Positions 1 through 64,000 of a stretch of DNA of 64,000 nucleotides are shown one piece after another. The notes under the pieces were generated by a model. That model searched no databases and had not been told where the DNA came from. It saw only the letters and a list, made by a program, of their open reading frames with translations. The DNA lies in the NCBI RefSeq assembly GCF_020740795.1, contig NC_067286.1, forward strand, positions 15,504,350 through 15,568,349, given 5' to 3'. The stretch is from Apus apus (lineage: Eukaryota; Chordata; Aves; Apodiformes; Apodidae). The stretch's first letter is position 1, and each line of letters begins with the position of its first letter. The position numbers were made by a program, and so were the translations under genes.

Positions 1-620
1 CTACCATTGAGAGCAGGATTCTCAGGACTTTTTATTTGAGCTTTCATGACCAGCATTTACATGCACCTGAAATCATTCAAAAGTGATCTCTCCCCACTTT
101 TTGTGGGGGAGGAAGTGGTGTGAGGAATACAGACAGCTGCACTGTATTGGAAATAAATATAATTAGCATAAGCCAACATCTGAGGAACAGATTTACGTTC
201 TAACAAAAATAAGTCCTCGCATCAATTTCACTTGGTATTATATCTGACAAGCAGTTGGACTCAAGTAAGACAAAACAGAACATAAAGGGGCAAATTCATC
301 TAGGTGTTGTTTTTATACCTGTACTGCATTATAGTTAGCATAACCCTGTGGAACTGATGGATCTGTAACCAAAAAGAGATGAAAAAGGAATGAGGAGAGG
401 CAAGACTTCCTAAGCTGATTTTATCTGCACAAAAGGAAACTTGACAGCTAAGGCAAATTATCATTTATATTTTGACATCAATAGAGCAATGACAATATTT
501 ATTGATAACAGATCTGCCCTGAGAGTCATGTTTCATACAACAGCACATAAATATGAAGTGGGTAAAGACGCGTTATATCTGAATGATGATTATCTAACTG
601 CAGAAATAATTACCCTGCAG

Positions 621-702
621 ATTGAATCCACAGTGATGCCATATCTACACGTTCTTTCTGAGTTCAGAGAAGGAGTACGACAAATTGCCAGAGAGAAGAA
701 AG
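621..702 (+). CDS. CARS1: CARS1 exon (anticodon-binding region)
   Basis: The exon follows a CCCTGCAG acceptor and ends before GTGAGA, in phase 1. It encodes [19 protein letters not shown] and the following QIAREKK. The exact acceptor is inferred from the fit to the vertebrate protein, because the tract before it is not strongly pyrimidine-rich. The open frame continues upstream to 441, but that part does not resemble CARS1. Confidence 0.88.
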
Positions 703-3700
703 GTGAGAGTTCACTTTTTCTTGGATTGTTGCACATGAGACTTGGAGATCTTAGGAATCAAACTGGGGAGCTAAGCCAGCTGATACAGTCTCTCTTTGCA
801 TAGAGAATAAAAGAAAAGCATCTTTAAATCAGAGCTTGTTTGAATAATTGCATCTCTGCTACCTGTCTCTTTAATTTTGGAATCTTTTACAGACTGCTAA
901 ACTAATTTTCTTTTAATTTCCTAAAGGATCTAAAAGTTCTGGAATTACTAGGACTAGCTCTTGTTTCTCTAGATGAGGGCACTCCCTGCTTTTTAGGTAT
1001 GTTAGTACCCATGATATCTTCCCGTAGGGAACTTGCATTCCCTTAATAGTATAGATTACTATACAATGATACTGTCTGTGTTTAAATAGCCTGAGATGTT
1101 TGTTCTTACTTGTTAGCATAGTTGAAATTGTAGCTTCCCTGATGATAATTGAGTGCTGTCTTTGGAGAATTCATCTGAAAGTTTGCTAGAAGTTGTTCTG
1201 GGTGCTTTTTCCCCCCCCCTCAGAAGAGCTTTGATCATGCTGTGTTAAAAAGGCTGTTCCATTAAGACTTTGCTCTTACTATTTTCTGCTGTTGCCTGTG
1301 GAATTTTAGTATCTTTAATATGTATTTGATTCTTGTTTTCTTAAAACTTTTTTACACTGAGATTTGTACTTGAAGGCAAAATAGGACAATTTTTGTGTAC
1401 GTAAAACATAAATAACCCATATAACAGAAACATAAAATTACTTGCAAGGTCTGGTTGATGACCTATTCAGCTAGCAAAGAATGTGAAACCAAATTCTGTT
1501 ACTGTTTTGAGTTATTCTGAGGGCTAATAAGTTTACCTTAAAAGCACAAAATTCTGTTAATGTGACTGCTCAGCTATTACTCTCAAACTCATATATGGCT
1601 GATTGATACTGAGAAATAGGCTTACTAGTTCCAAGAGCAAATATTTTTCTGTAACTTGAATTAATTCAATAAGTTTGTGTGTATATCCTCAGCCAAAAAT
1701 GTGACTTTTCTTCTTTCAATAATTAAAATAACTACTCATTTTATATGAGGCTTTTTTCTCCCTTGCTTTCTGATGGTTAAGCTAAACTGATCCTCACTCT
1801 TAACAGTGGTAAGGTCTCAATATAATGGGGCTTCTGGCAGATCATTTTTAGAACATGCTTAGTGCTAGACTGCTTACTGTGGCACTTGAGCTTCTTACTT
1901 GGAAGGTATTGATTATTTTTGCCTGAAATTAATTGGGCAGTAAGAATAAAGCTGGATCTGGTTGCTGTTTGCTTGGGGTACAGAGCACTCTGCAGTTTGG
2001 CCAGGGAGGCACCTTCCATTAAACTATTTGATACAGGGCAGCCGAGGGGTGGTTGGCAGGACCCGCGCTGACGTGCAACTGCTTTGTTTCCTGTACCTAT
2101 TCAGTTCTTGCTTGCAGGAGGTGTTAAATTGCTGTAAAAGTTGTTCTGATTAATGGCTGGGGATACTGCCTCTACGTGGTTGTAAGTGAAAGGAGTTTCC
2201 CCGTGCCCAATGCTGGCAGGATCGTGCTAAATATCAATTAACATGATCTGTATTGTTTTGAGTATTTTTAGAGGTTAAATAAAAAGCATTCTGATTTGTA
2301 AAATCTGCAGAGTAATACAAATGTACCCATCCATGTAACTTTAAAAAATGTATCTATATTTGCAGAACACTTCACAGAACAGCCATTTGTAAAACTGTTT
2401 TTTGAAAGAATAAAATCTATATATTTCACAAAAATTTTACCATCATGCAGAATGGCTAACTTTCAAACATTAAATTCTCTATTAGTATTCAAACTGGAGA
2501 CCTGCACGGATTATTTGCAGTTGAGTCTTGATTTCATTTGTGAACATATCTAGCAGTTATGGTAAACTGAGACTCTTTGGCTTGAAATTCACAGAAATTA
2601 TGAAAAGAAGTCTGGGAAATAGTCATGGGCTCCAGGAGTGCCTAGCTGCTAGGGTCGTCATGGGCACTGATGATAAGGCACTATCCATCCCACTGGTTTC
2701 CTGGTCACTGTCCTTAGTGAGGATAATGGCTCATGTCTTGGGGCAGACCCATAAACAGCCCCTTACCCACTCCCTAGACATCTTTGCTCTGGAGATACCC
2801 CATGAAAGGAACAGGCACATTTCAGCCCTAAGAAGCATGGTGCTGACTCCTCTTTATGACAGAGGATTGAGCAAAGAATGTGTCCTTTCATAAATAATAC
2901 ATGTTTTACTATACATGTCTCCTTTTTCTCTACCTTGATGAATTTCTTCTTTTTAAACTTTCAATTATTCATTATTTCAGATAAGTAAATATTTATAACT
3001 GAGCAGATGCTGTTTTATTGAATAAGCAGTAGGTGTTTCTGATATATTCTTGATATGGTATTGTAATTCCTTTGTCTGGGTTAGAGGCAACACCTTTTAG
3101 TGTGTTGACAACAGCCAGTTAGGTAATCTTATCCCTTGTTTATCTTAATGGCTTATTTAGAGTTGCATCAAACATTAATGTGATTTACTGTGTATTAACT
3201 GCTCTGGATCAAGAAAAATAATTACTTAGTTCACAGCAGACAAAAGAGGCTCTCTAAACTGCAGTGCTTTCCTATACAAAGGGAGAGCTGCTGAAACTAC
3301 TATGCAAGGAATTAGGGTGGTGGTTCTTTTTTGTGGTGTTAGGATAGTTGGTGCTATGTTCACTGTTCAGCTCTCTGAGGCTCTGAGAATTATGGAAGAG
3401 GTGAAAGCTCAGGGGTGGTACTTTTATCTATTCACACGTGCAGTGTGTTTAGTATAGTGTCTGGATGGCAGCTTCTACTGCTAGAATTACTACCTTTGAG
3501 ACCCCTATTACTACTTAGGCTTAACCAGCTGAGAGTTGCTTGAAAGGAGAATGCTTTTTTATTACAAGCACATGGTATTATCTAACCCAGGTATCTACCT
3601 TGTAACACCTGGTAAGCGTTTCCTCTTAAATATAAGACTACCTATAAAAAATGCCACTGAATTTAGTACACAACAGCAACATACTGGATTGTCTTGTTGC

Positions 3701-6700
3701 ATTTAGTCCCTCTCAACTGCTGCTTCTTGGCAGATACAATTTCTCAACCAGTTAAATATCTTGCATGAAGATTTATTTTTCTCTTAAGACCTGATAGCAT
3801 CTAGTTCAGCTAAATCTTGAGTTCTTAACCATTTGTTGTCATCAAAGGCTCTTTGCAAGAAACAAAAATAACGTTAGTCATGATGTCCTCATGACCATCT
3901 GGAAAGCCAAATAAAAAAATCTCAGTTCTGCTGCAACTAGCTTGCTTGAAAAAAAAACACCATCTTGGTCAGATGAGGTGGTAAAAGATAGCTGTCTGTA
4001 GAAAGAGGATGTTTGGATTACAGTTGCTCTGACAAATGTATGTGTAGTTATCAAACTAAAAGTCATAGCCCTTCAAAGGCACTGTTAGATGTAGCACAGG
4101 GTCTTTGGAAAAAATGTATGGGTTTCAAGTCCCTGCAAAGAAACATGATGCTTCTATGTGTAGATGAAAGAAGGCAGAACTAACTTTAAAAAAAAACAAC
4201 CAAAAAGATCTTTCTCTGGCCTGTGTGAGAAAGTGGCAATTTCTTAATTGCATTTAAATAACTACCTAGCAGGCTAGAATTATACTTTCACCAAATCTTA
4301 CTTCACTAAAAGTATTTTTCATGCTTTGTAGTAACTGAAGTGCTGCAGTTGAGTGATGCTCTTCGAGATGACATCCTTCCTGAACTTGGTGTTCGATTTG
4401 AAGATCATGAAGGTACTCAGTTATATGTCTTGCAAGTTTGTAGGTAGCTGTTCTTAAGCTCTTACTATTTTCATAAGTATGGGAAAACAACCCATCAAGA
4501 CTAATCTGGAATAATCCAACACAACTCAAGCTATATCATATCCTATTTCTGATATATGAATATAAGTTATAGAACTGTATATTAGAATATATGTTTTGAA
4601 TGTCAATATGTACATTGCAATCTTCATCTTTTTGTACAGTATCTAATTTCTTTGTCACTTTTGAGTAGATATGGAGTTGTATTTGCATTCAGCTTGCAAA
4701 ATGAAAACAGTTCTCATAGGGTAAATGCATTTATCTTTGACTTGTCAAACATGGGAAAGTAATTAATCTGGTTTTGTTTCTTCAGGACTTCCAACTGTGG
4801 TTAAATTAGTGGATAAGGACACGTTATTGAAAGAAAGAGAAGAAAAGAAAAAGGTTAGTTTAAGCATTCTAATTTATTTTTTTAATTTATAGTGATTTGT
4901 GAGCTGTGGATACTTTTACATTTCCTTGATAACTTCTAAGAAAACTGTTAACAGACTAGCAACAAGGAAGATAACATCAGAGAACTAGTGTGTTCAGAAG
5001 AATGATTTTTGAAGCAGTACCTTCTTGAAAATTTTGTTGGGACCTAATGAATACCTCTAAGATTGTTTGCATGCATGTTTAAAATCTTCATATAATTAAG
5101 GGATGTTGAGTATTGCATACATAGTGTCTAATCTCTCTGAAAGAACGATTCCAGTGAGAAGCTAATTTGGACTTATTTTGTCTGTACAAATGAAGCTGAT
5201 GTTTTCCATAGAACTAGACTGTATTTGCTGTGTGAGAACTAAATGCACTAGCTAGATCTTAATAGATTTAGATGACTAGTATAGATGACTGAGATATTCA
5301 GGGTGTGAGGGCAAGAAATCACATGTTACTAACTAAAGGCTGTGAATTCTCATTCACAATGCATAAGGTCTGTACAGAAACATCTCCTTTTGGCACTTCC
5401 TAACACTGATAGACTTTTTAACATTTAAAAGTAAGACGTCATATGCATGTCTTCAGTTTTAACAGAGAGTACAAATCCATCATGATAAGAAATGTCTGTA
5501 AGAGTTTCCAATGTTTCTCCTTCCATGTAGATGTTTTTTAGAGAAGGGAGAAGTAAAATGTAGTTTCAGCCAATTCCAGTTGTTTTCATAAAAAAAAATA
5601 TTTGAAGGCAGTTTGTATATAGCTGCTGGGTGGAACATGCAGCTAGGGTACATTTTTCCTGGAAACAGTATTATGTTCAGAACTGGCAGAACCCTTGGAG
5701 AACCGGCAGGTCCCTCCTAGTGCAAGATGAGATATATATATGTGTGATTTATTTATTTTTTTTAAGTTTCATAAGTTGGCTAAATTTGGATAGTTGTTTC
5801 CCTAGGAACATCAAGGGATACAACTGCTTCTTGAGAAACTGTGAAGTCTTCACAGTTTGAAGCAAGAGCTTAAAATGTCAGTGAAATATGGTCTTTTTTT
5901 AAAGTCACTTGCAAAATATCTTTCCCCATGAAATGGCAGAATCACTTATTTTGCAGGCTTTGTAGGTATTTCCACATTAGCATGCAAAATGCATTCTGAA
6001 CAGTTAAAACTGGTTTAACTGTGAATAAAAGCAAATTAAATCAGTTGTACAGTGGGAAGTATCAGACAATCCTAATTATAAAGCATGGTGGGTTTGCTGC
6101 AGGTCATGCTGCCAGTTCTGTCTGTAATTAGATATCCAGGGGAGTTAGCTGGCTTGGATTTGTAGAAAACAACTAAATGAAGTACTTTGTTACCTTTTAC
6201 TCATTAATATTGCCTTTCATAGCTTGAAGAAGAGAAAAAAAGGAAGAAAGAAGAAGCAGCCAGGAAAAAACAAGAGCAGGAAGTAAGTGTTCAGATCTTT
6301 ATAATATGGTTTTGAAGAAAAGTGTTAGAAGCAATAGTTACATGCAGGAAAGATGACATTAGAACACAGGCTCTCTGCCCAGCCTGAACTGGGCCTCCAT
6401 TTCTTATTTTATATTTCATGTACAATTTCCTGCTCAGAATGACTTTGGCTTACAGTTCAGATTTGAATATTCAGCTCCTATCATAGAGAAGCCATCTTTG
6501 AAAACACATCTGAAGGCTGCAAAAGCTTCTTAGAACAACTTAGAGCACTTATTTCAGTCTATAGACAGTATGACCTCCTTAAGTGCCAAAGTAGTGTCTT
6601 ACATGCCTGTTACAGAAGATTTTGCTTGTGTCATGATTTTCTTCCCTTTCTAGTGTTGCAGGTATGTGTGAAAACTTTTTTTCTCTTTAAGAACCCACCT

Positions 6701-8821
6701 GTTCCCTATGCTTGACTCTAAAATGTAGTGTTTTGTAAAAACACATTTTTATCTCTACAGTTGTAATTGAGATAGCTCAAAGGTTTTAGGCTTTGAATGA
6801 GGAGTAGACAGCCAGAGGAGATTAACTCAAAAGAAGAAAAGATTGTTTACTGTGCTGATGACACTAACAGTACAGGAAATGACTTTCTGGGTTAAAAGAG
6901 GAAATTAACTTTTAGAGAGCATCACTTACAAAGAGAAAAACAGATAAATAGCATTTACCATCCATTAATTCCAAGTAGCTTTTTGCATTCTCTCTAAAAT
7001 GTGATTCCCTTGTATTGGGCATAAATAACTTGGAAAGGATTCTGATATGTGTTTGTTTACAGATAAGTGAAAGTTCAGTTTATTTTCAGTGGAATTACTT
7101 GCATCCTGATCCTGCTGTGACCAACATAGAAATCTATGCTTGTCAGCAAGAAACTGTTGATAAAGGTCGTTCCCTTTGCAGTGACCTAATTGCTGAATAT
7201 TCTTTACTCATAGCAACTTTGTGTTTATACCTAAAACACTGAGGAGCCAAATTATAGGTGTAGGTTTTGGAGCATATCAAACAAATTTCCCCCTGCCCCA
7301 GACAAGCACAGCTAAAGACTTACTGAGTTGTTCCTCACTGAAAGTTTATTTTCCCATTATAAACAATTGTGAATTAAATTATCTTTGATTTGCGTAGTCT
7401 ACTTTTCCTATTGCATATGTGACAGATTGTCAGTGATTAACTGTGATGTTAATTCACATTTTATCTTACAGGCAGCAAAACTGGCAAAAATGAAGATTCC
7501 ACCACATGAAATGTTTAAATCAGAACATGACAAATATTCCGTGTTTGATGAAAATGTAAGAGACTCTTCTTTAGATAGGGACTGTTTTTTCTTCCCCAGT
7601 TGTACATACTCAGTTATATGTGTACATAGCTGACCTTGTTCCAAAGCCTTCAAGGCAGTGCTGTTAATGTAACAAGAGGAGGGAAGGAGAGAAAGAAAAG
7701 CTGTGATATATTAATTTTATTGCCCATACCTTACATTAGACAGCAAGGCTCTCTAGCTATTAGCCATTGTTTCCAGGGTATTTTCATTTTACATTGGTCT
7801 CCTTTGGCCCCTTTTACTGCAGAGCAAAATCCCCCATAGATACTGTGGATAGGAACACATATAATATGTGTCCACAGATTTACTACCTTGTTGCAAGGCA
7901 AGGAGTTCACTTGCAAGGACAAACTCCCCAACTCTGCCAGAACTGATGGAGACAGTTATGTTTTTCAGAGAGGTGCTGTGCTTCCTTTTTGGTTCTGCCC
8001 ATTGTTTTGCTCTCTCCTGGCAAAGGATCTCTGAAGAGGCTAGACAGATAACTTTGCTCTTGATTATCTTGATTATCCCTTGAGGATAAAAGGTGTACAT
8101 GGAAAACATAAAGTGCTATTTCTTCAGCACTTTATCTGGGACATTGGTCCTGCTTCTGCCTGTCCTCTTCACCCACACCAGTTCAAGCCCTTGGGGCAAG
8201 TAAGAATGGAGAGTGTAAATACTGGAAAGTACCCAGCAAGCCAAGGAGAATGCCATAAAAACTCTGCTCATACTTTCTCCATCAAGAACACAATTTTTTT
8301 ACTGCTTTTGCTTTAAGCCTTGGATTTAATTCGCTGTGATTTAAAATTGGTCTCTTAACCATCTGTATAAGCTTTAGTCATTATTTTCTTAACTGTAACC
8401 ATCTAGAAGTTAGTTGTCTAAGCCTACCATAATACAGGACAGAAAACAAAGCAACTCCCTGCCCCTTTTTTAACTATGAAGGGACCTACACAAATAGTCA
8501 AAGCTAGTTGTCAAACTTCTAGGTGACTAAAATTAGTCAAGATACACCCCATCCTGACAGCTTGTCATTATGACATTATCCCCCATCTTATTAAAACACT
8601 ATTTCATAAGGAGCAAAAGCAGTCCAAGAATTTATCTTAAATATTACCTTTTTTTTTCTTTTTTTTTTTTTGTTTTAATATATCAGGGATTCCCCACCCA
8701 TGATACAGAAGGCAAAGAACTCAGCAAAGGACAAATTAAGAAGCTAAAGAAAATTTATGAAACCCAAGAGAAGCTATACAAGGAGTATCTACAAATGGTT
8801 CAGAATGGAAGTGCAAATTGA
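621..8821 (+). CDS. CARS1: CARS1, cysteinyl-tRNA synthetase, 3' part (six last coding exons)
   Basis: Cytoplasmic cysteinyl-tRNA synthetase (class I) charges tRNA-Cys with cysteine for translation. Only the C-terminal 169 residues are here; the Rossmann catalytic domain with its HIGH and KMSKS motifs is upstream of the window. Six exons join in frame: 621-702, 4332-4412, 4786-4853, 6223-6282, 7472-7555 and 8687-8821. All introns have GT/AG ends. The product starts in the anticodon-binding helical region ([20 protein letters not shown]), continues with [21 protein letters not shown], then a Lys/Glu-rich segment (exon 6223-6282), and ends with the vertebrate-specific tail [26 protein letters not shown] and [18 protein letters not shown] match these to vertebrate CARS1 from knowledge of the family. 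The gene runs in the same direction as NAP1L4, 8.4 kb downstream. No frame breaks are seen. Confidence 0.95.
4332..4412 (+). CDS. CARS1: CARS1 exon
   Basis: Joined to the previous exon it reads [20 protein letters not shown] and then VRFEDHE, which matches the conserved vertebrate CARS1 segment. The acceptor is TTTGTAG and the donor is G|GTACTC. Phase 1 at both ends. Confidence 0.95.
4786..4853 (+). CDS. CARS1: CARS1 exon
   Basis: Encodes [20 protein letters not shown] followed by KKK. The acceptor is TTTCTTCAG and the donor is AAG|GTTAGT. It ends in phase 0. Confidence 0.95.
6223..6282 (+). CDS. CARS1: CARS1 exon, Lys/Glu-rich segment
   Basis: A 60-nt phase-0 exon made almost only of Lys, Glu, Arg, Ala and Gln codons ([20 protein letters not shown]). 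It follows TTTCATAG and precedes GTAAGT. This charged helix is typical of the vertebrate CARS1 C-terminal extension. Confidence 0.94.
7472..7555 (+). CDS. CARS1: CARS1 exon
   Basis: Encodes [20 protein letters not shown] and then KYSVFDEN. The acceptor is TATCTTACAG and the donor is AAT|GTAAGA; 28 whole codons. Confidence 0.95.
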
Positions 8822-8995
8822 AAACAGCAGGACTTTTTTTTTAGGAGGCAAATGCTGGGTCACCATTGAAGAAGTGAGCATACACTGATGCTCAGATTTC
8901 TGTTTACACTTTCGATTATGTGCAAAGTAGAAATCCTGACTACGTGGATTAATCGTGTCATCTGGAAAGTCAATAAAAATCCATTCTTAAAAGAA
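8687..8995 (+). CDS. CARS1: CARS1 last exon with stop codon and 3' UTR
   Basis: After a long T-rich tract and ATATCAG, the exon encodes [20 protein letters not shown] and onward to the stop TGA at 8819-8821. The 3' UTR is short. A canonical AATAAA lies at 8972-8977, so cleavage is expected near 8990-9000; that end point is inferred. Confidence 0.93.
8972..8977 (+). terminator. CARS1: CARS1 polyadenylation signal
   Basis: A canonical AATAAA lies about 150 bases after the CARS1 stop codon, the first such hexamer in the 3' UTR. Confidence 0.8.
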
Positions 8996-10504
8996 GCCAA
9001 TCTGTAAGAACTTTCTTCACAACAACAGTGGCAGGTTGAATGGTTGCCAGTTCTATTTGGGAATGTGCTGCTCAGTCAGCAAATCCACATAAGGATTCTT
9101 GTTTTTTTATATCTGTCCAGGCTTGGTTAATTTGTCCTGCACACTGCTATCTATCTAAAACCTACTGTAGCTTGCATTCTGGAATTTATCACAGCCAGCA
9201 AAATTTAGTACAAAATGAGAGTTGAGTAATTTGTCCCACAATAAGAAAGGTATTTTCCAGATGACTTTAGTGTATTTCCATAAGCAGGAAAACTGGATAG
9301 TTCCACTATAATACTTTGCTAGCTGCTGGTATTAAAAACTCTCCTAAGTATACCCAGAACACTTTGCATAGTAGAAGCTAACAGTCCCTTTGTTGGAAAA
9401 GGGAACAAGTCATCATCTTTGCTCAACCTGCAGTTGCAGTCAGGTGGGTAAGTACTAGGCAAATGTAGCTGCATTGAACAAACAGGTGGGAAAGACATGA
9501 AGGAGGGTGTTGCATTCTTGGATCTAATCCTCCAAGGAAACAGGAGTCCTACCAAAGTACCCAATTACTCAGAGTACTCTGTACCTAATTACCTGTTCAG
9601 GGCCAAAGGGAATTAAGAAGGAGTTTGTAATTGAGATACAGTTTGTGGATTGGTTTGCTATTAGGCAATACAGCTACACACATTGCTCATTATAATGTTT
9701 TTAACATGACAGTTTTACCCTGAGTTAATAATCTTTATGATTATGTCTGAAAGGACAGTTCTCTGTTGCCTAATAACGCATCTCACTGGCAGTAGCTACT
9801 ATGTGAACTAAAGTTCATGAAATCCTGCAAAATATCTCACCTACTTCACAACTGCATATAGCAGCTAAATGTCTGATTTTCTGTATTCATCCAATGTTCT
9901 TAATCCTCAAGATGACTTGTGAAAAGTCATCCTCTGACACCTCTGTTCTCTCAGTTCTGAGGTTCATGCTATAACTGTTAGGCTATGTTCCTTTCCTTAA
10001 TTAAGAGTTAAAATACTTTTTTTTTAGCTGTATTTTTTTTATTATTTATATTCCTGCTTCTATGGAATGAAGAAATGTGGAGTAAAAGAAAGGTCTAGTA
10101 GGGTTTTTTTTCTGGTTTGTCTGTATTTGCTTTTGAAAACATCCATAATGTTAAGGTCAGTAAAACACGTGCATCTTGTGTGCAGAAAATAAAATACGTT
10201 GTAAAGTACAAGTTCTATGTGACCTTTGTATAGTGGGAAGAATATAGAGCTTATCTTTATTCCACAACCATCTTTTAGAAGTGTGGTTTACAGAGATTTT
10301 TCTTGGTTTTACTAATTTAATTAATTTTGCCTTCAGTATTTTATTATTCTGCTAATTTCTAATTAATTTTATATTTGTTTAAACTGCACAGTGGTAGTTC
10401 AAATGGGCAGCCGTGAGGGGAACTGATCCATCCTTTGGTCTGTGAAGAGAACACGATCAGTTGCATTTTTGCACCATTCCACATTCCTAACCCCCTTCAA
10501 CAAG
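8996..10504. other. Intergenic DNA downstream of CARS1
   Basis: AT-rich sequence between CARS1 and the first CR1 element. I see no exon, RNA gene or promoter that I can support. Short open frames occur at chance level. Confidence 0.6.
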
Positions 10505-10853
10505 AAGGCTTAGGGGAGACCTTATTGCCATGTTCCAGTACTTAAAGGGTGGCTAGCAAGAAGATGGTGACTTCATTTTTACAAGAAATTGCATGGAAAA
10601 GATGAGGGGTAATGGGTGTAAGTTACTCATGGGGAGATCCTGATTGAACATCAGAAGAAAATTTTTTCACTATGAGAATAATTGGACTTTGGGAATAATC
10701 TCCCCAGGAAAGTGGTGGATCCTCCAACACTGGACACTTTTAAGACTCAGCTTGACAAAGTGCTAGGCCATCGCATCTAAACCGTGTTTCTACCTAGAAA
10801 GAATGGACCAGATGATCTTTGAGGTCCCTTCCAACCTGGCATTCTAGGATTAT
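10505..10853 (+). mobile_element. CR1 LINE, 5'-truncated, sense
   Basis: CR1-type 3' end: a degenerate end of the reverse-transcriptase frame around GGGGAGACCTTATTGC, then the typical tail with CCAGATGATCTTTGAGGTCC and CTTCCAACCTGGCATTCTA. CR1 is the dominant avian non-LTR retroposon and is usually 5'-truncated. The copy is old and not coding. Confidence 0.88.
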
Positions 10854-11654
10854 CAGCTCATCATTTTCTTCCTAGCATGCTCCCCCAAGACACATCTGCA
10901 CTCAGGATATCCATGAAGACATGGGAAGTGCCTAGGATTCAGGCACAAGATGCTGCTTCTCAGCTAGTAAGGTTCTCAATTACAAAGCCCCTGCAGTTCT
11001 AGACAGATTCCAGGGCTAGTTCTGCAAACTCCACTAGGAATCCTAGACCTGAATAATTTCTAAACAAAGCATAAACTTCACTTTCCTTAATGTGAACTGC
11101 TTCTGAAGTTGCTAATTAATGTCAAATACTGACAGTAATTTGCTTACAGAAATTGTTTTTGGTGATCCAAGTCAGCATTTGCTTAAAGCTAGTTAGTATA
11201 TAACCACAGAGAAGATGCTGTTAGCTTACTGCTGTCCTGGGTTCTAGTTTATTTATGACACTTCCATGATGACATCCTGGCTTTCCCGCCACAGACTGTT
11301 TTTAATCTGTTTTTAGTAGAACCTCATTCAATTCCATGGCTTATCTGCTGCATCAGTGTAGAATAATATTAACCAAAATGCCTTTTTCTCTTCCCAAATT
11401 CCTCATTTTGTTTCTGGGACAACTCTCCTTGCACAGGTTTTAAGAGCATTTTCAGAATCTCATTCTCCAAAGATTATTTTCCAGTTTTTATACCTCAGTA
11501 TTTTTTTTTAAATTCATAGTCATGTTAGATAAGGGTCTCTGCTGCATTTGCTGCTCAACTAAGGTTGTCTTCTTACCTCCAAAATTATTTAGCTCATGCT
11601 TCCCCTTCCTGTGTTTTGTCTGATTGTCAATATAATTGTGGTAAAGAAAAAAAT

Positions 11655-12283
11655 TACGGTTTCGGTTGGAAAAGACCTTTAAGATCTTTAAGTCCAACTG
11701 TTAACATAGTACATCCCAGGTTCTTTTCCTCTGGGCAGCTTTCCAGCCACTCTTTCCCAAGCCTGTAGCATTGCATGGGATTGTCGTGACCCAAGTGCAG
11801 GACCTGACACTTGGCCTTGCTGAACCTCATACAGTTCGCCTCAAGCCCATCGATGCAGCCTGTCCAGGTCCCTCTGCAGAGCCTTCCTACCCTCAGGCAG
11901 ATCAACACTCCATCTCAACTTGGTGTCATCTGCAAACTTACTGAGGGTGCCTTCAATCCCCTCATCCAGATCATTGGTGAGGATGTTAAACAGAACTGGC
12001 CCCAGCACTGAGCCCTGGGGAACACCACTTGTGACCAGGCTCCAACTGGATTTAACTCCATTTACCACAGCTCTTTGGGCCTGGCCATTCAGCCAGGTTT
12101 TACTCAACAAAGTGTACACCCATCCAAGCTATGAGCAGCCAGTGTCTCCAGGAGAATGGGAAATGGTGTCAAAGGCTTTACCAAAGTCTAGGTAGACAAC
12201 ATCCACAGCCTTTCCCTCATCCACTAAGTGGGCGACCTTGTTATGGAAGGAGATCAGGTTAGTCAAGCAGGACCTGCCGTGAT
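11655..12283 (-). mobile_element. CR1 LINE fragment, antisense
   Basis: On the minus strand, 12119-11841 still reads a stretch of CR1 reverse transcriptase, with [16 protein letters not shown] and SKFADDTKL, the FADD block being the RT catalytic motif. The 3' end (GTTGGAAAAGACC on the + strand, near 11665) marks the CR1 terminus. 5'-truncated and without a complete frame. Confidence 0.93.
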
Positions 12284-15134
12284 AATTTTAGATGATTTGA
12301 AAGAATCCTTATCTGAAACATCAGTTTTGCTAAAGTCATCTGCTACAGCATGACAGCATTCCTGTGTTTGAATTCTCTTTGAACACAATCAAAAGTCCTA
12401 AAACTAATGCGATTCTTTTCATATACATCATAAGGATCAGGGCCTTTGAAATCCTCACCTCTTCAGACTCACCTCGTATCTTGGGTTATCACTCTTCTTC
12501 TACACAGCTGCTTATTCTCCCCTGCTTTTTATAGTGCTTTGCTATCTAGTTCATGCATTTTTGAAGCTGCCTGCCTCAAGCAAGCTTGTTGCTTGACTCC
12601 TAAAGTAATAAAGCCCTCAAAACCTTCCCATACTTAAACTGGTACATTTTCTCCTCCCCTCTGTTTCACCTGTTCTTGGAAGCCAGCATCATGAGCAGGG
12701 AGAAATCTGCTTCATGCAGCATCTGAGTTAGTTGACAGGCCTAAATATATTTGATTAAAAAAATACATAAATTGGCAACTCTTTCTGTAAAGAAGCTGCT
12801 GAAATATTTTTACCTTGTTACACAAACAGGAAGCTAATCCATGCTCTCCAAGTAAAATCAGAGCTTTGCCCATATTCTGAGTTCCTTTTTTTTCCAGAAG
12901 CACCAGGACAATAAAAACAATTATCTCAGCAAGGAGTTGGAAAAATAGACTTAGTCTCCTAGAATTTGTAACAAAAACTGAGCTCCAGAGCTACTACAGA
13001 TCAGTTACTTCTATCCTCTCTGCAGCCAGAATTTAGCACAAAAATAGCAATACTGATGAAGAAAAACTTGCTAGCAAACAAAGAATGCTTCAGCAAGGCT
13101 TGGATGCACACTGATGATGTTTTTGGTGAAGGTGTGCCAGCTGATCTGTTCCATTACTGAAATAGCACAGTACCTCTTCCCTGGCAATCCATCAAGGTGG
13201 CACTTCAGTGAATTCCACTGCACTTGCTCAGTCAGAGTGATCTGGCAACCAGGAGAAAGCAACAGCAATGGTCTGCATTCAGCATCTTACTTATCTGTCT
13301 CTCTCAGCAAGGAAAATACATACTGTAGAGTATTTTAATTTTTTAATTGTTTTGGTTTTGTTTTTTTAATTAAAATGGGCATGTATGCATACACATGCTC
13401 AGGGAAGCCAGTCTGGAATGTGGTTTTCTAAGCACTATGAAAATGAAAATCCCCATAGCAAAATCTTGAATTTTAAAAATATTTTAATTTTCTGGAACAC
13501 AGAGCTCGTGTTGGTCTGTACATGCCTTTTATTTCTCACCTATCAAAGAATTTATTCAGACAGGGGTAAGGCAAGGTAAAAGTGCAGCGCTTCTGTTTTT
13601 AATTGAACCTTTGGCTGATGGCCAAACTTGGCAGCAGCAAATTCTGTTGCTGTCTTTTGCTTAGAGTGTGCCTATTAGCCATTCTAATGTGAATATTCAC
13701 ATTAACAGCAAATGTGCATACTGCTCCACTAAGGAGAACAAGTTCCTCCCTTACTGTTTGTTCAGGTACTGGTAGAAAAATCTCTGAATTGTTCAGTCTG
13801 GTCTTGTTAACCACCAATCTTTTCAAAGACTTGAATGAGTGCCTAATTACTTTCTTTAACCTCTTTATCCTAATGTTTTTATTTGCTGTCCACTGTTCCA
13901 GGAAACCACTGATGTATTTTAAATGTAAGAATAAGCAAATCTCTGCCACGTGCAGTACATAACTTCAGCTTCTTTGTCTGTATTTTAAGCTAACGTTTCA
14001 GGTGGTGGTAGTTGTTGGACCAACTTTTTAGCTCCGTCTTTACACAATTTCTACCACACAAATACCAAAAGGAATTTTACTCCCCTCTGTGCTTTCACAG
14101 GGCAGTTTCTATAAAGGACACTGTACCACATGCATAGTACTTAATGTATCTCCTGAGACAGAACAAATTAAGTAAGAAGCACATTAGCCATTTAGTACCA
14201 AGACTACACTTAGCGATGATCAAAGTTCTTCCTCCCCCCACAGAAAAAAGTAATTGACAACTAAGCCTTATCTCTCAAATCAGGCTTTGAACGTCTGGTA
14301 TCTCTCTAAGTGAGAGCAGTTGCCATTAATACCCACCCAAGGGCAGAAGACATTTTAATGCCAGCTACAGATCTCAGCCTAAGCTTTCTCTCCAGTGTCT
14401 AGTGCATCTGTTTAATCCCTTCTCTCAGTTTTGGTTCTCAGGCTCTCTTGTATGCTAGGCTGGGTGTTTAAATCAAGCCAGGGTGATTCAGCAAGTACCT
14501 TTTTGCAGCTCTCTCCAGGGTAGGAGCACGTGACAGCAAGATACTCCGCAGATTGTGCCTTATCCACAGTCCTAAACTCTGCCACTGTGTTATGAGAGGT
14601 TAGGCAACAGTCAGCAAAATCCCTCACAGATCATGGGAGATTAATGCCTTTGGAGAGGGGCACTAAAAACCCAAGGATGTAAAGTAATTTAAATGTATCT
14701 TTGATATGTATCAGTGGAGGAAGAGAGCCAAATACTTCCAGCACTCTGGCCTATTTCAAGGCTTTAATAACTGGTCCAGAAGAAACAAAATCTACTTTTA
14801 TAAGACCATCATTTTAATTCAGGATTTGCCACGTTTTTGAGAACTGCATTAACAAGACGACAACTAGTGCAGAGGGACAAACTACCCATGCTGCAGTAGC
14901 TGCAGTAGTGTCACTAATAGCCTGAACGGGGCTGCAGCGTTTTCTTGCAACAGCAGAAAGGTGCAGCTAGATCACTCACTTAAGCAAAACCTCCTACATC
15001 TCTGTTGGAGATGAAATTTGGAGTTTGTACTCCAAACATCTGGGTGGAAAGAGGAAGAGCTTTTAATAAAATGGAAATTGACAGAAAAAGCTTAAAAGAA
15101 TACGTGACAGCTATGAAGCAGAAGCAAGAACAAA
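12284..15134. other. Intergenic DNA between CR1 elements
   Basis: Mostly AT-rich unique-looking DNA. I see no gene, RNA or repeat that I can name. Open frames of 60-116 codons here show no family resemblance and lack splice or promoter context. Confidence 0.5.
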
Positions 15135-15624
15135 AGCATGATGTTCTGATGTCATCTCTCTGGACTTTTGCAAGGAGTTCAACACCGTCCTGCATGACAT
15201 CCTGGTCTCTAAATTGGAAAGATAATTGATTCAATGAATGAACCTCTTGGTGAATAAGGTATTGGCTGTGGATATCAGCAGCTTGATGTCCAAATGGCAA
15301 CCAGTGATGAGTGGTGTTCCTCAAGGGTTGGCATTAGGACCAGCGCTGTTTAACATCTTTGTTGGTGACGTGGACAGTGGGACTGAGTGCATTCAGGAAG
15401 TTTGCTGACAACACCAAGCTGTGTGGTGCAGTTAACACGCTGGAAGGAAGGGATGCCATCCTGAGGGACCTTGACAGGCTTGAGAGGTGGGCCTGTACAA
15501 ACCTCAAGAGGTTAAATAAGGCCAAGCGCAAGATCCTGCATGTGGGCTGGAGCAATCTCAAGCACAAATACAGGCTGTGTTGAGAATGGATTGAGAACAG
15601 TCTTGAGGAGAAGGACTTGGGAAA
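15135..15624 (+). mobile_element. CR1 LINE, 5' portion of an interrupted copy
   Basis: Sense-strand CR1 reverse-transcriptase remnant. It encodes, with frameshifts and stops, FCKEFNTVLHDILVSKLE, then [20 protein letters not shown] and the thumb region around EGRDAILRDLDRLERWA. It breaks off near 15624 where an opposite CR1 has been inserted and resumes near 16005. Confidence 0.92.
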
Positions 15625-16004
15625 CACAGAATCAGAAAAACAGGCTGGAAAAGACCTCTGAGATCATCAAGTCCAGCCTATGACCTAACACCATCACATC
15701 AGCTAGACCATGGCACTAAGTGCCACATCCAGTCTTTCCTTAAACACTTCCAGGGATGGTGCCTCCACCACATCCCTGGGCAGTCCATTCCAATGTATGA
15801 TCACCCTTTCCATGAGGAAGTGCTTCCTATATCCAACCTTAACCTCCTCTGGCACAGCTTCAAGCTGTGCCCTCTCATCCTGTCTCTAGTTGCCTGGGAG
15901 AAGAGCCCAACCCCCACCTGACTGCAGCCTCCCTTCAGGTAGTTGTAGAGAGTGATAACGTCTCCCCGCGTCTCCTCCAGGCTAAACAACCCCAGCTCCC
16001 TCAC
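15625..16004 (-). mobile_element. CR1 LINE nested inside another CR1, antisense
   Basis: On the + strand it starts with the reversed CR1 3' end (CAGGCTGGAAAAGACCTCTG, near 15641) and runs back through the CR1 C-terminal coding remnant. The minus frame 16004-15801 reads [20 protein letters not shown] and YLKGGC. It is flanked by the two halves of a sense CR1, so it inserted later. Confidence 0.9.
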
Positions 16005-16553
16005 TCAACATGAGCTAGCAATATGACCTTGCAGCCCAGAAAGCCAGCTGTGTCCTGGGCTGCATCAAAGCAAGCGTGGCCAGCAGATTGATCTCCCCCT
16101 CCACTCTGCTCTTGTAAGAGCCCACCTGGAGTACTGTGTCTGGTTTTGGGGCCCCCAACATAATAAGGACATGGAGCTGTTGAAGCAAGTCCGGAGGAGG
16201 GCTGTTACGATGAGAGGGCTAGAGCACCTCTCCTGTGAAGACAGGCTGGGAGAGTTGGGGTTGTTCAAGCTGGAGAAGTGAAGGCTCTGGAAAGAACTTA
16301 GAGTGGCCTTCAAGTACCTGAAGGAGCGTACAGGAAAGCTGGGGAGGGACTTTTTGCAAGGACATGTACTGATAAGAAAATGGGTAATGGCTTTCAACTG
16401 GAATAGGGTAGGTTCAGGTGAAACATTAGGGAGAACTTCTTTAATGTGGGGCTTGGAGCAGCCTGGTGAAGTGGAAGGTGTCCCATGGCAGGAGGATTGG
16501 ATCTAGATGATCTTTAAGGTCCCTTCCAACCCAAACCATTCTATCATTCCATG
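16005..16553 (+). mobile_element. CR1 LINE, 3' portion of the interrupted copy
   Basis: The sense CR1 resumes at CTCAACATGAGCTAGCA, the position that normally follows the sequence lost at 15624. It runs through CCCAGAAAGCCAGCTGTGTC to the CR1 tail CTTTAAGGTCCCTTCCAACC and a degenerate ATTCTAT repeat near 16545. Confidence 0.92.
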
Positions 16554-17339
16554 AAGCAGGAATACCTTCAGATAAATCCTCCTCACAGAGTTCATTACGG
16601 TTTTATTTGGAAGACTCAGAACTAAGTGGTGCCATTATCTTGAATAAAGTTGCCCCAAAACAAGAAGTCATGAAAGTATGAGGAGGCCATTAACCTGCTC
16701 ATGTTAGAAAAAGGACTGGTTTGGAGAAACAGGGAAAGGGAGCTGGGAGTGAAGAAGTGAAGAACCTTCCACTGAGCACGTCTTCTGGGCCACCCAGTCT
16801 GTTTGTGCAACTGACTACAACATTCCTGCAGTTCTTTAGCTGTTTGAATGTAATTAAAAATTACCTTATTCTTTCATTGCAGTATTGGTACCTATTCAGT
16901 TCACAAGTCTTTATTTCTGTCGCTAAATTCCTACAGTAACCAATTCATCCAACATTTCTGTATTTAATTGTTAATTAATATCGGTCTCTTCATTTCCAAA
17001 TTTTCATTTTACCTGTGAAAGGGTTGTGCTGCTGAACACAAATTGTTAATTACTGAAATCCAAGGTGAAGCTGCAGCCTTGCAGAAAGCCTTTTTAAGAA
17101 CAAGGGGATCCATTGACACCGTCAAGGATGAGGCGGTTTTCCTAGGGAGTGGAAGATGACCGAGCTCACCCTGCCAGCAGGGGCTGGCATGTCGGGGGTT
17201 GTTCTGTTTGTTGTTGCTGGGTTGGTTGGGTTTTTTAAGTAAGAGGAAGTCATGTCCGTGTCTAGGCGAGGAAACAGAACTGGAGAGTCGAACATCTGCG
17301 TCATCAAACGGTGCTTCAGCTGAAACATCAGAAAAGGGC
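16554..17339. other. Intergenic DNA upstream of the NAP1L4 CpG island
   Basis: AT-rich up to about 17040, then progressively richer in GC toward the NAP1L4 promoter. I see no coding exon. The stretch 17040-17340 could hold proximal promoter elements but I recognise none with confidence. Confidence 0.5.
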
Positions 17340-18110
17340 CCCGGCCCCTTTAAGGACGCAGGCACGAGCCGCCCCCCCCCCCGCCCCCCCCGCATCACGC
17401 GCTCTCCCCGCGCGCTGCCAGCCCAGCCCCCCCCCCCCTCCCCCCGCCGGGCGCGCGGGTTGGCTGAGCGCGCGCCGCCGGGCCGTCAACATGCCCCGCG
17501 TGCGGCGCGGCCGCCCGGGCGCCGCCAGGCCCAATCCGGGGTGTCCTTGCTGAGGGAGGCGCTGGAGCGCCCGCCAATGGGAAGCGGGTTTCTTGGCGGC
17601 GGCGGAGCCCGAGGGAGGCTGCAGGGAGCCTGGCGGCTGGCGCTGCTGCCTCGGCGGGCGGGACGCGGGGCGCGGGCAGGTGAGGGGGCGCGGGGCTGCG
17701 GCGCTGCGGCGCTGCGGGGCTGGGCTCCCGGCCGGCGGGCTGGCGGCGGGCCCGAGCTGCCCGCAACGGCTGTAGCGGCCGCGGCGGGTCGGGGCGTGCG
17801 TGCGGCGGCCGTTAGGGCCTGCTCCGGGGTGGAGCTCGGTGGCGGCGGGGGCTGCCTGGAGCCGCCTGGCGGAGAGGAGAGGGGCGGGCCCGGCCAGGTC
17901 AGGCACCATTTTAAGCCTTGAGAAGTTGGGACCGAGAGAGAGAGGGGAGTCTCGTGTCGCTCTGGAACTGGCGGAGGGGAAGGGAGCGGTTCCGGCCTCA
18001 TGCATGGCCGCCCTCGTCCGCCCTGGGGAGCTTGGCAGTGAGCCCTCCGCCCGGCCTCGCGGGGGCAGTGGGGGAGGAAGAGGGTGGGAGGGCAGTTGTT
18101 CGTGGTGAAC
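17340..18110. promoter_or_regulatory. NAP1L4: CpG-island promoter of NAP1L4
   Basis: Dense CpG and very high GC content over about 770 bases, in contrast to AT-rich flanks. Two CCAAT motifs lie at 17531-17535 and 17574-17578, about 43 bases apart, both in + orientation and in NF-Y-like context (CCAATCCG, CCAATGGG). GC boxes follow (GGGCGGGAC near 17656). A splice donor CAG|GTGAGG lies at 17679/17680. No TATA box is evident, which fits a housekeeping gene with dispersed initiation. Long C runs occur at 17371-17390 and 17426-17445. Confidence 0.85.
17600..17679 (+). other. NAP1L4: NAP1L4 exon 1, non-coding (start approximate)
   Basis: The transcription start is inferred to lie shortly after the second CCAAT box. 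The 3' end is set by the donor CAG|GTGAGG at 17679. This exon would splice to 21333. It holds no start codon in frame with the protein. Another possible donor (CAG|GTCAGG, near 17897) lies further into the island. Confidence 0.5.
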
Positions 18111-20780
18111 AGTTTCTCAGCCTCTCTCACCCCGCGGTGCTTCGTTCGGGCCAGACCCTTAGCCGCTTGGGTCAGATGCGATTCTTTGGTTTGACCTCAT
18201 CCACGATCTTGCGTTTCCTCAGCGTGATGTGGGATTTGGGGAGCTCAGTTTCTTATTTCGAGGTCCCTGTCTCCCAGGTCAGGGCCTGTTCGAAATTTTT
18301 GCTGCTGCTACAGTTGTTTACTGTATCTAATAGCAGCGTTTGTAGGATTTGTTCGACTACATTCCTGTAACATCTGCTTACGAGGCTTCAAAATAAAACG
18401 GTCTAGCAGTAAGTACGGAAGTTACAGGTGAAACCAGAACCGCGAGGCAGTTTTTTTCATAAAATCATCTTTATTCAAAATAGCATTTTCTCAAGGTGAG
18501 CTGAAGCACTGTTAATGGACAGGGCTTATGGAAGAGATTAATGAGTTTCTTCCTGTTTACTGTGTTTTCATTATTGCTTCTAATTTTCTTTATGGGAAGT
18601 ATCAGAATACTAGGTTTGTGGCTTCCCACAGCTCTAAAATGGAAGTCATAACTTTTCCTTCTGATTTGTTGTAGTTACGAAAAACAGTAACAGTCGTGGG
18701 TAGAATTCTTCCTGTGAGTTCAGAAGTCCATTAGTTTCCTGCTGTGTATTCTAGTTGTGTGTAGAAGGTTTATACAATAAATGTCTTGCCATTAATTGTA
18801 CAGACTTCTCCTTTAAAATTGCAGCCTTCAGGATACGACTTGTCTTTTGCTGTCTTAGTGTACATTGAGTTTACAGTTTTCTGCTGTTTTAATTAACTGA
18901 TATGACAGTTGTGCCAGACAAATTGCAGCAGCCAGCTTTGTGGAACAAGTGGTTGATGTAATCTCCTGTTTCCCCAAAGCTTCATGTCTGCATGAGTTAG
19001 TTGAAAACAGTGAACTGTCCGGAAGAAGTAGGCTATGAATTTGGCCTCCTATTGGTGGTGGTAGTGATGATAACAATATGTACGCTATTCTTTTCTTGGA
19101 GTTTTAATAGCTTTTTCCTATCTTGTTTGTAAGCTGAGCTCACTTGGTTGAAAAATAACTAAGGCAGTGCTTTGCTACTGTAGTTTTTCAAGTACAGGTG
19201 CATTTGACTTTGTGTCTCTAAAAGCACTTTGTTCTTCCCTGCCATCACCAGCTTTTACTGAACAGTTTTGTTAGTAACTGCAGCAGTGAAGTCATTGGAA
19301 GACAGCTGTAATGCAACTGGGACTCATGAACTGTTTTGCAAGAAAGCTGCTTATTATTATTTATAGGCTTCTTTTTACTTTTTAGTTACCGAAGGGAAGG
19401 AACAACTTTGAGGAGTGAAACAAGTCTTAAAGTACGTATTTGTACCAGGCAACAGTGTCTGCTGTTTGTTTTTTTTCTGTCTTGTTGTTGCTTCTCGTTA
19501 CTTAGGTGAATGGCTTTTGTCAGAACATGCCCAATTCATGTCTGTTCCAATGGACACTAACTCAATTGCTGTTTAAAAATTCTTCAAGTTATGGAACTTT
19601 ATTCCATGTTTTCCAAACACAAATGAGGATGGAATGAGAATCTTCTTGTCCTCAGCAGGGTTGAGAAGTAATTCCCTGCAGGAAGTACAGCACAAACAAC
19701 TGAGCAGAAGAGTTTGTATGTAGAGTAGTTTTTTTCCGTTACCTCTGTCACTGGGCTGGGGTTGGAAGAGACAGGCCTTCAAGGCTAATTTTTAGGTAAT
19801 GTGAGTCTGCATTTTTAGTTGCTTACTATTGCTTCCCCTAATAGTGACTAGGATCGTATAACTTGTTGGCTGAACTCTGATATTAGGTCAATTTGCTACG
19901 TCTTAATTTCTTTGTTTTTTTTTCTACTATGTGTCTGCTATGAAAGGAAAAACTCTTGTGTCCTCCTTTATTTCTTCAGCTGTAAGATTTCACTCTAGTG
20001 GATGGTTGCTGCCATTGCTATTTTCTCTGGTTATGTTTAAGGCAAGAATAAGTGTAAATAAATATGGTTGGGTTGCTGAAACACACCTAGTCTACAGGAA
20101 GCCACATTTGTTTGTTCCTGGACTTAATCTGTAGGGTGGGCTCGTATGCTTTTTTGGTAGATGTTAAGCAGCTTTACTTGCTGTGGAATAATCTAAACTA
20201 TAGTTAGTACTTTTGTAAACGAACAGTGCCTTTCAACTCTATTTAAATGACTGTTAAAAGTATTACTTTCCTATCTTAGAGCAGGAAGTGGCACTTTGCA
20301 GATGGGAGAATGCATGAGATCTCTGGGCCCCCCTCCTCTGGCTGCTGCTCAGGTTGTCATTAGCACTTCAGTTCTTCTTTGGTAGCGGTGTTAGGTAGGA
20401 GCTGGTCTAAAGATCAGCCTGTGTGGCCTTTATAGAATCTAAGTTGTCAGAGCTGTTGACTTTCATGAATGGTGAAAGGTACTTCTTAATCTAAATTTGA
20501 CTTGCACACAAATAACTGCTTTCTTGAAAGTTTTGATCATGGAAAATATCACCTATGCTTCTGTTTGGTATGCAGTGGTTAGCTGAATTTGCTATGAACT
20601 CTCCAGATTGGGGAAAAAAACCTGAAACAATCTTTATTACTGAAATAGATGTACAGTAAAAAAATAACAGAAAATAAGTTAGGTAATCTGGCTCCCTCTT
20701 AAGATCTTGGGGCTGCAGTAGCTGTGCTAAACTTGGTTTCAGTCATTGCAGATATCAAGACTTCAACTTCTGTGTCTAAC

Positions 20781-20890
20781 AGAACTGTCAGAGTTGGAAG
20801 GAACCTCTAGAGATGATCCAGTCCAACTTTATTTTCTCACTCCCAATAAGTAAATTCAAGGCTAATCTTTATACAGGGGTTTGTGCCTTC
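20781..20890 (-). mobile_element. Short, diverged CR1 3'-end fragment, antisense
   Basis: CAGAGTTGGAAGGAACCTCT and GATCCAGTCCAACTTT resemble a reversed CR1 terminus of an older or different subfamily. It lies in NAP1L4 intron 1. The far boundary is uncertain. Confidence 0.65.
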
Positions 20891-21332
20891 GTAGCTGCTG
20901 TCAAAACCCCCTCTCTCGGTAAATTATTTTCTTTCCATCAGTGTTTTGCATCTACTTCTTTGGCTTGATTTTTTTTTAATAGAGTGTAGAGCTAGTCTAG
21001 AAAACTGACACTTCTCTTCAGACTGAAGACCTGTGATGTGTTGGAAGTGGATTAACATCTGGAATGCCTAACAGGAAAATAAAGTTTAAAAATGTTTAAA
21101 TGAAAGCTCCTCATAGACTGTTTAAAAACTCTGAGCAAGTTCTAGTTTGGATTGGGTATTACAGGAGGTATTCACTTTACTGCAATTAAAGCTTATGCTT
21201 TTTTTTCTTAGGAAAACCAGCAGCTGTTAAGTTATATTGAGGTTTTAAAGAATTGCCTGTTGAACTTTAATTTTCTGTTGAGGTAAACAAATGCCATTAA
21301 AGTGTTTTTAAACACTGTATTCCAACTTGCAG

Positions 21333-21364
21333 GTGGATACAGTCACACAGATGGCAGATAACAG
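21333..21364 (+). CDS. NAP1L4: NAP1L4 exon 2 with start codon
   Basis: Acceptor AACTTGCAG, then 18 bases of 5' UTR and ATG at 21351. It encodes MADN plus two bases of Ser5 and ends at the donor AG|GTATGT. Confidence 0.9.
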
Positions 21365-24300
21365 GTATGTTGAACTTGAAAATGTTTTTCTTGAAATGTT
21401 TTCTTGAAATCTTGTCCTCTGTGAGAGGTGTTTTGTTTTTTTTTACCTATGAGGAATGGATTACCAAACTTGGATATGCGTAAAATGGTTGTATTTTCTC
21501 TAACTAGACTGTGTATCTTTACATGAAGGACAAAATGCTCATTTGGTACAGGAGAAGCTGAAATTGTCATGTACTGGATACAGAATTTCTCTGTTCTTGT
21601 AATAGCATAATTGGTGTTGTCTTGGTTCAGTTTTCACTGTTCATATTTAAATGCTCTGAACACTTGAGAACACTGATGCTTGAGTTTTCTCTGATCTGTA
21701 TGTTTTAAGCATGCAAAAGGAATTTTTTTTCAAATTTTTATAGCATTTTCAGAGCAAATAACGGTGTTAAACTGGTGTAAATACAAATGTGATGCTGGTC
21801 TTACAAGGCTTGCAGTGCACCAGGGCAAGCTGGATAAGCTAGTCTAGCCAGTTAAAAATAATGCCTATTTGCATATGTGATAATTTTCTCCTTTTGTATC
21901 TGAGCTAGGGTGGATTTTGGCAATACCCAGTCTGTATTTTGCGACCTATAAACTGGCAGGGAACACAGGGAATGCTGGCTGGCTGTTGACTCATTCTGGG
22001 CCCTCTCTTTCTCCAGCACAGGAAATGTGATGGAATACATTGCAGCAGGGAGATGGAGAGGTCAAGGACACCTCTTTTTAGAGTAGAAGCAAATATTTTA
22101 AATAATCAAAACAACTTGATATAGAAATGTATCAAGCTAGAGCTTTGATTTCTTGTTTGTCTTCCTTTCTTATGTGTATCCTTTCTCATATTTTTCTTCC
22201 ATCACCTACACTAAAAGGGTGTCTTGTATTTCCACTTGTGAGTAATAACATTTTCCTGTCCAGATGAAAGGTCAGCCATTTGCTTAATGAGATTAACTGA
22301 TCTTCCGGAGATTTTTCTTTTGGAGCTTTCCTGTTTTGGTTTGGTTTTGTTTTTTGCATTTCCTTTGCATCCTATTCCTTTTAGGAGAAGTGTTTTAATA
22401 TACCAACTTAAGTTTTGAGAAGATTGAAGACATAAATAATGTCTTTTAGTGGCATACTTGTTTATAAAACTTGCCCTTTAGTAAACACTGAAAATTCAGA
22501 ATACTTCTTTTCTCAAGTGTTAACATATTTATAAAGTGATACCTTTTTAATATGTTACATTTTTAATTCTTTTAGTAAAACAGAAGATACTGCTTCAGAT
22601 TCTGTGGAAGCCGCTAAAAATGCAAGTGACAAAAAAGGTAAGAAATAGGTAATAATTGGTAGTAATATTACAAAGGTGGAATAGGTCTGTTGTCTTGAGT
22701 ATTGAAACTTCTTTATAGTTCTAAAACCTTTCAGTCCAAAACACAGATGTGTTCACTATTGAAAGCAAAGCAGTGGTTTCTAGGCTTTTTTGATGCTTTC
22801 CATGTTTATTGCAGCCAAGAGCAAAATAAAGGCTATGTTTTCGTAACAATGAAAATGCTTGTGTATGTTGTGACTTGGGTGCTTCACTATTGCATGAAAT
22901 ACCACCCTGTACACTTGCAATAAGGCCAGTCCTGTTAGTATGCTAGTTCTTTACTCTTGTTTCTAGGAAGATGCATCTCTGTAATATATCCTCTTGAGAT
23001 TTTCATACTTCATGTTAAGGTCTACAAATAAATGCTGAACAATGCTTTTCAAATTAGTACAGCTGCATGCAGAAAAGCTACAGTTCCATTTTTACTAACT
23101 TGAATGCTCCAATTTGCAAGTTATAGTGAAATATATTTCACATATGTGGTCACTGAATGCTCTTTAGGTCTCATTTTTTTAAATTGCTGTTTTTTAAGAA
23201 AGCCTTTGTGAAGCAATTGGGAATCACACATAAACTGATAGGCACCATTGAATGATTCTTATAGTCAAGTTGGATGAGGAAGAAACAAAAAAAAGAAACC
23301 CCAAACAAAACAACCAACAGAAAGAAAAAACCAGCATAGAAACGCACCTGTATAAAAGCTTCATCAAATTAGCATGTGCTGTGCAATTTGTTTTTTACCT
23401 TTGCTGTCTGGAGAGAAGAGCAGTGAGAAAAAGTGGAAAAATTTTAAAAGTAAGTGTCTTCCCCCTGTGACCACCTGTGTGGTTATTAGTAAGGATTTTT
23501 AACTCTTAGCAGCATTTTGATGTCCTGCAAACAATTTTTTTTGTGAAGTGTTGTAATGACTGAGGAGTCTTGCAAATTGTACAACTATCTGGATGTAAAA
23601 AAGTCGTAGTTCTATAGGAAATGGTCATAGTGCTATGCTGCTTTGTTATACAGTAGACAAAGTTTTTGCTAGTGTTTTCAGGAGTCAGACTAACTGGAGA
23701 ATGCTTTTACAAATGTCTTGCAAGTGTAATTCAGTGGTTCTCTTGTAAATCTGTATGTGGCTTATAAGCTGTAGCTAATATAGAGTGCAGATGGAGAAAC
23801 TAAACAAAATTAATCTTGTTTTATTACATAAAAAGACAAAAAAATTTGCTTATGTCATCAATGTGTTACTTCTAAAAGCAAAGATTTGATGTATTTTTAT
23901 TTGAAGGGTGCGTTTTCTATCATTATCTAATGTTTCTTTTCTGAAATCTGATCCTGAAGTAATTTTACTTGAGTTACTAGTTAACTATACTGGTACTATT
24001 TGAGAAAATAATAGATATGTGTAGGTAACATGTCTGCCGTAAGACACACAATATGACAAAAGTGCTATCTATAAATATAGTCAGATTTGTTTTACAAGTG
24101 GGCTTCTGTCTTCATAGAAAAGCTAGCAGACCAGGTGATGCAAAATCCACAGGTCCTGGCAGCCCTACAGGATCATCTTGACAACACAGCTCTTACTCCT
24201 TCAAGTTACATTGAAACGTAAGTATAGGGCATAGTAAAATTATTTTACAGAATTTTACAGATGATGTAATAGAATGTTACTATTGTATAATGTAGGATAT

Positions 24301-27300
24301 TAGAGCAAATGAATCACTTAAGAAAAATGGTTGATTTAAACTCTGATTCATAGTGGCCTACTTCTAGAAGGAAGAGTCAAGTTTCAGTTGACTGACACAG
24401 AACTGTGAACAAAATTGTGGCCAGTTCAGTATTTTCCTTGGCTATTTTGGTTTGACCCCTGCTTTTGCTTCTTCCTGTAGCCCTTATTCTGTCAGGGTGT
24501 CCACTGCATTGACTGATTTAAGATGTTGTCCAGGATGTAGTGGAATAATCAGGAATTGTAAATCCTTAGTTTGAAGCTTAGTTTTATATTAACTGAGAGT
24601 AGACTTAAAGTTTAAAATGTTGCCTTTAATAGGTGTTTGTGCCTTTATTTCTTGACTGGGAATAGCTGGTAGGCCGTTTTTTAAAAAAAAAAAGTACATG
24701 CTATAAAAATTTTTATTTCACCTGACTGTATGTGAGTGCTTAATAATTTCAAGTACAGATGTGCAGTGTGTACTTTTCTGAGTATGACCCATGGATCAAA
24801 ACTTTCCCCTGTGGAATGCACAGTTCTTGTTTTCCGTAGTGGATTGGCACAACTCTAGTCTCGAAGTTTAGGTGTAAACAAAGGTATTAATTTCAGATGT
24901 CTGAACTACATGGGGAGGGTGGTGGCCCCAGGGAATGGAACAGAAGATAACACCTTTGAGAACAACTTGGGTAGGAGAGTATTCTTTTAACTTTTTGAAA
25001 TAGGTTTTGAAGAAGTATGTATGTTTTGACAAAACTTGTGTTTAAATGTTGCATTTAGTTATAAGCAACCTGTTTCACAGTTAGGTAGTGCTGAGACAAC
25101 TAACTTCTAACCTTAAGGAATTATTTGTTCTTTTAGTTTACCAAAAGCAGTGAAAAGAAGAATTGATGCCTTGAAACAGCTTCAGGTGAAATGTGCTCAT
25201 ATAGAAGCTAAATTCTATGAAGAAGTACATGATTTAGAGAGAAAATATGCAGCACTCTATCAACCCCTTTTTGATAAGGTGGGAAGACTATGTATACGAT
25301 CTTTGTCTCTTTCTAGCTGAGTCAGTTCTGTTTGCAAATATATAATTTTAAATCTTATGTTATTGATTTTTCTAATGCAGAGAAGAGAGTTTATTAATGG
25401 GGAGGCTGAACCCACAGATGCAGAGTCAGAATGGCACAGTGAAAATGAGGAAGAAGAAAAACTAGCCGTGAGTACAAGCCGGGCAATGAACTACAGATAC
25501 TGTCAGATTGTTTTCTGTTGAAAGACGCATCTTTTGTAAAGAAAGATTTTATCAGTAAAGAGCTGTTGTAATGAATATGCTGTTATGTCCAGTGAAAGCC
25601 TTTAAACTTTCAGTTTAGTCTCTTTTCAGGTTTGTAATTTGAGTGAATTGAAACGTTGCTTTTGTTTGCACTGTTCGTAACCTGTTAACAGTATCTTTCT
25701 GGTAATGGGTTCCATTCCAGTGCTACATAATACCCCAAGATAATAGAAGGCTGGTTGTTTGTCTGCCTGTCCCCTTTATTTTGGGGGACATAATTAGCTT
25801 TCATTTCCATAAATACAGATTAGACACCGATCACCTAATCGTAAAATGGTATTGACCTAATAATGTGTGAGTTGGCTAGTGGATTCCTATTTGCATCTTG
25901 AGTAGGAGCTATCTGGTTTTAGGAGGGTTAATGTAACCTGTAGACTGTCTTTTGCTCTCTTATGATAATTTTTGTAGGTGTATACTCAATGACTTGTTTC
26001 TTTTTCATGGATAAGTGACCTACTTAGAATGCTGTGTTTGCCATTCTGTCAGATTTTCTATGCGTTTTTCCCTTGGCCTGTTTTGATTCAGTTCCTTTGG
26101 ACACTGTTCTGTATACAAAGTGCATTGTTCTTTGTTTTACTGATTTGTGAGATTTAGCACAACACAGTTGTGCATAAGCTAAAAAACGATGGTTATGCTT
26201 TGTGTAAATACAGCATTCAAGGGCCATATTCCATGCAGTTACAAGATCAGAAACAGGGCTAGATGGCCAGTAAGCTGCTGTCTCATACTCTGACTACTCG
26301 AGACTAGTTGACTAACCAAGTAGCTGCTGTTCAGGAGATCTCGTATTTGCTGCCATCTAGTGGTGTAAACGGAAAAGTGCAATACAACTGATTAGACTGA
26401 ATTTCCTGGTTTTTTGGGTTGGAGAAATGACTTAGTCATTCTTTTTTATAGCATTTGAAATCAGTTATGTGTAGAGAATCCTATATCATAAAAGACTAAT
26501 AATGAAAAGTAACCACAAAAAACCAGCTTTACCAAGTATTCTGCAAAAGTGGAAAGCTAAAACAGGATTTCAGAGGGCAAAGTTAAATTTTAAGTTTTTA
26601 TATGAAACGCTGTTATTGGCAGGTGCAACTACAGGAATGAGATTAATAGAGAAATAGAAAATTATTTTTCATTTTGTAGAAAGATGGAAATGTGTTTTAA
26701 TTATTTCTGTTTGTCAAGTCAGTGAAACTGTCCCTCAGTCTCTTTAGTCTTTGTACAAAAGAATTACAATTTAGTTGAAAGTGCATCTGAATTAAGTGTT
26801 TAGTTGTGGAAATAAACCTTGTGTCTCTTAACTTCATTTACAGAGAAGAAAAACTCTGTGACTTTAAATGTTCCTTGAACACAGCTTCAGAGATGACAGT
26901 AGTCTTGTATATCTGTTTGTTTATTAAATAGGTTTTATTTAATACCTTAAATGTTTCTGTATTTCTCAGGGAGACCTGAAAAATGTGGTGGTAATAGAAG
27001 AAAAAGCAGAAGCGCAAGAGACAAATGTCAAAGGAATTCCGGATTTCTGGTTTACTATCTTTAGGAATGTAGATATGCTAAGTGAATTAGTACAAGTAAG
27101 TACTTCTTCCAGATAATAGTGAGTGCTTCTGCAGTGTGTGTGTGAGACTGAATCTTTGAGTCTTCAGAATCCCTAATATTCCTGAAGCTGCTTGAATGTG
27201 ATGGACAAGCGAAACAGCTGACCCAAACTGCTACTTAAACTTGTTAAAGAAATAATGTTTTAACAACCTTTAGATACACTAAAATGCAATTGTATAGACT

Positions 27301-28686
27301 CATAGAATCGTTTTCGTTGGAAAAGACCTTTCAGATTATTAAGTCCAACTGTTAACCTTGTACACTGCGAGTTCGCTAAACCATGTCCCTAAGTACCCAT
27401 ATCTACATGTCTCAAATACCTCCAGGGATGGTGTATCCACCATGTCCCTAGGCAGCGTGTTCTAGTGCTTGATAATTTTTCAGTAAAGAAATGTTTCCTA
27501 ATATCTAATCTAAACCTCCCCTGGCCCAGCTTGAGGCTATTTCCTTGTTATGTTGCTTGTTACATGGGAGAAGAGACCAACACTCACCTTGCTACAACCT
27601 CCTTTCAGGTAGTTGTAGAGAGCAGTAACGTCTCCCCTCAGCCTCCTTTCCTCCAGACTCAACCACCCCAGTTTCCTCAGCTGCTTTTCGGAAGACTTGT
27701 TCTCTAGACCCTTCACCAGCTTGGTTGATCTTCTTTGGACAAGTTCTTGCACCTCAGTGTCTTGTAGTGAGTGGCTCAGAACTGAACACAGTGCTTGAGG
27801 TGTTGACTCACCAGTGCCAAGTACATGGGGACAATCACTTCCCAAGTCCTGATACAGGCCAGGATGCTGTTGGCCTTCTTGGCCACCTGGGCACACTGCT
27901 GGCTCATGTTCCTCCAGATGTCAACCAGTACCCCCAGGTTCTTTTCCTCTGGGCAGCTTTCCAGACACTGCTTCCCTGTTTATAACAGCTGTTCCCCTGT
28001 TGTTTTGTGAATTTAGTCCATAAAGGTTTATTTTTGCAAGGATACTACAAACATACCCATGGATTAGTTGAATTAATAGCTTTTATAGTTTTGCTCTCAC
28101 TTATTGCTTTTAATGCTGTTAAGAAAGAATTCCCTGAAGCAAATCTTTTTGTGAATCTTGCTAGCCATAAATCTCCTGACTGAAGTTACTTTATTTCTCA
28201 GTATTTATTCATGAAGCATAGCATGGTAACAGCTTGCTTTGCTTTACTGAGGATGAAGCCTGTCAGTTGAGAATTTGGCACGTGGTATTTGCGACTACAA
28301 TGAAGAATTTTGGATCCAAATCTGAACTTAAGCTGAAATTCTTCCTTAAGAACAGATTGAACAAGCAAGTTCGGTTAAAATTCTGTTCTTCTAAATATTA
28401 CCTAGTGAATAAGCTTTTGTTTTTTTTCTTTTAGGAATATGATGAGCCAATCTTGAAACATCTGCAGGATATTAAAGTTAAGTTTTCTGAACCTGGACAG
28501 CCTATGGTGAGTTTACTCTGCTTGTTTCTCAAAGGTTGTAGTAGTGAACAGCATTCCAGAATTTTCTTTCCATTTTATTTGGTTGGAAAATATGTGGAGA
28601 GTTTTTCTTGGTTAATACATTTATGCTTTGCTTTCTAAAGATGTATCTTTATGCTTCCTGCCCCTTGGCTTTTTCATCCTTAGCCT

Positions 28687-28738
<52 letters not shown>

Positions 28739-31700
28739 TCTCTCATATAATTGTAGTTTCTAGATTCCAATTCTGGCTCAACTCTGTCTAACTGTCACTT
28801 ATTTTTCCTCTCTCAGATCCCAAATTAGCTAGTCTTAATAGTAAAGTTACATGTCTGCTTTTGGTTTGGGCAGGAATTGTGGGAAAAATACTGGATGCTA
28901 CTTGTATATTGAATATTTCATCAAAATAAGAGATTTAACTTAAAGATTAATCAAAGACAATGGTGAATACTGTGTCTATTGAAAAGGATAAAAAAATACA
29001 TTAGATGGTCTTTCAAAAGTGTACCTAATGTGTAATTTTTGAAGTACAACTTTACCTTTTTTGGGAATTCTCTTGTTTTATATTCAGTGTACAGAAACAG
29101 ATACTGTGTAGAAAATAAGTTGTTCTGTTGTTTATTTAATTCATTCAGACTATACTTACTCCTTGAATTCCTTTTGACGGGCAGGCAGCGAGAAGTACAG
29201 GATTTGAGCCTACACATCTTTTCTTTAAACTTCTTCCTTGTGTTTTTTTTTCCCTGTGTTTGGGTTTTTTTTGCTTTGTCTTGTGGAGTTGTAGTCTTCT
29301 GACAAAGTCCAAAATAAATGCAAGAAAAGTTTTGTTGAAGAGTCACATAAGAAAGATTATAGGACTTTCTCAAAATGCCTTTTGAAGGTTAATAACAGCT
29401 GAAGCCAAGTTGTGGGTTTGTTTTTTTTTTTTCCTAGTTGTCATTGTTTTTCTTCTATTAGTACCAAAAAACTTAAGCTGATAATAGGCTGGGGAAGTAG
29501 TATGGACAGAGAACAATTAAGAATTAAGTTCCTAAATACTGCTAGGGATGAAAGGGAGGATATGAGTTTTATGCACAAAATAAAGTATTCTATCAAGTTA
29601 GTGTGGTTTATCTTGGAGCATATCTATTCAGTGGCAGTTGGATTATTTGGGAATAGTAATTTTTGTCTACAGCATTTTTGTATTCTCATTCAGCTTTGTT
29701 TTACATGACTTTGAGTTGAAGAACTTCTCTTCAAACAGAAGATTTATCTTGTCTCGCACTGTTCGTAACCTGTTGACAGCACATTTCTGTTAATAGGTTC
29801 CATTCCGGTGCCACATCAAATCCAATAAAGGAAGGCTGACAAATTCCATGTCTCTTCTGTATTTGGAGACAAAAGGATGTGTTCCTGACTACTTGAGTGA
29901 AACATGTTAACTGGTTTTTGATGACTGTCTTGGCTGAAATACTCTGGCTATTGAAATTAATGCAGCAGTGGTAGCTTTGTGCTGTAAAAAGTTACCATAA
30001 CCATAATAAAAACATTAATTCTGCTGTGAATTAGAATCATAGAATCATTTAGGTTGGAAAAGAACTTAAAGATCATCAAGTCCAACCTTTAACCCTACTT
30101 TGTGTTCACCCCTAAACTGTATCCCCAAGCACTACATCTGCATGACTTTTAAACACATCCAGCTTTTCGTGAAAGCATTTCATACTGTAGGCAAAATTTG
30201 AAATACATGTTACAGAGGTCAACTGATACCAAAAGAAAAGATGTCCAAATAAAGACTACTGGAAAGGTTATTACAACACCTCAAATAGCATGTGAAATTT
30301 GAAGCTGCTTCTTATTGTCTTCTAGTTAGCAGGTATGGAATAAGATACTGAAATACAGTCTCTACAGATATTTTTTTCTTGGTAGTCCTAAGGATCCTGC
30401 ATGCTAAGTAATGCCACTGTTACCTGTTTGTAACACCAGTAACAGTTTGTGGGATTATTTGAGTATGAGTGTTAGTCCCTGGTAGCAGGTAAATTATAAC
30501 TCTTCCCTTAAACATGATTGCCAGAGAGATTTGCCTCAGCTGAAGACACCAAACTATCTTTTTAAAATGGAAGTAAAGCTGAAATAGGCTATGTGAAGCC
30601 AACATAACTATTCCAGTTCATGTCTGGTTCTCAGTGGCTTCCTTTAAACTGTGAGCATGTGAGTTGGAAAGTCGGCTGTTGCCACCAGTCCCCATCACTT
30701 CTTGACCACTGTCTTTCTAGGTTTCAGTCAGGTGAGTGCATTCATGGGGTCATAGAAAAGAGCTTGTACAGAAAGACTAAGGGGATTTTGGGACATGAGA
30801 GAGGCATAAATACCTGATGAGCAGATTGTTGTCCCTGGAGTTATTTATCCTGTCTACATTGGTGGGCCCTCAAAAAGAGGAGAGCCAAGACACACTGATA
30901 ACAGACCCATTTCCTGGCCTTAGCCTGAAGAGTGTCTGGGGAAGTATATTCAAGGCTCCTGTTTTTGTATGCTCATGAGGTCTAGCTTTTATGATGTATT
31001 GTTGGGGGAGTAAATAAAATATTTAAGGTAACTGTTCAGTGTGTTTTGGCTGTGTGGTAGATGTGATTATGTTGGGGATTTCACCTGTCAACCCTTCTGT
31101 GTTGTTGAACTGACCTGCCTAAGCAGACCTCCTCCCCCTTTGAGTTAGTAAAGCAATGCTGCTGGAAACCTTATGGTTTCCCCTGTACCAAGGCAGTTTG
31201 AATTTTGGTTTACTTTTAAGTAGCTGGTAGTTGAACCTGAGTGCAAAGTGGGCTTATATAGCATTGTGCAATGGGTGTTTGAAAATTGATGTATTGTGTA
31301 TGCTGCAGTTTTCTATAGCTGGAGCCTTTGGTTCTCCGTCTAAGAAACTGAATTTCTGTAAACAATTTTCAGGTGTCACAGGGGAGGTGCCCTCAAACAT
31401 AAGCAGAAACACCTGCTTCAGGCTGTATCCTCTTAAAACAGAGTTGATGACTAGGCTTCCACAGAAAATTAAACCAAGACTTTTCTCAAAGTAATTATTG
31501 CTATACTTGCTTTTAAGACAGCAGTTCTGTATGTAAAGGTGAATGAAATGTAGTAGATTACCTGATTAGAATTTGAATTAGCCAAGATTGTTAGCTTCTT
31601 GCACATTCTTGTTAGCCAAGATTGTCCTAGCTTCTTGCACATTCAGAATTGGTTGACATTCTTAATTTCCTGCCTCTGCTGCAGTTTGAAAGATACGTTT

Positions 31701-34700
31701 GCCATTGAATTTTTAATCCTATGTTCAGTTGGATTAACAGTAATTCTACTGAGGCACCATTTCAAAGATAAAATGTAGTGGTAACATAAAACTGTAATGG
31801 AACTTTCTTCCAGTCTTTCTCGTTAGAGTTTCACTTTGGGCCCAACGACTACTTTTCTAATTCTGTCCTGACGAAAACATACAAGATGAAGTCGGAGCCA
31901 GACAAGACAGACCCCTTTTCATTTGAAGGACCTGAAATAGTTGATTGTGAGGGGTAAGGAAAACTTGAAATTCAAAAAACCTTCTGAAATAAAGTCTATA
32001 TTTTCCAGGTGTTGTTTTCTCCTACTGTGACAATGATTAATGAAGATTAAAAAAGAAAAAGCTTTTGCTAACTTTAAAACCAGGCATGTTTGTAGGAATG
32101 CTAATAATTATCTTAGCCTCAGCATGCAGAGATAACACATACTGTGAATTTTAAATCCTTAATGTAATAGATTATTAATGAAGTTACAAGCCTTTTATTT
32201 CAGGATAATTGGGTAAATACATCTTAGTCATTACATCTCATGATGGTGCAACTGTAGATGAATGGAGAGACTTTTAATTGAGATAAGTGTCTGTTTGCAC
32301 AGTGGCAGGAAGGAACTGAAAAGTAAGTTATTTCTAGCTTGCTGTACTTGCCTGCCAAGTCAGCCCAAGCACTTTTCTTAGGAGAGCTAAAATGTGCTTC
32401 TCCCTGACTGGTACTTGCCTGTTTATTTTTAGGGTAAATGGACATGGCCTTGACCTGTAGTGAGAGGACATAACATGTTTTTTTCTAAGTGTTTGACTGT
32501 TGGAAGAATAATTGCGAACTGTTGAGATTTTTTAAAATTTGTTTGTTTTTTTTTTCCAAATAGCTTAATGATGCCCTGTGTTACAAAAATCTAGTAGTTG
32601 AGGCAAAGTAATATTAAAGTGTGGGTAGGGTGAGGGCAGTGATTACACTGAGAAGACTATTTAGCTTTTTCATTTAAGGAAATATTTGATATGTCCAACA
32701 TACACATTCTCTAGCACTATGATATGTCTGCTTGACATCTTGTCGAGTAGATTTAAGTCGTCAGTGTGTGTAAAACTAGCTTTTGAGAATGATAGGCCAG
32801 CTTTGCCTTGATGTTTGTTGCTCAAATGCTCAGTTTATTTTCACTGATGTCTTATGTTAAAGTGCTTTTTACCACATGTTTTCTCTAGGTGTACTATTGA
32901 CTGGAAGAAAGGAAAAAATGTTACAGTTAAAACAATCAAGAAAAAACAGAAACACAAGGGTCGAGGCACAGTTCGGACAATTACTAAACAAGTACCTAAT
33001 GATTCTTTTTTTAACTTCTTCAGCCCAATCAAGGGTAAGCTTGGAAACTGCAAATTTAGGATTCTTAAATTATGTTGTGTTTTCTTTGTATGTATTTGTA
33101 TCTGTACAGTTTAAACTTACAGACTGTTTAAGCTGCTGCATTGTATACCTTTTTCTTACTAGAGGAAGAGAGCAAACGGCAGCCCAGTCAAACAGATAAT
33201 TTCATTCTGATATTGTGTAGAATTGGAGCATTAGGTGTCTTGTGTAAACAGGATTCATTGTACAGGAAGAGTCTCATGTAGCATCTGCTGAAGAAGTTGA
33301 CTTGTTTTACCACAGGATGGCTCTGTGCATCAATTTGAGGGTTTTAACATGCAAAAGAAATCTCTTCCGGTGTTCCAAGTTAGAGCATATCAGTTTCATT
33401 TAAACCTTTGTGATGATGCTACTTCCTGTGGTCTTTTGTGATTAATTAGTGATCCCTAATGCTCCATAAATACCTGCATAATTTTCCTTGTCACATAATG
33501 TACTCATGTATTTAAAACATTTAGATGGATTCTGCAAACATTATTTATTCTTGATACATCTCATTGTACTTGTGGTTTACTTTGTGGACTTCAGAGATGT
33601 AGTGGACAAAACTGACATTAGTTCTTGATTCAGTCATAGGCTATTATGAACTACCTGTCTGTTTAAAATACAACTTCAAATCACCGTGTACCTGGGGATA
33701 AGAAAAAAGTGATAAGTATTTCCAAAGTTGGAGTTTGTTTGGTACAGAAGTGTCCTTTACCTTAAACTTTTTTTGTGTTACAAGTAGTTGCTGCTTTCAG
33801 AAAGGGAGGGAGATTTGTTTGCCTCATGATGGTTTTACAATATTTTCTTTTAAATACTTAAAGGACGTACTCTGGAGGTAGCTGTATAAGAAAGATAAGC
33901 TTCTGACGTGCTGGCAGGTGATACTTGCAGTTTCAACTGGAGAACAGACTGAGCCAAATTACCCATTTCACAGTAGGATCACAGTACCATGGCACATGGA
34001 GTAGAGGAGGGAGATCTCTTTGGGGGGATGGTTTTGTTTTGTTGTGTTTTTTTAAACAAACAAAACCCCCACAGCTTTCCTTACTGGTTACATTACTAAG
34101 CCTCTGCTGAACAATGTGTTGCAGATTCATGACAAAATGTTAATCTGCTTGATTTGGGGAGAGGAGAGGGTTCTTAGTGTTCTAGCAAAATAAAGTTGAT
34201 GTAGTTACAGCATTAATACAGAAATAAAACGTGTTGATTGAGGGGAGAAATGTGATCTGCAAGCCTTTGGAACGCATCTTTGCAGAAGGAGTATCCTGTA
34301 CAACAATCTTCCGTGTCAGAATGGGAGCTTTGGTGCTCTTGTCAGAGCACATAATTATTGCAAGTGTAATTTTCAGGGTTTAATTTAAAATGAATCTGAA
34401 TTGTCTTTAAAGGTTTCATAGTTAGCTTTTGAAGACTTTATAACCCAAATGTTTTCTGGTATGAGAGTGTATTTATTTATACTGTGCTTTGTCATCTTGA
34501 ATATTGAGGTGAGCTAGACTATACAAACTTTTCTTAATTTTACTGTCTTGTCTTTTTGCAGTATCTAGCGATGGAGAGTCATTGGTGAGTTTACGTTTCT
34601 GAAATTGCGTGATTGCTCTTTGCCATATCTTTTGTGCTAAACACCTCTATAGTGACTATTTGTGTTCTTTTATTAAGTACTGTGTATCTTTATTGTTTTG

Positions 34701-37700
34701 GTTTTTTTCTCTTGCCAAAGGTGAGCTTTATCTTGATAAAAGGAAAGATACTGTTGACTTCTCCAAGTAATCCATTGACGTTTTGCTGTTACATGTCTTG
34801 CTGATCTAGTACTTCTATAATGGTCACTGTAGGGAAGAGGTGTTTTTTTTCTCTAGCCGCTTGGCACCACTGCGTTACTGATGGAGGATTTCTTTTTAAA
34901 TCAATCTGAAGCAGTCTGAACAATTCTGTAACAACACTTTTTTAGAACCAGCAAGGTCTATATGAGCCTTTTTGATTGAAGCTGTTCCAGCAGGCCAGTA
35001 ACCTGTATGAAGAAAGTCAGTACAAAACTTTAGAAATAAATCTCAATTCTACAAATCTAGGTTTAGACTTCCATTATTTCTTTTGTTGTTACAAAGTTAA
35101 GTATACTGAAAGTACATGTGACCTGAAGGTTGATGTTGATGACAGTGTGATGTTTCTCAAATGTGTAACTGAAATATTTTGGTTCACTGCTCTGTAGCAT
35201 GTCACATTTCTATTAGAAAAATGAAACTGAATTATTTTACAGGATGAAGATTCAGAATTTACTTTAGCAGCAGATTTTGAAATTGGACACTTCTTCCGTG
35301 AAAGGATAGTCCCTCGTGCTGTGCTTTATTTCACTGGGGAAGCTATAGAAGATGATGATAATGTATGTATGCTATCAGCATTTTGCTTATTAATCACCAT
35401 GTAGGTAGAAACATTCTCCTTTCCTGATTAGACTAGCATGTAGTATAAATTACATGAGAATAACAAAAAACCTGAAGAGTTCCTGTTACTTAGGAATAGG
35501 GAAGCATCATTCTACCTGCAACGAGTCATTAATCTTTGCTTCTGGAAGGGGCTTAATTTCAGTTACTGTGTTTGAATATGCTAGACCTATTACTGCAGAT
35601 GGTATGCAAATATTAGCAGAGCTAATAAAATCTTGTTGGTTTTTTTCAGTTTGAAGAAGGTGAAGAAGGTGAAGAGGAGGTGAGATGCATACTGTATCTT
35701 GTATAGATAACTTATTACCTACTGTGTTCCAGAAATAGCCCTATCTGGAGCAGAAGATAGCTGTTCATAAATGGTCTTGTGTATGATACTTGTTTTCAAA
35801 AGAGTTCAGCATTCATGAGTTTACAAAATATAGCTGGTTTTCCTCTTCACAAAAGTAATTTCTGCAAGAATATTTATCAGATTTTTTCTAGTATTCTGAA
35901 AGCTGCTTTCTGACATGATTAAAAAATTAAAGACTGCTTTTTTTTTTTTTCTTGAGTGCTGCATAAGAACCTTCAGTCATATTTTAAAATACCTGTTACT
36001 TAGGCAATAGTGGAATTCAGCTGTCAGCTTTTAGTTGTTAAAAATTTGAAGACTGGGCCTTGCTAAATGTAAAGCAAAAAAGGGAGAGCGTGTGGCTCTT
36101 CAGACCAAAAGCTTAATTTAGGCTGGAATTTCTAATATAACAAGAGGTCTGGTCTTGTATGAATACAAACATACTGTGAAAGGCTTGCACAAAACCACTA
36201 AACGATACCACACTTAAATGAATTATTATCCTTTACAGATAATTATATTTTCCTTTTACTGTGGTGTTCTTGCTAATTGGTTAAAGATGTATACCTGACA
36301 TGAAGTTCACCATAGTAAAAGTACATCAGAAGTTGTTGAGCTGGTGATCCTATGTGAACTGGCAGCCTTCAGCTCTTCAGTCTCTTCTGTTTTTGCAAGC
36401 TGCAATACAGACTTCTGGGCTTAGGCTGTTGAGTGACTAAACATTTTCTTATTTTTATTTTTTAGGCTGAGTCTTGATAGAAGTGTACATGTATTTTTAA
36501 TCTGTCTCCAGTGCCAGATGTTACTACTTGGATGTAGGCATGTGCACAACAGAGTGTGAAAATACTGCAGAGTCCTGTAGAAGTGCATAGCCTATCCACA
36601 GTAATCCAAATAAACAGACTCTTTTGGAAGGAGGTCAAAACAAAGAACAAAATTAGACATTAATCTGTCAGGTAGAAGTTAAAAATTGCTTGGAGACTGC
36701 AGCAGCTTATGTAAGAAGGTTGCCTTAAGCCATAGTGAACCTTTTAAATCTGTGTTTTAAATCTTCTTTTAAAGATTTTGCTTTAAGATTTTGAAAATGC
36801 TGAATTCTTTTAAGTCGACCCAGGTAGTCTTAGTGCTGACATCTGAAACACTCAAGAATACCGTGGTAATATAACTTGCTGTTGTTTGTTTTTTTTTCCA
36901 TTACAAAAAGCTGCCCTTTTAACCTGTTTTAATTTCTGTTAGTTTATCTCTATTTTGTCATAGGAGTTGGAGGGGGAAGAGGAGGGAGAAGAGGAGGAAG
37001 ATGCAGAGAGTGATCCTAAGGTAAAGATTTTTGTGTGCTTAGTCATAATGTAACCAAGGTTAAAACAGTTTGAAAAGATTACTAAGTTATTAAGAACTAA
37101 AAGCTGCCCTAGCTTCTGACTGCTATGTCTTCATCTTCAGTAATGAAATTGCTTTTGAAAGAGAAGTTAGTATTTCCATAAATTGAGAAAATGGTAGGTT
37201 TTGTCTTCCAACCTGCACTAAGAAAGAGAATTTCTGAAGTGTATGCCTTCTTAATGGTATCTCTGTATAATAATGATATATCCATTTCCTTCAGAAAGGT
37301 CTTATTTCAAACGTTCTGTGGCTGGACTTCAACTTAGAATTAGTCTGACAAGTCTCAACTAGCTTGTTTGTATTTTCTTTTCCTTAGAACTGTTCTTTTT
37401 GCTGGTCCTAATGGCTGCAGGTTAGACTCCACATGTCTGTACTCAGCTAGAAATCAAAAAAGTTAGTCCCCAACTTTGAATTTTAAACTTTATGAGATCT
37501 GGTTTAAAATTCAGTCTTAAAGGTTAGTGTTCCTTCTGATAGATATTTTATGATCTTTCAGTTATGGTAAAGTTAATGCTTACATTTATTGAAGGTGGAA
37601 CAGTAGTGACAGAATTTAATTAATTTAGTTCTTTAAACATTAGTTCTTAATTTTTTATAAAGGGACAAATGAAAAAGTGAAAGTTGTGCAAAACTGCTTA

Positions 37701-40700
37701 ATCTTTGGCTAGAAGTCTGAACAGCAGCCTAACATGTGACTCCTCTGATGCAGAGTTTTATGTACATCATAATATCAAGTGTTTTTTGTCACCATATTGA
37801 GAATTGAGCTTGTTTTTCTTTAATGAGAAATTGTGTATAGCAAAGAAAGTCTGTCTTGTGGAAAGATTGAACAGTATTAGAGTGGAAGAAATTATGTTCT
37901 GCAGCATCAAAATTAAGTGGTGTACCTGTATGGGAGAAAGTGGGACAGCTGAGAAACAAAATGTTAGTTCTGAATCCAAGTGTCTTTATGCTAAGTATCA
38001 AATACCCATTTAAAGGATTTGGTATTCTGTAAAAAAAAAAAAAAAAGCTTAAGGTATCTTGGAAGGTTATAGTTGTTGCCTCCTGTATTATTTTGTACAT
38101 TTCACTTTTCATTCATGCTGACAGTTCCTTTCAATTTTTTCCCATTTAGGTGTAATTTAAGTCTGTTTATCATTCATACATTTCTAGGTAAGGTGGAATT
38201 CCATTCATATGTAACTTCCAAGAGTCCCATTTGTAGCCATGCAATGTGGTTTGTTTTCTAGGGTTTTCTGGTTATTTTTTGCTTTACCTTGTATGGGAAA
38301 AAGAAATGGGGGAGTGGTGACTTCAGAGTTTATAGTTTTTACTCATAAAACAATAAAGAAATGCATGTAGAGATTAATGCTTTTAAATCATAAAATTAAA
38401 TTTGACTTCTGAGAATGACCTCTCTGCCTTCCTGGCGCAACTTCTGCTTTGTCTTTATAAGCAGTCAAACTGTATTTTTGTATACTGAGACTTGTCAGAC
38501 TTTACTTTTTCCTTTTTTCTCATTTGATGTTGCGTCTCCACTGTCTGTAGTGTACTTGCAAATTGTTTTTTAAATACCTCTTCTGCTCTTTTTGAGAACT
38601 CTTGTAAGTCATCAGCTTAGTACGTCTTTTCCAACATTCTTATGTATGCTGGCTGAAAAAGGCAGTCAGTCACTCTTAGAGGCCTTTTCTTGAGCTCATG
38701 TTTCTGAACAGGTATGTTCTCTTGCTCATCTGTCTTTTATTTAAAAGAACAACAAAGAAAAAGCTCCTTTCATTGTCTACTGTAATCTTTCACCTTTCAT
38801 CCCATGCCCCAGAGAGCAGTTCCTGCAACAGGCTTCATACTTGTTCAACTGTATTTTAGGCTTGTATCTTGTGGTTTTTTTCTTTGCTTACTTAGGAGAA
38901 GCTGTAATCTCTCCAACTCATTCCCTCTCTGCATAGGTAATGCCCGTCTTTGCCTTTGTTAAACTCACACTTGGGCTGATTTTTTATTTTCAATCTGATG
39001 CACTTTGAGAAGCCAGACACCATGTGTCAACATACTTGCACTGTTTATTCACTTGTAATAGTAGAACATTAGTTTGTCACAACAGCTTATATGTTGACTT
39101 GCTGCACGTTGTTACAAAAAACAGTTGTGTATCTTCTTACAATTAAAAATTATCAGCCACTGGCTTCAGTTTTTCAAGTCAACCTGGAATTCTGCTTTTT
39201 TTCCTTTGAAGACTCATACCTGATCCTGTTTTCCATTCCTTCCTCTGTCCATCCCATTTTCTAGTCCCCTTTCTCCCCGTTCCCTGCTCCTTTTTGCCTT
39301 TCAGTTCCTCGAGGCCCTGCTTTTCTTATATCTAGAGTAGTTTTCCTTTTCATGTACACACAAAAATTTATTGTTCTACTGGTTTGTTTTCCTTTCAAGT
39401 CCAATTTCTCCTCTTCAGTCATTTTCATATTACCTCCTCATTTATTGTCATTTATTGGCTACATAAATGTTAACACTTTCTGTCTTGCTAACTTGTTGTT
39501 AGCAAGTTGTTCAGTTGGAACCAGATCACGATACTCTCCTACACAAAGCATTTGTACTATGTATAAGTTGGCTTTGAAAATCTGAGCAGATGATAGGAAG
39601 CACCTTCAGAAGATGCTACAAAGATAATGTGGCTTGTTTGGTCTAGTATATTTTCCTATGTGCTTGCATGCTCCATTCCCTTAGCTACCTTTATTTCACA
39701 GTACTCAATGCTAAGCTTGAATAGAGAAGTAGCTGACAAGGTCATATAGAAAACAGTTTTGAATTATGAACTAAAAAGCTGCTGTGGGATGAGACTGCAT
39801 TTGCTTCACGGTTCTTAGTCTACCTATTAAGTAACAGTGGCACAAGGGCTTGTTAGCAGCAAATTCATTTTCAGAACCTTTGAAGCATTCTGTCCAGTTG
39901 TGGAGGAAGGCAGTTCATACCACTTGCTTGCTTATCTCCAGTTAGCTCTGAGTTTATTTCCTATGCATATGTTTGATATCCTTGCTTTTTCTCACTCAGT
40001 AACACAGATTAGAAAAGGAGCTAAAATAAGTTTTATCTTTAGGACCCCTAAACTGGACTTTAATGGTAAGACATTTGAAATACTGAAAGGCTTTTGTCCT
40101 TCTCTGCTGTAAAGGACATCAGCTTTAGTGTCTGCTGCCTGCATTGATGCCATTGTTGGCAGCAAAGTCTGTTTGGGAGTACATGAGATCTTGATGGGCT
40201 GCCTGTGATTTTGTGTGAAAAAGATGTGGTTAGAAAGGATTAAATTGGTGAGATAAATGGTATGGATACCTTGGGCTTCTGCCCCCGTCCTCTAAGACAC
40301 CAGATTAATTGGATGGGTAGATTCAGTAGGCTGTGTGTATGAAAGTCATGAAAGCAATATGCTTCAGAGCTGCTTTTAAGTCCTCATTTTAGCCCTATGA
40401 TCCTGCAAATTTTAGGTGAAATTCCCTTTTAAAATTTGATGCATGTCCTCTATGTCCATGAGCAGTTGATGCAGTTTAGGTGGTGTAGTTGCCAATGTCT
40501 GGGCAAGTGGTCTGCATGTGAGCTAATTAAGTCTCTTGCGTTGTTTTCCCAGGTAATCAAATACCAGAAGAAAAATGTTCATGTCTGTTGTAGCAAGAGT
40601 ATATATCTTTTAATTCTGAGCAAGTGATGCAAGAAAAAAGCAGTGTCAAAAAAAGGTTTATATTGATTCTTGTTAGCAAAGGAGAAAAAATAGGTGGTAA

Positions 40701-43480
40701 TCTCACTTGTTTAGTGATTTGAACTGGAATCAAAGGCCCAGAGTAGTTTTAAGTCCTTGCACAGAATAAGTCAATATTATTAAATATTTGAAAGATTTTA
40801 AAATTAAAAAATCTTACCTGTTACATTTATTTTAAAATAAGATGCAATTCTTCCTTATCTTTGCCAGTTGAGGTTTCTCTGTTTGCTCCTTACTGCCTGG
40901 CCAGTGCACTTTGTCACTGTTTGGCTCAGGTTTGACAACAATGCTTTTGATCCCCTCCCACCTGGGTAGGAAAGGAGAGATAGAAAAAGAGAGACTTGGC
41001 TGGATTGAAAACTATACTACACAGCTTTAATTAAACCCTAATCATAAAAGAAAAAATATATACAATTATATACAAATATGTTCAGATAAGTGCAAAAGCC
41101 TCTTGCCTCCCCCCACCCCCAGCAACTCCCACAGCACTCTCCTTAGCTGCAAACAGTCCTGAAAAATCCCAGAATGCTGCTGGATTGGTAGTGGTTGTCT
41201 GACTAAATGTCACCAACAGTTTGGCTGCTGTGTGAAGAGCAGGTTCAAACTTTATAGCCTTGCTTGAGGGAGTATTGATGTAGTATCTCAATCACAGTTG
41301 CAGCCTGGGCTCTGGTCCCTGATCTGACATGAGCTGCTAGAAGCTAAAAATAAGTTTCAACATGCTGGTGCCTGATGAGGCAGCTGTAACTTGAAGGAAA
41401 AGGTAGTTGTCTCTCTGTGCTGTTGCCATCTTGGGGTTAGGCTGTGAGATGCACTGTAGGAGGCTGACATGTAGCTGGAGGCAATATGGAGCTCACGTGC
41501 TGGCTTGCTTAGCAAGAGCAGTGCTGTGGTATTAGAATGGTAGAAGAAAATTGGTTGTGTTGGAATCTGCTTCTGAGATACTCCCTTGTTACTTATGGCC
41601 TACTTAAGATTTTATATGTATGGTCAAGATAGCTTACAGTTGAGGGCTTATCTAAAAATAGCATAAACTGGCTATATTTCTCAAAATTCTCCAACAAGTG
41701 ACTCATATCTGAGAATCCCTTAAGCCCTATTTTTTGTCTGAGAACAGCAATAAACACTGAAAGATTCGTAAGAATGAACTTTGTAATCACTGTGACTCAG
41801 TTTTTACAGGATACAATAATATTATTTAAATATTTACAGAAATAAAGACAAGTGTAGAGAAATGGAAGTTCAACAAGGGTTTTGGCTGATTATTAAAATT
41901 CAGCTGAAGAGGTTGCAGTTGTCAACCTAAGTGTGTCTGATATAAATATGACAGATTAGTAGGAAGGAGGGAAGGGAGATGGATGGATTTTTAAGTGCTT
42001 TCTAAATCATGGCTTTTTTACTTGATTATGGCTTTTATCCAGAATGCATGGGGATGGGAAGTGATGCTGTGCACTACTCTGTGGCCGTGTTCTAATACAA
42101 AGTAGTTAAAAGAAAAATAGTTAATTCTGGAAAGCTTTTTGATAAAAATGTTGCTGTGTTTTCCAGCCTCTAATTGAAAAGGAATAGCATGCAATGTATT
42201 AGCTGTGGCAATCAGACTTTTTTTTTAAGAAGGGGAATGCTAATTTTGTTTCCTGTGTAAAGATATCACTCTTTTCAGGAGAGAATTCATGCTGTATTTA
42301 GTTCCAGATCAGTGAAAATGAGTTCACATCGCTGTTATTTGGAACCCCAGGCAGATGAGAGAGTGCAAAATCGAAGTTAGCCAGATGTGCTGGGGGAGGA
42401 AAACCATAAGGGCGAAGTCTGAAAGGTCTCTGGCATTTCTGTGCAGAAGTGAGAGCATATAGCTTACTTGATATATAATGAACTCTTGCATGTTTGCTTC
42501 TTCTACAACACATAAAGCTCTTCTTTAGGGTAGTTACTAAGAAACATTGTTTTGTGGTTAGTGACACTCCAGGTGTCATGTTTTATACGTATATTTTCCT
42601 TTACTAGAATTCATCAGGCTTCTGGGGCTGCCATTTATTTTTAATAACCTATATTAAGAACAGTGAAGGGAGAAACAAACAGGAAATATGCTACATAAAT
42701 TCTCCTGCATTCTAAGAATCCTATTTTACCAAAAAAAAAGTGCAGTGTAAAACCTGAAGTTCTTAGCTGTTTAAGTACTTGTTCTCCTTCTGAAATACAT
42801 TTCCTTTTGCCAAAGGGGAAGTTGTTTTACTACCTACTGAAGGTGTTTCTACTTTTACATATTTAGATTAACATGTGGACTTGCCCAGTGTTCAACTGTT
42901 GAATAGTTACCTGCTGGTGATGCAGAACCTAGAAGAAATCAACACTTTAATTACATTTTTATCACCTTAGCAGAAAGGATAAAGCTTCTAAGGAAAAACT
43001 TAAACGTGCTGCAGAATAAGCAGCCTACCTTCCCTGCCTTCCTCCCTCCCCAGAGTTTGTGAGGAGGTGGCAGTTTATTGCTGAACTCCTGAAGAGGAAC
43101 TGAAAGTCAGATTGAGCCTCTGGTTGGAAGGAGTAGAAGGTGGCTTGCTTTCTTGTTCATTTGAACCTTGGCCTACTGGATAGAGTGTAAGGAGTGCAAA
43201 TGTAGATTAAAAATAAAATACCAAGCAGTTTGGGGCAGGGGAGAACCCAATAAATATGGTGACTGCTGCTCAGAGCTGTATGATCTAGCTAGAGTTTACT
43301 TGTAGCTTTTTTGTATGTGCTAGTGGTATCTCTAGCTAATTCAAAACTGCGTAGCCAATTTCTTTTATTTGTTGAAATATTTGCTTGTATAATCTTTTGA
43401 TTTTTAACTTTTTTTTCCTTTTTTTTTTCCCCTTTATGCAGAAAGATTCCAGCCAACCTGCTGAATGCAAACAACAGTAA
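21351..43480 (+). CDS. NAP1L4: NAP1L4, nucleosome assembly protein 1-like 4
   Basis: A histone chaperone of the NAP/SET family. It binds H2A-H2B and H3-H4, shuttles between cytoplasm and nucleus and assists nucleosome assembly. Fourteen coding exons join in frame into 385 residues, close to the long human isoform: 21351-21364, 22576-22637, 24118-24217, 25137-25278, 25381-25467, 26970-27095, 28435-28506, 31814-31953, 32889-33034, 34562-34584, 35243-35362, 35650-35679, 36964-37020 and 43442-43480. In order: a short N-terminal region (1-55), the long dimerisation helix (about 56-106), an acidic insert ([13 protein letters not shown], near 125), the NAP earmuff fold (about 160-335) with a basic nuclear signal KKKQKHKGR at 265-273, an acidic tail (about 338-373), and a final CKQQ. 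The start ATG at 21351 gives [19 protein letters not shown], similar to the human [19 protein letters not shown]. No frameshift is seen. Confidence 0.97.
22576..22637 (+). CDS. NAP1L4: NAP1L4 exon 3
   Basis: Acceptor TTCTTTTAG, donor G|GTAAGA. Encodes [20 protein letters not shown] followed by K, the variable N-terminal region. Confidence 0.93.
24118..24217 (+). CDS. NAP1L4: NAP1L4 exon 4
   Basis: Acceptor TCTTCATAG, donor AC|GTAAGT. Encodes [20 protein letters not shown] and then [13 protein letters not shown], which matches the vertebrate protein closely. Confidence 0.96.
25137..25278 (+). CDS. NAP1L4: NAP1L4 exon 5, dimerisation helix
   Basis: Acceptor TTCTTTTAG, donor AAG|GTGGGA. Encodes [20 protein letters not shown] and on to [12 protein letters not shown], the long helix that forms the NAP dimer. 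Confidence 0.97.
25381..25467 (+). CDS. NAP1L4: NAP1L4 exon 6, acidic insert
   Basis: Acceptor TCTAATGCAG, donor GCC|GTGAGT, 29 whole codons. Encodes [20 protein letters not shown] and the acidic NEEEEKLA. Confidence 0.97.
25668..25802 (+). ncRNA. H/ACA snoRNA-like element in NAP1L4 intron (copy A, SNORA54-like)
   Basis: An intronic sequence that folds as two hairpins joined by a hinge. 5' hairpin: GCACT (25668-25672) pairs with AGTGC (25719-25723), and AACCTGTTA (25679-25687) pairs with TAATGGGTT (25703-25711). Between them is an internal loop (GTTCGT and CCATTCC) of the kind used as a pseudouridylation pocket. A hinge AGATAA at 25738-25743 fits box H (ANANNA). 3' hairpin: GAAGGCT (25746-25752) with AGCTTTC (25796-25802), and TGTCCCC (25768-25774) with GGGGACA (25784-25790). 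A second copy lies at 29756. Human NAP1L4 is the host of SNORA54, which is why I propose that family. The trinucleotide after the last stem is ATT rather than ACA, so this copy may be degenerate, or my 3' boundary may be wrong. Confidence 0.6.
26350..26363 (-). promoter_or_regulatory. CTCF-type motif in NAP1L4 intron
   Basis: CTGCCATCTAGTGG on the + strand fits the 14-base CTCF core (reverse complement CCASYAGRKGGCRS) at every position. Binding is not shown by sequence alone. Confidence 0.55.
26970..27095 (+). CDS. NAP1L4: NAP1L4 exon 7
   Basis: Acceptor TTTCTCAG, donor CAA|GTAAGT, 42 codons. A variable linker ([20 protein letters not shown]) leads into the conserved [20 protein letters not shown] at the start of the NAP earmuff domain. 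Confidence 0.97.
27298..27985 (-). mobile_element. CR1 LINE fragment in NAP1L4 intron, antisense
   Basis: Starts on the + strand with the reversed CR1 terminus (CATAGAATCG, then GTTGGAAAAGACC). The minus frame 27896-27537 reads CR1 C-terminal coding remnants such as [20 protein letters not shown]. It begins about 200 bases after the exon 7 donor. Confidence 0.92.
28435..28506 (+). CDS. NAP1L4: NAP1L4 exon 8
   Basis: Acceptor TTCTTTTAG, donor ATG|GTGAGT, 24 codons. Encodes [20 protein letters not shown] and GQPM, nearly identical to other vertebrates. Confidence 0.97.
28689..28738. repeat. Compound TA/CA microsatellite
   Basis: An uninterrupted TA run (about 28691-28724) followed directly by a CA run (about 28725-28738) in the intron after exon 8. 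It is probably length-polymorphic. Confidence 0.97.
29756..29890 (+). ncRNA. H/ACA snoRNA-like element in NAP1L4 intron (copy B, SNORA54-like)
   Basis: Second copy of the element at 25668, in the intron between exons 8 and 9. 5' hairpin: GCACT (29756-29760) with GGTGC (29807-29811), and AACCTGTT (29767-29774) with AATAGGTT (29792-29799). The loop GTTCGT is identical to copy A. 3' apical stem: TGTCTC (29849-29854) with GAGACA (29866-29871), with a candidate lower stem AGGAA (29829-29833) / TTCCT (29882-29886). The fifth pair of the apical stem is T-A here and C-G in copy A, a full compensatory change. A canonical ACA is not obvious after the stem (ACT instead). I cannot tell which copy, if either, is the expressed one. 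Confidence 0.58.
30032..30162 (-). mobile_element. Short CR1 3'-end fragment, antisense
   Basis: The reversed CR1 terminus (AATCATAGAATCATTTAGG, then GTTGGAAAAGAACTTAAAG) followed by about 100 bases of CR1 3' sequence in a NAP1L4 intron. It sits about 140 bases after snoRNA-like copy B. Confidence 0.88.
31578..31645. repeat. Tandem duplication of about 35 bases
   Basis: Two adjacent copies of a unit that begins TTAGCCAAGATTGT and ends CTTCTTGCACATTC, starting at 31578 and 31612. The second copy has a small insertion after AGATTGT. Located in the intron before NAP1L4 exon 9. Confidence 0.9.
31814..31953 (+). CDS. NAP1L4: NAP1L4 exon 9
   Basis: Acceptor TTCTTCCAG, donor GG|GTAAGG. Encodes [20 protein letters not shown] and on to [12 protein letters not shown], core of the NAP fold. 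Human has VLEFHFEPNDYF here, so this copy differs at a few positions only. Confidence 0.97.
32889..33034 (+). CDS. NAP1L4: NAP1L4 exon 10, with basic nuclear signal
   Basis: Acceptor TTCTCTAG, donor G|GTAAGC. Encodes [20 protein letters not shown] followed by [20 protein letters not shown] and FFNFFSPIK. The basic run near residues 265-273 is the likely nuclear localisation signal. Confidence 0.97.
34562..34584 (+). CDS. NAP1L4: NAP1L4 exon 11, 23-nt microexon
   Basis: A 23-base exon between TCTTTTTGCAG and GTGAGT. With one base from exon 10 it encodes VSSDGESL and restores phase 0. It matches the human segment ASGDGESL. Skipping it would shift the frame. Confidence 0.93.
35243..35362 (+). 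CDS. NAP1L4: NAP1L4 exon 12
   Basis: Acceptor TATTTTACAG, donor AAT|GTATGT, 40 codons. Encodes [20 protein letters not shown] and on to [17 protein letters not shown], the end of the NAP fold. Confidence 0.97.
35650..35679 (+). CDS. NAP1L4: NAP1L4 exon 13, acidic tail
   Basis: A 30-base exon ([10 protein letters not shown]) between TTTTTTCAG and GTGAGA. Phase 0 at both ends. Confidence 0.95.
36964..37020 (+). CDS. NAP1L4: NAP1L4 exon 14, acidic tail
   Basis: A 57-base phase-0 exon encoding [19 protein letters not shown], between GTCATAG and GTAAAG. If this donor were not used, the frame would run 11 further codons to a TAA at 37051-37053, giving a short alternative C-terminus. A short human isoform also ends just after this exon. 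Confidence 0.94.
40905..41540 (-). mobile_element. LTR-like block of an old endogenous retrovirus, antisense
   Basis: Read on the minus strand it has the layout of a long terminal repeat: a U3-like part with CTATAAA (opposite 41251-41257), an AATTAAA signal about 230 bases on (opposite 41026-41032), then a U5-like pyrimidine-rich part (opposite 40958-41000). No retroviral coding region is seen next to it, so it looks like a solo LTR. The outer ends are not resolved and I did not find a clear target duplication. It lies in the last NAP1L4 intron, opposite to the gene. Confidence 0.5.
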
Positions 43481-44725
43481 TAAGGAAATACCACTTGGAA
43501 GTGATATTTGAACAACTTGTAACAAATATTTGGATACCTGGCCTGCAGTTCAGGATATTCCATTGCTGCAGCACAATCTTATTAACAATGCTTAAAATTA
43601 ATTTGTTTTAAAATGCATGATTTTCACTAACTTCTTTATTGCTTAACATGTACAGTGGCAACTTCAATGCATTTGGGAAATAAGAGGTTTAAATAAAGCA
43701 CACTCTACAGCCGTTGGTACACTGTAGCTAAGTATGTCTATAGGCCTTTAGAGCCTTTTTTGCCTGATGTATAGGGGAAATAGTCCAGACTACCAAGTGA
43801 GAATTATCCATTTTCTTGTTAAACATTGAAAATTGTGGAATAGCAATGTGCTGAGAAGCTGGAGTAAATGGATTACACGTATGGTAGCTGAAACAGATAG
43901 AGCAATATGACTTTTTTGCTAGTTCCCTCCCCACTTTTTTAATGTTTCTTGCAACCTACAAATTGAACTAGTGCTTGAGAAGCTTTAAATGTCATATTTA
44001 TTATCTCAGTAAAACCAATTGAAGTAATTTTACTTCATTGAAGGGGGTGTCATATTTGAGACTTAGTTGTTCATCTTACTATTTATTTATTCATGTTTGT
44101 AAGTACTTTGCCAGAATTAGTGCTTTTTAATAGTTTTTAATATACTTGAAAATCTTCTTCCTCTTTTGCATACAATATGGGTACTTGTAAAACAAGTAAT
44201 TTGAATTGGTCTCAATGTAGTAGTCTAGACAGAAGAAACAAACTTGCATCAAAATGACAACTCTTCTGGATGAAGATCAAAATGCAAAGCCCAAGCTGTT
44301 GCTGTTGATGGACGTGGGTTGCAGCCAAAGAACCAGAATCTTTCCAGTAGTCTTATGCTTAGTGTCCAGCATGGAAGGACCTTTCACTATGAACACGGAA
44401 ATTTATCAAAATTCAGTTCAATAAATCTGAATTTTTGGTGTCTTACTTGCAACACTGAAATTATTCCATTCCACAGTTTGTTTTATTTGGAGTTCTGAAG
44501 TCTTCAAAGCTTAACTTTTGTTGTTGCGTGGCACTTCAGGTACACATTTCTAGTTTCAGCATCCATTGCCAACCTCTGGCAGCAGTTGAATAGCAGCTGT
44601 ATCAACACTGTGACCAGGCATGTAGAGTGCTCCAGCCTTACCTTACACATTTGTAACTTAATACAGTGTTTTCAATTTGTACAGATTAGATAGAATATTC
44701 TATTAAAGTTGTGAAACATGATTGT
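43442..44725 (+). CDS. NAP1L4: NAP1L4 last exon: C-terminus CKQQ and 3' UTR
   Basis: After a very long pyrimidine tract and TTTATGCAG, 12 codons encode [12 protein letters not shown] with stop TAA at 43478-43480. CKQQ is a CaaX-type end, shared with the long human NAP1L4 isoform and NAP1L1, and compatible with farnesylation. The 3' UTR has several possible ends: AATAAA at 43692 and 44420, ATTAAA at 44702. The outer boundary is inferred. Confidence 0.93.
43692..43697 (+). terminator. NAP1L4: NAP1L4 proximal polyadenylation signal
   Basis: AATAAA about 210 bases after the stop codon. Confidence 0.7.
44420..44425 (+). terminator. NAP1L4: NAP1L4 distal polyadenylation signal
   Basis: AATAAA about 940 bases after the stop codon, followed by a T-rich stretch. 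An ATTAAA at 44702-44707 is a third candidate. Confidence 0.6.
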
Positions 44726-46689
44726 TGGTGCCTGTCTGGTCCATAATGCTTCCTAGGACAAGCAGATATCCCTTTGACATTTGGAACGGAACCGTGATGC
44801 ATTTAAGAAGGGGCATGCCAGCTGTTGGGCCTTGTACAGCTCTTGTCTGAACATCCTGCTGGTTTCCTTTGTTGGCAAAAGCCAAAGAAGAGCCCTTGTA
44901 AATATTACATTACAGAGTTCTTTGATGTATATCTGAACAGACTTGCTCAGTTTGCAAGTAAGCGGTCTGGAATGCTTCGTAGGATTTAGCTTTTTGGGGA
45001 AGCAGTGTCATTATGAAAGATTCCATGTGAATCTGCAATTCGGTCATGGACTAAAGGAGGTGGCAGGGGACACAGACCCGTTCCTAATGTGTTAAGATAT
45101 CCCTACATCCTTACCTTGCAGTCAGGAACTGTGTAATACTACTGCTTGTGTGGCATAATGTTAAGGCAGGAGTGGGTTCTGAACTTCTATTTTTTTTTTT
45201 TAATTAGTTTTTGTAACCAGTTGTTAGACTATATAGAGAATGGCACAAAGGCCTGTGTGACAAGGGGAGGGATAATGGATGGCATTTGCATACAGGCAAA
45301 CTCATCAGTAACAGTGCCAGTGATGCTGGGCACATCAAAGATTTGACCAGCTTTATTTCCTTCTCTGTTAAAAGGAATTGCATGGTAGTTCCCCCATCCT
45401 AAAGAAGTACTTTCCACTACACAGTTAAGCAGGAGTGCTGCTACCTGGAGATAAACATCTGCAAATTAGCACACTCAAGTAATTTATGTGCATGAATCCT
45501 GAAAGGCTAACTTTAATTTTGAGAAAACGGGAAATTCCAGAACATGCAGAGTGAATGTGCCAGCATTCAGGGAGTGCAAATGAGGTGGGTGGGTAAGTGC
45601 ATAGGATGGGTGCCTAATGAAGCTTCATCCTCAGGAAAGCCATGGGAAAGCTGAGCTGGGATTTGTTAAAGCCCAGTTAATGCCAGTCAGTGCAGCCTAA
45701 TAGAAAACAGATCTTGTGAAAATGCAGCTGTGCACTTGCCGTTAGAGATTTGGCTGGCAATGGCAGAGATGAACATTTCATAGGCTTCACTCTGACCAGA
45801 TAGTTCAAGACTGTCTACAGGAAAAGTAACAGGTACTTGAACAGCTTATTCCTTTAGCAGAACAAAGGGTATTGGAAACTGATACTTGATTGTCAGAATG
45901 TCCCAGCTGGACAAATACAGGCTGGATGGTAAATACAGGGAATATGGATATGCAAAAAGGAGATAAGAGTGATTAACTGTTGGAAAAGAAAATTTAAATT
46001 AATGTTGGTGGTTTTTGAAGACTGTGTGTTAAGACAGACTGGTTGGGGTCCCTGTGCAAAGCTAAGGTGGGAAGTTCTAAAAACGGTGAGGTGGTACCAA
46101 AAAAGTGAGTGTACAGATACATGCATACACACCTGATTACCATCACAGCAACCTGATAAACTGAAGTTTAGTCTGTGGGAACATGCTCTTTTGATGCAGT
46201 CTTCATGTCAGTAGCTTCTCATTTGAGGAATTAAAAAAAAGCTCAATTTCTGGATCTGAAAGTTGAAACAGCTGGAAGTGCTCCAAAGAGAAATTCATTT
46301 GACATGTGGCCTCCTTGGGCTGCAGTGTGATTAATAGCTTCTCAGCGCCTCAGTTGTCTAGGAAGAAAGCCTTGGAGGTGCTACCCTGCTGCCCCATCTG
46401 ATACAGAAACAAATGGCAAATATTCTGCTTCCTACTGAACACTGGGGACGGGCTGTGGTTTCTCTGCAGCCTTTGGCACAGTGTTAGGGTACCTCCATGG
46501 GAGCTTGGTATTTGGGATAAGTGAGAGCTGTAGGCTTTTAGCCCAATTTCAGCTAGATCAGTTATCTGGGGTTTGCTTAGGTTTCGTGGTAGCTGGAAAA
46601 AATTAAAATGGTCTCTGCATGTTTTCACTCTCCTTATTAAACAGGCTTTTCCTGTTTCAAAATAAAGGAGAGTTGTAATAAATTCATGC
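44726..46689. other. Intergenic DNA downstream of NAP1L4
   Basis: AT-rich, no gene or repeat that I can support. Open frames up to about 90 codons show no family resemblance. Confidence 0.5.
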
Positions 46690-46862
46690 TCAGTTGAACG
46701 CTGCCTGGATGGCAGTTCCTCAAGTGAATGAGGTCTCGCCGAGGAAGCCAGCTCAGCGCAGTCTGGAGGAGGCTCAAGCTGGAGAAGAGGGTGTAAGAAG
46801 TGGTCAGACTAGTTATGGCACGAGGAAATCGCTGCTTCCTTGCAAGCTCGGCGATTCGGGAG
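46690..46862 (+). other. CpG-bearing block ending in a strong splice donor (possible non-coding first exon)
   Basis: About ten CpG dinucleotides in some 170 bases, within otherwise CpG-poor DNA. The block ends with a consensus donor AG|GTGAGT at 46862/46863. It could be a first exon of an unannotated transcript on the + strand. I see no coding homology, no TATA box and no matching acceptor that I can choose. Confidence 0.25.
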
Positions 46863-49800
46863 GTGAGTTTAAGACATGAGACGTGCCCTGGCTGTCTGAT
46901 GTTACACTGAGGTAGAACATAACCTCATGAACTTATGCATGAAATTTCCACCTTCACCTGAAGCATCTTAGCTTGAGCCTTTTTTGGAAACAATTCTAGC
47001 TCTGCCAGAAAATGGAAAAAAATACCCTTTCTAGTTGAGCCTATAAGCACAAGTAGTGAGTTATGCAGGTAGGTGGGAGACTTGCTTCTCCTGCTGCGGG
47101 AGTGTATGTTACAGGCCCCAGAGCCTTGCCAGTGATAAAAGTCTTCTGGTCCTGTGGCTTTTAATGTCCACCAACATGTGGCTTTTAGAAAAAAAATGTG
47201 AAGCCTACTTTGTGCTCCCACAAATCACCTCTTGACAGCCTGCTGTAAATGGCAATATATTAAAAAAAAACAAGTGCTGCATTCATGTTGCTTTATCCTC
47301 TGCCTCTTCCCATGGAGAATACGTGTAATATTTTCCAAATAAAGTCTGGGAGGCACTGGTTTTGTGTTAGTACATATCTGCTCAGGACTCCTGCTAAGCT
47401 GAAGTCCTCACATTTTTTTACCTTGCCCAATACTTTTCGCTATAATCAGCATGCAAACAGCTGTCATCATAGCTATGACCTGTGCAGGGAAGAGCCTTCA
47501 TTCTCCCTTTCCCAAACAGTTCATAGTCATCACACTAATAGCAGGCAAAGCTATGTCTTTCTATATGTTCATACTGCTGTCCTAAATACCTCCAGCCTCT
47601 CATGGCTCAGGAAGCCCAAGCAATAAACACCTTCAGTCACTCTGGTTTGACAAGCACCCAAAAAAACCCCGAGAAAAATCAATAATAGTTAAAAAAAAAA
47701 ACAACCCAAGCCCATAGGCTGGTAATGAAGCATCATTGTGAATGAAGGCTGAGATGTTCGCCAAGTGCCAGCCTTTGTTTCCAGACCGGCTTTCCTCTCT
47801 ACGTGTTCACCTCCCCAGTTACACAAGCACAAACGCTCGCTCCGCCCAGGGGCCGCTCACCTCTTGCACAAGCTGCCTTCCCCTCTGGTTTTTACCGTGG
47901 GAATCCGGACACCTTGTGGGAATGCCAAACCGGGTGAACACAACCTGGTGAGCGTGCTCTGCAATTGCCAGCATAGCTCCGTGCAGCCTCCTGCCTTGTG
48001 CGAGCCTTCCTGGTAACAGTCCCGTGCTGCAAAAAAACCCAACCACCACCTAGGAAAGTTCTCTTTCCCGAAGGAGCCATCGCCAGAGAGGCAGTGGCCT
48101 CTCGCTGACTCGCCCTGCCTGGCTGTTTGCCTCCAGCATCTGCAAGTTGACATAACCGGGACCAGACCCATCCCAACGTGAGAAAAAGCTGAAGAGAGGG
48201 GAAATGGTATGGAAAGGAATTTGCTCATTATGCAATGTGAGCCAAAGGGGAAAAAAAAAAAGAAAGAAAGAAAAAAAATAACAAATTTGTACCTGGCTGG
48301 GACATAAACCAGACAGCATAGGATGATAATGGAAAAGAAGAACCATCAGTCTTATCACTGTTGCAAATAATCTTTGCACTGTGCAAATATTCTTTGTGAG
48401 CTGTTAAACTGATGTTTTCACAAAGCAAATTCACTCCAGTGGTTGTTGAGTCCAGGCTCATCCACCTTTTAGGAGTAAAGGAAGAATCTGCCTTTGTGTG
48501 TTAGCATTAACATCTACTTAGCCAACATTGGTAAGGTCACACACAGGAGGAGTTTGGATTTTTTTTCATTTTTTAAATATGATTTTTTATTTTACCCAAT
48601 TATCTAGTCTTCCTTCTTTTCCTTCCTTTCCATGCTCCTGACTTAAGGCACATTTGAACCTCTTTGATTTGCCTGGAGAAAGGGCACGAGAGAAGGAAGC
48701 TTGGGTACAAAATTAGTATTGGAGACACTACCAAAGCAAACTCCTCAAGTCGGCGATGGGATATAACTTGTCAGAGGAGTTAAAGCACTTGCCATAAAGG
48801 TCACGTAGAGCTTCTGCACACAAGTGAATAGTTCAAGGTGTTTTGATGCAGAGAAAAACCAATTAAGATATAACTACTGCTGACATTCCCCTAAGCTGTT
48901 TCATCTCTTACCGCTTCAAAAAAGCAGGGAAAAACAAATTATGTACCTTCCATCTGAGATTTATATAGGATGAATTGTTGCTTAGCCTATGAAAAGATCA
49001 AAAAGGAGATCTTTGAAGAAAGATCGCCTACAGAGAATGCTGGACTGTTATTAAAAAAAAAAAAAGCATGATTCAGGTCAAAACGTAGGCAAGTGCAAAG
49101 TGTGCAACACAGCATCTGCAAAGGCTGCTTGCTCAGGTGCTTCAAAGCTGGGCAGCAAGAGGGTAAATCCCTGAGCAGGCATCTCGAGCAGCAGTGCTGC
49201 AGCATCACACGTGTGTTTGGCTCCATGGCTGTAGGGCTTGGTAGAGCTTATCTGGCTGGAAACTCCTGCGGTCATGCAGATGGCTTGGCTTGTGTCAGGA
49301 TCTTCTGGTCAAGGAAAAGAGGGGATGGAGTGCTCCCTCTTGCCCCTGTCTGCTTTATCTGGTGCCTTCTGGAGACCAGGGGTTTTGGTTCCATTCCCCC
49401 AGCAAGGCTGAAGAGGCTTCAAATACCGTTTCATCTGGGGCTGAAGACCCTGTAATCTCATTACTACTATGGCCTGGGACAGCAAAGGAGGAGCCCTCTG
49501 AACACACACTCACAGCTGGCACGGCGAGGTCAGTGCGGTTTCCCAGATTGAGCAAAGATGGGGACCACCTGAGAGATAGAGAGCCAAAGGCAGAGCTGCA
49601 GGCACCAGCCCAGCAAGCCCCTGGCACAGAGGCCTCCTTGGCCAGGCATGGAGGAGTCTCATTCTCCATCCCTCATCCTCCTGAGCATCCCTCCTCCACA
49701 CTTGGCCCTGTCTGTCAGCGCAGGGCAGGGGAGAGGAGGAGGAGGCAGCCTGGCCTCCCTTTCCCACCACAGCGCACTGCGGCCTCTCCCAGCACCTGGT

Positions 49801-49987
49801 CCAACCAGTATGCAGGGTTTGCTGGGCTGAGGAACCTGCCAGCGCCGTTTCACCCAGGGTCTGATTTCAAAGCCAGCCCTGATGAAGACGTTGGGTGAAG
49901 GCAAACCAAACAGACACCGTAATTGCGGTGTGTGCTTTCTCATCTCTGCGGTGAGTTGCAAAATGTGCTGCCTCCTCCCTTGCCAGC

Positions 49988-50046
49988 CGGGCTTTAATTG
50001 GCTTTAATGAAGAGGCAATTACGCGATTTCAGTTTTTAATTAAAGG
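49988..50046. promoter_or_regulatory. AT-rich island with homeodomain-type motifs
   Basis: Within GC-rich DNA a 59-base stretch holds TTTAATTGG, CTTTAATGA, GCAATTACG and TTTTTAATTAAAG. These TAAT/ATTA cores resemble homeobox factor sites. That it acts as an enhancer is inference. Confidence 0.25.
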
Positions 50047-51904
50047 GGGTGGTAATACAGAGGAGGGGAGACCAGCCCCCTTCAATCGTGTTGATGGCAC
50101 CACAGGAAATCTCTGGGCATGGTGTGCAGAAGGGCTTGGAGGGGCTCCCCTGTTGCACACCCCCATGCTGACAGGGCTTTTGGGGGGCTCTGGGTGACTG
50201 GCAGGAGCAGGTCCAAGCCAACTGCCTCCCAGCCACACTGTTGGCACTTTTGGATCCTGCCCCGGCACCGCCAGGCAAGCTGCAATCAGATTTTTTGGTG
50301 TTGGAGCCAGCACATCAAAGGGGCAGCAAACAGCTTTAAAAAACCCCAAGCCAAAAAAACCCTCCAAAGCCAAACCGAGCTCTCCCCACACATGGCACCA
50401 GCCAGAAACACCTCCTGGATAAAATACTGGATGGTTGTTGGTGGGAGGAGGAGTTGCTGGGACAGGACAAATGTGTAAAGCTGAAGTACAGCCACAATTA
50501 GGAGCTCAACAAAAAAAATTATATTCTGTTCTGTTCTGTTTGCCAAGCAGCAGGCAGCCCTACTCTGACAGAAACACTCTCCCCTTGACCCTGCACAGTG
50601 AGCACCAGGGTGAGACTAACCCATCCAACCTACTTGTGCACTATTCTTGTAGGCACCACCTTTTTCATCTGTCCTAATGCATGGCCAGGAAGAGAAAAAT
50701 GAACGCATGTGGAAGAAATCTCCCTTGAGAAAAAGTGATAACTGCAGGAGCTGAACTGCAGTTTAACCCCACAATGCCTTTGCATTTTATTGCTCTCTGG
50801 CAGCCAGGAGGCCAGAGCTTTGGCCTTTACTGAGTCCCATGCACTGGGATGTCCTTCCTCTGTATTTCAATGAAACATAATCACTTTATGACTTCCTCCT
50901 ACCAGAGATAAAAATTTATTAAGACAAAAACCCAGTGACTTTGTGGCTGAGCCGCACCCTCAGGGCTTTCTCTACCCCTGACTGGCACTACAAGCCCTTG
51001 ACAGCAGTGGCTGGCAGGCATAATTGGCCCTGGGACCACTGAGCTGCTGGCCATGGGCAACCCATCTGGATGGCCAATGCATTGCTGCCGTACAGACCCC
51101 TGACCTTGGACAGGCAGGGAGCTGCCTGGAGTGCGGCTCCAGGGTAAAAAAATGGGGAAAGAAAAAAAAAGGGAAAGGAGGCAAGGTCCAAGGTCTTTCT
51201 GTGCAATGACTGAACCACCTGCTTGGCAAATATAGCTGGAGCTGGATGGCAGGCTGCTGCGTGGGTGGGCTGAGTCACGCTGCTGCTGCCGACCGGCCAC
51301 CCCGGCCCCTCTCCAGATGGGAGCACAAGGTTGCCTTTAACCGAAGAGAAGAGAAACCTGCTCTTTTAAATGCCCAGATGGGAGCAACATGCAAGAGCAG
51401 GGCTGGGTCCAGGAGTCACTGCCAAGCCAACAGCCTCCACCCTCTGAGGAGGGAGCTGAGATCCCGCTCCCAGCTCCCCATCAGCCCCCCAGGAACACAC
51501 ACCTCCTCCCTGCCTTCCCGCTCTCTTTGCCTTGGGGTCCCAGAGGCTCCACAAAAGCTCATCAGCCTCCACACTCTTGTAGCAACCATCCATCACTACC
51601 TGGCTTTGTGGAGGGGACTTTTTTCCAGTGACCTACAACCCAAATCTCCCAGAGAAAAGCAATTTCACTCTCATGGGGACAGCTGCATCTCCATCCCAGT
51701 TCCCACCTTCCTTACAAGGTGAAGGCCTTTTCCCTCTTCTCTCCTCATAGCTGTCAGATGAGAAATCACTTATGATTCAAGATGACTTGTGACAACCACT
51801 TGTGAGGAATGAAAATAAAACCACCCTCTTGCACTTCAGGCCTGGGAACAGGATGCTGTGTGTCAGCACTGCTGAGAAGCCGCCCTTCCCTTGGGGCAGC
51901 CCCC

Positions 51905-51943
51905 TCCTCATCCTCATCCTTGTCCTTATCCTCATCCTCATCC
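51905..51943. repeat. TCCTCA hexamer repeat
   Basis: About six imperfect copies of TCCTCA (with TCCTTG and TCCTTA variants). Confidence 0.85.
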
Positions 51944-54900
51944 ATGCACAGCCATCACCTGCAAGGGGGTCCTGGACTCCCACCTTGGTACCCTGTGTAC
52001 AGAGTGCTGGTCTCTGTGTGTATGCACTGGGTTCATACACATAAACAAATAGCCTTAGCGAGAAGATATAACTGTAAGAAGCCTGGGGAAAATACAAGAA
52101 CTGCTCCTATTGCTCCTGGTGGTGGCAGTGCCAGGTGGTGACCCCCCAGGCACACACCGTGCCTGTGAAAGTGCTTCTCCTCTGTGGCAACACAACACCC
52201 CACACCTCCTGTGGGGCCACAGTACTCCTGAGCATTCTACCCCAATCTGGGGACCTCCCTTCTCTCCGATGTAGAGATGAGCTGCCCTGCAGCACTGTGA
52301 CACCTGGAGATGCCTTTGGGAATTGGGAAAGATGTGATGATATCAGCCACCCAAGATCTTGGTCACCTCGCAACAGCTTGTGGCATTAATAAAAGAGGAT
52401 TTTTAATTTTTATTCAGCTCTGAGCAGCGGTAAAGAAAACAGTTCCACAGCTTTACTGTTACATCCTGGCTTTATGCTGTGAGAGGAGCAGCAGAAGCAG
52501 CCAGTGAGGCACTGCAAGGTGACAATAGATTGACTGGCTGTGGCTAAAGGGGATTTCTGGGCACAGGTGTGGTTGGTTGTGCTCCTCCTGCTCCAACTTA
52601 GGAGCTTTCCCATGCAGGAGACAACCAGCCCGTGACGCGCAAGTGAAGCAGAAGGAGCCATGAGTCACAAAAGATAAAGGTCAAGCTCCTTCTCTTATCA
52701 GGCACGAGCTGTGCAAGGTGAGGCCAGGCTGTGGGCTGGGTGTGCTGCAAAGAAATGTGCTCAGAAGGCAGCCAAAGCCAAAAATCCCAGTGCCAGGAAT
52801 AAGACCTTGGCCTGGGGAACCAGTCCGAGTGATAACCAGGGCAAGTGCCTGGCTTCACTCTTCCATCACCTGTTTCCCAGCAACATCCAATGATGACAGG
52901 TTTTGGTGGTGCTGTGAGCTGAGCAGCACTGAGAAGGCAGTTAAATAAGCCATAGGAGGTGAAGCACCCACATGTCTCCCTGCAGGGCCCCCAGCTGCTG
53001 TTATGCATTGCTGGAGTGTCTGCAGATCAGTCCCATCTGGAAGAGAAGGCTAATACTGAGGAATGGGTGATCCTGGCAGTGGCCAGGCAAACAATGGGTG
53101 CTGCTGCATCCCTCCTCTGTGGCTGGAGGAGGAGAAGGAAGAAAGGAGAGGAACTCACTGAGATCCAACATTTCTCCTCCTGATTTCACATAGCTTCTCA
53201 CTTTGGGATCCCATAAGGAAACCTAAGGAAGGAGATGTGCCAGCGTGAGCTCAAAGAAGCTTTTAGAAAGACCTTGGCAATGAAACTGGGATGAGAGCAT
53301 CTGTGTCAGAAACTCCAGGCTCCTTTGCCAATATTTTGGCCAAATGCATGATTTGCTATTTCTGTTCATTGGTTTCTCTTTTTTTGCAAAACACATGTTC
53401 ATGGGTGTGCACTTCTCTTCTGGAGCTGCCCTGCCCATGGCCCTGTGGAGCACTTGCAGCCCACCACAGCTTTTGCGGCAGCCCTAGATCCTGCTCTTCT
53501 GGCCAAGGTTTTCCAATTATGGAAAATGTGTCCAGCTTCGTGACTTTGACTTCTGCTCCAGTAAAGCTGGAAGAATGACTTAGTCATCCTGGCTGCCTGC
53601 CAAGACTTTTAACTCATTTTGCTCTGTTTGAAGGTTATTTCCCTGCTCCAAAGGCTGGCTGGCCAGCAGGACTTAATATTTTAAATATCCAGTAGTCAAT
53701 ATATAGATTGAGGATACAAGTCACTGAAAGCATTTTATCCCTGCTGTAACAACTGCTCTGGTTACAACACCTCCACAAAAGCTCCCATCCCAGAATGGTA
53801 AATGCCTGTCTGCTTACAGAAAGAACCCCTTTTCTAGGGGTTCACCAGTTCACCAAATTACACCAGTAATTTGGGGTTAATAGATAAGCTTATATGACAT
53901 TTGGTCCAGCAAGCACTCAGTGAATACACCACAGGAAGGGGATTTCTCTTTCAACCTATTACACAGCATTAGGAGGGTTCCTGTGTTTCCAGCTGAATGA
54001 AAATAAATTTTCCTTCCTCAGCTGTACTGGGCATGGGGCTGGAGCCCCACTGAGCCAATGGAGTGCATGCGAGGGGGAAAGTGTGGGCACCAGGCTCCTG
54101 AGAAAGCCCTGGGAAGGGGAGGACAAAGCTGCTACCAGTAAATCAGTGGGATGCCCTTGGCTGGACAATACATCTCTACCCTTTCTGATGCCCCACGTGT
54201 GCCATTGCTGCTTCCCCCCACTTATCACACAGGAGCTTTAACCTGAGCACAGGCTGCCCTGACTCCAGGGAAGTTTATTTTTGGCTCGTCCCCAGGGAGC
54301 CAAGGTTACGTGCCGAGCGCCCTCATTTCCTCCTCTTAACTGCCTCCCTGCTTTATCACAAACTTTCTTGCTTCATCTTTTTTTCCACTCATAAAGGCTG
54401 CAGCCACTAGTGCCTCCAGCAGCACCAGCACAGGCTGACCCCAGACCACCTGGTCACCAGGCCTCTTGACCACCAGGCCACCACACCAACAGGCTCATGC
54501 CCATCTGCAAAACTGCTGGCTTTTTCTCTCTGTGCAAAGCACACAGAAGTTTCTGCAAACCCATTTCTCCTTGCCACCAAACTGTGGTTTCCTTAACAGA
54601 GTGGAAAAACTTAAAATCCTCAGCTTGTTATGATTTAGGATTTCCATTTCCCACCTCCTGGTTCAGCCAAGCTGCTCGGGGACCATCAGGAGGAGAATAA
54701 CAGCATCATTGATGCTCACTGCCTTCCCCATCCCTCAACCCAGCCCCATTTACAGCAGGATAGCTGGGCTTGGCTCCAGGACCCAAGGCTAGGACCTGCC
54801 CTAAGCTACTTATTGCAAATATTTGCCCAGGTGGGGCCGGGTGTTTGAACACGAGACAGGCTGAGTATCTGGCAGGAAAAAAAGAAAGTTTGGCTTTTAT

Positions 54901-55714
54901 GTCTTAGCCTCCACCAGCAAATACTAAGTTGGGCACTTGGGAGCAAGGAGGCTGCCCATATTCCCTGCTGTATGACCCAAAAGACAAAGGACAGGTACAA
55001 AATGGATGCCACCTGGAGTTTATACACACCAAATTCTATGGCTCAGGGCTGTCTAACTCACCCCATCCTCTTTTATTTGGTGGCTGGTGTGGGGAAATAA
55101 ATCAGCAACAGGTTAGATTTGGGAAAGTCAAACCTAACTGGAAAAATACACATTGCTGATTCCCCTCCTCCTTTTAATCTCATAGTTTTAGGATTTTTTA
55201 AATCTCCCATGGTTTTTGGGTTTCATTGAAGCTCCCAAAGTTGATGCATGGAGAGTATTTCTGGGCGTTTTTTTTTTCATCCACTGTGTCAGATACTAGT
55301 TTCTCTCCAGCCTTCCCAGGCACTGCCAGTGAGGTCATGTGGCATCCTCAGCCTGCGCTGGCTGCACTGGTGAAGAGCTGCAGGTTTATGGGGGAGCCTG
55401 CTGCTGACGGTAGCAGGTAAAGGTCACAGCAGTGGGAACATTGTCGTGGAGATGAAGAGCCTCAGGAGAGGTCAGCTAGTGCCAAAAACTGTTTCCCTTC
55501 ACACCTGATACAAGGCAGTGTTTTGGCTTCAGAAAGAAAATTTGGTGCCCAAAGGAAGATGTGGAACGGTGTCAGTGCTACTGCCTGCCCTGCCACACAC
55601 ACACTGGCTGCCCCAGGAGAGAAAGGATGCTCTTCCCACTCCAGCTCCTCCCCACAGCCCACAGCTCCCACTGTGGGGAATAATGCACTGTAGGGTTTTA
55701 TTTGTGATGGCTCT

Positions 55715-55766
55715 CCAGCCCACCTGGAGACAGGAAACATCCAGCCCACCTGGAGACAGGAAACAT
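55715..55766. repeat. Perfect tandem duplication of 26 bases
   Basis: Two identical head-to-tail copies of a unit that begins CCAGCCCACCTGG and ends CAGGAAACAT (55715-55740 and 55741-55766). The identity indicates a recent event, or an assembly artefact. Confidence 0.95.
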
Positions 55767-58700
55767 CCCAATTCTGGACAGTACCATGACCTCATCTTGG
55801 TCCCCAACTCCCTCAAGTTTGCTGATGTTGTGGTTAGCTGGTCCTGCGATGCCTTTCGGTGTTTACTCTTAAGTAAGAACTGTTAGTTAAAAAAAAAAAA
55901 AAAAAAAAGAAAGCAAAAGGCAGAAAGCAGAAAGCAGGGCCAGGAGGATGAGCCAAGCAAGGAGATCAGTCATCTGCTGGCGGGACAGCTGGGACAGGCT
56001 GCCGGGATAAGCACCACAGTGACGCCAGGCAGCGCAGCCCAGCCAGGCACTCGGATGTGACGCACGACATCCCCTCATTTGTGCTTGTCAAGCACTGGAC
56101 CTGTTGGAGTCTCCACACATAGATAAAAACGGGACAAAGATGGTTCCAAGCCACTTTACTGATCTCCAAAGATTTTGAAAGGGCAGGTTATCTGGAGCAG
56201 TGACCTTGAGTTCAGCGTGTGGTGTCAGCACGTTACTACAAGGCCTGGCCCTTCATAATCTCCAGTAAATGTTACTGCTGTAGCACCAGGGTAATAAAAG
56301 GCTGGCTGGTAGCAGAGAGGCAATGTCAGGCTGAATAGCATGAGCTGTAATCACTGGAGACTTCATATACGATGAGAACACTGGCGTCAGTCAGGGCTGA
56401 GGTCTCAGACTTTTATTACTGCTGCTGCAAAATAAAGACACCCCAAATATTTATCCCACCAGACTTGGTTTGGGAAATTGAACGTTTTGGAGGGGAATGT
56501 CCCATCATTTTAAAATCATGAGCTGTAGCCTAAACCATCTCCTGAGCTCATGAGACATGAGAAAATGTTGACAGCATTCAAAGGGTCCAGTAAATAACCT
56601 CATAGTTCAGGGCACTGCTTGGCAAGCCACTGGTCTTCCCATGCTCTCAGCAGAAGCCTCTGTTGAACAGGAAGCACTGAGTCACTGTGGGTCCCACAGC
56701 AGCCCTGTGATGGGGCTCTCCCCTCCCAGCTGACGCCAGGCTCAAGGTATTTGTGGATGCCCCCCGTGATGCTCAGCAAGCTGTTTTGTGAAGACTGTTG
56801 TGAGAACAGGCTATTATCGAGGTCTGCCAGCATTCAGACAGCAGTCCTGGACCAAACCCAACCTCAACTCAACTCACTCCTTGCCTGCATGAGAATGCAT
56901 CCGGGTGCCTCCGAGAGGGAAGCCACGCCACGTCCAGCTACACACGGACCTTGCAGCAGCTTTCCACCCATCTAATTCTGCCATATGGACTGGAAATTGG
57001 GCCAAGAGGCTCAAAGACACAGGTAATAGGTGGGGGACCAGAGCAGGAAACTGTATGACCAACACCTCAAGAGACAAGAGATAATACAAGCTTCCTTTTT
57101 GCTTTTTTAGTTTTGGTAACCAAACTAAACACCTACACAATGTCCAAGAGTGGGCAACATACCACACACATGGTCACGCCCAGGCTGCTGGGGAGATATA
57201 GAGCCAAACAGCTCCACACCCTCCTCCCCCCCAGTTTTCAATCCCAATATTGAACTAAGAGCCTGAAGTCCTCCTGAGCAGGTTGGCACATACCCACCCT
57301 TATTTGGCTGTCTCCTTCAGGGCACAACCAAGGACTGCCTTACTGGAAATGACATCTTTTTTCCCCAGCCCCTCATGCTTGCTCCAGTACTGTCTGCAGC
57401 AGTTTACAGCATGTAACAGTAACACACTGAGTCAGTGGGATGAGACATTTCAAGCTGCTTAGGGAAAAAAAGAGTCTTAGTCATATAAATATTAGTAAAT
57501 TGAGCAAGTGGGGATACGTGATATTGCTGATTAATGCATAACTTGCGTACATTCTGAAAAAAACCTCACAGATTGAGCAAAGACGCTTCTGTTGCTGCCC
57601 TTGTTTAAATTAACCCAAAAGCTCCAGCCTTGCTGCATTTCATTTGCTGTAATAATTAAACAAACAGCCTTGGTGGCCTTTGTCTCCTTGGCTCAGACCT
57701 CTTTTAGTGAGCTGCCACTAAGAGAAGAGCTTCTTCACCTGAACTTGGCCATCTTGAAGTACCTGAGGTTCCCCTGTGTTCATGGAAAGACGTGAACATC
57801 TCCAAAGTGAGACTGAGTCCCCTCACAGTGTGTCTCCCCCTCATGGTCTCCATGTTCCTCAAGGAGGTGGCTGCCTGCTGAGGGACTAGCAGCCACCACC
57901 TGACCAGTGAGGTTCGGGGGAAATCAATGGCACCAATTTGTTCCAGGACATTTCTGGAGGAGAAAGAATAATCAGGTTCTGTAACCAAAAAGTTCCCAGA
58001 GATATTCTGGATTATTCTAATTAAAACAAAACAAACATTTTAAGGAGTATGAAAATGAGGGGAAAATGTGAAAAGCATAAAAAAAGACTGCTCCTTACAA
58101 CCTTTCCACTGTAGCAACCTGCACCCTCTTCTTATGGCTATTTAGGTGTTTTTTGAGTACAAGTTTCCTAGGAGACCCACTGGTCACTGTATGTGACCAT
58201 ACAGCTGCATGTGCCTACAGATACAGCTACGCCCTAATACAAACTTGGAGGGTAACAATTTGCAATGTGAGAGCATATGTTTCTCTGTTACTAATAGACT
58301 TCAGCTGGCAGGATTTCAATGTCAGTCCTGTAAACCAGCTTTTTTCCCTACAGATGTCATGTTTAAATAAAGAATTTATACGGCCTTGAGTCTCTACTTT
58401 CCTCTGCTGCTGAGATGCTGACATAGCACCAGTGAAATTAGGGGTCCTTTTTCAGGGACAGACCCTCAGAGAGGAGATGCACATCTCTGGGATTACAGAG
58501 CAACATCAGGAATAAAAACATATTGGCAGTGGGAACACTGGTACCCTGCAATGGCTGAGAGCTGCAGTGTGATCTCCTGCATCTCTTGGTGAGGGAGACG
58601 CAATTTTGGGGCCAGCCAGAGACCTCAGCAGGCTAAATGAACTGCTAAATCCTTCAGGAAAGCTAGCATGTCCCTCCAATGGGCATGTGGGAAGAGCTAC

Positions 58701-61700
58701 AGAGGAGGTAAAATACCAAAACCCCATTTTATCGCCTTTTTTCCTTGGTGTGAGCCCTGTCCATCCTCATCCTTGACCTCAGATTGTGGGTTCCTCCTGG
58801 AAGCCCTGCCTGGATGCTGTACTGTGTTACCATGACTCAGGTAGCTAAGGCAACCAGATGTTGCCAGCATCAGGATACATGATGTCTCACACTCTGAAAC
58901 GATCAAATCCCTTCTCTGGAGCAGGCACTCACTTAGGAACATGCTGTGACAAGAGTCAGAGACCCATCTGCCACAAAAGCTGGTGCCACCAGCCCATCCA
59001 CTGAGGCTGAGTGTGGCCACCCCATCCCACACCCATAAAAAAACCTCCTTATACACAACACGCACATGCATGGACAAACATTCCCCCAGAGTGCCCCAAT
59101 GCTATTCCCTTTGCCTGGGAGAGGGCTGAAGCCACGCTTTCATGCCAAATTGCCAATTAGGCAATTAAAAATTACCTTACTAGAATAAAAATCGCTCTGG
59201 GGCAAAGTGGAGGGTGGTACCAGCATCCCTGGGGAGCATGGGAAGAGGGAGACAGCCACTTAGGATGAGGCTCCAGTGACTGGATATCAGTGCATTTCCC
59301 ACCTGGTTAACATCCCCCACTGTGTTGTTTTCCCCCCTTTTCTAAGAAGAGAGACAAATTCCTAAATTTTCAAATTCCTGCAGATTTCTTTTATTTGGGG
59401 GGGGGAACAAAGGGCTGGTGCCTGACAACCTTTTTCAGTGGCAGCCACTGTATGTGGGAGCTCACGCACTGCTGCAGCACAGGCATGATGAAGTGGTGGG
59501 TTGCAAGAAAAAAAATTTCTTCTCTTGCTCACCCTGATAACACAACTAAACTAAATGTGAACTAAAGACAATGTCAGGTTTCTCCTAGCCACCAGTCCCA
59601 GCTTGGACAGAAATAGCAGCAGTCACCTAGACTGCAATCACCCAGAGTTCCCATTAGCTAAAGCTGGGTCATGGCCCTTAATTATGAAAGCCACCCAGTA
59701 CCCACACATACTCAAACCACTCTGTGACACTCATCCCATGCTTGTCCCGGGCTTCGATGCCAGGATATGGTGCAGGGTTGCATTGCTTCTCCTACCCCTC
59801 TCCCTAAGCACACTGGAGATGAAATTAGCAGTCTGCTGTCAGCTCCTCACCTAACTTATTAACCCTTATTATTTAAAAAGTAAGGTAATATACCTATATT
59901 TTTAATTTTTCCAAGTAAAGCTAGTGCTATATACTTGTAACAGTAGTGACTAGCTACTGTGGCATGCACTAGGATTAGGGCTCTGCTACTTGTAACCAGT
60001 TGCCATGTTTCCCAGCTCTGAGCTCCTTGAAGCTCTCTGATCTTTACCGAGTTGTGTTCCTGTAAAACGTTGCCCATGATTCAGGTTTGCTGCCCACTTT
60101 GAGTTCATTTAGAGTCACCTTTGCTTTCTGTCTCAGTAAAGGTAAAAAGGCTTTAAAACCTATGTTATGGAATTTTTGCATGGTCATCATGCCAGAGACT
60201 TAAAATTGTGGTATTTTAATGCACTGGACTTGCCTTTTATGTGGTTATCCACTCGACAAGCCCATGCTGTGTAGAAAAGTGGAGCCTTTCTACAATGGAC
60301 ATGCATTGGAAGACCTGGAGTCCCAGGTCTGCAAGAACCTACCTTTTTGTACTTCTTCAGCAATTTTTTTCCATTCTTTTTCCTAATAATCTTCTATTTT
60401 TCCATCAGTTTTCTAATTCAGCTAGTGCTAAAACAAGTTGACTGTGGTGACAGCTGGGAGAGGCTTTGAATTTTTCAAAATGATGGATAAATGCAGAAGA
60501 AAAAAAAAAATCACTCAGATGAAACCAGAAGTGGAAAGACAGAGACCAAAGCACGCTGCTGACCCTGCATCTACAGATGTGAATTTCATTTAAAAGCTAA
60601 TTCAGTTCTTTTAACTGGACCTTTTGAAGCAAGGTGTGCACAAACACGCCAAATCCTGTAGGCTTTCCACACCGGGAGCCTTCCTCCAGATGTTCCGTGT
60701 ACGCTTGCCTTGTTTTTTTGCTCTTTTTGAAGTGGTGTCCCATTTCCTGTGCACAAAGATCATTCCCTCTTGTATTTTGGAACCCAATTAAGAATACCCA
60801 AACGATTTCTGCTTAAGATCCAGCTCTGTTCCTAGATGGCTCCAGCTCCCTTACTCTTATGGAGCCTTTTGGGCAGGAAAGCACTGTTTTACAGAGCAGA
60901 TCAGCATTTCTTCAGCAAATGTAGCTGTGCAAAACAAACAGTATCACTCTAAAAAGTGAGCTATAGTGTTGGCTTTCAGGGAAAAGCCTGTAGTTCTTCA
61001 TGCCAGGGCACAGCCACTCCATGAGCAAGGACGGCCACCATGGTCTTCCAGGAGCTCTACCCACGCCATCCCATCCCAAGAAGCTCAGTCCCTGCTCTTC
61101 AATCAATCCCAAGAGGCACAGACCCCTGCTTTGTTCTGGCCCTCCCCACAGACGTGCACACTGATGTGAATTATCAAAGCACAGCCATACACTCCAGCTG
61201 AGGAGTGATTTGCAGCGGAAACGGGTTTGGCTGCGGCTCTAATTTCCTCCCAGGAATGGGCTTCTGACCCTGCTGAAGTCCCCGGGAAGGCAGCCAAGCT
61301 CTTCAAAGGGGCCAGGCCTTGCTTTGTAAACTTCCCTCAGGGGTTTGGCTTGCAAACACCTATAGAGGTGTCGGTCATTCAAGAAAATTGATGGAGAGGA
61401 GCAGAGCTCAAAGTCCAAAGGGTGATGCTGCACAAAGTATGTGGCTGAGCAAATACTGCTTTGGGAACACTGTGAATAAGTTCATTAAGCACAGCCTTGT
61501 CCTCAGCTGCAGCATCAAGGCAACGGCCAGGAAGCTGGATAAGCCTTGTGTCAACGATCATAAAAAGGGTGACAAGCTGAATGGTGTACAAGAGGAAGGG
61601 ACTGCAGGCTTGCACGTGCTTCTGAAATACCATTTTCAACTGCCACAGACTTTACTGATTTCCCAGTGGCGTTGGGCACTGACCAGAGTATAATGAACTG

Positions 61701-62379
61701 TGGTGCCTTCCCTGGAAGGAGGGAGTGGGCTGGGAGGAAGAAAATGTTATAAATCTGGTGATTGCAGGGGACAACAAAAATAGGGAGCAGTGTTAATGCA
61801 AAACTGGAGAGGTGGGGTGCTCAGAGGAAAGGATGCATGAAGGGCTGATGGTGATGGTGCAGAGTTGGCTGGATGTGGGGCCTCAAATGAAGCTTGTAGG
61901 CTTGGCCATGTCCTGTCTGAGACTCTTTGGGCACCCAGTGGCTAGGGCCCAAACTAGATGCCCATGGGGTACCCACAGGAGATGGCAGTGGCCTGCCACA
62001 GGCAGGGCTCAAGCCCCACTGCACCAGGTGGAAATGGTGCCACAGCAGACCCAGTGTGGCATAAACGCCTGGGCCCAGGACCAGGGACCTGGTTTTGGGC
62101 CCATTATATATCCCAAAGTGAACAGGAGATGCAGCAGGGTGTGCTCAGAGGGGAAAGATGGGGGTGCATCAGGCCACCCTCCCTGTGGGGACTATCCCTG
62201 CTGGCAAAGGAAACGCGGGGGTCGAGGGGGAAATGGGGGTCCTCTCACAGGATGGCTGCTGTCCCCCGCCCACGACGACAGCTCAGAAGGGGGCTCTCGG
62301 GTAGGCACCCAGCTCCCCACACCCACCGCGCCCGTCGAGGCGGGGCAGCAGCCAGCACCCTCCCTTTGCTCCCGGGGCT
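55767..62379. other. Intergenic DNA upstream of PHLDA2
   Basis: No coding exon, RNA gene or CR1 copy that I can support. It contains a poly-A run of about 20 bases near 55889-55908, an AT-rich motif cluster near 59146-59180 (GCCAATTAGGCAATTAAAAA), and a G run near 59397. Regulatory elements of PHLDA2 are likely somewhere here but cannot be placed from sequence alone. Confidence 0.45.
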
Positions 62380-62634
62380 CCCCTCTCCGAGCCCCGCGCC
62401 CCGCAGCCCAGCGCCGTCGGGCGGCAGCGAGCAGGGAGCGCGGCTGGGGGTGGGGGCGGGCGGGAGGCGGGGCGGAGAGGGGGCGGCGGGCCGGGCTCCC
62501 CGGGGGAGGCACCGGAAGGCGCCCGGCGCTGATTCATTGCAATAAATTGTTCCCGACGCGGCTGGGCTCGGTCATCGCCGCCCAAGCCGGAGCCGGAGCA
62601 GGAGCTGCAGCGGAGCCGCCGCCGAGGAGGGAGG

Positions 62635-63033
62635 ATGAAGATGCAAGCCGAGGTGATCCGCGAGGGCGAGTTGGAGAAGCGGAGCGACAGCCTTTTCCAG
62701 CTGTGGAAGAAGAAGCTGGTGGTGCTGACCAAGGACAGCCTCAGTCTTTTCCCCGACGGGCACAAGCGGGCCAAGGGCAAGGAGCTGGGCTTCGGCTCCA
62801 TCCTCAAGGTGGACTGCGTGGAGCGGACGGGCAAGTACATCTACTTCACCATCGTCACCAAGGACCGCAAGGAGATTGACTTTCGGTGCCCGGACCAGAG
62901 CTGCTGGAACGCTTCCATCACCATGGCCCTCATCGACTTCCAGAACAAGCGGGCCATCCAGGACTTCAAGAGTCGCCAGGAGATGGAGCAGGCGGCGGGC
63001 GCCCAGGAGCGGCGGCTGGCCCGGGCGCCCTGA
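62635..63033 (+). CDS. PHLDA2: PHLDA2, pleckstrin homology-like domain family A member 2
   Basis: A small cytoplasmic protein made almost wholly of a PH domain that binds phosphoinositides. In mammals it restrains placental and fetal growth and is expressed from the maternal allele. The 132-residue product starts [19 protein letters not shown] and has the PH signature: [13 protein letters not shown] (20-32), [20 protein letters not shown] (55-74), [16 protein letters not shown] (80-95) with the C-terminal helix tryptophan at 91, and [19 protein letters not shown] (98-116). It aligns with human PHLDA2 from residue 7 onward. It is about 20 residues shorter than the human protein because the Ala/Pro-rich tail is missing. 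The ATG at 62635 has G at -3; a second ATG at 62641 is the third codon. The coding region is not interrupted by an intron. Confidence 0.97.
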
Positions 63034-63068
63034 GCCGCCGCCGCCCGCCCCGGCCGGCCCGGCCCCAG
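63034..63068 (+). other. PHLDA2: PHLDA2 exon 1, 3' UTR part up to splice donor
   Basis: GC-rich sequence between the stop codon and the donor CCAG|GTGAGC at 63068/63069. The intron therefore lies in the 3' UTR, as in the mammalian gene. Confidence 0.8.
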
Positions 63069-63612
63069 GTGAGCCCCGACACAGCCCCCGGCGCGCCTGC
63101 CTGCGCTTGTCATTGGATTTAAAAATTGCTATTAATTCTCCCCTCGCCTCACCCCTCCACCTGCTTTGGGAAATCAGACCGGGACGGGCAGCGTGGCTCC
63201 TCTCGCACTGCTCACCCCCTGCTTTTTCCCGGAGGGACCCCCGGCCCCTACCCCCTCCCCGGCTCGCTGCCGGCCTCCGGGGGTGCCCGGCCGCGCCCCG
63301 AAACCGGGGCACGCTGCCCGGCCGCTTCAGTGCAAAAGTTTCGGGACTTGCTCCCACTTCCCAAATGCGGCCCTGGGAATTTCTGATGGGAGCAGGACTT
63401 AGGCGGGGCTCTGAGAATTGCAGCTATCGGGTGAGGAGATAAGAAATGGCACTTGGCAGTGGTTTCCTTGTAGAATTTGTTAAAAATATGATAGCCGTGA
63501 AAATAAATACTGAACACTTAGTCTCTCTTGAAAGCTCCCCCCCCCCTTTTTTTTTTTTCTTTTCTGCCCTGCCATCCTGTTTAACTAACCTGCTTCCTCT
63601 TGCTTCCTTTAG

Positions 63613-64000
63613 AGCATACCACTGGATGATAAACCAGATCAAGTGTCTTGGACTGAAATGGGACAGGGTACCAATGAAGGAAAGCGAAGAAGAGAGCTGG
63701 AAGCAGCTTGGTTTTCTCCAAGCCCATTGAGGCTGCTGGGCAAAGAGCCCTGAGCTTTGCCTGAGATGCATTTAAAGAAAAACCAAAGACTTTCATAAAG
63801 GACTTCTAGCAAAGTGTCCACGTGTTTTGAGTGGGACAGCTTTGCGAACGACTATCTTCTATTTATGAGACTCAAGGAAGATTCAACACTGACTGGTGGT
63901 GTTAAACAATTTAAATTATTTGTAGTATCTATATTTGTATTTATTTTGATGAATGTCTTTCAGCAGTTACTGGTCTTAATATTGCTTTTGCATTAATATG
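63613..64000 (+). other. PHLDA2: PHLDA2 exon 2, 3' UTR, runs past the window
   Basis: After a long pyrimidine tract (63536-63610) and CTTCCTTTAG the exon starts AGCATACCACTGG. It has no long open frame. No canonical AATAAA is seen before the window ends, so polyadenylation is probably just outside. Confidence 0.75.

Follow-up and report, generated by a model that had tools for sequence, protein, structure and literature searches.

Does a bird NAP1L4 gene carry two working copies of the same guide RNA, and, if so, do the two copies serve different targets or back each other up? This is the question raised by two snoRNA-like elements that a sequence-only reading of the Apus apus genome had placed at 25668-25802 and 29756-29890 of the window (the whole stretch of DNA that was analysed, 64,000 nucleotides in length), in separate introns of NAP1L4. 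Both elements are present, lie in separate introns of a gene best read as NAP1L4, and match the Rfam family SNORA54 (RF00430), a small RNA that guides chemical modification of ribosomal RNA. The covariance-model search that the earlier reading had proposed places both intervals well above the family gathering score of 60, with each match spanning the whole model (positions 1-129 of 129), and these are the only two RNA family matches at Rfam gathering scores in the 64 kb window. The places originally given for the elements were right, but their borders require adjustment, as the Rfam matches start 2 nt earlier and end 9 and 16 nt shorter, giving lengths of 128 nt for copy 1 and 121 nt for copy 2:

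25666..25793, + strand: SNORA54 copy 1, H/ACA snoRNA (Rfam RF00430, 97.1 bits; predicted fold -41.6 kcal/mol, z -3.60)
29754..29874, + strand: SNORA54 copy 2, H/ACA snoRNA (Rfam RF00430, 92.2 bits; predicted fold -37.0 kcal/mol, z -4.67)

The hairpin-hinge-hairpin architecture suggested for the elements is borne out by the predicted fold of each copy (hairpin-hinge-hairpin-tail in 2 of 2), and the folding energies are not equalled by any of the shuffled sequences (0/200 for copy 1 and likewise 0/200 for copy 2). On the reverse strand, the corresponding values are z -2.18 for copy 1, with 5 of 200 shuffles as good, and z -0.26 for copy 2, with 74 of 200 as good. The shared sequences GCACTGTTCGTAACCTGTT and CCATTCC, noted earlier as common to the elements, were found in both copies. 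By rule, a box H/ACA snoRNA carries an H box, ANANNA, in its hinge and an ACA trinucleotide 3 nt from its end; the H boxes of both copies match this motif, the spacing from the upper stem to the H box is 14 nt, and the ACA box is correctly placed in 2 of 2 copies:

25725..25730, + strand: copy 1 H box ACAUAA, lying in the hinge at 14 nt from the upper stem
25788..25790, + strand: copy 1 ACA box, 3 nt from the end
29813..29818, + strand: copy 2 H box ACAUCA, which fits ANANNA
29869..29871, + strand: copy 2 ACA box, 3 nt from the end

The identity of the host gene was examined by tblastn with a human NAP1L4 sequence as the probe. Ten of the 21 resulting rows are collinear matches on the + strand and were used (8 with E <= 7.3e-5 and 2 weak, with E = 0.21), while the other 11 (E >= 0.47) were left out. 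Each of the three exons tested singly matched the Pfam NAP family (PF00956), and when four exons are joined, the resulting 140-residue peptide agrees with human NAP1L4 in 123 of 142 columns. Of the solved structures, NAP1L1 chains match best, with many more differences (judged by eye), and no NAP1L4-labelled entry occurs among these matches. On sequence similarity, the host is best read as NAP1L4, not NAP1L1, in agreement with the earlier assignment. NAP exons flank both copies, and NAP1L4 is the usual host gene of the SNORA54 family. The gene and the two host introns, which have two coding exons and one intron between them, are as follows:

22576..37023 (matches from 22574), + strand: host gene, coding exons found; NAP1 family, best read as NAP1L4 (tblastn, Pfam)
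25468..26969, + strand: host intron of copy 1, gt..ag, flanked by exon ..EEEEKLA, ending at 25467, and exon GDLKNVV.., starting at 26970
28507..31813, + strand: host intron of copy 2, gt..ag, flanked by exon EYDEP..GQPM (28435-28506) and exon SFSLEFHF.., starting at 31814

Two simple patterns did not reveal the initial, ATG-bearing coding exon, and exon numbers are as a consequence relative. If two exons precede 22576, copy 2 lies in intron 8 by the mouse number; if three do, the host introns are 7 and 9 by the chicken numbers. Elsewhere in the window, an upstream frame at 414-803, for which there is no match in Pfam or the PDB, resembles the end of CARS1, and a frame at 62533-63033 with a PH domain (Pfam PH) resembles the known neighbouring gene PHLDA2. 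Repeats in the window look like CR1 elements, which would point to a bird.

Support for constraint on the copies as RNA comes from their 5' hairpins:

25668..25723, + strand: copy 1 5' hairpin with guide pocket, standard in 18 of 19 Rfam pairs
29756..29811, + strand: copy 2 5' hairpin with guide pocket, standard in 19 of 19 Rfam pairs

These align without gaps and agree at 49 of 56 positions; of the seven differences, four affect the stems, without breaking a pair, and three the apical loop. Three of the stem changes had been noticed from the sequence (U-A to U.G, U.G to U-A and A-U to G.U), and all three are confirmed. The fourth, read from copy 1 to copy 2, turns A.G, which is not a standard pair and sits in the 5' upper stem of copy 1, into A-U, and this accounts for the full pairing of copy 2. 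All four stem changes are one-sided, and the 5' hairpin contains no two-sided change. When the same seven substitutions were placed randomly on copy 1 in 200,000 trials, with pairs counted according to the Rfam structure, 19 pairs were reached in 0.36% of trials and no net loss of pairing occurred in 3.7%. This result supports constraint on the RNA, the pairing structure having been taken from Rfam and not derived from the two sequences under comparison.

The 3' hairpins present a different picture:

25733..25786, + strand: copy 1 3' hairpin, predicted to fold with a long lower stem and without an open pocket
29821..29867, + strand: copy 2 3' hairpin, predicted to fold with a 4+4 nt internal loop (UAAA / GUAU)

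Across hinge and 3' hairpin, the two copies agree in 47 of 76 columns, with several indels, a similarity that beats all 300 random intron pairs, and the 3' hairpins of both differ from the SNORA54 (RF00430) family consensus. The predicted apical folds differ between the two copies, and the alignment of the copy 2 apical part to the Rfam family is uncertain (posterior digits of 3-5 on the left strand and 5-8 on the right). A two-sided change from C-G to T-A, previously proposed for the 3' apical stem, finds no confirmation, because with such indels, posteriors and folds the apical part cannot be aligned reliably. The broader proposal that selection acts on the RNA loses the two-sided 3' apical change from its support. 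Structural constraint on both copies is nevertheless supported, and within the 64 kb window nothing marks them as a dead repeat.

Similarity between the two introns is largely confined to the RNA. The only strong match between them is the snoRNA itself, which extends over 93 columns with E = 1e-16; the runner-up has E = 0.11. For the 100 nt 5' flanks of the copies the score is a little higher than for random intron pieces (reached by 1 of 300), and for the 3' flanks it is no better than for such pieces (reached by 221 of 300); homology of the copies outside the RNA is taken, from these alignments, to be nowhere clear.

The guide pocket of the 5' hairpin is composed of two short elements:

25675..25678, + strand: copy 1 left guide element UCGU, the same in copy 2, pairing with ACGA of eukaryotic LSU
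25711..25717, + strand: copy 1 right guide element UCCAUUC, the same in copy 2, pairing with GAAUGGA of eukaryotic LSU
29763..29766, + strand: copy 2 left guide element UCGU
29799..29805, + strand: copy 2 right guide element UCCAUUC

The pocket strands, UUCGU.. and UCCAUUCC, are identical in copies 1 and 2. GTTCGT had rightly been read as one conserved side of the pocket, and the other side, UCCAUUC, proves to be identical as well. A 28S stretch was searched in genome contigs, yielding seven loci in assemblies labelled bacterial and no match in the viral contigs searched; three of the seven were run through Rfam, which identified two (L002 and L003) as eukaryotic LSU and gave no report for the third (L006). 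The complementarity scan used L002 only. Matching of the pocket to rRNA, as had been suggested, gave one fit in L002 at the thresholds used, to the site GAAUGGA-U-U-A-ACGA of this eukaryotic LSU, which is not known to be avian, through 7+4 Watson-Crick pairs and with one target A unpaired between the pseudouridine base pair and the left guide element. This complementarity is weak when taken alone, because 2000 shuffles of L002 yield 351 fits, or about 0.18 per LSU-sized random sequence. The 7+4 fit is nonetheless supported by the published chicken guide of 4+7 nt (5') for 28S-3311 (Shao et al., 2009; PMC2653536). Furthermore, the spacings from 28S-3311 to the chicken sites 3340, 3409 and 3448 lead to a U in L002 in 3 of 3 cases, assuming no indels.

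A duplicated SNORA54 pair in NAP1L4 is in fact already known from chicken, for which Shao et al. (2009; PMC2653536) tabulate GGgACA39, homologue ACA54, as two isoforms in 'NAP1L4 (intron 7,9)', with the target 28S-3311 and only the 5' pocket given. The resemblance extends to the family, the host, the presence of two copies two introns apart, the 5' pocket with its 4+7 nt guide, and the length (one chicken isoform has 127 nt, compared with 128 and 121 nt here), although it is a likeness by published description, and the numbering of the introns cannot be aligned between the two, as the search here did not recover the 5'-most exons. In the text of the RT-PCR section of the same paper, GGgACA39 is not named among the snoRNAs detected. 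According to that paper, new snoRNAs in chicken arise mainly by cis-duplication, and many paralogs retain their guide regions and structures; it reports no snoRNA retroposon counterparts (PMC2653536); copies in introns of one host, as found here, are what this dominant mode produces. The chicken table entry therefore makes the present pair a known cis-duplication, with backup copies as the likely reading.

Compared with mammalian SNORA54 / ACA54 (RF00430), the copies share the full-length model match and the NAP1L4 host. For mouse Snora54 a single place is given, the interval of Nap1l4 exons 8-9 (2025 study; PMC12101510), in contrast with the two copies found here; the mouse RNA reportedly directs pseudouridines at 28S 3478 and 4221 and has a further reported role via the protein Lyar (PMC12101510). 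The L002 fragment extends to position 2671 of the 3401 in the model, apparently short of the region of the second mouse site, and the search yielded no eukaryotic LSU that reaches it. Non-coding RNAs have been annotated with Rfam models in 48 bird genomes (Gardner et al., 2015; PMC4378963), in a study whose main text does not name SNORA54.

Taken together, both copies are very probably working SNORA54 (ACA54) box H/ACA snoRNAs, duplicated within NAP1L4, with redundant dosage as their simplest role. The two introns of the NAP1L4 pre-mRNA would release both RNAs, trimming into H/ACA particles would follow, and the common 5' pocket (UCGU + UCCAUUC) would pair with the conserved 28S stretch GAAUGGA-U-N-AACGA, positioning its U for conversion to pseudouridine (28S-3311 in the published chicken table). 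Copy 2 would be the product of a duplication inside the host gene, after which the 5' guide hairpin would have been retained as the 3' hairpins and the flanking intron diverged, leaving a pair that may simply provide redundant dosage at one rRNA site. The analysis itself shows the match to the family, the folds and boxes, the host introns, the identity of the pockets and their complementarity to an LSU that is not known to be avian; expression, target modification, the mode of duplication and the redundancy of the pair are what we infer. The earlier suggestion of different or backup targets thus holds better in its second part: backup appears to suit the pair better, given that the copies do not differ in their 5' guide pocket, and different targets, the less fitting part, would be possible only via the diverged 3' hairpins.

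Those hairpins are the basis of an unlikely alternative, in which both copies serve the same 28S site by the 5' pocket and their second targets, addressed by the 3' hairpin, have become different or been lost. The divergence of the 3' hairpins in sequence and predicted fold is consistent with such an arrangement, and, since mouse Snora54 has the two reported 28S sites, there may be a second pocket that could be lost; against this, the chicken pair is listed by Shao et al. with a 5' pocket only. A specific version, to which we likewise give little credence, is that the copies share the 28S uridine, that the copy 1 3' hairpin has closed to a plain stem, and that the copy 2 pocket alone carries a second-target or protein-binding role; the closed lower stem of copy 1 as against the 4+4 nt loop of copy 2, both predicted from single sequences, would be the only hint of divided labour.

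It is very unlikely that one copy, most likely copy 1 with its closed 3' hairpin, is a decaying pseudogene and that the other alone works. The 3' hairpins are indeed unlike in length and fold, and the long lower stem of copy 1 leaves no pocket in the minimum-energy fold, but in both copies the H and ACA boxes are intact, the 5' pocket is the same, pairing is near-complete and the scores lie well over the family cut-off, and the close identity of the 5' hairpins contrasts with a random-like 3' flank and a 5' flank that is only marginally alike. That the copies are two chance members of a dispersed repeat, whether a SINE or a snoRNA-derived retroposon, is highly improbable in view of the lack of any further Rfam SNORA54 match within the 64 kb window, where the 15-nt start of the element matches once more with 3 mismatches (0.85 expected by chance) and blastn otherwise yields only short, weak matches, of the absence of an A-rich tail longer than 4 bases beside either copy, and of the absence of such retroposon counterparts in chicken according to Shao et al. 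(PMC2653536).

With two working copies as the preferred reading, the SNORA54 pair counts as ordinary, because the chicken arrangement was published in 2009, and it leaves the general understanding of guide RNAs unchanged. It is a further example of snoRNA cis-duplication in birds, with one hairpin, that of the guide, retained while its partner drifts.

The intron that hosts the second SNORA54 copy also carries a (TA)n(CA)n microsatellite, at about 28690-28738 of the window. Two 63-nt stretches of the window (27295-27357 and 30032-30094), which are 83% alike and have letters of the type ..ATAGAATC..TTGGAAAAGA..AAGTCCAAC.., are candidate ends of CR1-type LINEs, elements typical of birds. The window further contains a protein-domain feature:

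62533-63033, + strand, reading frame with a PH domain (Pfam PF00169)

This frame resembles PHLDA2, a known neighbour of NAP1L4.

Four of the loci matching the 28S stretch (L001, L005, L006 and L007) come from assemblies with a bacterial label. They are pieces of 28S of the eukaryotic type, each located where a contig ends, and their sequence 5' of TAGCCAAATGCCTCG is unlike that of the L002 rRNA fragment. Because this departure upstream of TAGCCAAATGCCTCG falls at the R2 retrotransposon insertion site, these four loci may represent R2-type elements, derived from contamination by host or eukaryote DNA. Two further pieces of 28S, L003 and L004, belong to contigs that carry a cyanobacterial label. 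For L003, Rfam places an LSU match at each end of the contig; the roughly 3.7 kb of different sequence that separates the two could be an insertion element within a eukaryotic rDNA unit.
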